Translations under genes and position numbers: made by a program | Part shown: piece after piece, positions 1 through 46,558 of the stretch | Position numbering within the stretch: position 1 is the first letter of the stretch | Layout: the number at the start of each line of letters is the position of its first letter | The notes under the pieces: model-generated | What the model was told of the DNA's origin: nothing | What the model saw: only the letters and a program-made list of their open reading frames with translations | Database searches by the model: none | NCBI GenBank assembly: GCA_003169235.1 | Contig: PMPX01000141.1 | Coordinates: 204-46,761 of the forward strand | Direction of reading: 5' to 3' | From: Acidimicrobiaceae bacterium | GTDB lineage: Bacteria > Actinomycetota > Acidimicrobiia > Acidimicrobiales > RAAP-2 | DNA: 46,558 bases

Positions 1-2
1 AG

Positions 3-1415
3 ATGTTCGTGGGCGTGGGCGCCAGCCGGGTCCGGGACCTGTTCCAGACCGCCCGCAAGCAGGCCCCCGCCATCGTCTTCGTCGACGAGATCGACTCCAT
101 CGGCCGCAAGCGCGGCGCCGGCCTGGGCGGCGGGCACGACGAGCGTGAGCAGACCCTCAACCAGATGCTCTCGGAGATGGACGGCTTCGACACCTCCGAG
201 GGCGTGGTGATGATCGCCGCCACCAACCGGCCCGACATCCTCGACCCCGCCCTCCTGCGCCCGGGGCGCTTCGACCGCCAGATCGTGGTGCCGCTGCCCG
301 ACCTCGAGGAGCGGCTGCCCATTCTGCAGGTGCACTGCAAGGGCAAGCGGATGGCGTCCGACGTCGACCTCGGCATCGTGTCCCGGGGCACGCCGGGCAT
401 GAGCGGTGCCGACCTGGCCAACCTGGTCAACGAGGCGGCGCTCCACGCCGTGCGCCGGGGCAGCGCGGAGATCGCCATGGCCGACTTCGAGACGGCCCGC
501 GACCGGGTGCTGCTCGGACAGCGCCGCGAGTCCATGGTGCTCTCGGAGGCCGAGAAGGAGCGCATCGCCTACCACGAGGGCGGCCACGCCGTGCTGGCCT
601 ACGTGCTCGAGCACGCCGACCCCGTGCACAAGGTGACCATCCTCCCGACGGGCATGGCGCTCGGCGTCACCCACCAGCTCCCGATGGAGGAGCGCCACAT
701 CCACCCCCGCCAGTACATAGAGGACTCGCTGTGCGTGCGCATGGGCGGGCGTTGTGCCGAGCTGCTCGTGTACGGCGACCTGTCGACCGGGGCGGCCAAC
801 GACCTCGTCGGCAACACGGAGCTGGCCCGCAAGATGGTGCGCGAGTGGGGCATGAGCGAGGCCATCGGCCCGATGGCCTGGGGATCCCAGGGCCAGGTCT
901 TCCTGGGCGAGGACCTCATGCACACCCGGGACTACTCCGAGGACACGTCCAAGGTCATCGACGACGAGGTCGAGCGGATCCTGCGCTCCGAGGAGACGCG
1001 GGCCATGGAGACGCTGAGCAAGCACCGGGGTGGTCTCAACGCCATCGCCCGCGCGCTGCTCGACAACGAGATCATCGACGGCGCCGAGGTGGCCCGCCTG
1101 GTCGACGAGGCCCACGGGTCCCCCGTGCACACCGAAGGGGCCAAGTCGGTGCCGCACTTCCACGCGGGCGCCATCAGCGCGCCGGCTTCGAACGGTGGCG
1201 TCCCTGCCGGCGCCGCCGGTGGCAACGGGGCCGGCAACGGACACGGGCCGCACCACCAGCCTGTGTCCGATGGCACGGCCGGCGCCGTCACCGTGCCGGC
1301 CGCACCTGCGCCACCGGCGGGCCAACACCCCGACGCCGAGTCGTGGCCACCCCCGGCGTGGCCCCCGCCCGCCGACCCCACGGCCGGCGCCCCGGAGGGA
1401 CCCGCAACCCGCTAG
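3..1415 (+). CDS. ftsH: ATP-dependent zinc metalloprotease FtsH, 5' end truncated by window edge
   Basis: AAA+ motifs ([29 protein letters not shown]), zinc protease motif HEGGH; Gly/Pro/Ala-rich C-terminal tail. Confidence 0.95.
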
Positions 1416-1449
1416 CCGCAGCCCGCTCGGCGGGGCGAACACCCGGAAC

Positions 1450-1474
1450 GAACCAAACCGGGTTGCGCTGCGTC
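1450..1474 (+). promoter_or_regulatory. Candidate ECF-type promoter (GAACC-N16-CGTC) upstream of the sigma factor gene
   Basis: GAACC at 1450-1454, 16-nt spacer, CGTC at 1471-1474, 10 nt before the ATG at 1485; pattern resembles autoregulated ECF promoters. Confidence 0.35.
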
Positions 1475-1484
1475 ATGAAGGGGG

Positions 1485-2036
1485 ATGGTGGAGCAACAGC
1501 TCGCAGAGTGGCTCGAGGACGGCTACGTGGCATCGTTCCGCACCGCCTGCCTCATCCTGGGCAACCGGGCCGACGCGGAGGAGGCGGTCCAGGACGCGTA
1601 CCTGCGGGCCTGGCGCTTCCGCGACTCCCTCACCGCCGTGCCGAGCATCCGCCCCTGGCTCTACCGGGTGGTCGTCAACTCCTGCTACTCGAAGCTGCGC
1701 CGGGAGATCCCCCACCGCGACCGCCGGGCCGGTGACGAGCCGCTGGCGCACGTCGCCGACGGCGGTGCCGGTCCCGAGGTCAGCGCCGAGCAGGCCGAGG
1801 TGGCCGGGACGGTGCTCGCCGCGCTGCAGCAGCTCCCGCTGTCGCTGCGCGTGCCCGTCGTCCTGCGGTACTACGCCGACCTGAGCGAACGCGACATCGC
1901 GCTCGCCATCGGGCGTCGCCAGGGCACCGTCAAGTCCCGCCTGCACGAGGCCCGCCGCCGCCTGGCGGCCGACCCCGCCCTGTGCGCCCTGGCCGGCGCC
2001 GGGGACGCACCTCGCACCGAGGAGACCGGCCCATGA
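1485..2036 (+). CDS. RNA polymerase ECF-type sigma-70 factor
   Basis: Sigma2-like region (ADAEEAVQDAYLRAWRFRDS, PWLYRVVVNSCYSKLRR) and sigma4-like region (LSERDIALAIGRRQGTVKSRLHEARRRL). Confidence 0.9.
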   Translation: MVEQQLAEWLEDGYVASFRTACLILGNRADAEEAVQDAYLRAWRFRDSLTAVPSIRPWLYRVVVNSCYSKLRREIPHRDRRAGDEPLAHVADGGAGPEVSAEQAEVAGTVLAALQQLPLSLRVPVVLRYYADLSERDIALAIGRRQGTVKSRLHEARRRLAADPALCALAGAGDAPRTEETGP

Positions 2037-3247
2037 CCATGCTCGACGACGATCGCCTCGCCTCCCTGTTCGCCCGGGCCGGGGCCTCCTTCGAGGTGCC
2101 CGCCTCGGGAACCGAGGACATCCTGGCCCGTGCGGCCGGCTCCGGCCGTGGCGCGGACGGCGACAGCGATGGCGACGAAGCCGGTGACGGAAGACCGGCC
2201 GCGCCGGTCGAGGCCACGCCGATCACGGGGGGCCGGTCGCACCGGCTCGTGGCCGCCGCGGGCCGGCACCGCGTCCTCTCGGCGGCCGCCTGCATCGTCG
2301 TCGCCCTCGTCGTCGCCGGCACGGTGGGCGCGCTGGTGCACTCGCCGTCGGGGACCGCGCCCACCTCGAGCCTGCCACGGACGGGACTGGCCGCACCCCT
2401 GCCCGTCAGCACCACGACCGTCCCGCCGGGCTATGCCGTGGCGGGCGGCGCCGCCAATGCCCCGGTGGCGTCGCCGTCGGCCGGGGCGGGGCACGCGGCG
2501 TCGACGCCGGCGGTCACCACGCCCACGGTGCCGCCCACGCTGCCGGCCGGAGCCGTCGGCCAGCCGTCGAGGATCGAGCAGACCGGGACCCTCGGGTTGT
2601 CGGTCGGCCGCGGTGACCTCGGCCGGACCATGACGCGGCTGACCTCGCTGGCGGGAGCATCCGGAGGCTTCGTGGCGAGCTCGCAGACGCAGTCCGGCGC
2701 CGCCACCGGCAGCACGCCGTCCGGCACCATCACGCTGCAGGTGCCGGTCGACGACTTCGCGACGGTGCTGCAGCAGGCCCAGGCGCTCGGCAAGACCTCG
2801 GACCTCACGACGAAGGCCACCGACGTCACGGGCCAGTACGTCGACCTGCAGTCGCGCATCACGGCGCTCGAGGACAGCCGGCAGCAGTACCTGACGATCC
2901 TGGCCAAGGCCACGACGGTCGGCGACGTGCTGGCCGTGCAGGAGCAGCTCGACACCATTCAGTCCCAGATCGAGCAGCTCCAGGGCCAGTTGAACCTCCT
3001 CAACGGCCAGACGACGTACTCCACGTTGACCGTCGACGTCACTGAGGGTGCAGCGCCGGCACGGCCGGGACCCGTCCCCGAGTCGGGCGTCGTGCGGGCC
3101 TGGCACGACAGTGTCGGGGGATTCGTCACCGGCGTGGAGGGCGTCATCCGGTTCGCCGGCCCGGTCCTCTTCGTGCTGCTGTGCCTCGGCATCCTCTGGG
3201 TCGGGGGGCGCGCGCTGTGGCGCCGCTACCAGCGGCACAACCTGTAG
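2033..3247 (+). CDS. DUF4349-type membrane protein, putative anti-sigma factor
   Basis: ATGA overlap with sigma gene; cytoplasmic N-terminus, TM segment, extracytoplasmic coiled-coil region (VDLQSRITALEDSRQQYLTILAKATTVGDVLAVQEQLDTIQSQIEQLQGQLNLLNGQTTYSTLTV), C-terminal TM. Confidence 0.75.
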   Translation: MTMLDDDRLASLFARAGASFEVPASGTEDILARAAGSGRGADGDSDGDEAGDGRPAAPVEATPITGGRSHRLVAAAGRHRVLSAAACIVVALVVAGTVGALVHSPSGTAPTSSLPRTGLAAPLPVSTTTVPPGYAVAGGAANAPVASPSAGAGHAASTPAVTTPTVPPTLPAGAVGQPSRIEQTGTLGLSVGRGDLGRTMTRLTSLAGASGGFVASSQTQSGAATGSTPSGTITLQVPVDDFATVLQQAQALGKTSDLTTKATDVTGQYVDLQSRITALEDSRQQYLTILAKATTVGDVLAVQEQLDTIQSQIEQLQGQLNLLNGQTTYSTLTVDVTEGAAPARPGPVPESGVVRAWHDSVGGFVTGVEGVIRFAGPVLFVLLCLGILWVGGRALWRRYQRHNL

Positions 3248-3274
3248 CGACGGGCGCTCAGGGGCCGATCACGC

Positions 3275-4741
3275 TCAGAGGCCGATGGCAGCCGCCAGCG
3301 GGATCCCGGGCATCGTCACCACGCCGATCCCGCCGGAGGGGCCGGCATCCTCGCTCACCGCCATGGGCCCGCTCGAGCGCACCACGATCGGGTCGAAGCC
3401 GACGTTCTGGAGCGGCGCGCCGGAGACCGACCCCGTCGTGCCCCCGGGCACCGTCGCCGTGCTGATGGCCCGCTCGCCCGACGACGTCACGGCGTACACG
3501 GTGTAGCTCTCGGCCGCGCCCGACGTGTTGGTCAGCGCCAGGGAGTTGAGCACGACGCCGGTCACGGCGGGGCTGGCGCTCGTGCCCGGCGGCGGCACCA
3601 GCCACTCATCCGTCGGCGACGCGATGCTCGCCGCGTCCACCGCCATCGCCATGCCGGCCTGGGGAGCCGGGGACGACCCGGGCATCGACGCCGTCCGCCC
3701 GACCACCACGCCCGGGCCGCCGGTGGCGTCGATGACGGCGGAGTACGTCGCGCCGTGCGGGATCCGCGTCTGCGCGCCCGTGGCCAGGGCCCAGGTGCTG
3801 TGCGGGGCGACCGTGTCGCTCAGCGGGGCGAGCGGGCCGGATGCGAGGCGCAGGTGCACGGTGACCGACTCGGGCGCCGCGCCGGGGTTGAAGACGTCGA
3901 TCTCCGACGATCCGCCGTCGACGTCCTCGCTCTGCGGGATGGACCAGTGCGGCTCGGGGCGCGCCGCCCCCGGCACGAGGGCAAGGCCCGCAGAGGGCCC
4001 CGAGAACCCCTGGACCTCCGAGGCCACGACCCGCCCCGTCCTCGTGGCGACCACGGTGCTCACCGTGGACGCGCTCTGCACCTCGGACGCCACGTTCTCG
4101 ACTTCGACCTGCCCGGGCTGCAGCACGATCCCCTGGTAGTTGATGGGATGCACCGAGCCCGTCGGGGTGATGAAGCTCAGGTCGACCACGACGGGCGTCG
4201 ACGTGGGGTTCAGCAGCGAGATGTAGAGCGGATCCGAATTGGACGTCGTGCCGCCGGGGAAATACCAGTCGGCCGCCGTCGTGCTCTGGCACGGCGCCTG
4301 GGACCAGCCCGACGTGCCGTGGACGACCTGGGTGACGGCGACCCCGCCCCCGGAGACCGTCACCATTTCGCCCTCCCACGATCCCGACGACAGCGGCGGG
4401 ATGCTCGGCACCGCGACCCCGCGGGCGGGGACGGAGACCGCCGTGTGCACGACCGCGTCCGAATCGGTCACCGCAGTGACGATCGCGCCGACCGTCCGCG
4501 CCGAGGTGTTGGTGAGCACCACGAAGCCGGGCGCGAGGCCCGACGCGTTCGACTGCCCCGTGCAGTACCAGGCCGTCGACTCCGCATCGGGGGCGCCGAC
4601 CAGAGCACTCGGCGTCGCCGGTGCGCTCGGGGGGGTCGACGCGCCCCGGACGCCGGCGACGACGCCCACTCCCACCACGACCACCACGACGAGGGCGAGC
4701 ACCAGCCAGCGGCGCTCGGGGCTGCGGTGGGCGGGGCTCAC
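3275..4741 (-). CDS. DUF5719-like secreted/membrane-anchored protein
   Basis: GTG start (MSPAHRSPERRWLVLALVVVVVVG...) overlapping the upstream stop as GTGA; single N-terminal TM, repeated Ig/immune-like beta segments. Confidence 0.65.
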   Translation of the reverse strand: MSPAHRSPERRWLVLALVVVVVVGVGVVAGVRGASTPPSAPATPSALVGAPDAESTAWYCTGQSNASGLAPGFVVLTNTSARTVGAIVTAVTDSDAVVHTAVSVPARGVAVPSIPPLSSGSWEGEMVTVSGGGVAVTQVVHGTSGWSQAPCQSTTAADWYFPGGTTSNSDPLYISLLNPTSTPVVVDLSFITPTGSVHPINYQGIVLQPGQVEVENVASEVQSASTVSTVVATRTGRVVASEVQGFSGPSAGLALVPGAARPEPHWSIPQSEDVDGGSSEIDVFNPGAAPESVTVHLRLASGPLAPLSDTVAPHSTWALATGAQTRIPHGATYSAVIDATGGPGVVVGRTASMPGSSPAPQAGMAMAVDAASIASPTDEWLVPPPGTSASPAVTGVVLNSLALTNTSGAAESYTVYAVTSSGERAISTATVPGGTTGSVSGAPLQNVGFDPIVVRSSGPMAVSEDAGPSGGIGVVTMPGIPLAAAIGL

Positions 4742-7700
4742 CGCTCCTCCTCGCCGGCCGGTGGGGCCGACACGCCCGCCGTCGAGGCCGCACCCGTCCG
4801 CCGTGGGCGGCCGATCAGCGCGCCGGCGAGCACGACCCAGACGGCGAGCTCGAGTGCGACCGCCAGGGGGACAAAGGGAAACTGCGAGAGTGAGAGCGAC
4901 GCCTGCCCCGTCGTGGTGGCGTACTGCGCCGCCCAGCCGAACGCGGGTCGCTGCGTCACCGAGCGGCCGTCGATGCTGAGGTCGAAGCTGCCGGCCGGCG
5001 CGTAGCCGGCATAGAGAGTGCCGGTCGTGACGGGGCCGGTGGCCGCTCCCCCGCTCGAGATGGCACTCAGCACGGGCTGCCACCCCGCCACGTCCCCCGC
5101 ACCCGGGTACGACCATGCCTGCACGGTCGGCAGCGCGTCCGCCCGTGCCCCGGTCACCGGCATGTCCTCCCCGTTCTCGAACACCTGGACGCCGAGCTCG
5201 CCGGGCACGACCTGCAGGTCGTCCTGTTCGAGGAGGTCGGTGTCGATGCCCGGTGGCGGCGGCGCGCTGACCGACGCGGGCACCGTGCCCACCATGGACG
5301 GCGCCACCCCGTCGAGGGCCACGACGTAGCGCACGCCGGCGGACGCCAACAGCCGGCCCAGGTGCACGGTCCCGCCCGACACCGCGAGCCGGACGGCATC
5401 GGCCACCTGCTGGGCGGGACCGGCACCGGCGGGGGTGAACACCTGCGCCGAGTCGGGCAGCCCCTCGGGCGTCAGCGCGAAGGCCAGGCCCTGTTGCACC
5501 TCCCACCCACCGGCGGGCAGGGCGCGCGGGTCACCGAGCCACAGGACCCGCGTCACGCCGCCCGTGCTCGGGCGGCTCAGGAAGGCGAGCGGCTGCTCCA
5601 CTCCCTGGGACGGGAGGTCCCAGCGGCCGCCCGCCGTCGCGGCCACGACGGGGAGGAGGCCGAGCGCCACGAAGACGAGCGCGGTGACGCTCACCACCTG
5701 GCGCCACCCGAACTCGCGGCCGGTCAGGTCGTTCTCGAAGGCGGCGATGCCGAAGCCGACGCAGGCGGCGACGGCCAACGCGGCGGGTGCGAGGACCACC
5801 GACTCCGACGGCGTGAAGGAACCCAGGTCGCCCCGCGACGCGGCCAACGCGAGGCCCCACGACGCGCACGCCATGACCCACAGGCGCGCCGCCCAGATCA
5901 GGCGGGTCCCCCGCCCGAGGACGAGGGGCAGCGCCGCCGCCACCACGAGAAGCCAGACGATGGGCGAGCGGGCGGCCGGCCCGATGGCGAAGCGGATGAC
6001 CTCGCCCCAGCCCGGGGCGTTCGCCGCGGCGATCGGCAGGCCGAAGATGGCCACGGACCCCTTCCCCGCCAGCACCGTCCCGATCACCCAGGGCGCGGCC
6101 AGCACCAGGGCGACGCCGATCGCCTCGGCCGCCACCACCAGGATCCGCCAGCCGGCGTCGCGCGAGCCCACCAGAATGGAGCCCACCGCCCAGGCCAGTG
6201 CGGTGATCACGACCAGCGGGACCACGGCCGGCGCGAAGGCCGCCGCTGCCGCGATCACGGCACCGAGGACGGCGACCTGGCCCAGCGGGCGGCTGCGCCA
6301 CTTCGGTCCGGGCTCCTCCCCGAACGGCGCCACGCGGGCGGCGCGGGCCAGCCCGAGCGCGATGAAGGGAAAGGCCGCGTAGGCGACCAGGCCGTCCCAG
6401 CGTCCCGTGCCCAGCGCACCGTAGGGCAGCGGCAAGCCGAGGTAGCAGACGACCGCGACGACGCGGGCCCGGGCCGACACCACGGGGCGCATGAACCGCG
6501 AGACGCCCCAGGCGCCGAGCGGGATGCAGCCGAGCAGCAGGACCCGCTGCAGGGTCCCCATGGCGCCGAAGAGGACGGTGCCGGTGATGCCGACGAGGCC
6601 GAACGCGGGTGAGGAGGGCGCGGTGGTGCCGACGCCGGCCGACTGCCAGCCCGAGAAGAAGTGGTGCCAGCTCGCCGACCACGACGGGAGGGGGGCCAGC
6701 TGTCCCACGAAGGGCAGGGTCCCGAAGAAGAGGTCCCGCGTCCCGACTGCGATCACGGCCAGCGCGACGATCATCACAAGGGCGCGCTGGCGTCCCGTGC
6801 CGAGCGGGACCGAACGGACCTTGCGGCCGAAGCGGTCCCGGCCGGCGCGCCGGCCCAGGTCGTCGAGCTCGTCGAAGTCGGTGTCCTCGCTGAAGGCCGC
6901 CCCGACGCTGCCCGTGAGGACGGCCACCTCGTCACGTTCGTCGTGCCGCTCGGCCCGCTCCCTCGAGACGGCGACGGCATTGGCGGCCACGAGGCCCTGG
7001 TGGGTGAGCCGGCTGAGGTAGCGGGACAGGCGCGCACTGCCCCGCACCTGGAGGCGGCGCACCTCGGCGTCGGGGAAGAGGCGGTGCTCCGCCAGCTCGC
7101 CCCTGAGCACGGAGATCTCGGTCAGGCGTCGGGCATTCCACCGCCACGCGCCCATGCCGGCGCGCACCCGGTCGCGGTCGCGCGCCAGCACCGCGATGAT
7201 CACCTCGCCGAGGGCGAGCAGGGCCGCCTGCGGCAGCACGCGCACCAGGTGGACCCGCGTGTAGCACTTGAGGACGGCGCGCAGCTCGTGGCGCCGTTGG
7301 AGCATCTGCATCGTGACGGTGTGGCGCCCCTCGTCCACGCCGAGGACGGCCAGGGGCTCGAGCCCGCCGGCCACGGCTTCCCGGTGTCGCACACGCGCCT
7401 CGGGCGCGACGACCACGCGTGACCCCGCCACCTGAGAGCGCCACGACAGGTCGAGGTCCTCCCCCATGGCGACGATGCCGCCGTCGAAACCCTTCAACTC
7501 GGCGAAGAGGTCCGCCCGGACCAGGATGCAGCCCCCGGGGGCGACGAAGACGTCGCGGACCGCGTCGTGCTGGCCGTGGTCGACCTCGCCCTCGACGATG
7601 CGGTCGACGACGGCGCCGGTCTTGTCGCAGCTCATCCCGACGTGCAGCAGGATGCTCGGGTCGTCCCAGTTGACGAACTTCGGGGACACCACGCCGGCAT

Positions 7701-8040
7701 TGGAGCGGAACGATTCCTCCACCATCTTGTGGACGGCGTCGGGATCGAGCGCGACGTCGTCGTGGCACAGCAGGAAGAAGGCGGCCCCCTCCACCATGGC
7801 GAGCACCTCGTTGGAGGCCGCCGAGTAGCCGGGTCGCCCGGGCAGGTGCCGCACGAAGGCGTCCGGGAAGACGTGCCCGACCCGCTCCGTGACCCCCGCC
7901 TCGTCGTCACCGGTCGAGAGGACCAGGACCGAGAGCTCCCCGTAGTCCTGAGCGGCCAGGGAGGAGAGGGCCTCGTCGAACCAGGGCCCGGGATCGGTCG
8001 TGACCACGACGGCGACCACGGCCGGCACTTGGGCGTCCAT
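4738..8040 (-). CDS. GT2 family glycosyltransferase fused to a large polytopic membrane domain (1100 aa)
   Basis: N-terminal GT2 fold (CHDDVALDPDAV, GFDGGIVAMGEDLDLSWR) followed by many hydrophobic segments and an extracytoplasmic C-terminal part. Confidence 0.85.
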   Translation of the reverse strand: MDAQVPAVVAVVVTTDPGPWFDEALSSLAAQDYGELSVLVLSTGDDEAGVTERVGHVFPDAFVRHLPGRPGYSAASNEVLAMVEGAAFFLLCHDDVALDPDAVHKMVEESFRSNAGVVSPKFVNWDDPSILLHVGMSCDKTGAVVDRIVEGEVDHGQHDAVRDVFVAPGGCILVRADLFAELKGFDGGIVAMGEDLDLSWRSQVAGSRVVVAPEARVRHREAVAGGLEPLAVLGVDEGRHTVTMQMLQRRHELRAVLKCYTRVHLVRVLPQAALLALGEVIIAVLARDRDRVRAGMGAWRWNARRLTEISVLRGELAEHRLFPDAEVRRLQVRGSARLSRYLSRLTHQGLVAANAVAVSRERAERHDERDEVAVLTGSVGAAFSEDTDFDELDDLGRRAGRDRFGRKVRSVPLGTGRQRALVMIVALAVIAVGTRDLFFGTLPFVGQLAPLPSWSASWHHFFSGWQSAGVGTTAPSSPAFGLVGITGTVLFGAMGTLQRVLLLGCIPLGAWGVSRFMRPVVSARARVVAVVCYLGLPLPYGALGTGRWDGLVAYAAFPFIALGLARAARVAPFGEEPGPKWRSRPLGQVAVLGAVIAAAAAFAPAVVPLVVITALAWAVGSILVGSRDAGWRILVVAAEAIGVALVLAAPWVIGTVLAGKGSVAIFGLPIAAANAPGWGEVIRFAIGPAARSPIVWLLVVAAALPLVLGRGTRLIWAARLWVMACASWGLALAASRGDLGSFTPSESVVLAPAALAVAACVGFGIAAFENDLTGREFGWRQVVSVTALVFVALGLLPVVAATAGGRWDLPSQGVEQPLAFLSRPSTGGVTRVLWLGDPRALPAGGWEVQQGLAFALTPEGLPDSAQVFTPAGAGPAQQVADAVRLAVSGGTVHLGRLLASAGVRYVVALDGVAPSMVGTVPASVSAPPPPGIDTDLLEQDDLQVVPGELGVQVFENGEDMPVTGARADALPTVQAWSYPGAGDVAGWQPVLSAISSGGAATGPVTTGTLYAGYAPAGSFDLSIDGRSVTQRPAFGWAAQYATTTGQASLSLSQFPFVPLAVALELAVWVVLAGALIGRPRRTGAASTAGVSAPPAGEEER

Positions 8041-8102
8041 CAGGTGCCAGAGGCTATCCGGTCGGGGTTCCGCCCCTCAGGCACGGAATTCATCCCAGCT
8101 GC

Positions 8103-8131
8103 TTGCTACTGTTTAACAAAGGTGATACTCT
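8103..8131 (+). promoter_or_regulatory. Candidate sigma70-type promoter for the 8211 gene
   Basis: TTGCTA (8103-8108), 17-nt spacer, TACTCT (8126-8131) in a locally AT-richer stretch. Confidence 0.35.
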
Positions 8132-8210
8132 TGCACATGAACGCAGAGGTCTGGCCGGCGGGCCGCTGCGAACGGCTCTTCGGAGTGAACCGACCAGACA
8201 GGAGGCTCCC

Positions 8211-8579
8211 ATGCCTGACGTACCCACCAACCTCACCACCTTCTCGAAGGGTGTCACCGACCTTGCCCGGGACGCGGCGTACGTCGCCGTCGGTCTCGGC
8301 GTGCTGGGCTTCCAGCGGGCCCAGGTGCAGCGGATCGAGCTGCAGAACCGCCTGTCCCAGGACGTGGCGCTGGACCAGCGCATCGACGAGGTGCGCCACA
8401 GCGTCGCCAAGGGGTTCCAGCACGTCGACGACCTGGCCGAATCGGCCGTGCAGTTCGTCGAGACCACCCTTCAGCCGCTCGAGGACAAGCTGCCCCCCAC
8501 GGTGACGCAGCTGACCACGAAGGCCCGGGAGCAGGCCCGCGAGGTGCGGACCCAGATCCGCCAGCTGGTCAACGCCTGA
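8211..8579 (+). CDS. Small helical phasin-like hypothetical protein
   Basis: ATG at 8211 preceded by AGGAGG; 122 aa, amphipathic helices with no TM (DDLAESAVQFVETTLQPLEDKLPPTVTQLTTKAREQAREV). Confidence 0.65.
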   Translation: MPDVPTNLTTFSKGVTDLARDAAYVAVGLGVLGFQRAQVQRIELQNRLSQDVALDQRIDEVRHSVAKGFQHVDDLAESAVQFVETTLQPLEDKLPPTVTQLTTKAREQAREVRTQIRQLVNA

Positions 8580-8616
8580 ACCGACCCCGCCTCGGCGGCA
8601 CCGACGACGCTCGCCC

Positions 8617-9507
8617 TCAGTCCGCCTCCCAGGAGGCCAGGACGTCGGCGAGCGTTGTCGCGAGCGGGATGACCGGCTCCCAGCCGGTGGCGTCCCGCAG
8701 CTTGCCCGCATCGCCGCGGAGCACCGGCACGTCGACGGGGCGCACCAGCTCGGGGTCGGTCTCGAGCGCGAGGTCCGCGCCCGCCAGCTCCAGGAGCCGC
8801 GCCGCCACCTCCGACATGGCGACGTCGCGCCCGGAGCAGACGTTGTAGACCTCGCCCAGGACGCCCTGCTCCATCAGCAGGCGGTAGGCCGCTACCACGT
8901 CACGCACGTCGGTGAAGTCCCGCCGGGTCGTCAGTGTCCCGACCCGCAGGGCCTGGGCACCAGAGCGGCGGGCGTCGACGATCCGCTTGGCCAGGGCGGG
9001 CACGAAGAAGTTCGGGGACTGGCCGGGGCCGATGTGGTTGAAGGGTCGCACCACGACCACCGGCTGCCCGTACCCCCGCCACGCCTGCAGGCTCACGTCC
9101 TCCGCCGCCAGCTTGCTCGCGGCGTAGGGGCTGGCCGGGGCCGTCGGCGTGTCCTCCGCCAGCGGGAGCTGGCCCGGGTCGACCACCCCGTACACCTCGG
9201 CCGAGCTCACGACCAGCACACGGGGGGCCACCGACAGCGTGCGGGCGGCCGCCAGGATCTCGGCGGTCCCGAGCACGTTGACCCGCAGCACCAGGCTGGG
9301 GTCCTCCCAGCTCTCGCCCACGTGCGTCATGGCGGCGAGGTGGTAGATCGCGTCGGGCACCACGTCGGCCATGACCCGGCGCACCGCCGGGCCGTCGGCG
9401 ACGTCGGTCTCGATGTCGATGACGGCGACCTCGTCCCCCTGATCCTTCAGGTGTGCGGCGAGCCAGTGACCCACGAAGCCCTTGCCGCCGGTGATGAGCG
9501 CGCGCAT
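8617..9507 (-). CDS. NAD-dependent epimerase/dehydratase, GDP-6-deoxy-mannose reductase / GDP-mannose 4,6-dehydratase-like
   Basis: MRALITGGKGFVGHWL Rossmann motif, SPYAASKLAAE (YxxxK), PFNHIGPGQSPNFFVP. Confidence 0.8.
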   Translation of the reverse strand: MRALITGGKGFVGHWLAAHLKDQGDEVAVIDIETDVADGPAVRRVMADVVPDAIYHLAAMTHVGESWEDPSLVLRVNVLGTAEILAAARTLSVAPRVLVVSSAEVYGVVDPGQLPLAEDTPTAPASPYAASKLAAEDVSLQAWRGYGQPVVVVRPFNHIGPGQSPNFFVPALAKRIVDARRSGAQALRVGTLTTRRDFTDVRDVVAAYRLLMEQGVLGEVYNVCSGRDVAMSEVAARLLELAGADLALETDPELVRPVDVPVLRGDAGKLRDATGWEPVIPLATTLADVLASWEAD

Positions 9508-9517
9508 CCGCGGAACC

Positions 9518-10660
9518 CTACTGCCGGGCCGCCGCGGCCACCGCATAGGCGTGCAGGTGCCGGGTCACGCTCGCCTCCCACGTGTGCTCCCCCGCCACCG
9601 TGATCCCCAGCGCCCGGCGCTCCGCCCCGCCCCGGGCGCGGAGGGCCTCCCCGACCGTATCGGCCAGTGCGGTCACGTCTCCCGGCGGCACCAGCAGGGC
9701 CGCCCCCCGTGCCACCTCGGCCATCGCCGTCCCCTGCGTCGTGACCAGCGGGGCACCGCAGGCCAGGGCCTCGAGGGCGGGCAACCCGAACCCCTCCTCG
9801 AGCGCCGGGTACGCCACCACCGCGGCCCGCCGGAGCAGGGCGGGGACAGCCGGGTCCGGCAGGTAGCCGGTGCGAACGATCCTCTCGGGGTGGCGGGCGG
9901 CCGCCAGGGCCCGCTCGGTGTCCGCCATCCCCCACCCGGGCTGCCCTCCGAGGACCAGCACGGGGTCGGGGTCGGAGTCGGCCAGCAGGTCGAACGCCGC
10001 GACGAGCGGCGCGACGCCCTTGCGCGGTTCGAGCGTCCCGACGAAGACCACCAGCGGCCGGTCCAGTGGCACGCCCAGGGCGGCCAGCTCGGCCCGGTCG
10101 GCGCCGTCCGTCGGCTCGGTGACCGAGAACCGGTGGTGGTCCACGCCATGGGGTGCGACCACGACGGGCGCCCGGACCTCGCAGCACTCCCGCAGGCGGT
10201 CGGCCGTCACCTGGCTGACGCAGATCAGGACGCCGGCATGGCGAGCGGCGCGGCGGATGGCGCGGCGGAAGAAGGCCGCCTTGGACCGCAGGTGCCACTC
10301 GGGATGGTCGAAGAACGTGCAGTCGTGGATCGTGACCGCGCACGGTACGGGCGACCGCGCCGGCATGGTGTAGTGCGGCCCGTGATGGACCTGCACGTCG
10401 AGGGAGCGCAACACGGAGGCGAGGCCGACCTGCTCGAACGCCAGCCGGCCAGGCCGGGAGCCCGGCACCGCACCACGCACCGCGGCACGGCCGGCCAGGC
10501 TGCGCCAGCGCTCCTCGTCACCGCGGCGCGCAATCAAGGTCAGCTCCACGTCGTGGCGCGCCGAGAGACCACTCGCCAGGGCCATGGTGTAGTAGCCCGC
10601 GCCACCGGGGTGCACCGGGACCGCCGAGACGTCGAGCGCGAGGCCGAGGGCGGACGTCAT
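9518..10660 (-). CDS. Glycosyltransferase family 1/4 (GT-B)
   Basis: ALDVSAVPVHPGGAGYYTMALASGL N-terminus, FVGTLEPRKGVAPLVAAF, AYPALEEGFGLPALEALACGAPLVTT. Confidence 0.88.
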   Translation of the reverse strand: MTSALGLALDVSAVPVHPGGAGYYTMALASGLSARHDVELTLIARRGDEERWRSLAGRAAVRGAVPGSRPGRLAFEQVGLASVLRSLDVQVHHGPHYTMPARSPVPCAVTIHDCTFFDHPEWHLRSKAAFFRRAIRRAARHAGVLICVSQVTADRLRECCEVRAPVVVAPHGVDHHRFSVTEPTDGADRAELAALGVPLDRPLVVFVGTLEPRKGVAPLVAAFDLLADSDPDPVLVLGGQPGWGMADTERALAAARHPERIVRTGYLPDPAVPALLRRAAVVAYPALEEGFGLPALEALACGAPLVTTQGTAMAEVARGAALLVPPGDVTALADTVGEALRARGGAERRALGITVAGEHTWEASVTRHLHAYAVAAAARQ

Positions 10661-11799
10661 CGCAGCGAGCTCCACAACGCGATGTGCTCGGCCGCCACGG
10701 CACTCCACGTGCGCGTCAGCGCGTGGGCGGCACCCCGGGCCGACAGGTCGGCGCGGAGCGCGTCGTCGGTCAGGACCGCAGCCAGCCCGGCGGCGATGTC
10801 GTCGATGTCGAGTGGGTCGACGATGCGGGCCGGTGGCGTTCCCTCCTCGCCGAGGTCGTGCACGCTCGGCACCTCGTCGGCCACCACCGTCGGCGTTCCC
10901 ACGCGCATGGCCTCGAGTGGCGGCAGCCCGTAGCCCTCGGTCAACGGCACGTACGCGAAGGCGCGCGCCCGACGGTAGAGCCCGGCGAGCACGGGATCGG
11001 ACACCGAACCCGCGAACACGATGCCGTCGGTGTCGTAGCGCGTGGACGGTTCCGGGCCCCAACCGGCCGGTCCCACGATCACGAGGGGCCAGGGTTCCGG
11101 CAGCGAGGGGCTCACCTGATGGAAGGCGCGCACGAGACGGTCCACGTTCTTGCGCGGCTCGAGCGTGCCCACCGTGAGCAGGAACTCGCCGCGCACCCCG
11201 AGGCGGCCGAGCAGCTCCTCCGCCGCCCCCGGGTCCGGGTCCGGGAGGTGGTCGGCACCACCGCGCACGACGGTGATCCGTCCCGGGTCGACACCGAACG
11301 CCGCGACGTCGACGGCCACCAGGCGGGACGGGACGACCAGCGCCGCCCCGCCGTCGCGGGCCCGGGTCAGCGCGAGCTCGTGCCACCGCCTCCCACGCCG
11401 CGTCGTGGCCTCGGGGTGGCGGTGCCAGGCGACGTCGTGGACCGTGACCACCAGATGGCTCCGGGCCGACTGCCTCAAGGTCGGTGCCGCCAGCGAGACC
11501 GAGTGCACGATGTCGAAGCCAGAGGGGGCACGGCGCCAGCCGTGGTCCCACGCCCGCGTCAGCAACGGTCCCGGCAGCCGCGAGGCGATGATCGGCTTGC
11601 CGAACGCCGCCAGCGGGTCGTCGGCCCGGCGGCCGGGGGCCCGGCTGGCCAACAGCGTCACGTCGACCTGGTCACCCTCGCGGGAGCGCTCCGTGAGGCC
11701 GGCGAGGAGGCCGCGTGCATAGGCCCCGATGCCACCCGGCACCTGGCGCCGCAGCTGCTCCACGGCGAGGAGCACCGAAGGGGTCGTGGCCTCAGCCAT
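10657..11799 (-). CDS. Glycosyltransferase family 1/4 (GT-B)
   Basis: VPGGIGAYARGLLAGL, TVGTLEPRKNVDRLVRAF, AYVPLTEGYGLPPLEAMRVGTPTVVA; ATGA overlap with next gene. Confidence 0.88.
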   Translation of the reverse strand: MAEATTPSVLLAVEQLRRQVPGGIGAYARGLLAGLTERSREGDQVDVTLLASRAPGRRADDPLAAFGKPIIASRLPGPLLTRAWDHGWRRAPSGFDIVHSVSLAAPTLRQSARSHLVVTVHDVAWHRHPEATTRRGRRWHELALTRARDGGAALVVPSRLVAVDVAAFGVDPGRITVVRGGADHLPDPDPGAAEELLGRLGVRGEFLLTVGTLEPRKNVDRLVRAFHQVSPSLPEPWPLVIVGPAGWGPEPSTRYDTDGIVFAGSVSDPVLAGLYRRARAFAYVPLTEGYGLPPLEAMRVGTPTVVADEVPSVHDLGEEGTPPARIVDPLDIDDIAAGLAAVLTDDALRADLSARGAAHALTRTWSAVAAEHIALWSSLR

Positions 11800-12964
11800 G
11801 GCCGCCCGCCGCGTCGCGGTAGAGCTCCTCGAGGCCGGCGCCGCACCGTTCCCACGAGAACCCGGCGGACCAGGCGGTGCCCGCCGCGACGAGCCGGGCA
11901 CGCAGGGCCTCGTCCGCCACGACCGCGTCCAGTGCGTCGACCAGCGCGTCATGGTCACCCGGGTCGACCATGAGGGCGCCGTCCCCGAGGACCTCGGGCA
12001 GCGAGCCGGCGCGGCTGGCCACCACGGGCACGCCGGCCCGCATGGCCTGCAGCGGGGGGAAGCCGAACCCCTCGTAGAGCGACGGGTAGGCGAGGACGGT
12101 GGCCCGGGCGAGCAGCGCGGCCAGGTCGGGCGCCTCGACCCACCCCGTCCGGACGATCCTGTCGCGGGCCGCCGATGCCGCCACCGCCGACGCCAACGCC
12201 TCCTCTCCCCACCCCGGCGGCCCCGCCAGCACGAGGGCGACGTCGGGATGGCGAGCGGCCACCTCACCGAACGCGCGCACGAGGCCGGGCAGGTCCTTGC
12301 GCGGCTCCGCGGTCCCGACGGCGAGGCAGAAGCGCTCGCTCCCCACGGGCAGCAGCCGGCCGAGCGTGCGGACGGCTTCGGCATCGGTGACGGGAGGGAG
12401 GTCCGGGATGCCGGGCGCCACCACCCGCACACGGGCGGGGTCGGCCCCGAAGGCCTCGACGACCTCGCCGGCGACGAAGGCCGAGTCGGCGTGGACCCAT
12501 GCGCCGCGCCCGAGAGCGCGGCGGATGAGCCCGGGGTAAGCCAGCGTCGCGGCGTTGCACAGCTCGGGATGATGGAGCGGGGTGAGGTCGTGCACCGAGA
12601 CGACGGCCGCCGCATGGGCGGTGGGTGGGACCACGAAGTTCGTGCCGTGCACGACGTCGGCCCCCCCGATGAACCACTCCACCGGCGGGACGTCGATGCG
12701 CCCCCACAATGCGTGCAGCGGCCGGGCCGGCATCGGCCGCTGGTGGGCGGTGACACCGTCCGGGAGGTGACCGTCCATCAGGTGGCGTCGGCGCCAGCTC
12801 ACGGCGAAGGCCCGGACGTCGACACCCGGGCGCACGGCCAGCGCGGCGAGCGCGCCATGGCAGAAGGCGCCGATGCCGGTGGGCAGACCGAGCAGTGGCG
12901 TCGCATCGAGCGCGACACGCAGGCGCGCCGGCTCTGCGCCCCGGGACGGGTCGAGACGGCTCAG
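11792..12964 (-). CDS. Glycosyltransferase family 1/4 (GT-B), proposed CTG start at 12964
   Basis: AVGTAEPRKDLPGLVRAF, AYPSLYEGFGFPPLQAMRAGVPVVAS. Reading upstream of the GTG at 12835 in frame gives LSRLDPSRGAEPARLRVALDATPLLGLPTGIGAFCHGALAALA, a typical GT-B N-terminus. Only CTG is available as start and it overlaps the SDR stop. Confidence 0.75.
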   Translation of the reverse strand: MSRLDPSRGAEPARLRVALDATPLLGLPTGIGAFCHGALAALAVRPGVDVRAFAVSWRRRHLMDGHLPDGVTAHQRPMPARPLHALWGRIDVPPVEWFIGGADVVHGTNFVVPPTAHAAAVVSVHDLTPLHHPELCNAATLAYPGLIRRALGRGAWVHADSAFVAGEVVEAFGADPARVRVVAPGIPDLPPVTDAEAVRTLGRLLPVGSERFCLAVGTAEPRKDLPGLVRAFGEVAARHPDVALVLAGPPGWGEEALASAVAASAARDRIVRTGWVEAPDLAALLARATVLAYPSLYEGFGFPPLQAMRAGVPVVASRAGSLPEVLGDGALMVDPGDHDALVDALDAVVADEALRARLVAAGTAWSAGFSWERCGAGLEELYRDAAGGHG

Positions 12965-13788
12965 GTCGTGATCGCCCCGTCGATGGAGAGGATCGCTCCC
13001 GTGACGTAGTCCGCCTCGTGTGACCCGAGGTAGGCGAAGGCCCCGGCGACCTCGTGCGGGTAGGCGAAGCCGATCGGGGACATCAGGCGCTCAATCAGCT
13101 TCCAGTCGGCGTCCTCGGGTGGGCCGAAGTTGTGGATGATCGGCGTGTCCACGCCACCCGGGGCCACACCGTTCACGCGGACGCCACGCGCCATGTACTC
13201 GACGGCGAGCGCCATGGTGAGCAGACGCACGCCTCCCTTCGACGCGCAGTAGGCGGCCGAGTACGGCTGGCCCTTCATGCCCGCCGTCGACACCGTGTTG
13301 ACGATGGCACCGCCGTGCTCGATCATGCCGGGCAGCACGGCACGGCACATGAGGAACGTCCCTGTCAGGTTGACGGCGATGATCTTGTCCCAGCCGGCCA
13401 GCGACTGCTCCGGCGTGTGAGAGAAGCCTCCAATGCCCGCGATGTTGCAGAGGTTGGTGATGTGCCCGAGCTCCTCGCGGGCCTGCGACACTGCCGCGGC
13501 GACCGCATCCTCGTCGGTGACGTCACAGCGCGCCGCGATGGCGCGCCCGCCCGCATCGGCGGCCTCCCGGTTGATCTCCGCTGCCACCGCCTCGATGGCG
13601 TCCACGACCAGGTCGAGGCAGGCCACCGCGGCGCCTTCGGCGGCGAGGCGCCGGGCCGTGGCCCGGCCGATGCCGGACCCGGCCCCCGTGACCACCGCCA
13701 CGTGCCCGGCATAGCGCCCGGGTGTGATCGCCTCGGGGGCGGTCCCCCGGTTCGGATCGGACTCGCCGACTCTGGTGGTGGGGCTCAT
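12961..13788 (-). CDS. SDR family NAD(P)-dependent oxidoreductase
   Basis: VTGAGSGIGRATARRL, NIAG, YSAAYCASKGGV (YxxxK), VRVNGVAPGGVDT. Confidence 0.92.
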   Translation of the reverse strand: MSPTTRVGESDPNRGTAPEAITPGRYAGHVAVVTGAGSGIGRATARRLAAEGAAVACLDLVVDAIEAVAAEINREAADAGGRAIAARCDVTDEDAVAAAVSQAREELGHITNLCNIAGIGGFSHTPEQSLAGWDKIIAVNLTGTFLMCRAVLPGMIEHGGAIVNTVSTAGMKGQPYSAAYCASKGGVRLLTMALAVEYMARGVRVNGVAPGGVDTPIIHNFGPPEDADWKLIERLMSPIGFAYPHEVAGAFAYLGSHEADYVTGAILSIDGAITT

Positions 13789-15440
13789 GCACGCTCCTTC
13801 TCGTCGGCCTGTCCGATGGGGCCACTGCCTAGCACCCCGGGGGCCGGGCCACGATTCCGCCCCAGGTGCGAGCGCCGCTCCTCGGCGCCCTGTCCCGCCA
13901 GGGCGGCGAGGCGGCCCGGGTCGACCTTCATCATCGGGGTGAGTGGCAGCTCGTCGACGACCACCAGTGCGTCCGGGGCCTTGTAGTCGGACAGCAGGCG
14001 CGCACAGTGCGCCCGCAGGGCTTCGAGCTCGGGCACCGCGCCGTCCTCCGCCACCACGATGGCCACGCCGATCTCACCGAGGACCTCGTCGGGCACGCCG
14101 ACCACCGCGGCGCGGGCGACCCCGGGGTGCGACGAGAGGGCCTCCTCCACCTCGGCCGGGTAGACGTTGTAGCCACCCCGGATGTAGCGCTCGTGGGCCC
14201 GGCCGGACAGCTGGAGGTTCCCCTCGGGGGTGAGCCGACCGAAGTCGCCCGTCGTGAGCCAGCCGTCGGGCGCGAGGACGGTGGCCGTCGCCTCGGGGTC
14301 GAGCAGCTCGTCGACGCTGCGCCCCCGGCCCGGGCCGCGCCCCCAGTACCCGCGCATGGTCGCCCCGGACCGCAACCGCACCCGGCCGACCGTCCCGGCC
14401 GCGACGGCCCTGCCTTCGTCGTCGACGATCGCGAGCTCGACCCCGGCGACCGGGCGTCCGACGGTGGTCGCCACCTCCTCGTCGGACGATGCCAGCGTGG
14501 TCCCGGTCCCGAGCGACGACTCGGTCGAGGTGTAGCGCACCACGACGGGCACGCCGAAGCGCTCGCGCACCTCGGCGACCATGGTCGCCGTCATGCGCGC
14601 CGCTCCCGTCCCGGCGACGCGCAGCGCACCCAGGTCGGCGTCCCCGAGCGCCGCGCTGCCCAGCATGAGCGCCCACTGGGTGGGCACTCCCTGGGCCACG
14701 GTGACCCGCTCCTCCGCCAGGATGCGAACGGCATCGTCGGCCCGCCAGGGGGTCGGGGTGATGATCGTGGTGACGGCATTGGCGATCTCGTCCCACGCCC
14801 TCGTCATGTAGCCCACGTGGGCGAACGGAAGCGGCGAGAGCCGCCGGTCGCCGGGCTGGCTCAGCACGTCGGTGCCCCGGGCCACGGTCGCGAGGTTGGC
14901 GTGGTCGAAGACGGCACCCTTGGGCTTGCCCGTCGTCCCGCTCGTCCAGACGACCGCCACGGGGTCGTGTGGTGCCAGCTCGGGCCACCGCGGTGGCGGT
15001 CCACCCTCCCACGACGCCCGGACCGCTGCGCGCTCGGCCACCTCCACCGCCGGGATGTCCGGCAGCGGCGCCGCCTCGAGGTCGGCCACCAGGAGCACCG
15101 GCGCCGTCCGCTCCACGATGGAGGCCACCTCGGCGGCACCCATGCGGGGGTTGATGCCCGAGGTGATGGCGCCCAGCCGCAGCAGGGCGGCGTAGAGCAC
15201 GGCGTACTCCATGCACGAGGGCAGGAGCAGGCACACCACGTCGCCCTTCGCGACCCCGCGCTCCGCCAGGTGACCGGCCACCCCGTCGGCGGCGCGGTCC
15301 CACTCGGCGAAGGTGAGAGACCGCCGCGTCGTGGCTCCGGCAGGCTCCACGTAGGCCTCGACCTGGCCGTTGACCGTGGCGGCCTCCCGCAGGACCGACA
15401 CGACGGTCCCGTGCCGATCCGATGGGATGCGCTCAGGCAT
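13785..15440 (-). CDS. AMP-dependent synthetase / acyl-CoA ligase
   Basis: VVWTSGTTGKPKGAVFDHANL, DGWLTTGDFGRL, GGYNVYPAEVEEAL; ATG at 15440. Confidence 0.92.
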   Translation of the reverse strand: MPERIPSDRHGTVVSVLREAATVNGQVEAYVEPAGATTRRSLTFAEWDRAADGVAGHLAERGVAKGDVVCLLLPSCMEYAVLYAALLRLGAITSGINPRMGAAEVASIVERTAPVLLVADLEAAPLPDIPAVEVAERAAVRASWEGGPPPRWPELAPHDPVAVVWTSGTTGKPKGAVFDHANLATVARGTDVLSQPGDRRLSPLPFAHVGYMTRAWDEIANAVTTIITPTPWRADDAVRILAEERVTVAQGVPTQWALMLGSAALGDADLGALRVAGTGAARMTATMVAEVRERFGVPVVVRYTSTESSLGTGTTLASSDEEVATTVGRPVAGVELAIVDDEGRAVAAGTVGRVRLRSGATMRGYWGRGPGRGRSVDELLDPEATATVLAPDGWLTTGDFGRLTPEGNLQLSGRAHERYIRGGYNVYPAEVEEALSSHPGVARAAVVGVPDEVLGEIGVAIVVAEDGAVPELEALRAHCARLLSDYKAPDALVVVDELPLTPMMKVDPGRLAALAGQGAEERRSHLGRNRGPAPGVLGSGPIGQADEKERA

Positions 15441-15506
15441 GGCGGGCGGCGATGGTACCAGGGGGCGCCGGAAGGACCCCCGCCCCGACGCTCCTATGCT
15501 CGCAGC

Positions 15507-16454
15507 GTGCTGGTGGCCCTGTGCGGCGGCGTCGGGGCCGCTCGAATGCTCTCCGGACTCGTCCGTGTCAAGGCGCCGGAGGACATCACCGCGATCGTCA
15601 ACGTCGGCGACGACACGGTCCTGCACGGCCTCCACATCAGCCCCGACCTCGACACCGTCACGTACACCCTGGCCGGCATGGACAACCGCGAGACCGGTTG
15701 GGGCGTCGTCGGCGAGAGCTGGACGGTCATGGAGGAGCTGGCCCGGCTCGGTGGCGAGGACTGGTTCCGGCTCGGCGACCGGGACCTGGCGACACACCTG
15801 TTCCGGACGGGGCGCCTGCGCGGCGGTGAGCCGCTCAGCGCGGTGACGGCGGAGCTGTCCCGCCGGCGCGGCATCGCGGTGCGGCTGCTGCCCGTCACCG
15901 ACGACCCGCTGCGCACCCGGGTCACCCTGGCCGAGGCGAGCCCACTGGGGCCGGCCGGGACCGAGGTCGGCTTCCAGGACTACTTCGTCCGACTCCGCCA
16001 CGACGTGGCCGTCAGCGGCATCCGTTTCGAGGGGGCAGCCGCCGCCCGCCCCTCCGCCGGCGTGCTGGAGTCCCTCGAGCTGGCGGACGCGATCGTCGTC
16101 TGCCCCTCCAACCCGGTCGTCTCCATCGGTCCGGTGCTCGCCGTTCCCGGCGTCCGCGACGCACTGGTCGCCCGGCGGGAGCGGGTCGTGGCCGTCTCGC
16201 CGATCATCGCCGGCGCCGCCCTCAAGGGCCCCGCCGACCGGCTCCTGACCGAGCTCGGAGCCGAGGCCTCCGTGGTGGGGGTGGCCCGCCTGTACGCGCC
16301 GTGGGCGGGCACGCTGGTGGTGGACACCGCCGATGCCGGCCGGGCCGGGGAGGTGGAGGCCGAGGGTGTCCGCTGCATCGTGGCGCCGACGGTGATGAGC
16401 TCGCCGGAGCGGGCGGCCGACCTCGCCCGGGTGGTGGTCGATGCCGCAGTCTGA
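15507..16454 (+). CDS. cofD: 2-phospho-L-lactate transferase CofD (FbiA family), F420 biosynthesis
   Basis: LCGGVGAARMLSGL, VNVGDDTVLHGLHISPDLDTVTYTLAG, CPSNPVVSIGPVLAVPGVRDAL; GTG start. Confidence 0.93.
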   Translation: MLVALCGGVGAARMLSGLVRVKAPEDITAIVNVGDDTVLHGLHISPDLDTVTYTLAGMDNRETGWGVVGESWTVMEELARLGGEDWFRLGDRDLATHLFRTGRLRGGEPLSAVTAELSRRRGIAVRLLPVTDDPLRTRVTLAEASPLGPAGTEVGFQDYFVRLRHDVAVSGIRFEGAAAARPSAGVLESLELADAIVVCPSNPVVSIGPVLAVPGVRDALVARRERVVAVSPIIAGAALKGPADRLLTELGAEASVVGVARLYAPWAGTLVVDTADAGRAGEVEAEGVRCIVAPTVMSSPERAADLARVVVDAAV

Positions 16455-17172
16455 CGGCGTGCTCGTCCTCCCGGTGGTGGGCATCGGCGAGGTCGTGCCC
16501 GGGACCGACCTGGCGCGGCTCATCGCGGGCGCCGTGGCGCCGGCCGTGCCGGACCAGCCCGCGCTGCTCGCCGGCGACGTCGTCGTGGTCACGCAGAAGA
16601 TCGTGTCGAAGGCCGAGGGGAAGCTGGTTCCGGTCGATCACGCCGACGCTGGGGCCAAGTTGGCCCTGGTGGAACAGGAGTCGGTCCGGATCCTCCGGCG
16701 CCGGGGCGACCTCGTGATCACCGAGACCAGGCACGGGTTCGTCTGCGCGAACGCCGGGGTCGACCTCTCCAACGTGGCGGACGGGACGGCAGCGCTCCTC
16801 CCCGAGGATCCGGACCGGTCGGCGCGCGCCATCCGGGCCGGGCTGCGCAACGCCCTGGGTGTCGACGTGGGCGTCATCGTCTCCGACACCTTCGGCCGGG
16901 CCTGGCGCCGCGGCGTCACCGACGTGGCCATCGGGTGCGCGGGCGTGGCCGCCGTGCTGGACCTGAAGGGCACCAACGACGCGGGTGGCCGCGAGCTGGT
17001 CGCCACCGAGATCTGCGTCGCCGACGAGATCGCCTCCGCCGCCGAGCTCGTCATGGGCAAGGACCGCGGCATCCCGGTGGCCATCGTGCGCGGCGTGCCG
17101 CCTGCGTGGTTCCGGCCGGCGTCCGTGCGGGCCGAGATCATCCGGCCCCCGGACGAGGACCTCTTCCGCTGA
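16441..17172 (+). CDS. cofE: Coenzyme F420-0:L-glutamate ligase CofE (FbiB N-domain type)
   Basis: DVVVVTQKIVSKAEGKLV, VSDTFGRAWRRGVTDVAIG; 243 aa without the nitroreductase-like domain; overlaps cofD by 14 bp. Confidence 0.92.
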   Translation: MPQSDGVLVLPVVGIGEVVPGTDLARLIAGAVAPAVPDQPALLAGDVVVVTQKIVSKAEGKLVPVDHADAGAKLALVEQESVRILRRRGDLVITETRHGFVCANAGVDLSNVADGTAALLPEDPDRSARAIRAGLRNALGVDVGVIVSDTFGRAWRRGVTDVAIGCAGVAAVLDLKGTNDAGGRELVATEICVADEIASAAELVMGKDRGIPVAIVRGVPPAWFRPASVRAEIIRPPDEDLFR

Positions 17173-17178
17173 GCCGGC

Positions 17179-18129
17179 TCAGGCCAGGGTGGAGGCCACG
17201 AACTCGAGCACGGCGCGCGTCCCGTCGGCCAGGTCGGTCCACGGCCGCCACCCGAGCTGAATGGCGGCGCGCTCGATGTCGAGGCTCGATCGTTGCAGCT
17301 CACCGGGCCGCGCCGGCGCATCGACCCGCGTCACCTCGACCCCCGACTGCCGCGTCATGGTGTCGAGCACCTCGTTGACCGACGTCTCGCGCCCCGTCCC
17401 GACGTTGCAGACGAGCCCGCCGCCGCGGGTGGCGGCCCGCACGAACGCATCGACGACGTCGTCGACGAACACGAAGTCCCTGGTCTGCTCACCGTCTCCG
17501 AACACGGTGACGGCGTCGCCCCGCAGGATGTGGTCGGCGAAGATGGCGACCACGCCCGCCTCGCCGTGGGGGTTCTGGCGGGGGCCGTAGACGTTGCCGA
17601 GCGCCAGCGCGCAGAACTCGAGCGCGTGCAGCTCCCGGTAGGCCACGAGGTAGTCGATCACCGCCTTCTTCGACACGCCGTAGGGCGACAGCGGCTGATG
17701 GGCATGCGCCTCGCGCACCGGGAGGTCCTCGGGGGTCGGCTCCCCGTAGAGCGTCCCACCGCTGGCGGCGAAGACAACGCGCTCGGTCTCCGCCTGGCGT
17801 GCGCCCTCCAGGATGTTGAGCGACCCGATGATGTTGACCGTGGCGTCGAACGTGGGCCGGGTGACCGAGACCCGGACGTCGGCTTGCGCGGCCAGGTGGA
17901 AGACGAGCTCAGGGCGACGGCGGGCCATCAGCTCGACGACGCCCGGCGCGGTGATGTCGAGATGGTGGATGGTCAGCGATCGGCCCGCGCTGGCGCGCGC
18001 CTCGGCGAGGTTCGACAGGGAGCCCGTGGAGAAATCGTCGACGACGTCGACCTCGTGCCCCTCGACGAGCAGGCGGTCGACCAGGTTGGAGCCGATGAAC
18101 CCGGCACCTCCCGTCACCAGCGCGCGCAT
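17179..18129 (-). CDS. NAD-dependent epimerase, UDP-glucose 4-epimerase-like
   Basis: MRALVTGGAGFIGSNLVDRL, SPYGVSKKAVIDY (YxxxK), NVYGPRQNPHGEAGVVAIF. Confidence 0.87.
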   Translation of the reverse strand: MRALVTGGAGFIGSNLVDRLLVEGHEVDVVDDFSTGSLSNLAEARASAGRSLTIHHLDITAPGVVELMARRRPELVFHLAAQADVRVSVTRPTFDATVNIIGSLNILEGARQAETERVVFAASGGTLYGEPTPEDLPVREAHAHQPLSPYGVSKKAVIDYLVAYRELHALEFCALALGNVYGPRQNPHGEAGVVAIFADHILRGDAVTVFGDGEQTRDFVFVDDVVDAFVRAATRGGGLVCNVGTGRETSVNEVLDTMTRQSGVEVTRVDAPARPGELQRSSLDIERAAIQLGWRPWTDLADGTRAVLEFVASTLA

Positions 18130-18137
18130 GTGATCTC

Positions 18138-19214
18138 TTAACCCGAGATCCGCTCGCCGTCGACCAGCGTCCCCGAGGAGACCACCGCGTCGGCACCGAG
18201 CACGGAGATCGGCCGGACGTCGCCCCGCTGGCCGACGACGGACCGGGGACCCATGACGGACCCGGCCACCTTGGCGTCCGCCGCAACGTGGCAGCCCTGC
18301 ATGAGCACCGAGTCCACGACCAGGGCCCCGGAGGAGACGATCGAACCCGGACCGAGGATGCTGCGCTCGACCCGGGCCCCGGGCTCGACGACGCATCCGG
18401 CGAAGACGACCGACGGGCCCACCACCTCGCCCCTCAGATCGCTCTCGCCCTCCACGAGGACGCCCCTGCCCCGGTCCTCGAGCCCGGGGGCGATCACCGG
18501 GCCGCGCTTGCCGTTGACATAGTCGAAATTGGCCTCCAGGTAGGCCGACGGGGTACCGGTGTCGAGCCAGTACCCGTCGTCGGAGCGCGCGAAGAGCCCG
18601 CCGTCGCGCACCATGGCGGGGAAGGTCTCCCGCTCGATCGAGACCCGGCCACCCTCGGGGATCCTGTCGAGGACCGTGGCCTCCAGGACGTAGGTACCGG
18701 CGTTGATCTCGTTGGTAGGTGCCTCGTCGCGGGCCGGCTTCTCCACGAAGGCGATCACCCGGCCCTCGTCGTCGGTGGGCACGACGCCGAAGGCGGAGGG
18801 GTCGGCGACGGGGTGCAGGGCGATCGTGCCCTCGGCCCCCCGCTCGCGGTGGAAGGCCACCAGGCTGGTCAGGTCGAGGTCGGTCAGCACGTCGCCGTTG
18901 ACCACCACGAAGGTCTCGCCGATGCCGGCGAACTTCGCGGCGAAGCGGACTGCCCCGGCCGTGTCGAGTGGCTCGGGCTCGACGGCGTAGGTGAGCTGCA
19001 CCCCGGAGGCACGCCCGTCGGGATACGCCTCCATGAAGGCGTCGGGCAGGTAGCCCAGGGACAGGACGGCCTCGTCGACGCCGTGCGCGGCGAGCTGCCC
19101 GAGCACGCGCTCGATCATCGGGATCCCGACGATGGGAAGCATCTGCTTGGGCGAGGAGAGCGTCAGGGGACGCAACCTCGTCCCCTCGCCCCCGACGAGG
19201 ACGACTGCCTTCAT
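18138..19214 (-). CDS. Sugar-nucleotide pyrophosphorylase, mannose-1-phosphate guanylyltransferase-like
   Basis: MKAVVLVGGEGTRLRPLTLSSPKQMLPI nucleotidyltransferase motif, C-terminal hexapeptide-like repeats. Confidence 0.88.
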   Translation of the reverse strand: MKAVVLVGGEGTRLRPLTLSSPKQMLPIVGIPMIERVLGQLAAHGVDEAVLSLGYLPDAFMEAYPDGRASGVQLTYAVEPEPLDTAGAVRFAAKFAGIGETFVVVNGDVLTDLDLTSLVAFHRERGAEGTIALHPVADPSAFGVVPTDDEGRVIAFVEKPARDEAPTNEINAGTYVLEATVLDRIPEGGRVSIERETFPAMVRDGGLFARSDDGYWLDTGTPSAYLEANFDYVNGKRGPVIAPGLEDRGRGVLVEGESDLRGEVVGPSVVFAGCVVEPGARVERSILGPGSIVSSGALVVDSVLMQGCHVAADAKVAGSVMGPRSVVGQRGDVRPISVLGADAVVSSGTLVDGERISG

Positions 19215-20056
19215 TACTTCGTCGTCGTGGTTGACGAGGGTTTCGTCGTCGTGGTGGCCGGTGCGCTGGTCGTCGTCGCCCCGGCGGCCGTCGTCGGCGT
19301 CTGCATGTGCACCGTGGTCGTCGTGACTCCCGGCGTCGTGGTCGTGGTGGCCACGGGCTGGCTGCCGGACAGGACCTGGAGCAAGGCGGTGATGCTCGTC
19401 CCCGGTGGCTTGGGCAGCGACGTGTTCGGCGGCACGAACCCGACCGTGATCAGCTGGCGGTTGGCGAACTTGAGGCTCGCGGGCTTCAGGGTCGTCAGGC
19501 CACCGGCCTCCTCGAGCTCGCCGTTCTTGGCGGTCTTCGTCGACAGCACCCACCAACGGGCCTGCACCTCGCCGACCTTGCCGGCGTCGGGGGTCCCAGC
19601 GGCGCATTTCTGGCCGTTCTTGTACAGGGGCACCTTGGCAGACGGGTACTTCACAGAGGTGTTGGTCAACGTCAAGCCGGTGAAGCCCTCGGCGAACTTG
19701 CCCACGGTCGCGTTGTTGCCCGCTTCGCTCGCGGTCTTGGGCGCGATCTGCAGGACCCCGTTGCCCGAGCTCGTCAGGCCCGTCGTCGCGCTGGACGGCG
19801 AGGCGGCGAGCGCCGGCTCCATCGTCCCGCAGATGTCGAAGGCCAGGGCGGCGTGCCAGGTCGTGGTCGTGGTCGGCTCCACCACCGCGGGGGTCTTGTT
19901 GTAGTTGTACTTGGCCAGAGCGATGGATGCGAGGCCGACCAGGACGATCACCACGAGCGCGGCGTACCAGTTCACCGGCATCTGCCCGCGATAGGAGGCG
20001 CCGCCTCCTGTTGCGGCGGCGCGGGCGACCGATTTCCCTGAGGAGCTTCTCGCCAT
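19214..20056 (-). CDS. Membrane-anchored hypothetical protein with Thr-rich C-terminal tail
   Basis: One TM (WYAALVVIVLVGLASIALA), Thr-rich segments (PTTTTTW; ATTTTTPGVTTTTVHMQTPTTAAGATTTSAPATTTTKPSSTTTTK); stop and next start overlap as TAATG. Confidence 0.65.
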   Translation of the reverse strand: MARSSSGKSVARAAATGGGASYRGQMPVNWYAALVVIVLVGLASIALAKYNYNKTPAVVEPTTTTTWHAALAFDICGTMEPALAASPSSATTGLTSSGNGVLQIAPKTASEAGNNATVGKFAEGFTGLTLTNTSVKYPSAKVPLYKNGQKCAAGTPDAGKVGEVQARWWVLSTKTAKNGELEEAGGLTTLKPASLKFANRQLITVGFVPPNTSLPKPPGTSITALLQVLSGSQPVATTTTTPGVTTTTVHMQTPTTAAGATTTSAPATTTTKPSSTTTTK

Positions 20057-20070
20057 GGCGGGACGCAACC

Positions 20071-20802
20071 CTACAGCCTGGCGGGGTGCCCTTCGGCGAC
20101 AGGCTGCCCGTGCAGCAGGCCCCGGTAGAGGTCGGTCGTCTCGGGATGCAGGGCCTCCCCGGCCAGCGTGCGCAGGTCCGCCATGGTGCGTCGCAGCCGC
20201 AGCCGGTTCCCTTGCGCCTCGAGTGCCTGGAGCAGGGACCTGTACAGCCGTTCGTCGTAGGGGTTGCTGCGCAGCGCCTGGCGCACGATCCACTCCGCCT
20301 CGTCGCCCCTCCCCAACGCTGTCAAGGACGCGGCCCACCGGAGGGCCGCCTCCGTCACCATTGCCTCGACCTGGGACTGGGTGCCGTCGAGCACCGCCCA
20401 GTCACCCAGGCGGAGGGCGCCGAACGGCGTCCCCCGAATCAGCCGCATCGCCTCGATCCACATCCGCGGGTCGGCCGCGCCCGCCAGAGAGGAGAACCGG
20501 TCGACGTCCGTGCCAACGGAATCCGACAAGCCGGCCCGGGTACCGGCTCGGGGCAGGTGCTCCCGTCCGTCGTGGGCCACGCCCAGAGCCCGGCGCGCAT
20601 CGGACACGGTCGAGTGCACCGTGCCCGGAGAAACCGAACGGTCCGGCCACAGAGCCGTCGACCAGTCACCGTGGCGCACGGAACCCCGGTGGAAAGCCAG
20701 GTAGACGGTCAGTTCTCGGGCAGCCGCGCGATGGAACGGCTGCGCGATGCCCCGGATCTCGACAGGACCGAGCACTGCCACTTCGACCTCGAGGTGGACC
20801 AC
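20071..20802 (-). CDS. Stand-alone SARP/BTAD-domain transcriptional regulator
   Basis: VEVAVLGPVEIRG N-terminal winged-helix motif, RRALGV, TPR-like BTAD helices (AEWIVRQALRSNPYDERLYRSLLQALEAQGNRLRLRRTMADLRTLAGEAL). Confidence 0.75.
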   Translation of the reverse strand: MVHLEVEVAVLGPVEIRGIAQPFHRAAARELTVYLAFHRGSVRHGDWSTALWPDRSVSPGTVHSTVSDARRALGVAHDGREHLPRAGTRAGLSDSVGTDVDRFSSLAGAADPRMWIEAMRLIRGTPFGALRLGDWAVLDGTQSQVEAMVTEAALRWAASLTALGRGDEAEWIVRQALRSNPYDERLYRSLLQALEAQGNRLRLRRTMADLRTLAGEALHPETTDLYRGLLHGQPVAEGHPARL

Positions 20803-20861
20803 GGGAGAGAACGGTCGTCGGCTGGTGCGTTCATGCGCGGCGCGGGCTGGCGCATCCGAAC

Positions 20862-22178
20862 TCAGTTGGCGGCGGTGCGCCCCTCGGCCGCTGTCCCCTT
20901 CACCCCGTCCCCCGCGCGGCCCGATTCGGGGTCGGCCGCGGGATCCCGCTCCGGTGTGTGTCGCTCGTGCGAGAGTGCCAGCTGCTCCTCGACCGGGTCA
21001 CCCGCGGACTCCGTGCTCCTGAACCGACCGATCCTGATCCGCTTGAGCTTCAAGAACGGGCGCTCTACGGCGTACCAGCTGCCGACGGCCAGAACCATGG
21101 TCGCTCCGAGGGAGAGCAGGACGTACGGGACGAGCCCCCACGAGTTCACGCCGTAGAGAGCGAAGATCTGCTCGACCGGGAAGGCGTAGATGTACAGCCC
21201 GTAGGAGAAGTCGCCGTATCGGTCGACATGATGGAAGGGCAGCCGCACGGCGGCCCACATGCACAGATAGGCCCAGGCCACGAGACCCACTCCGTAGTAC
21301 AGCTCGGTCCGCATGCCCACCACGAGGACGACGAGTGCGATCGCGGCCAACGTGTTCGAGACGATGACCTTGTCCCGGTAGAGGTAGAAGAGCATCCCGA
21401 TGCTAAAGATGAACGCGAGCAGCACCATGTTGGGGTCGCCGAGCAAGAACCACCCCCTCAGGAAGCCTGGGTCGAGGTTCTGCTTGAGCTGGAGGGCCCA
21501 AAGGCTCAGGGAGAGCACGATGACACTCACGCGCCAGCGGTGGAAGACGCCAAACATACCCAGCACCATCACGCCGAGATAGCACTTGAACTCGTAGATC
21601 AACGTCCACAACGACCCGTCGAATGCCTGCGGAAACCCCGCGTGCGCGTACGGCGTGCTCCCCAGAAGGTTGTCGATGTTCCACTGGTTCATCGACAACA
21701 GCGCGTTGTTCTTCAGGTAGCCCTCCGGCGAATCGGGGTACCCGTGCAGATACCCGTGCAGGGAGCCGTGATCGAACCAGAACGCGATCGTGCCGAACAA
21801 GGCGACCGTCACGACCAAGCACACCCAGAAGCCGGGGAAGATGCGCAAGAACCGCTTCCAGAGGTAGCTGAACGGGTTCGGGGAGCCGTCGAAGCTACGG
21901 GTGACCAAGAACCCGCTCACCACGAAGAACCCGGCGACCGCCAAGCCTCCAAAGCTCTCCTGACCACGGGTCCATCCCCACATCGGATCGGAGCCACCGT
22001 GGAAACCACCGAGCGGAAAGGCGTGGTCGAGCAGGACCATCGCGGCGAAGAGCAGCCTCAGGAGGCTGAGGCTGTTCCGGTGGGGGTCGAAGGCATCCTC
22101 GAGGACCGCCGAGGACCCCGCTTGTGCACGGTGCTTCTGCTCTGCACGGTGCTTGGCCCTCGTCAGCATGAGGAACAT
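20862..22178 (-). CDS. Acyltransferase 3 family (OafA/YrhL-like) membrane protein
   Basis: RNSLSLLRLLFAAMVLLDHAFPLGG, GFFVVSGFLVTRSF, WTLIYEFKCYLGVM; ATG at 22178 preferred over 22250. Confidence 0.85.
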   Translation of the reverse strand: MFLMLTRAKHRAEQKHRAQAGSSAVLEDAFDPHRNSLSLLRLLFAAMVLLDHAFPLGGFHGGSDPMWGWTRGQESFGGLAVAGFFVVSGFLVTRSFDGSPNPFSYLWKRFLRIFPGFWVCLVVTVALFGTIAFWFDHGSLHGYLHGYPDSPEGYLKNNALLSMNQWNIDNLLGSTPYAHAGFPQAFDGSLWTLIYEFKCYLGVMVLGMFGVFHRWRVSVIVLSLSLWALQLKQNLDPGFLRGWFLLGDPNMVLLAFIFSIGMLFYLYRDKVIVSNTLAAIALVVLVVGMRTELYYGVGLVAWAYLCMWAAVRLPFHHVDRYGDFSYGLYIYAFPVEQIFALYGVNSWGLVPYVLLSLGATMVLAVGSWYAVERPFLKLKRIRIGRFRSTESAGDPVEEQLALSHERHTPERDPAADPESGRAGDGVKGTAAEGRTAAN

Positions 22179-22201
22179 CCTGCCGCTACTCGCCGTGGTG
22201 A

Positions 22202-22237
22202 ACCCAGGGCCACTCAAATCCCCCAGGGGCCCTGGGT
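22202..22237. repeat. Perfect 10-bp inverted repeat ACCCAGGGCC/GGCCCTGGGT with 16-nt loop
   Basis: Left arm 22202-22211, right arm 22228-22237, upstream of the acyltransferase start. Confidence 0.7.
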
Positions 22238-22620
22238 GAAGTGCTCGCATTCCGACAGGTCGAAACGCGGACCTCCGTCGGCTGACGGTGGGCCCGGACG
22301 AGGTTCCCCCGAAGGTCCTGCTCCGTTCACAGGGGTCCGCCCCGCAGCTCGCTCTCGGCTCGTGCGGCCGACGGGTGGTTGGTCAAGTCGTGCAGGTCGG
22401 TGATCGATCGATTGGTCAGGTGGACGGATCCTGTCGCGAGCGTCGCCAAGAGGATCCCGCGTGACGGGAGCCGCGGGTTCTCCGAGTGGATCGGGATCGA
22501 CGAATCCTCGACCCGCCACCGTCGGCACGGAGTTCTGACTTCTTCGATGCATGCCGACGCCGCTCCCCGGCGCAGCCTGTTTCAGAACGTCACAATGAGG
22601 ACCAGCTGCACACGGACACA

Positions 22621-22646
22621 GGGTAACCGGGGGTTCCCGGTCACCC
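22621..22646 (-). terminator. Terminator-like hairpin downstream of the tRNA
   Basis: Minus-strand RNA GGGUGACCGGG-AACC-CCCGGUUACCC pairs over 11 bp (one G-U); no clear U-tract. Confidence 0.4.
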
Positions 22647-22761
22647 AAGTCATCGGGCACTCGCCCCCTGTCGTCGCTCCATCAGATTCCCCGTTCTTCG
22701 TCGGCGACCTCACAAGCAACTGATCAGGTGTCACCCGTCCCTGTCTGTCGGTTCCACAGTG

Positions 22762-22835
22762 TGGGGGCGGAGGGAATCGAACCCTCACTGCGGACGGTTT
22801 AAGCGCCCTGCCTCTGCCAATTGGGCTACGCCCCC
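22762..22835 (-). tRNA. tRNA with anticodon UAA (predicted Leu, UUA codon) but short class-I variable loop
   Basis: GGGGGCG TA GCCCAATTGGCAGAGGC A GGGCG-CTTAAAC-CGTCC GCAGT GAGGG-TTCGATT-CCCTC CGCCCCC A; 7-bp acceptor, 5-bp anticodon stem (one G-U), 5-bp T-stem; CCA not encoded. Confidence 0.85.
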
Positions 22836-22923
22836 TGACTCATTCTTGACCGAGACGGGCGCTCCCCCGAGGATGCCCCCATGGTCGAGGTTGGCCCGAC
22901 CCCCGGCCGATGGTCGGAAACGA

Positions 22924-24495
22924 TCACGCGGGCACGCCCCACACGAGGGGGCGATGGCGCTCCAGGATCGCCAATTCTGAGTCGCGTGGCGCGTCCACGA
23001 GCTCCGTGCGTGCCCCGAAGATCATCGTGGCGCGACCCCCGGGGTCCCATGGGCGCCATTCACCGATCCCCCCGTGCGAGGGATTCCCGCTGCCGGCGAA
23101 CGCGAGCCACGCCCGCTGCATCTGGTCGGAGAGCAACTCGACGGCCGGCCCTGAGCCGGAGAGCATTTGCACCACCGGGAGGTGGACGGCCCCGAAGACG
23201 AAAGGCAGCTCAAGGGCGTGACACGCTCCGAGCATCCCGCCGAATGCAGGCGACTCCCAGTCGAAGAGGTACACGAACGTCAGCGCATCCTGCGCGGAGC
23301 GGGTTGCGGCGAGTTGCAGGCTGGGCCAACGGAAGACGACGTCGGTCCCGATGGCCACCCAGATGTCCTGAGCCTCCGCCGGCTCGTGGCGGGCGACCCG
23401 CGCCGCCCTGTATGCGTCAATGACGTCGACCGCCGGTATGTCGGGAACCGCGTTGGCCACCCAGCGCTGGACCCCCTCATCGTCCAGCGCCATCAGCGCC
23501 GGGTTCCCGAGTCCGAACAAGGTCAGCTCGTCCCGGTTGGTGCCGATCAGCAAGTCGATCCCGGTCGACGATCCGTTGGCCACCGCGACCATCGGATCTT
23601 CGGGAAGGAAGACCCCGTCGACGACCGGGAGGAATGGCAGTGGGATCATGCCCGGATCGGGACGCCGACGGCCGATCTCTTCCGTCGCGGCGACGAGATC
23701 GGCGGCGGGGATCCGCTCCAATGAGGCCCTCTCACAGGTTGCGACCCCGAGCACCGCGGCAAGGCGCTCCGCCGATCGCTCCGATTGCTCCACCGAGTGG
23801 ACGTGGATCCCCCCACTCTGGACCACGGCACGGCGGAACAACCCCGCCGCGGCCGGTGTGCCGAGCAGCGTGGCCACGCTGAACCCACCGGCAGACTCGC
23901 CGAAGATCGTCACGTTTGCGGCATCGCCGCCGAAGGCGGCGATGTTGTCGCGCACCCACGCCAGCGCGGCTACCTGGTCGTGGATGCCCCAGTTGCCGAC
24001 CAGGCCATCCGGACCGGCCAGGTCGCGGTGTCCGAGGAGGCCGAGGGCGCCGAGCCGGTAATTGATGGTGACCACCACGGCGTTGCCGTTGCGCACGAGG
24101 TTGCCGCCCCGGTACAGGAACACTGATCCGCTGCCCGACGTGAAGCCGCCCCCGTGGATGAACACCATGACGGGCCTGCCGTCACCGGGGCCGTGCGTGG
24201 GTGTCTCCGGCAGCTCCGGCGTCCAGACGTTCAGCGAGAGGCAATCCTCGCTGTGCGGTTCGGACGCCTCGGGGTCCGAAGGGCTCGTGATGCCGGGGAG
24301 CGCGGGCGATTGGGGTGCGATCGGCCCGAAGGTCGATGCGTCCCTGACTCCGTCCCAGGCCTCCGGCGGCTGCGGCGGACGCCAACGCAGAGCCCCGACC
24401 GGTGCCTGTGCATAGGGGATGCCGGAAAACGACCACAGATCGCCGCGCCACACACCCCTCAGGCGCCCCTGAGTGATGGACACGACTCCCTCCAT
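22924..24495 (-). CDS. Type-B carboxylesterase/lipase family protein
   Basis: FIHGGGFTSGSG oxyanion region, FGESAGGFSV nucleophile elbow, EDCLSLNVWTP signature. Confidence 0.92.
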   Translation of the reverse strand: MEGVVSITQGRLRGVWRGDLWSFSGIPYAQAPVGALRWRPPQPPEAWDGVRDASTFGPIAPQSPALPGITSPSDPEASEPHSEDCLSLNVWTPELPETPTHGPGDGRPVMVFIHGGGFTSGSGSVFLYRGGNLVRNGNAVVVTINYRLGALGLLGHRDLAGPDGLVGNWGIHDQVAALAWVRDNIAAFGGDAANVTIFGESAGGFSVATLLGTPAAAGLFRRAVVQSGGIHVHSVEQSERSAERLAAVLGVATCERASLERIPAADLVAATEEIGRRRPDPGMIPLPFLPVVDGVFLPEDPMVAVANGSSTGIDLLIGTNRDELTLFGLGNPALMALDDEGVQRWVANAVPDIPAVDVIDAYRAARVARHEPAEAQDIWVAIGTDVVFRWPSLQLAATRSAQDALTFVYLFDWESPAFGGMLGACHALELPFVFGAVHLPVVQMLSGSGPAVELLSDQMQRAWLAFAGSGNPSHGGIGEWRPWDPGGRATMIFGARTELVDAPRDSELAILERHRPLVWGVPA

Positions 24496-24628
24496 GGACG
24501 GCACCCTACGGACGGGGGCGCATCGGGTCAATCGTGACGAAGGTGAACACCACGCGAACAAGGGCTGCAACCCGACGGAAACGATGGGGTGCCGAATCTG
24601 CAACCACGCAGCCGTTACGCTTTGCCAC

Positions 24629-25912
24629 GTGGGTGCAGTGAATTGTCGGAGCACTGTCCGCAGGCGGAACCGTGTCGCCCGAGCGGCTGTCATCGTCGGG
24701 CTCCTTGGCGCCTGGTTCTCGACGGCTGCCACGACGGGCGCCGGAGCCACCGGCACGACGACCTCCACCACCTCCACCACCCTGCCCGGACCGGCGCCGA
24801 ACCAGTCGCAGATAAACGCGACGCAGTCGCAGGTCTCCCAGATCGAGGGCACCCTGACCCAGGAGGAGCAGCAGACGTCCATCCTCGACGACAAGTACAA
24901 CACTGCGGTCCAGGATCTCCAGAACGCGCAGACGGCGCTCCAGACCATCGGCACCAGCCTCCTGCACGCCCGGTCGGCGGTCGACGTGGACAAGCGGCTC
25001 GTGACGACCGACGCAGTCTCGGCGTACGTCTACGGGACGCCCGAGACGGGCTTTGCGTCCTACTTCTCCGCCTCGGCGACGGACAACGAGGCCCGCAACC
25101 AGTACACCGATCAGATCGTCGGGAACCTCACCAGGGACGAATCTGCGTTGCAGCGCTCCGAGGCGCGCCTGCAATCCGAGCAGGCCCAGCAGCAGACGGT
25201 GGCCGCGCAGGCGCAGCAGGAGGCGGCGCAGGCGAAGTCGCTGGCGCAGGCCAACGAGCAGGAGGCAGCCGCGACGAAGGCAACCCTTGGCCAGGTTCAG
25301 GGCCAATTGGCCCAGGAGGTCGCACAGGCCGCCATCCAAGAGGCCCAGCAGGAGGCCGCCGCAGCGGCCAAGGCTGCCAGCCAGGCCCAGCAGCAGCAGG
25401 CTGCCGCGGCGGCAGAGGCCGCCGCCACCGTCGCCGGAGCGGTCGGTGGGTCCTCGAGCGGGGCGGCGGCGACCGACGCGGCGAACCAGGCCTCGGGCAC
25501 CACTGGGCCGGTGGGCGGATCGGCGTCCGGGAGCGGTTCGGGGATGGCTGCGGTACAGGCGGCGGCGTCGCAGCTGGGCGTGCCCTACGTGTTCGGCGGC
25601 GAACAACCCGGCGTCGGCTTCGACTGCTCGGGCCTCGTGCAATGGGCCTGGGCGCAGGCCGGGGTGTCCATTCCGAGGACCACCGAAACGCAGTGGCCGG
25701 CCCTCCAACACGTGTCACTCGACGCTCTCGAGCCCGGTGACCTGCTCTTCTATTACAACCTCGACGGCGACAGCCAGGTGGACCATGTCGTGATGTACAC
25801 CGGCTCGGGACCATACGGGACGGACACCGTCATTCAGGCCCCGTTCACAGGCTCGACGGTCTCGTACTCTCCCATCTTCACCGAGGGTCTCATCGGGGCG
25901 GCGCGACCCTAG
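24629..25912 (+). CDS. NlpC/P60 family peptidoglycan hydrolase with N-terminal coiled coil
   Basis: GFDCSGLVQWAW catalytic Cys, QVDHVVMY catalytic His; signal-like N-terminus, Gln/Ala coiled coil. Start codon uncertain (GTG 24629 or 24638). Confidence 0.88.
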   Translation: MGAVNCRSTVRRRNRVARAAVIVGLLGAWFSTAATTGAGATGTTTSTTSTTLPGPAPNQSQINATQSQVSQIEGTLTQEEQQTSILDDKYNTAVQDLQNAQTALQTIGTSLLHARSAVDVDKRLVTTDAVSAYVYGTPETGFASYFSASATDNEARNQYTDQIVGNLTRDESALQRSEARLQSEQAQQQTVAAQAQQEAAQAKSLAQANEQEAAATKATLGQVQGQLAQEVAQAAIQEAQQEAAAAAKAASQAQQQQAAAAAEAAATVAGAVGGSSSGAAATDAANQASGTTGPVGGSASGSGSGMAAVQAAASQLGVPYVFGGEQPGVGFDCSGLVQWAWAQAGVSIPRTTETQWPALQHVSLDALEPGDLLFYYNLDGDSQVDHVVMYTGSGPYGTDTVIQAPFTGSTVSYSPIFTEGLIGAARP

Positions 25913-25972
25913 GACCCGCTGGCGGGCGCGACCCAAGGATCGCCGGAGCCGTGTGGTCGGTACGATGGCCCA

Positions 25973-26854
25973 ATGGTCAGCGGGCGCCCGGTTGTCGGGG
26001 AGAAGGACCGGTCGACGGCCATCGTCCCGATCCGCGTGCCTGCTGAGCACGCCGACGAGGCGGAGGATCCCCGATTGTCCGACGTCGACGAGTGGGGTCG
26101 GTCCGAACGGACCCGGGCCCTGACCCGAGCGATCTACGAGCCGGTCTACTCGAAATGGTTCCGCGCTGAGTGGGAGGGCCTGGAGCGGATCCCGACCGAG
26201 GGTGGCGCCCTGCTCGTGGCCAACCACGCCGGGGCCATACCCTCCGACGCTCCGGTCATCATGCACGGGATTGAGAAGGAGCTCGGCCGCCCCGTCTACG
26301 GACTGGCCGACTACTTCTTCAGAACCATCCCGGTGGTGGGGACGCTGTGGGCACGCGCCGGCGGCGTGTCGGCCCGACCCGCCAACGCGTACCGCCTCCT
26401 CAAGGAGCAGCACCAGCTGGCGCTCGTCTTCCCCGAGGGGACCAAGGGCCCGTCGAAGTCCTTCACGGATCGCTACCAGCTCCGTCGCTTCGGGCGCGGT
26501 GGCTTCGTCGAGATCGCCATGCGGGCCGGCGTGCCCGTCATCCCCATCGCCGTCATCGGCTCGGAAGAGGCGATGCCGGTGCTCATGCGTGTGCCGACGC
26601 TGTCCAGGGCACTCGGCCTTCCCTACTTCCCGATCACTGCGAACCTCTTGGCCTTCGGCCCCCTCGGCATGTTGACCCCCTTCCCTGCCAAGTTCAAGCT
26701 GCGCGTTCTCGACCCGGTCCACTTCGACGTGCCGGCGGACCAGGACCGGTATTCCAAGAGCCGGATCATGGAGGAGTCGGAGCAGATCCGCTCACTCCTC
26801 CAGGAAGCGGTGTACGACATGCTGCGCGACCGACGCAGTGTGTGGTTCGGGTGA
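25973..26854 (+). CDS. Lysophospholipid acyltransferase family protein (PlsC-like, Rv0502-like)
   Basis: NHAGAIPSDAPV, FPEGTKG, DRYQLRRFGRGGFVEIAMRAGVPVIPIAVIGSEE, C-terminal RRSVWFG. Confidence 0.85.
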   Translation: MVSGRPVVGEKDRSTAIVPIRVPAEHADEAEDPRLSDVDEWGRSERTRALTRAIYEPVYSKWFRAEWEGLERIPTEGGALLVANHAGAIPSDAPVIMHGIEKELGRPVYGLADYFFRTIPVVGTLWARAGGVSARPANAYRLLKEQHQLALVFPEGTKGPSKSFTDRYQLRRFGRGGFVEIAMRAGVPVIPIAVIGSEEAMPVLMRVPTLSRALGLPYFPITANLLAFGPLGMLTPFPAKFKLRVLDPVHFDVPADQDRYSKSRIMEESEQIRSLLQEAVYDMLRDRRSVWFG

Positions 26855-26861
26855 GCCGGGA

Positions 26862-27899
26862 ATGAGCCGACGCGTGCTCGTCACGGGTGCGGACACCTTC
26901 TGGGGTGGCCGGATGGTCCAGGCCCTCGAGCAGGACCCCAGCATGGACGTGATCCTGGGCATGGGCGCCCACGCACCGTCGGTGCCGTTCGAGAGGGCCG
27001 AGTTCGTACGGGCGGACCAGACCTATTCCATCCTCAACCGGATCGTGAAGGCGACGCAGGTCGACACGATTCTGCACACGTTCATGATCACGAACTCGAC
27101 CACAGTGCCCAAGCGGGCCATGCACGAGATCAACGTGATCGGGACGATGAACCTCCTCGCCGCGGCCGGAACCGCCGGCTCCTCCGTCCGCCACATCGTC
27201 GTGAAGTCGTCGACACTCGTCTACGGCTCGGCGGCCAGCGACCCGAACACCTTCCACGAGGACACGCCGCGAACCAGCCCGGTGAAGAACGGCGTGGAGC
27301 GGGCGCTGGTCGAGGCCGAGAGCCTGGTGCGGGACTTCTCGGAGGACAACCCCGCCACCCGCGTCACCGTCCTCCGCTTCGCCAACGTCCTCGGCACCCA
27401 CCTGACCACCCCGATCAGCCGCAACCTGTCGGGGCCGCTGTGCCCGTCCATCTTCGGCTTCGATCCGATGCTGCAATTCGTGGAGGAGGACGACGTCGTC
27501 CGTGCCCTCGTCCATGTGACCCGGGGCAGCATCCCGGGCCTCTACAACGTGGCCGGCGACGGGCGGCTCCCCTGGAGCGAGGTGGCCGGCATCTGCGGGA
27601 CGCGGCTCGTCCCGCTGTCGCCCTTCAGCCCGCTGAAGATCCGCCCGGTCGCCAGGCTCTTCGACCTTCCCGAGGAACTGGCAGACCTGCTCCGTTACGG
27701 GCGTGGAGTCGACACGCGACGGTTCGCCGCCACGGGATTCACCTACAACGCCACGAGTGCCGGTGCGGTGCGCACGTTCATCAGGGCGCTTCGGCTCCGG
27801 CGGCAGTCCGGCCGGGAGCCGACGTCGTACACCTACGAGCACGACGTCGAGCAGTTCTTCCGCCACTCGCCGTCGGTGATGGGCACTCACGAGCCCTGA
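26862..27899 (+). CDS. NAD-dependent epimerase/dehydratase-like protein (Rv0501-like), YxxxK not apparent
   Basis: RRVLVTGADTFWGGRMVQAL, ERAEFVRADQ, VVKSSTLVYGSAASDPNTFHED. Confidence 0.8.
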   Translation: MSRRVLVTGADTFWGGRMVQALEQDPSMDVILGMGAHAPSVPFERAEFVRADQTYSILNRIVKATQVDTILHTFMITNSTTVPKRAMHEINVIGTMNLLAAAGTAGSSVRHIVVKSSTLVYGSAASDPNTFHEDTPRTSPVKNGVERALVEAESLVRDFSEDNPATRVTVLRFANVLGTHLTTPISRNLSGPLCPSIFGFDPMLQFVEEDDVVRALVHVTRGSIPGLYNVAGDGRLPWSEVAGICGTRLVPLSPFSPLKIRPVARLFDLPEELADLLRYGRGVDTRRFAATGFTYNATSAGAVRTFIRALRLRRQSGREPTSYTYEHDVEQFFRHSPSVMGTHEP

Positions 27900-27902
27900 G
27901 GC

Positions 27903-28523
27903 TCAACCGGCGATCCACTCCGCCACGAGGCTCGGCTCACGGTCGGCCCACTCCTCGGCCGTGATCGCATAGCGCACGTGGTCCTCCCAGACGCCGTCGA
28001 TCTCGAGGAACCGCAACGCGACCCCCTCCTCCCGGATGTCCAGCTTCTCGACCACTCTGCGGCTGGCGAGGTTCCTCGGGATGATCGAGATCTCCACCCG
28101 GTGCAGCGAGATCGTCTCGAAGGCGAAGCGCAACGCGACGACGACGGCTTCGGGCACCAGTCCCCGGCCCGCCATGGCCTCGTCGATCCAATAGCCGATG
28201 AACCCGCTCTGGAACGGGCCACGCTGAATGGACGACAGCGTCACCTCGCCGGCGAAGCGCTCGCCCACGAAGATGCCGAAGCCATAGCCGGTGCCCAGGT
28301 GCCTCTCGCGCTCGCGGATGCCGCATCGGGCGGCGAAGCTGGGGCGATCCTCCAATGGCACCGGGGCGCCCTTGGGGCGCGGCTCCCAGCGCAACAACCA
28401 GTCGGCACATCGGGTCCTGACCTCGTGCCAGGCCGGGAAGTCGTCCTCGCTGAGCGATCGCAGCGACACCCGTCGGCCGCGCAGTTCCAATGGCGCGTGG
28501 CGCACCGCTCTCGCTGCACTCAT
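27903..28523 (-). CDS. GNAT family N-acetyltransferase (RimJ/RimL-like)
   Basis: GYWIDEAMAGRGLVPEAV, RVEISIIPRNLASRRVVEKL; ATGA overlap with upstream aminotransferase. Confidence 0.88.
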   Translation of the reverse strand: MSAARAVRHAPLELRGRRVSLRSLSEDDFPAWHEVRTRCADWLLRWEPRPKGAPVPLEDRPSFAARCGIRERERHLGTGYGFGIFVGERFAGEVTLSSIQRGPFQSGFIGYWIDEAMAGRGLVPEAVVVALRFAFETISLHRVEISIIPRNLASRRVVEKLDIREEGVALRFLEIDGVWEDHVRYAITAEEWADREPSLVAEWIAG

Positions 28524-29608
28524 CGACCGAGTACCTCCTTCATGGCGCCGAGCAGCGCGAACACGTTTCGCCGTCTGGCCGTGTGTCCCATGCAGCCGAC
28601 GCGCCAGACCTGCCCCGCGAGCCGGCCCGCACCGGCGCCGATCTCTATGCCGTAGGAACGCAGCAGCTCCCGGCGGCACGCGGCATCGTCGACGCCGTCG
28701 GGCACGCGGACCGTCGTGAGCTGGGGGAGCCGATGGTCGGGCTTCACCAGGAGCTCCAGCCCGAGGGCGACCAGCCCGTCTTGCAGGAGATTGCCGCACT
28801 CGGCGTGTCGCCTCTGCGCCGCCTCGATGCCCTCGTCGAGCAGCACCCCGAGGCCGGCGTGCAGAGCGGCCACCATCGCCACAGGTGCGGTGTGGTGGTA
28901 CACCCGCCCTCCGCCGGTTGAGTCGTTGACGTAGCGCGAGAGCAGGTTGAGGTCGAGGTACCAGCTGGACGGCCGCTCGACGACCCGGTCCATGGCACGC
29001 GGGGACACCGTCAGCGGCGAGAGCCCGGGCGGGACGCCCAGGCATTTCTGGGTTCCGCTGTAGGCGATGTCCACTCCCCAGTCGTCGACGGAGACCTCAA
29101 TTCCCCCGAGCGAGGTCACCATGTCCACCAGCAGCAGCGCGTCGCCCTTGCCGCTCCCGAGCGCCTCAATCTCGTTACGCACCCCCGTAGAGGTCTCGGC
29201 GTGCACCACCGCGATGATCGCCGGCGACGGATGGGCCGCGAGGAGCCGGTCGGGGTCGATCGGTTCACCCCACTCGGCCTCCACCCGGATCACGGCGGCG
29301 CCGTGGCGGGTGGCGACCTCGCACATCCGCTCCCCGAAGACACCGTTCACCCCGACCACGACGGGGTCCGCCGGCCGGACGAAGTTGACGAAGGACGCCT
29401 CCATGCCGGCCGACCCCGTCCCGCTGAGCGGCAGGGTCAGCTGATTCGACGTCGCAAAGACCCGGCGGAGGCGGTCGTTCGTCTGGTCGAGCACCTGGAG
29501 GAACTGAGGATCGAGGTGCCCGAGCACCGGTCCGGCCAGTGCCATGGTGACTTCGGGGTACGGATTCGAAGGCCCGGGCCCCATGAGCAGGCGGTCGGAA
29601 ATCCCCAC
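28520..29608 (-). CDS. Class-V PLP aminotransferase (serine-pyruvate / alanine-glyoxylate aminotransferase-like)
   Basis: LMGPGPSNPYPEV, DMVTSLGGIEVSVDDWGVDIAYSGTQKCLGVPPGLS (PLP Lys), WRVGCMGHTA. Confidence 0.9.
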   Translation of the reverse strand: MGISDRLLMGPGPSNPYPEVTMALAGPVLGHLDPQFLQVLDQTNDRLRRVFATSNQLTLPLSGTGSAGMEASFVNFVRPADPVVVGVNGVFGERMCEVATRHGAAVIRVEAEWGEPIDPDRLLAAHPSPAIIAVVHAETSTGVRNEIEALGSGKGDALLLVDMVTSLGGIEVSVDDWGVDIAYSGTQKCLGVPPGLSPLTVSPRAMDRVVERPSSWYLDLNLLSRYVNDSTGGGRVYHHTAPVAMVAALHAGLGVLLDEGIEAAQRRHAECGNLLQDGLVALGLELLVKPDHRLPQLTTVRVPDGVDDAACRRELLRSYGIEIGAGAGRLAGQVWRVGCMGHTARRRNVFALLGAMKEVLGR

Positions 29609-29685
29609 CGGCGCATCGTGGCAGGTCCCCGCCCACCTGCGCCAACGCGCCGAGTGGTCGGTGCCGGGTCAGCTAGATTGCCTGC

Positions 29686-31413
29686 GTGGAACGGGTGCTC
29701 TTCGCTCCCAGGACACTTCCGCCACTGCGCCCCAACGTGGGCGAGGATCCCGTCGCCTACGACACCTGGGTCCGCAGGACGGAGGCTGCCCGGCTTGCGA
29801 CCTGGCTCCCGCCTCCGAACCAACGAGCGCTCCACGTCGTGATGGTCATTGAGGACCGGCCGCCGACCGAGACAATCGACTCCCTCCGGTCGCTCACGGC
29901 CCAGACGAGCTCCCACTGGGCGCTTACCGTGGCATTGCGGGAGCGCTGGGAGCCGGACCTGAGCGCCCTCCTGCACCTCTCGGGCATTCGGCAGCACTTC
30001 GCTCTCGAGCGGCGAGACCAGGCGTCCACCTTCGAGGAGATGCTCGGGGCCGGACTGGCGGCTGCGCGCGACAGTGACGTCGCGCTCATGTTCCCGGGTG
30101 ATGTCTGGGCACCAGACACGGTGAGCCAATTGTCCGAGGCTTTGACCGATAACGGCGTCGCCTACGCCGACGAGGATTGTCTCGACGACCACGGCACGCA
30201 CGCCGTCCCCTGCCTGAAACCAGCGTTCTCGCCCGAGTTCCTCCTCCATGCAGACTGCATCGGCCGTCCCCTGGCCATGTCAGCCGGTGTCGTGGGCCGA
30301 CTGCCAACGAGCTCCGCCGGAGTACGTGAAGCTCGGGACCACGACCTGGCGCTGCGTGCCTGCGAGGTGGCGGACTCGGTCAGGCACGTCCCAGAAGTCC
30401 TGTGTCATCGGCGCGTTCGGGGCGCGCCCCTGCCCACGCAGACGCCCGGGAGCGCGGATCACGTCACGATGGCCCTGGCCCGTCGTCATGAGCTGGCCGC
30501 AGTCACGCCCGGGCGCGCTGCCGGGACGTTTTCCATCCGCCGCGAACCGAGCTCCAACACGACCGCGAGCATCATCATCCCGTTTCGAGACGAGCCCCGC
30601 TTCCTGCGCGCCTGCATCGATTCCATCGACCGCACGAAAGGTGCGGTCGTCCACGAGTTCCTACTGGTCGACAATGGCTCGGTCCAGCCCGAGACGATGA
30701 CCCTGCTCGATCGGCTCTCCGACCGGCCCGATGTCCGGGTGGTGTCCGATCCGCGCCCGTTCAACTGGGCAGCACTGAACAACGGGGCCGCGGCGATGGC
30801 CAGTGGCGACGTTCTCGTCTTCCTGAACAACGACATCGAGGCCCTGTCCCACGGATGGTTGGATGCACTCTGCGGTCAAGCGGAACGCCCCGACGTGGGC
30901 GCGGTCGGAGCGCGGCTTCTCTACCCCGACCACCGCCTCCAGCATTGCGGCGTGGTGCTGGGCCTGGGTGGGGCCGCGGGCCATCTCTTCGTGGGTCTCG
31001 CTGAGGACAAACCGGGCTATCTGGGCATGGCGGTGACGACGAGGGAGTGTTCTGCCGTCACCGGAGCGTGTCTCACCACTCGCCGAGAGGTCTTCGACAG
31101 TCATGGTCAGTTCGACGAGTCACTGGGAGTGGATCTCAACGACATCGACTACTGCCTGCGGATGCACCGGTCAGGACTTCGCACCCTGTACGAACCGGCT
31201 GCGGAGCTGGTTCATCATGAGTCGCCCAGTCGCGGTACCGCGGGTGATGTCAGCGACATCGTGCGTTTCGTCGAGCGGTGGAAGGCATCGATCATCGCCG
31301 GCGATCCCTATCTCAACCCGCACCTCACCCGCATAGACTCGTCCTGCGCGCTCCGTGGACCGGGTGAAGAAGAATGGTGGCAACGTTGGCACGACAGTCT
31401 GACCGATGTCTGA
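29686..31413 (+). CDS. GT2 family glycosyltransferase with two GT-like domains (first degenerate)
   Basis: ASIIIPFRDEPRFLRACIDSI, VFLNNDIEALSHGWLDAL, GVDLNDIDYCLRMHRSG; N-terminal AYADEDCLDD...LKPAFSPEFLL. Confidence 0.85.
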   Translation: MERVLFAPRTLPPLRPNVGEDPVAYDTWVRRTEAARLATWLPPPNQRALHVVMVIEDRPPTETIDSLRSLTAQTSSHWALTVALRERWEPDLSALLHLSGIRQHFALERRDQASTFEEMLGAGLAAARDSDVALMFPGDVWAPDTVSQLSEALTDNGVAYADEDCLDDHGTHAVPCLKPAFSPEFLLHADCIGRPLAMSAGVVGRLPTSSAGVREARDHDLALRACEVADSVRHVPEVLCHRRVRGAPLPTQTPGSADHVTMALARRHELAAVTPGRAAGTFSIRREPSSNTTASIIIPFRDEPRFLRACIDSIDRTKGAVVHEFLLVDNGSVQPETMTLLDRLSDRPDVRVVSDPRPFNWAALNNGAAAMASGDVLVFLNNDIEALSHGWLDALCGQAERPDVGAVGARLLYPDHRLQHCGVVLGLGGAAGHLFVGLAEDKPGYLGMAVTTRECSAVTGACLTTRREVFDSHGQFDESLGVDLNDIDYCLRMHRSGLRTLYEPAAELVHHESPSRGTAGDVSDIVRFVERWKASIIAGDPYLNPHLTRIDSSCALRGPGEEEWWQRWHDSLTDV

Positions 31414-31819
31414 GGATGACCGACTGATGGAGCCACCCGAGATGTTCCGTCGACCCACGGATCCCGCAGAGCCGCCTCCGCCACTCCGATCCGGCGATCG
31501 GATCACCGCCTTGCACCACGAATGGGCTCGGATGCACTCCGGTGCCGACGCGGCAACCGTCGCGGGTCGACTGCGCAACGAAGTCCGGTCGGTCGCGTCT
31601 CGGATAACGAACCGGGCTGATCATCGTCTGCTGGGCGATCTCGTGCGGGCCGTGGACGCAGTGGCGGAGCGCTGCGATGCGCTGTCCGAACGAACCGCCA
31701 ACCTGGAGATCATCGTTGACGACCTGGCTCGCATCCTGGGGGAAGAAGTGACCCAGTTGCGGGCTGCCATCGAAAGCAGGGCAGCCGAAGGTTCAGCCGG
31801 ATCACCGTTGCCGCAGTGA
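31406..31819 (+). CDS. Small helical protein between glycosyltransferase genes
   Basis: 137 aa, helical/coiled-coil; overlaps both neighbours (8 bp and GTGA). Confidence 0.6.
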   Translation: MSEDDRLMEPPEMFRRPTDPAEPPPPLRSGDRITALHHEWARMHSGADAATVAGRLRNEVRSVASRITNRADHRLLGDLVRAVDAVAERCDALSERTANLEIIVDDLARILGEEVTQLRAAIESRAAEGSAGSPLPQ

Positions 31820-32808
31820 CCGAGGGCGTCACGACACCGGACGTTGTGGTGTTGAGCACCTCGTGGCGGAAGCGGGAGACCGAGGTGTCCTTCGTCACTC
31901 GCGCCGTTGCCGGCGCCGCGTCCCGCTCAGGCGCAGTGACAGTCATCGCCCCCTTGCCATCCGGAGCCGTTGAGCCCGACGGAGCGTTCGACGTGATGGG
32001 CATCGGCGAGAGGCCGCGGGGCGAATGGCCCGCCGTCCGAGAGGCGCAGTGGATCCGCCGGCCACATCCCGAGTCCACGTGGGTTCTCGATGAACCCAGC
32101 GAAGGCGCCCGGGCCCTCTTTCGGGCTTTCGGTGACCAATCCACCGCGTATTCGATCAAGCCCGATGCCGGGGATGTCCTCACAAGGATGAGCCAGTTGG
32201 CCTTTGTGCCAGGCCTCACGGCGGGATCGTCTGAGGACTTGGGCATGTACGTTCCGATCAATCCGCTGGCAATGAGGCACCGGCACGCCGGGCTCGGATT
32301 CACCGGCTACGTCCTGGTACTCACGGACCGGACTTGTACTCCGGCCGCCGCCCCTCCAACTGCCGCAGTCGCGTGGCTCACATCGAGATTCCATCGGCAC
32401 GACGTCGTCGTGATCGAAGGGGGCAGGGCCGCCGTGTGGAGAGGCCGGGCGCTCAGGGGGATCGTCGCTGTAGACACCAGGATGGATCTCTGGCGTCTCA
32501 TGGCTCACGCCCAGGTCACCGTGGACCTCGCACCCGGCGACGTCATCGCCCGCGACTGCATCGAGTCACTTCGCCTCGGGACACCCATCGTGGTTCCGGA
32601 TGCCACCGTCGGCGCTGCACACGCCCACACAGGTGCTGGCGTTACCTTCTCCAGCATCCCCGCACTATTGGACGGCGTGGAGCAACTGGGCAGCCAGAGC
32701 GAGCGAGAGCGCCTTTCGCGCCAGGGCATCCACTACGCCGACTCGCTGTACGGTGATCCCTCCGCTTTCGTCACCAGAGTTGCGCGTGCCCTGAATCAGA
32801 TCCGCTGA
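31816..32808 (+). CDS. Divergent glycosyltransferase-like (GT4/GT-B) protein
   Basis: DLAPGDVIARDCIESLRLGTPIVVPDATVGAAHAHTGAGVTF resembles the GT-B C-terminal acceptor loop; GTG start. Confidence 0.55.
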   Translation: MTEGVTTPDVVVLSTSWRKRETEVSFVTRAVAGAASRSGAVTVIAPLPSGAVEPDGAFDVMGIGERPRGEWPAVREAQWIRRPHPESTWVLDEPSEGARALFRAFGDQSTAYSIKPDAGDVLTRMSQLAFVPGLTAGSSEDLGMYVPINPLAMRHRHAGLGFTGYVLVLTDRTCTPAAAPPTAAVAWLTSRFHRHDVVVIEGGRAAVWRGRALRGIVAVDTRMDLWRLMAHAQVTVDLAPGDVIARDCIESLRLGTPIVVPDATVGAAHAHTGAGVTFSSIPALLDGVEQLGSQSERERLSRQGIHYADSLYGDPSAFVTRVARALNQIR

Positions 32809-32823
32809 CCGGTCGGCCAGGGT

Positions 32824-35800
32824 TCAGACGACACGACGGAACCGCGCCCGGATCGATCTCGGCACTACCCGCGTGAGCCTTCGAACTGCCGGTTTGCGCG
32901 TCAACGCATCCACGCTTGAACGGAATCCCTTCTGGACCTCCAGGTGCTCACCGCGGGGCGCGCACGACACCGCAGGGAGAAAAGCCGACACCCCTTGTAC
33001 GAGTCCCGAGCCCTGCATGGGAGGCCCGAGAGACAGTGCCTCCGCTGGCAGACGGGACGCGCCGGTGTCGATGGAGTACACGGGACGGCTGAACGGGATC
33101 AGCCGCCTCAGCGCAAATCCGAGAATAGCGACGTCATCATCATCGGGAGCCTGAGGCCCGATGTGAATGATCCGTCCGTCGTTCGGTCGTCCCCAGGCTT
33201 CGACGCTGTCAGCCACGCGCTCACGGTAGAGCAACCCTGGAGCGTGCCCGCCACAACCGTCCCACACGCGCACTTCGACTGCCCACTCCGGCAGCGCTCC
33301 AGCCGCCGTGACGGTGGAGGCGCTTCTACTCGGCAACCCCGCGTCGAGAAAGCCCAGATGCGAGCAGCCGGACATTCCGACCAACCGACCTTCTTCGTCG
33401 CTGATGGTCACGAGGGAGCGGGTGCGATCCGCAGTACTCCACGAGTGGAGCGGCACCGTTCCCGAGCGTTGTTCCCTGAGGAGCCGCGCCACGATCCGCC
33501 GCGCCTCATACCCGTGTGATTCGAGCTCCATGGGGTCGGTCGCATAGGCGAACGACCCTTGGTGCTCCAGCTCCCAGAGGTCGACGTACCCCTCACCTGA
33601 CACGCTAGGAATCCATGCCGAACCAAGGGTGCCCTCGAAGGCCAGATGTGGGAGCTCCCTTGACGCATCATCCCCGAGCGACAGGTGCCATCCACCTGTG
33701 GACGCGTTGCGCCAGCGGTACAGAGGGGATCGGGTCGGATCCGGCTCCCAGGCAAAGCCAACCACGCCCTCGAGTTCGTAGCCCTCCGACAAGATGCTCT
33801 GCCAATGGGTGGCCAGCCGATGACCCAGGTCACCTTCGGGCGGGACACCCTCCTTTCTCAAGCGCACCAGAGGGATGGCGTCCTGGCTGTTCACCTGGAG
33901 GCCGGCGACAACTCCGAGAGAGTTCATCGCTCCTTGCGAGAATTCCAATTCCAATTGGCTCACATAGCCGACGCGACCGCTTGCGACCTCTTGCACTTCA
34001 TGCAGAGGCGCCAGAGAATCCGATACAAATTCCACCACCTCGGCCACCGCGATCGGATAGGGACGGAGCCCATCTGCCCTCCCGACACATGCATCGGGAT
34101 TGCAGGTATAACGAAATCCACCACCTCGAAGGCTGACTTCGAACAGGGGCCACCGCCGTAGCTCCATCCGGGAGCTCCCTTCACTGCCCGCGTTCGGCCC
34201 GGCCTCGCTCGTTATCGACTCGACAAAGACGTCGTCACGTCCGCTCGCAATCTGCGAATAGTCGATGAGGCCCTCCACATCGACATCACGCGATATCTCC
34301 CGGAGGCATCGTCGCAAACTGGTGCGCCCCGGCAACGGTTCGGTTGGCAGGTAGCCGAGCGTTACTTCGTCCGCCGCCCCGGACTCCTGGTAGGAAAGGC
34401 GATAGGAGGTCCTGTGCGTTCGCAGGTCGAACCGTGAGAAGAGCCCGATCGTCCCAGGGAAAGCCTGCGTCCACACCCACCCGATCGGTATCCGCACCCT
34501 CCACTGGCCTGACGGCGATATCGGAACCTGTCGTCGACTGTCGAAGACGTCCAGCAAAGTCTGCCCGCGCATGTCCACCACAGCGTCCAACCGAACCGAG
34601 CGCGGAGGCATCCAGTCCGACCACGCCCGCTGAGAAATCGCTTCGAGTCCGTCGCGATGCATCCCTGGGGGCTTGGGGAGCTGGCGAAACCCACCCGATG
34701 GGATCAGGAGCGGCCGAGCCTCCCGTTGTCGGAAGGACTCCTCCATTTCGACCCCCTCCCTCGTGAGGTCCTCCGCGGGCCATCGGCCTGACGGATCCTG
34801 TGGCAACTGACCGGTGCCACCTCCAGCCCGAGGCGGCAGTTGCCTCGAGCTTCGCTGCTCACCCGTGATTGTCTCGTGAAGTACGACGTCTCGGCGCGGA
34901 CCAGCTTCCGTTCGAAATCCGTAGGCCCAATGATCCTCTGCACTCATCAGTTGCTCGAGCTGGATGTACCACCACGCGAAGTCCTCCGTTTCCGCCCCCG
35001 CCTCTTCCCGCCAGCGATCGAAGGTTGCTCCGTCCATCACGAACGCGACCGGATCGCTCTCATCCGCCGGCGTCATTCTCCTCCATACACGACCGGGCGG
35101 CGGAGCCTGGTGGATCGCCACGACGACCGGGTTCTCTCGATCGGAGAGCAATCGGACGATTCGCTCGACACTCGTCTCGTCCCCCAGAACTGCTCCGTGT
35201 TTCGCCCCGAGGACCATGACGAGGCGACCCCGCACTCGCGGCGGCGCACCGGTGAATCGAACGAGCTCGAAATCATCGCAGGTCTGCTCGGCACAGGTGC
35301 CGACGGCTGCTGACTCAGCGAGCAGGATGCTCAATGCCGGAGCCCATTCTTGCTTGATCTCGATCAACCGCTGGCTCTGGCTCAGCTCGGGATGGAGATC
35401 TCGGACCTCGCGCATGAAGGTTGCCTTCTCCTGAACCACATCAGATCGGGAGAAGCCCCATCTCCGGTACAGAAGCGGTGCCCCATGGAAGGGTGCACCG
35501 AATATGCCGCGAACGCCCAATGTGATGAAGAAGTCCCAGTCTTCATGGCCATGCGTCAAATTGGTTCGAAACTGGTTTCCCGCGTCGAACACCGCCCGAT
35601 CGATCAGACCTCCCATGCAGCAGAAGTTGCGGAACAAGAGCAGGTAGAGGTTGTACGGCGGCATGACCACCAAGTCCTCTTGGGTCCCGAAACACTGCAT
35701 GTCCGGGTAGACAAATCCCACTTCGTCCGGTGCCTGCTTCAACGCTTCCAGTGCAATCTCGATATGACGTTCCGTCACTCGATCGTCACTGTCCAGGAAG

Positions 35801-36081
35801 AAGATGACCTCGCCCGTACTGTTCTCCACACCTACGTTGCGCGCCGCTCCCGGGCCCATTTGCTCCTGATGGACCACGAGCACTCCTTCCGCCTTCAAGC
35901 GCTCCAGCACCAACCTGCTCTCCTCGTCTGTCGAACCGTCGTCAACAATGACGATCTCGTCGGGAGGCCTCGACTGACGCCGGAGGGAATCGAACGCATC
36001 GACAACAAACGGGCCGTGGTTGAAGAACGGCATGACCACGCTGACACGCACGTTGGCGCCCTGCCGCGCATATCGCCTCAT
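32824..36081 (-). CDS. GT2 family glycosyltransferase with long C-terminal extension containing DUF5648-like repeats (1085 aa)
   Basis: RVSVVMPFFNHGPFVVDAFDSLRRQSRPPDEIVIVDDGSTDE, FFLDSDDRVTERH; C-terminal repeated units such as PLYRWRNASTGGWHLSLGDDASRE and YVDLWELEHQGSFAYATDPMELESHGYEARRIV. Confidence 0.85.
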   Translation of the reverse strand: MRRYARQGANVRVSVVMPFFNHGPFVVDAFDSLRRQSRPPDEIVIVDDGSTDEESRLVLERLKAEGVLVVHQEQMGPGAARNVGVENSTGEVIFFLDSDDRVTERHIEIALEALKQAPDEVGFVYPDMQCFGTQEDLVVMPPYNLYLLLFRNFCCMGGLIDRAVFDAGNQFRTNLTHGHEDWDFFITLGVRGIFGAPFHGAPLLYRRWGFSRSDVVQEKATFMREVRDLHPELSQSQRLIEIKQEWAPALSILLAESAAVGTCAEQTCDDFELVRFTGAPPRVRGRLVMVLGAKHGAVLGDETSVERIVRLLSDRENPVVVAIHQAPPPGRVWRRMTPADESDPVAFVMDGATFDRWREEAGAETEDFAWWYIQLEQLMSAEDHWAYGFRTEAGPRRDVVLHETITGEQRSSRQLPPRAGGGTGQLPQDPSGRWPAEDLTREGVEMEESFRQREARPLLIPSGGFRQLPKPPGMHRDGLEAISQRAWSDWMPPRSVRLDAVVDMRGQTLLDVFDSRRQVPISPSGQWRVRIPIGWVWTQAFPGTIGLFSRFDLRTHRTSYRLSYQESGAADEVTLGYLPTEPLPGRTSLRRCLREISRDVDVEGLIDYSQIASGRDDVFVESITSEAGPNAGSEGSSRMELRRWPLFEVSLRGGGFRYTCNPDACVGRADGLRPYPIAVAEVVEFVSDSLAPLHEVQEVASGRVGYVSQLELEFSQGAMNSLGVVAGLQVNSQDAIPLVRLRKEGVPPEGDLGHRLATHWQSILSEGYELEGVVGFAWEPDPTRSPLYRWRNASTGGWHLSLGDDASRELPHLAFEGTLGSAWIPSVSGEGYVDLWELEHQGSFAYATDPMELESHGYEARRIVARLLREQRSGTVPLHSWSTADRTRSLVTISDEEGRLVGMSGCSHLGFLDAGLPSRSASTVTAAGALPEWAVEVRVWDGCGGHAPGLLYRERVADSVEAWGRPNDGRIIHIGPQAPDDDDVAILGFALRRLIPFSRPVYSIDTGASRLPAEALSLGPPMQGSGLVQGVSAFLPAVSCAPRGEHLEVQKGFRSSVDALTRKPAVRRLTRVVPRSIRARFRRVV
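33340..34160 (-). repeat. About six degenerate 40-50 aa protein repeats (DUF5648-like) within the GT2 CDS
   Basis: Units starting PLFEVSL..., PLHEVQE..., PLVRLRK..., PLYRWRN..., YVDLWEL..., PLHSWST...; pattern PLYRW-x-G-x-DP-EL-GYE-EG-VG. Confidence 0.5.
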
Positions 36082-36099
36082 GACGCAGCTCCGTCCGCG

Positions 36100-36903
36100 C
36101 TACGTGAGGCTTGCGACGACAAGCTGCCCGTACACATCCTCGATGACGCTGCCGGGTGAGCTCAGATCTCTGGCCTCAGTCCCCACTGGTATCAATATCT
36201 TCGAGGGTGTGACGTAGAGTTCTTTCAACCTCCTGGCAACTTCCTCGTTTGGTGCGAAGAAACGATCAACGACGTTCCCATAGCGGCAACAGACGTACGA
36301 CACGAACACTTCGCTGTCCTCGAGCTTCTCGCTGATTTCAACAACGAACCGTAGCCCCGGATAGCTGTAGCGAAGGGTCGGGATCATGTCCACGCCACTC
36401 TTGGAACCCACAACATGTATGAGGTCGATACCTCGGCTCGCGATGAGCTCGACCACGAATTCGATGAACCCACGACTTCCGACAAACTCCTCGGCGGTCC
36501 AGATCTCATCGACAGCTACCGAATCAAGATGCTCTTCGCCATCGCTCGACATGTCGAGAACGACGCAATACGTTCGAAAGTGGCGACTCTGACCATATAC
36601 GGGAGACACGTCGAGGCGCGGCAGTTCGGACACCAGGTAAAGAATTCCAGAAGGGCGGGGAACCAATGTCAGGCCGTCTCCATCTCCTGACTCCTGTTCT
36701 ATGGAGTAGCCATGCCCGATGATCTTCTCGATGTGCTCGGAGATCTCGGGTGACGTGGAACTCCCGGTGACCTTGACTGCGAACCTGTCGAGAGAAGCAG
36801 ACTGATCGACCTCCGAGAGGAGGCTCTCCCATGTTTCGTTCGAATCGCTCGCCGCCACGTGGCGCACGTCCTTCTGCCAGGGCACGGTAACGATCTTAGC
36901 CAT
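36100..36903 (-). CDS. GT-B (GT4-like) N-terminal domain protein, apparently lacking the C-terminal domain
   Basis: LIASRGIDLIHVVGSKSGVDMIPTLRYSYPGLRFVVEI...CCRYGNVVDRFFAPNEEVARRLKELYVTPSKILIPVGTEARDLSSPG then stops. Confidence 0.6.
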   Translation of the reverse strand: MAKIVTVPWQKDVRHVAASDSNETWESLLSEVDQSASLDRFAVKVTGSSTSPEISEHIEKIIGHGYSIEQESGDGDGLTLVPRPSGILYLVSELPRLDVSPVYGQSRHFRTYCVVLDMSSDGEEHLDSVAVDEIWTAEEFVGSRGFIEFVVELIASRGIDLIHVVGSKSGVDMIPTLRYSYPGLRFVVEISEKLEDSEVFVSYVCCRYGNVVDRFFAPNEEVARRLKELYVTPSKILIPVGTEARDLSSPGSVIEDVYGQLVVASLT

Positions 36904-36992
36904 TGCCCTTACCGGGAAGACAGGGAGGAGGGGGCCGCCCGCTCCGTGCACAGTCGAGGATCGCAGCGTGGTCGGCACCGGAGACAACAAGG

Positions 36993-38051
36993 TCAACGAG
37001 ATCTGCCGCGCACCCGATGCACCAGATGCCCGGCGGTCCGCATCGGTCCGGTCACCCTCCAACTGCTGGATCGCATGACCGCGTCGAACTCGCGCTCGAG
37101 ACGCTCAACCTCTCGTCGAGCGGCGTCTCTCTGCGCTTCGATCCTCGTGACGGTGACGCGTGCTCCCACAAGATCGCGCTCATAGCGATCGACCGCATCG
37201 AGCGCTCCGGGCGGGAGCTGGAGACCTGTCTGGTTCAGCCGTGAGACGACGGTGGAGCGCGTCACATCCCATTGCCGCGCCGCTTCTTCGACTTGAGCCT
37301 CGTCGGCCGCACCCCAAGCACGGGACAGTGAAGTCACTTCACCTGATTCTGCGATTCCATTCAGTACGACAGACCTAATGATGAGTTCCTTCTCCTCCCC
37401 GCGCCGCAACGACTCATCCAAAGCGGGGCCGCTTCCTTCGAAACAAGTGCGCGGTAGTGCGAATCCGCATTTGGGAGACTGGTCCTCGAAGAGGTATTGC
37501 CAGAGATCGAAGGACTTCGGGAACGGGGTCGAGATGCCGCTTGTCGCAACGTAGCCAGGGTGGTCATCCCAAAGCATGGGATCGATCGTCTGTGACGCTA
37601 CCCGCGCTCGAATTACTCGGCCGGGCGCGTGCGACGCGGCCGACCTGAAGGTCTCGACCCAGTGCCCAAAGGCAACGACATTGTCGTCGAGGCACGCAAC
37701 ATAGTCTCCGACCGCCAACGATGAACCCACATTGAAGGCTCGGGCGCGTCCCCCACCGGCCACGCTCCGACAGGTCACTCGTGAACTGAATTCAGGATCG
37801 AAGTCGCGGACCCTGCCCTCAATCGCCTGCACATCACGGCTGCCGACATCATGGGCCATGAGAAGCACTTCGAAGTCTGGACACGACTGGGCCGCCAGCG
37901 ATACCAGCGTGTCCATGAGAAACGCTTCACGTTGCTCCTCCGTACGCACAATGACGCTCAGGAACGGGACCTTTGGAGCACTCCCGGCCGACTCCTCCAC
38001 GACGTCAGCCACCGACGCCGAACCGATGCTGCGCATAGTTGTAATCGACAA
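36993..38051 (-). CDS. GT2 family glycosyltransferase with C-terminal coiled coil
   Basis: PFLSVIVRTEEQREAFLMDTLVSLAAQSCPDFEVLLM, GDYVACLDDNVV, C-term EAQRDAARREVERLEREFDAVMRSSSWRVTGPMR. Confidence 0.8.
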   Translation of the reverse strand: MSITTMRSIGSASVADVVEESAGSAPKVPFLSVIVRTEEQREAFLMDTLVSLAAQSCPDFEVLLMAHDVGSRDVQAIEGRVRDFDPEFSSRVTCRSVAGGGRARAFNVGSSLAVGDYVACLDDNVVAFGHWVETFRSAASHAPGRVIRARVASQTIDPMLWDDHPGYVATSGISTPFPKSFDLWQYLFEDQSPKCGFALPRTCFEGSGPALDESLRRGEEKELIIRSVVLNGIAESGEVTSLSRAWGAADEAQVEEAARQWDVTRSTVVSRLNQTGLQLPPGALDAVDRYERDLVGARVTVTRIEAQRDAARREVERLEREFDAVMRSSSWRVTGPMRTAGHLVHRVRGRSR

Positions 38052-38955
38052 AGGTAGCGACCTTCGCTTCCGGGTCGAGCGGTTCCGGCAAGCTCAAGTC
38101 CGCTTGGCGCCTCCGGAATTCCTCGACGGCACGGCGGTGTTCCGTGTTTCCGCCCTCGAGCAATTCACCACTCCACTTCTCGACTAGGTCCGGTCTTGAG
38201 TACTTCCACGCCATCAGCAACGCTGCTTCTGCCGAGTAATACACCTCTGCGCTGCTGGGCAGCAGGATCCCCTCTCCATTCAACCGCTTGTCGTGGAAGA
38301 CGCACGCCGACGGACGATGCACAACCCGGTAGCCGGCGAGGCGGGCACGCCAGCTCAGATCGACGTCGTCGCAATAGAGGAAGAAGGTCTCCGCATCGAA
38401 GCCTCCGATCTCGCGCAGGAGATCATGACGGATCAGAGCGCATGCCGTCGATGCCCAGCTGGTCGTTCCGTCCCTCACGTCGAATTGCTTCGGATGCTCA
38501 ATTGGAAGCTGTCGTGCCTCCGTGATGCCCACCTCCGCGTCCGCGAACGGTGACAGGAGCTCGACCACGGTGTCCGGGCTCATGTACGAATCGGGATTGA
38601 CGATCAAGATCGCATCGGCATCCGATTCTTTGAGAAGGGCGTTGTGGCCCCCCGCCGATCCCATGTTCCTGCCAAACGGTTGGTACGTGAAGGAAGAAAG
38701 GCCGGAGCAGGTCAAGGACTTGCGGAGTCCGTCGACTGCGTCCGAACCAAGCGTCGGATCGGAGGAGCAGTCTCCAATCTGGAGGGTGAGCGACAGGTCC
38801 GGCCAGCACCTGCGGGCAACGGCGACTGCGGCCCGCACTCCTTGCAGGAACCGATCGACCTGACCGGGCTCAGGATGGTACAGGACCGAGTGGATACCGA
38901 TCGATGACGGGACGTGAGATCGCGAAGAGCTCCGGGGAGTTTGCTCAGTGTTCAC
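38005..38955 (-). CDS. GT2 family glycosyltransferase (rhamnosyltransferase-like)
   Basis: GRNMGSAGGHNALLKESDADAILIVNPDSYMSPDTV, GGFDAETFFLYCDDVDLSWRARLAGYRVVHRPSACVFHDKR. Confidence 0.88.
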   Translation of the reverse strand: MNTEQTPRSSSRSHVPSSIGIHSVLYHPEPGQVDRFLQGVRAAVAVARRCWPDLSLTLQIGDCSSDPTLGSDAVDGLRKSLTCSGLSSFTYQPFGRNMGSAGGHNALLKESDADAILIVNPDSYMSPDTVVELLSPFADAEVGITEARQLPIEHPKQFDVRDGTTSWASTACALIRHDLLREIGGFDAETFFLYCDDVDLSWRARLAGYRVVHRPSACVFHDKRLNGEGILLPSSAEVYYSAEAALLMAWKYSRPDLVEKWSGELLEGGNTEHRRAVEEFRRRQADLSLPEPLDPEAKVATFVDYNYAQHRFGVGG

Positions 38956-38968
38956 GGACCGGCCTCTG

Positions 38969-40075
38969 TCATTGATCCTCTGTCATTGACGACACAAGTG
39001 TCGCGATGCCCTGTTGCAGGGTCCACTTGGGCTGATAGGCGAGCTCCTTCGCCGCGGCCTCGATGTCCGTGATCGCCGCCCGCACGTCACCGTCCCGGAA
39101 CTGGCCGCTCACCGCTGGCTCGGGAGCGTCAAAGGCGGCTGCGATCGTCCGGGCGACGTCATGGATCGAGACGGTCGTCCCGGAACCGATATCGACGACC
39201 CGAGCTCGTTCCGGTGGGCGGGCCAAGGCGGCCAATATGGAGTCGACCACGTCTTCGACGTACACGAAGTCTCGCAGGATCCTTCCATCCTCATAGACGT
39301 TCAACCGGCCGCCTCGTCGTGCCGATGTTGCAAAGAACGTGACGACGCCGGTATAGGCGTTCGTCGGGGATTGGCCGGGTCCGTAGACGTTTTGAAATCG
39401 CAGAGTGGAAAGCCGTGTCCCTGTTGCGGCGCACCAGGCGGAGAGTATGTGCTCCTGCGCCAATTTTGTCGCGCCATAGATGCTCGTCGGATGGGGCGAT
39501 GTCCGATGAGCGGCGCTCGGGCGAGGTGACGCAACTCCGCCATCGGGCCCAATCGGGTCCCATTGGGCGCCCTCCAAGGCGGCGTGGGTGCGGGGACCCG
39601 GATAGAACGCGGCCCCGCCCGGCGTGACCCACTCGCCCTCTCCGTACACGGCGCGGGACGAACTGAGCACAATGTGGTCGGGAACGATGCCTGCGCGCAT
39701 CAGTGCATCGAGCATCTCCGTGGTGCCGACAACGTTCACACGGCCGTGCCGGGACGCCTCCAGGAGTGACTGACCAGTGCCCGTTTCAGCAGCGAGGTGC
39801 ACGACGTGACTCGGACGCACGAGTTTGAGCACAGCGTCCCACTCGGATGTGGCGGTCACGTCGACCGGGAGAAGCTCGACTTCGTCATTGAGGCGAGGCG
39901 GGCGACCGGACGATGCATGGACCTGAGGATGCAGAACGTCGACCACGACGACACGGGCACCCGACTCGACCAGCTTCGACGCCAAAACGCACCCGATGAA
40001 GCCTGCGCCACCGGTTACCAGAACGGGACCTTTCGACAGTTCCATGGGTTGGGTCGCGATCGTTCGTCCGTTCAT
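38969..40075 (-). CDS. NAD-dependent epimerase/dehydratase (sugar-nucleotide)
   Basis: VLVTGGAGFIGCVLASKLVESGARVVVVDVL, SIYGATKLAQEH (YxxxK), RFQNVYGPGQSPTNAYTGVVTFF. Confidence 0.88.
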   Translation of the reverse strand: MNGRTIATQPMELSKGPVLVTGGAGFIGCVLASKLVESGARVVVVDVLHPQVHASSGRPPRLNDEVELLPVDVTATSEWDAVLKLVRPSHVVHLAAETGTGQSLLEASRHGRVNVVGTTEMLDALMRAGIVPDHIVLSSSRAVYGEGEWVTPGGAAFYPGPRTHAALEGAQWDPIGPDGGVASPRPSAAHRTSPHPTSIYGATKLAQEHILSAWCAATGTRLSTLRFQNVYGPGQSPTNAYTGVVTFFATSARRGGRLNVYEDGRILRDFVYVEDVVDSILAALARPPERARVVDIGSGTTVSIHDVARTIAAAFDAPEPAVSGQFRDGDVRAAITDIEAAAKELAYQPKWTLQQGIATLVSSMTEDQ

Positions 40076-40273
40076 GGATCAAAGACGGGCCAGCTGCCCC
40101 GCTCAGTATACGCAGCAGGGGTCCTGCGCCATGGCCACGGCGCTGCGGATCGGGCCAGGTCCACCCAGGTCGGCGGCCGGATGCCAGGCGCCGACTTCTG
40201 CACTTTCCGACGGGCCGGGCAGCCCCCTCCGTCCGGCATGGTCCTGCCGGCACCGCCGTCGACTGAATTCTGC

Positions 40274-41515
40274 TCACGTGAAGTACCAACCCTTCACGAA
40301 CAACGCCTCACAAAAGGCGGCCAAGCCGATCCAGATCACGAGGCCCGGGACCAGGAAGAACCTTCTGCGGAGCAGGACCCCGGCGAGAACCGGATAGATA
40401 CCCAGGCTGTCGGTAGTGAGCCGCACGGCCGCTTCAGGATTGTCGACGCCGTAAAAGACCTGTGTGGACATGGCGGGAATGAGAAGGGCCAATGCCGAGT
40501 AGACGCAGAACGAGAGAGGCAATCTTCGACGTTTCGCGGAGACCACGCTGACGAGGTAATACAGGAATACGAAGAGCGCGACTAGCTCGAACGAGACATT
40601 CACAACGCGAACGATGCTGAAATTGCTGTGCGAAATCCCAGGTGGTGGTTTCGCAATGAGATCTCGGAGCACGCCGATCAGCGAGCTGAAAGGGAATACG
40701 GTCCTTCGATTGAAGGTACCTTGCTCCGTCACAAAGGTGATCGGATTTCCGTAGCGAACAGCGAGCCAGGCTCCCCAAGCAAGAAATCCACTGATCGAGA
40801 TCGCACCGTAGAGGCCCGTTCTCCAGTACGCCCGCCTCGGCAAGACGGCGACGACTACCGCGACCGAAAGGCAGACCCCAAGAGGAGAGAAGGCGGTCGC
40901 AATGCCAGCAACGAGGGCAGCGGGTAGGAGCCGATCCTTCGAGATCAAAAGGACCGTGAGCGCGCTCAGTGCGACGAAGGCTCCCTCGGGATACGCGGAG
41001 AGGAGAAACACAGATCCGGGTGACCACACATAGAGCGCCGTGGCCAGACGGGTGGTTGCCTCCGAGCACATGGTGCGGATTGCCGCGTACACGAGTGGGA
41101 CTGAAAGCAAGAAGGCGAGCCAGGCGACCCCCAACCCGGAGGCATCGAGGGGCAGCCGGTGAAAAGTGACCGATTCGGCGAGGCGAACGAGTACGACGTA
41201 GCCCGGGAAGAAGACGGTGGACCTCTCGAATGGGTACCAGTGATTGGCTAGTCCCAGATACCATCCGGTATCCCAGCGGAGGAGCGACGTTGCTGCATTC
41301 CCGCCACGACCCCCTGGCGCGTAACTGCCACCGGAGAAGTTGGAAATCACGACTTCGTTGATCGCCAACCCGAAGGCCAGACGAGAAAGCGCCAACCCGC
41401 CCACGAACATTCGACGGCGCTTCACTGGTGAAGTCTGGCGGGCGTGCTCGCCGCGCCCGTTGATTGGATCGGAACGCCTAACCGGAACGGAGGGCTCCAG
41501 CATATCGAAGGTCAA
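40274..41515 (-). CDS. PIG-V-like polytopic mannosyltransferase family membrane protein
   Basis: LLRWDTGWYLGLANHWYPFE, FFPGYVVLVRL, LSAYPEGAFVALSAL; about ten hydrophobic segments. Confidence 0.7.
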   Translation of the reverse strand: MTFDMLEPSVPVRRSDPINGRGEHARQTSPVKRRRMFVGGLALSRLAFGLAINEVVISNFSGGSYAPGGRGGNAATSLLRWDTGWYLGLANHWYPFERSTVFFPGYVVLVRLAESVTFHRLPLDASGLGVAWLAFLLSVPLVYAAIRTMCSEATTRLATALYVWSPGSVFLLSAYPEGAFVALSALTVLLISKDRLLPAALVAGIATAFSPLGVCLSVAVVVAVLPRRAYWRTGLYGAISISGFLAWGAWLAVRYGNPITFVTEQGTFNRRTVFPFSSLIGVLRDLIAKPPPGISHSNFSIVRVVNVSFELVALFVFLYYLVSVVSAKRRRLPLSFCVYSALALLIPAMSTQVFYGVDNPEAAVRLTTDSLGIYPVLAGVLLRRRFFLVPGLVIWIGLAAFCEALFVKGWYFT

Positions 41516-41992
41516 CTATAGCGGCGCCACCGCTTCACACTTCGTTGCGACACCCTTCGCCCATTCTGTTCGTCGGCGGAAGTTCGATCTCGGAGAGAAC
41601 GCGGTCTCGGGAGTGTTGTCGCTCCAGAAGGACGGGTTGAGTTTGAATACCTCTTCCCCATCGCGCCCCTACGAACGTCGAAACGGGAGCGGTGCTGCCG
41701 TCTTGGGCAACTACATTTCGATCGGAGCGTTGGGCACACCGCTCCGGGGATGCGTGTTCTCGGTCGACGGACAAATGCATCGGGAGGCGCCTACGTCGTG
41801 TCGACGGGATTCCCTTCCACGTCGCAGTATGTGCGAGCAGGGTCGACCGCACCGGGGCACGAAAGACGGGGTGGATGGGGCAGCGCGGCTCTCGTCCCGA
41901 TCAGCGGCAGCTTGCCATGAGACACCGGGTGCTTCGGCTATCGTTGCCCCAATGTTTTCCCTGGTCAGAAGAGTTCAATTCCGGTCTGTGCC

Positions 41993-44041
41993 ATGAGCCC
42001 AGCTTCAGACGTTCCGCCAGATGACCTCGGATCACCGGACAACGAAGCACTACTCCTGCGCCTACAGGCGGCGGAGGCCCAAATCGAGTCGCTCCAGCAC
42101 GCGCGAATTGCCCAGGAGGGACTTGCTGACCAGTTGACAGCCGCCTTGAACGCGCCCCAGGTTCCAGCACACGCGACCCAGCCGGCGGCGCCCATCGGAG
42201 CAGCCTCCGTTCGAGCCGCGGCGGGCCGAATCCGTCGGCGCCTGCGTGCGGCCGTGGCTCCCAAGACTCCGGGCGCGGTGAAAGTCGACGCCCCCGGCCC
42301 GGAACCAGTCGAGCCGGACGAACCAACGGACAGTCGCTACCCGGTCTGGATCAAGCTCTACGACACGGTCGACGCCGATGCGCGGTCAACGATCTTGGCG
42401 CGCCTCGATGCCCTCAGCGCTCCCCCGCTGATCTCCATCATCCTTCCCGTGTACAACGCACCCGAGCATTTCCTGCGTCAAGCCATCGATTCGGTGCGAG
42501 GTCAGCTGTACCGGAATTGGGAGCTCTGCATCTCGGACGACCACTCGAGCGAACCATATGTGGCCAAGGTGCTCGAGGAGTACCGCGTGCTCGATGATCG
42601 CATCAGGGTGGTCTACCGGGACACGAACGGGCACATCTCGGCCTGCTCCAACTCGGCACTTACCCTCGCCTCCGGGAAGTGGCTCTGTCTCATGGACCAT
42701 GACGACCTGCTGTCCGAACATGCGCTTGCCATGGCTGTGCTCGCGATCGACGAAGTCCCCGATGCCGGCTTGCTGTTCAGCGACGAAGATCACATCTCGG
42801 GCAAAGGCGAGCGGGCATTCCCCTACTTCAAGCCGGATTTCGACCCGTTGCTCATCCTCGGTCAGAACTACTTCTCGCACTTGTCCATGATGCGCTCCGA
42901 TCTCGTGGCGGACGTGGGAGGCTTTCGCACCGGAGTCGAGGGAAGTCAGGACTGGGACCTCGTGCTCCGGGTGCTGGAGCAGATCGAGCCTTCGCAGGTC
43001 ATCCACATTCCACACGTCCTGTATCACTGGCGGTCTCACGCCGAGTCGACGGCGTCGAGTATCTCGGCGAAGCCGTACGTTGTCGAGGCCTCACGTCGAG
43101 TCGTGCAAGACCACCTCGACCGGATCGGGATCGATGCCACCGCGAAGAACATTCCGGGAACGAGCTTCAACCGGATCTTGTGGAATCTCGGTGACAATCC
43201 CCCGCGAGCCAGTGTGATCATCCTGCCGCGAACGGGACCTCGGCTCTGTCGATGCATTGACAGCATCCGGATCCGTTCGACCTATCCGAACATGGAGATC
43301 GTCCTGCTCGACGATGGTGGTTTCCGCCCACCAATGCGGGAGTACTTACGCGACCACGGAGAGGGACTCACGGTGATTGCGCATGACGCGGACATCAGCG
43401 ATTCGGCCCAGCGCAATCTGGCTGTGGCGGCCGCCAGCGGGGACTTCCTTTTCTTCGTCCATGACGACGTCGAGGTGCTCTCGGACTCGTGGCTCGAAGA
43501 GATGGTCGGGGTACTGCAGTACCCCGGGGTCGGAGCGGTCGGCGCCAAACTCTTCTACTCCGACCTCACCATCCAGCATGCGGGCCTCATCCTCGGTATC
43601 GGAGGGACCGTGGGGTATCCGCATCGGCAGTATTTCGACCGGCTTTCGCCCGGGTACTTCGGACGATTGATGCTGACCCAATGCGCCTCGGCCGTCAGCT
43701 GGGCATGCATGGGTGTCCGCCGCGATGCGTTCGACGCGATCGGTGGCTTCAGCGAAGAGCATTTCACTGGGATGTTCGGAGACGTCGACTTCTGCCTACG
43801 CCTCAATCAGGCGGGATGGCGAACAGGATGGACGCCCCACGCCGAGTTGATCCACTTTGAACTCCCGGCGGACACACGAGCAACCGACGGGGAGAATGCC
43901 GTGCGCTTTGATCGAGACATCCGGATGCTGCGCTCGACCTGGGGTTCCTGGATCGAGAACGACCCGGCGTACAACCCGAATCTCTCTTTGGCACACGAGA
44001 CCTTCCCCCTGGCCTGGCCGCCGCGGAAGACCCTCGTCTGA
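41993..44041 (+). CDS. GT2 family glycosyltransferase, two GT domains with N-terminal coiled coil (682 aa)
   Basis: ISIILPVYNAPEHFLRQAIDSVRGQLYRNWELCISDDHSS, CLMDHDDLLSEHAL, FSDEDHISG, FFVHDDVEVLSDSWLEEM, MFGDVDFCLRLNQAGW. Confidence 0.9.
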   Translation: MSPASDVPPDDLGSPDNEALLLRLQAAEAQIESLQHARIAQEGLADQLTAALNAPQVPAHATQPAAPIGAASVRAAAGRIRRRLRAAVAPKTPGAVKVDAPGPEPVEPDEPTDSRYPVWIKLYDTVDADARSTILARLDALSAPPLISIILPVYNAPEHFLRQAIDSVRGQLYRNWELCISDDHSSEPYVAKVLEEYRVLDDRIRVVYRDTNGHISACSNSALTLASGKWLCLMDHDDLLSEHALAMAVLAIDEVPDAGLLFSDEDHISGKGERAFPYFKPDFDPLLILGQNYFSHLSMMRSDLVADVGGFRTGVEGSQDWDLVLRVLEQIEPSQVIHIPHVLYHWRSHAESTASSISAKPYVVEASRRVVQDHLDRIGIDATAKNIPGTSFNRILWNLGDNPPRASVIILPRTGPRLCRCIDSIRIRSTYPNMEIVLLDDGGFRPPMREYLRDHGEGLTVIAHDADISDSAQRNLAVAAASGDFLFFVHDDVEVLSDSWLEEMVGVLQYPGVGAVGAKLFYSDLTIQHAGLILGIGGTVGYPHRQYFDRLSPGYFGRLMLTQCASAVSWACMGVRRDAFDAIGGFSEEHFTGMFGDVDFCLRLNQAGWRTGWTPHAELIHFELPADTRATDGENAVRFDRDIRMLRSTWGSWIENDPAYNPNLSLAHETFPLAWPPRKTLV

Positions 44042-44085
44042 CCAGGGACCGTCGACCGACGGACACGGAGGCGCAGGGGACCGTC

Positions 44086-45453
44086 TCAGAATTGACCGGT
44101 GGCGAGCTGGTCGATCACGGCGAGCGCGGGCAGAAGGACGCCGATCAACAGCAGCCCCCGGACGCGGATGGCGCGCATGAGCACCAGACCGACGATCGGG
44201 AGAAGCGGCAGCGCGTACCGCGACGGTGCGTAGAAGTCGTAATGACCCTCGATGAAATTCAGCAAGGGAAAACCCGCGGCAAGGGCAATGATGCCGATGA
44301 AGATCGCCGCTGCCATGGCACGTAGCTGCGGTCGGCCGACGGGGCCCTGCAGGACGAGGAGTCCCGCGAGGCTTCCGTAGACCGACAGGTTCCAGAACCA
44401 GTAGAGCGGCGCCGGCGCGTACGCGATGAGATCTGACAGTGCCTGCTGAATGCCGTTGAAGAACGTCGATGGACGCGGGTACGGGGTGGTCGAGAAGCCC
44501 TGCAGCACATGCAGAACCACACTCGGGGGGACGGTTGCACGCGCCTGCTGCAAGAGCAACCAGCCCCCATAACTGATCACGACTCCGAGGAACATGGCCG
44601 AGCTGCAGCCATACCTGCGCCAGAGATCCGCTCTCGACTGCCGGCGGCGCTGCGCGACGTCAAAGATCAGAAGCCCGACGAGGAGCACGAACGGCACGAC
44701 GACGAAGAGGCCCTTCATGAGGCCGATCAACAGCCCCACCACGAGCCCGATGCTCACCAGCGCGGTCTGCCGTCTCCGCGCCACGAGGAAGGTTGCCACC
44801 ACGAGCGCACCCGCGGCGACAGCCGAGCTGTCGTTGGTAACCGTCGACGCCGCATGTACCTGCACAGGGCTCAACAGGCAGACGGACAGCACGCCGCAGA
44901 GCTCGAGCAGGCTCAGATCCGCCAGCCACCCCACCCATACCAGCAGGCCGGCTCCGACGATGCTCCAGATGAACCCCCCCCAGCGGGCGTCCACGAGCGC
45001 GGTCTGGGGTGAGACGTTGGTGCGGGCAGTCAGGACATACGGGAGGTATCCGAGCGGACCCTGCTGCACGGCTTCGTAGCTGTAGCCACCGGCTGGCAGG
45101 TCCGCGGGATTCCGTTGGGTCACACTGCAGCCGTGCGGTGGCAGGTCGAATCCCCCGAGACAGCTGATCATTCGCATCGTCGTCTGGGAGAGATGATCAC
45201 CGGACCGAGGCAGGTGGCCGTGGGTCAGGTCCAACACATAGTCATAGTGCGCGCCCTCGTCGAAGACGTCGAATCCTTGTTGGTGTCGTTGATGGCTGCC
45301 TACGGCGAGCGCCGCCAGCAGTACGACGATGGCGATGACGAGTGACCAGACGATCCAATACCGTCCGGCGCGTTCATGGTGGTGCGACCTCGTCGAGGGC
45401 CTCTTCCCCGCCCACGCCAGAAGCGAGGTTCCCACCGCCCGAGGCCCAAGCAC
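44086..45453 (-). CDS. Polytopic membrane protein, DUF2142/GT-C-like
   Basis: FDVFDEGAHYDYVLDLTHGHLP near N-terminus, about ten TM segments, Arg/Tyr-rich C-terminal loop (FYAPSRYALPLLPIVGLVL). Confidence 0.65.
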   Translation of the reverse strand: MLGPRAVGTSLLAWAGKRPSTRSHHHERAGRYWIVWSLVIAIVVLLAALAVGSHQRHQQGFDVFDEGAHYDYVLDLTHGHLPRSGDHLSQTTMRMISCLGGFDLPPHGCSVTQRNPADLPAGGYSYEAVQQGPLGYLPYVLTARTNVSPQTALVDARWGGFIWSIVGAGLLVWVGWLADLSLLELCGVLSVCLLSPVQVHAASTVTNDSSAVAAGALVVATFLVARRRQTALVSIGLVVGLLIGLMKGLFVVVPFVLLVGLLIFDVAQRRRQSRADLWRRYGCSSAMFLGVVISYGGWLLLQQARATVPPSVVLHVLQGFSTTPYPRPSTFFNGIQQALSDLIAYAPAPLYWFWNLSVYGSLAGLLVLQGPVGRPQLRAMAAAIFIGIIALAAGFPLLNFIEGHYDFYAPSRYALPLLPIVGLVLMRAIRVRGLLLIGVLLPALAVIDQLATGQF

Positions 45454-45616
45454 CTGGGCAGCATAGACGACTGCCTCATCGGCCCTTCGGCATTACGAAC
45501 CGGTCTTCGGCACCAAGCGCGTGCGCGCATGACTCGAGGCGCACCGCGTGCATGCGGAACGGCGTCCGTGATGACCACCCGCACACGTCGTCGTTGACCG
45601 GCCGCGACCGAGACGT

Positions 45617-46558
45617 TCAACCCTGGAGCAAGTCCGCCGCCAGGCCGTCGAGGATGTCGTCCTCTGACACGAGGCACCGATCGCGGCCGAACACGTCCAT
45701 CACGACAGCGAGGATGAGGACACCACCCACGATGACGTCCTCCCGTCCTTGCGCCATGCCCGGACGGGCCAGCCTGGCGCGGCTATCCTCCGAGGCGAGA
45801 TCCCGCAGCCATCGTTCGACGTCGTCCCGCGTCAATTGCGCGTGGTGGACACGGCGGCGGTCGTAGACGGTGACGGCGAGCTCCAGGCAGGCGAGCGTCG
45901 ACACCGTCCCTGCCAGCCCGACGAGGATGCTGTCGGGTGCCAGGGGTGGGAGTCCGCCCCGCGCCGTCTTGATCTCTTCCCTGACCGTTTCTCGCGCCCG
46001 GATCAGATCCTCAGGGCCTGGGGGGTCATGGCGCAAGAAGCGCTCGCTCACGCGGACACACCCGATGTCGAGGGACCGAACCGACACCGCTGGTTGCGCG
46101 TCGCCGGCCGCGGAGCGCGGTTGCCCGACGACGAGCTCGGTCGAACCACCGCCGATGTCCACGACCAGCACCGGGCCCAGCCCGGCCAGGTCCGACGGCA
46201 GGTGGGCCGTCGCCCCGGCGAAAGAAAGCCGTCCCTCCTCCTCCCCCGAGAGGATCTCGGGAAGCACCCCCGTGATCTCGGCGGCGGCGGTCATGAACTC
46301 GTCGGCGTTGAGAGCGTCCCGCGCCGCCGAGGTCGCCACCAGCCGGGCCCGCGTCACCGCGTGCGCGTCCAGCGAGCGGCGGTACTCACGGAGGACGGAG
46401 AGCGTGCGGTCGATGGCCGCCGGCGAGAGCTGCCCGGTGGCGTCCACCCCCTCGCCCAGGCGGGTGATGCGCATCTCCCGCTCCAGCACGGTGCCGTCGG
46501 GCGCCATCACGATCAGCCTCGTGGAGTTGGTCCCGCAATCCACAGCCGCGACGGGTCC
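45617..46558 (-). CDS. Ppx/GppA family exopolyphosphatase, 5' end cut by window edge
   Basis: VAAVDCGTNSTRLIV, VLVVDIGGGSTELVVG, GLAGTVSTLACLEL; frame continues to the window end. Confidence 0.93.
   Translation of the reverse strand, partial: GPVAAVDCGTNSTRLIVMAPDGTVLEREMRITRLGEGVDATGQLSPAAIDRTLSVLREYRRSLDAHAVTRARLVATSAARDALNADEFMTAAAEITGVLPEILSGEEEGRLSFAGATAHLPSDLAGLGPVLVVDIGGGSTELVVGQPRSAAGDAQPAVSVRSLDIGCVRVSERFLRHDPPGPEDLIRARETVREEIKTARGGLPPLAPDSILVGLAGTVSTLACLELAVTVYDRRRVHHAQLTRDDVERWLRDLASEDSRARLARPGMAQGREDVIVGGVLILAVVMDVFGRDRCLVSEDDILDGLAADLLQG

Follow-up and report, generated by a model that had tools for sequence, protein, structure and literature searches.

Bacterial tRNA-Leu is regarded as always having a long variable arm. 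In class II tRNA-Leu(UAA), of which Streptomyces bldA is an example, this arm has 13-18 nt and accompanies A73, the A15:U48 pair and a 3-bp D-stem with a Leu-type loop. The leucine determinants of E. coli are A73, A15-U48, G18G19 and A20a, the sequence and fold of the long arm being unneeded (PMC9976931), and minimal E. coli tRNA-Leu variants that lack the arm are still leucylated but need A73 and D-T loop contacts (Larkin 2002, as cited in PMC9976931). Similarly, mitochondrial tRNA-Leu(UUR) has no long arm, and its LeuRS charges it via A73 and A14 (PMC9976931). Short-loop tRNA-Leu genes are also found in actinophages and in a mycobacterial tRNA cluster, where a short-loop tRNA-Leu(TAG) stands next to the normal copy (PMC6582537).

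The tRNA gene analysed here, which lies in a window of 46,558 nt (the whole stretch of DNA under study), can be compared with each of these systems. Like class II tRNA-Leu(UAA), it has the anticodon UAA, A73, A15:U48 and a 3-bp D-stem with a Leu-type loop, and class II genes occupy the same locus in sister families; its variable loop, however, has 5 nt, and the class I form carries A9 and C13 where class II genes mostly carry G9 and G/A13. The arm-less E. coli variants are artificial constructs, whereas the class I gene is natural and conserved. Mitochondrial tRNA-Leu(UUR) is organellar and has its own LeuRS, whereas in our case four class II tRNA-Leu and one class I tRNA would depend on a single LeuRS. 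Finally, the phage and cluster tRNAs have a short variable loop and a Leu annotation in common with our gene but are accessory copies whose anticodons, where read, differ (WRightOn serves the CUA codon, the cluster tRNA has TAG), while the class I gene of the source family is the only UAA gene of the chromosome. We conclude, with a probability of roughly 90%, that the tRNA at 22762-22835 is the sole UUA-decoding tRNA-Leu of the cell, in a class I form.

Structure and conservation of the tRNA gene

Direct reading of the minus strand gives a complete cloverleaf with a 7-bp acceptor stem (GGGGGCG/CGCCCCC), a D-arm GCC-CAATTGGCAGA-GGC with an 11-nt loop, an anticodon arm GGGCG-CTTAAAC-CGTCC with a 5-bp stem and the loop CUUAAAC, and a T-arm GAGGG-TTCGATT-CCCTC, also with a 5-bp stem (Table 1). 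ARAGORN calls tRNA-Leu(taa) at 22761-22835 on the minus strand as the sole tRNA of the window, and the Rfam model RF00005 (gathering score 29) matches 22762-22835 at full length (model positions 1-71, 52.3 bits, E=1.7e-8). The original prediction of a minus-strand cloverleaf with the anticodon UAA at 22799-22801 thus holds in every feature and coordinate, the covariance model agreeing with ARAGORN and yielding no different anticodon, and the 5-nt class I loop GCAGT is borne out by reading and by the Rfam match. With this loop the tRNA falls short of the class II form, which has a variable arm of at least 10 nt, and its 7-bp acceptor and 5-bp T stem differ from the 8/4 or 9/3 acceptor/T stems of allo-tRNAs.

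Table 1. Features of the tRNA gene and its neighbourhood (positions in the window)
Feature	Position	Strand	Basis
tRNA-Leu(UAA), class I form, 74 nt, no encoded CCA	22762..22835	-	ARAGORN; RF00005, 52.3 bits; 57/61 family genomes
Discriminator A73	22762..22762	-	A in 143/143 distinct sequences
Variable loop GCAGU, 5 nt; last base U48 pairs with A15	22787..22791	-	A15:U48 in 142/143, exception G15:C48
Anticodon UAA, flanks U33 and A37	22799..22801	-	ARAGORN, Rfam; invariant in relatives read
D-loop CAATTGGCAGA, 3-bp stem, Leu-type 17-nt D-arm	22813..22823	-	Arm length, A15:U48 and A73 Leu-only in sampled family tRNAs
Carboxylesterase ORF 5' of the tRNA, probably with an internal true start; repeatedly found next to class I genes	22924..24993	-	PF00135, E=6.1e-104
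PlsC-type acyltransferase; synteny marker common to class II loci	25973..26854	+	Pfam PF01553
NAD-dependent epimerase; synteny marker common to class II loci	26838..27899	+	Pfam PF01370
ORF, C-terminal part GNAT-like acetyltransferase by eye; synteny marker common to class II loci	27903..29045	-	ORF list

Conservation in relatives, a check named with the prediction, is extensive: by DNA match, 57 of the 61 genomes of the family carry a close copy, and the anticodon UAA and the short loop recur in all 30 family loci that were read. Among 143 distinct class I Leu(UAA) sequences, both-sided changes keep the pairing at 16 of 20 stem pairs, the second pair of the anticodon stem being seen as GC, CG, AT, TA, GT and TG. 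A73 is invariant in this set, and in the single sequence that departs from A15:U48 both partners have changed, to G15:C48. The 5-nt variable loop is invariant as well, its spacing being fixed by the search pattern for many sequences, as A20a and G18G19 partly were. It is because of the close copies in the family and of the covarying stems that we regard 22762-22835 as a real tRNA gene, far beyond chance. Four family genomes (G014, G019, G042 and G059) gave neither a pattern match to either Leu(UAA) form nor a close DNA match, which may reflect incomplete assembly, a divergent gene or loss.

A probable sole decoder of UUA

The source assembly (3.75 Mb, 380 contigs) encodes class II Leu tRNAs with the anticodons CAA, TAG and GAG, and no further UAA tRNA was found in it. 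Since this assembly is only 82% complete, the status of sole decoder rests on better genomes of the family. Three of them (G012, G041 and G024) each contain nine class II tRNAs, namely Leu CAA, CAG, TAG and GAG, four Ser and one Tyr, and a fourth (G028) contains ten, two of which are Leu CAG. These full class II sets lack a Leu(UAA), and each of the four genomes has one class I copy. In 100 relatives, a pattern search allowing either arm length found the class I form in 65 (57 of the family and 8 of other families), the class II form in 18 and both in none; absence rates are rough because tRNAs with other D-loops are missed by the pattern. The second, class II tRNA-Leu(UAA) that had been proposed as a check is therefore missing from the four family genomes, and in the pattern search it never stands alongside the class I gene. 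It is possible that another tRNA-Leu reads UUA by wobble.

Codon usage and the comparison with bldA

UUA had been described as very rare in the window, and it had been suggested that the tRNA could be a limiting decoder like bldA, kept scarce and gating the few genes that contain UUA. The rarity is evident: the window ORFs contain one UUA among 11,969 codons, and in the GC-rich source genome 305 called ORFs with 107,097 codons contain 15 TTA, a count that is approximate because ORFs were called by a simple rule. However, the rarity is in line with base composition, as 16.2 TTA codons are expected from TTG x CTA / CTG against the 15 observed, and their positions are spread along genes without skew towards the start. 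In G028, TTA occurs in 152 of the 170 kept genes with flat positional deciles and is commoner than the same product predicts (424 vs 178). A bias of UUA towards gene starts has been published for streptomycetes only (PMC4255298). The pattern of a bldA-like system, UUA below composition and concentrated at gene starts, is thus absent from the source genome, and nothing points to a bldA-like regulatory role for the tRNA; we consider such a role highly improbable.

Leucine identity

Could the tRNA carry another amino acid, UUA being reassigned or ambiguous? The short variable loop is atypical for Leu and the letters of the D region resemble those of Lys and Asn tRNAs, but the meaning of the codon argues otherwise. 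From an 800-kb portion of G028 (54.8% GC), 170 conserved proteins were aligned to relatives with TTA masked, and Leu was aligned at 60% of 265 TTA sites, vs 56% for TTG, 55% for CTG and 52% for CTA. The class I gene is the expected reader of UUA there because it is the only Leu(UAA) gene found in that genome. Single TTA codons placed on PDB alignments had Leu and Val partners, one query being without a PDB match; the comparison at 265 sites supersedes these alignments. A leucine-codon anticodon is thus combined with a codon that a relative reads as Leu, and the determinants A73, A15:U48, G18G19 and A20a are all present in the tRNA.

The original prediction had called the D-loop and A73 Leu-like. 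Among tRNAs sampled from family genomes, a 17-nt D-arm with a 3-bp stem is combined with A15:U48 and A73 in Leu tRNAs only; Lys tRNAs have A15:U48 and A73 in common with Leu but carry a shorter, 4-bp D-arm, which argues against a Lys identity, and Ser is disfavoured by A73 and the missing long arm. A tRNA charged with another amino acid is, on these grounds, hardly tenable; the alternatives of a non-Leu or regulatory tRNA that had been raised find support neither in the TTA sites of G028 nor in codon usage. The identity and role of the gene, described at the outset as unclear, are largely settled by the lack of class II Leu(UAA) in four genomes and by the reading of UUA as Leu in G028. Pairwise identities bring the class I gene no nearer to class II Leu than to tRNAs of other kinds, and a core-sequence tree over 70 columns, built to ask whether it derives from class II Leu or from another class I tRNA, was without support.

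One LeuRS scored above the family cut-off in each of 13 genomes, the source included, and it is likely, judging from the determinants, that this enzyme charges the tRNA. LeuRS profile matches of several family members skip TIGR00396 positions 568-604, which we take to lie near the leucine-specific domain. The same gap is present in a class II carrier (G091) and in a genome of another family (G320), and other matches break near model position 142; across the LeuRS hits of the family genomes, G091, G320 and others, no correlation of profile breaks with tRNA class was found.

We propose that transcription and processing of the gene follow the normal course for a tRNA, CCA presumably being gained post-transcriptionally. 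Leucine would be charged by a single bacterial-type LeuRS via A73, A15:U48 and the Leu-type D-loop, not via the long arm, as the conserved determinants suggest, and UUA would be read as leucine in ordinary translation, the meaning of the codon coming from comparison and its tie to this tRNA from exclusion.

One locus, two architectures

In the window, the genes for a PlsC-type acyltransferase, an epimerase and a GNAT-like protein lie 3.6-5.4 kb from the tRNA. With side and orientation unchanged, this block is next to class II tRNA-Leu(UAA) in four genomes (G080, G079, G074 and G071), and one of its genes adjoins the class II gene in five others (G062, G072, G076, G085 and G093); none of it was seen within the stretch read at some class II loci, e.g. 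G066 and G083. Next to class I genes the block is found in families f1, f9, f22, f28, f33, f38 and f39; it is reduced to the GNAT gene in part of f1 and inverted in f14. The carboxylesterase ORF recurs in its position next to class I genes. As the block is common to class I and class II loci, a single locus holds tRNA-Leu(UAA) in either form, and the class I gene is no addition at another site. It would have arisen from a long-armed gene, or replaced it, in place, because the same locus holds class II tRNA-Leu(UAA) in sister families.

In a tree of two neighbouring proteins (15 taxa, one locus), the class I carrier G073 groups with the class II carriers G071 and G079 with a support of 99, which suggests more than one class switch at this locus. 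The class I Leu(UAA) of G073 (L340, L074) is of a different sequence type and inverted relative to the PlsC block; possibly, it is an independent switch. Class I matches are patchily distributed over 298 genomes of the order, and families f14 and f29 are mixed. It is tempting to speculate that the Leu(UAA) locus switched between long and short forms more than once under a single LeuRS, perhaps through replacement by phage-borne short tRNAs, and that loss of the arm was selected, e.g. as an escape from a nuclease or inhibitor that recognises the arm or because it distinguishes the UUA decoder from the four other leucine tRNAs, but we regard this scenario as rather doubtful.

Distribution in actinobacteria and phages

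The short class I form is widespread in actinobacteria and not peculiar to the source genome. The same acceptor and anticodon arm occur in Acidimicrobiaceae and Acidimicrobiales records (L121, L168), and the matches listed from a GTDB pattern scan include class I Leu(UAA) genes of Mycobacterium, Nocardia, Gordonia, Rhodococcus, Amycolatopsis, Nocardioides, Microbacterium, Arthrobacter relatives, Bifidobacterium, Actinomadura, Streptosporangium and acidimicrobials. Both Leu(UAA) forms are present across 397 genomes of the phylum, sometimes in one family. We also take leuW of M. tuberculosis to be annotated as a 74-nt tRNA-Leu(TAA). The guess that the type may not be unique was therefore right, the form recurring in many actinobacterial genera, and so was the suggested likeness to actinophage genes: similar short tRNA-Leu genes exist in phages of Mycobacterium, Streptomyces, Erwinia and others.

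A few class I records among the matches listed in the GTDB scan are labelled as other phyla. By record label, class I Leu(UAA)-like genes occur, among the matches listed, in Christensenellaceae (L102), Planctomycetota (L111), Rokuibacteriota (L114), Gemmobacter (L117), Chloroflexaceae (L135) and Deltaproteobacteria (L136); these may reflect independent origin, transfer, phage or misbinned contigs. In one record (L205), ARAGORN makes two Leu(taa) calls, of 72 and 75 nt, whose 3' halves are almost identical; the tRNA gene may be duplicated or chimeric there, or the two readings may overlap.

That the gene is a mobile or phage-derived accessory tRNA and not a core gene, as the phage genes and the short-loop tRNA-Leu(TAG) beside the normal chromosomal copy in the mycobacterial cluster (PMC6582537) might suggest, has a near-negligible probability, since the tRNA stands alone in the window, the class I gene is mostly single copy and keeps, in different genera, a stable place amid ordinary genes, and the checked genomes have neither a second UAA tRNA nor, in relatives, a class II UAA isoacceptor. 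An old phage-mediated replacement at the Leu(UAA) locus is possible.

Implications

The best reading is that 22762-22835 encodes an ordinary sole UUA decoder in an unusual but recurrent class I form, probably charged by LeuRS. We found no description in the open-access papers searched of a class I tRNA-Leu(UAA) as sole decoder in actinobacterial chromosomes, and an earlier one is possible. What stands out is not the function, which is ordinary, but the switch of architecture at one locus. In many actinobacteria, including mycobacteria, the UUA decoder has a short arm, and within one order a single syntenic locus alternates between the long and the short form. Class I Leu(UAA) genes may be misjudged by isotype models or filters built to expect a long arm. 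The pairs of long and short loci are natural material to test the role of the arm in LeuRS recognition, processing and modification, and they also bear on why the UUA isoacceptor alone lost its arm.
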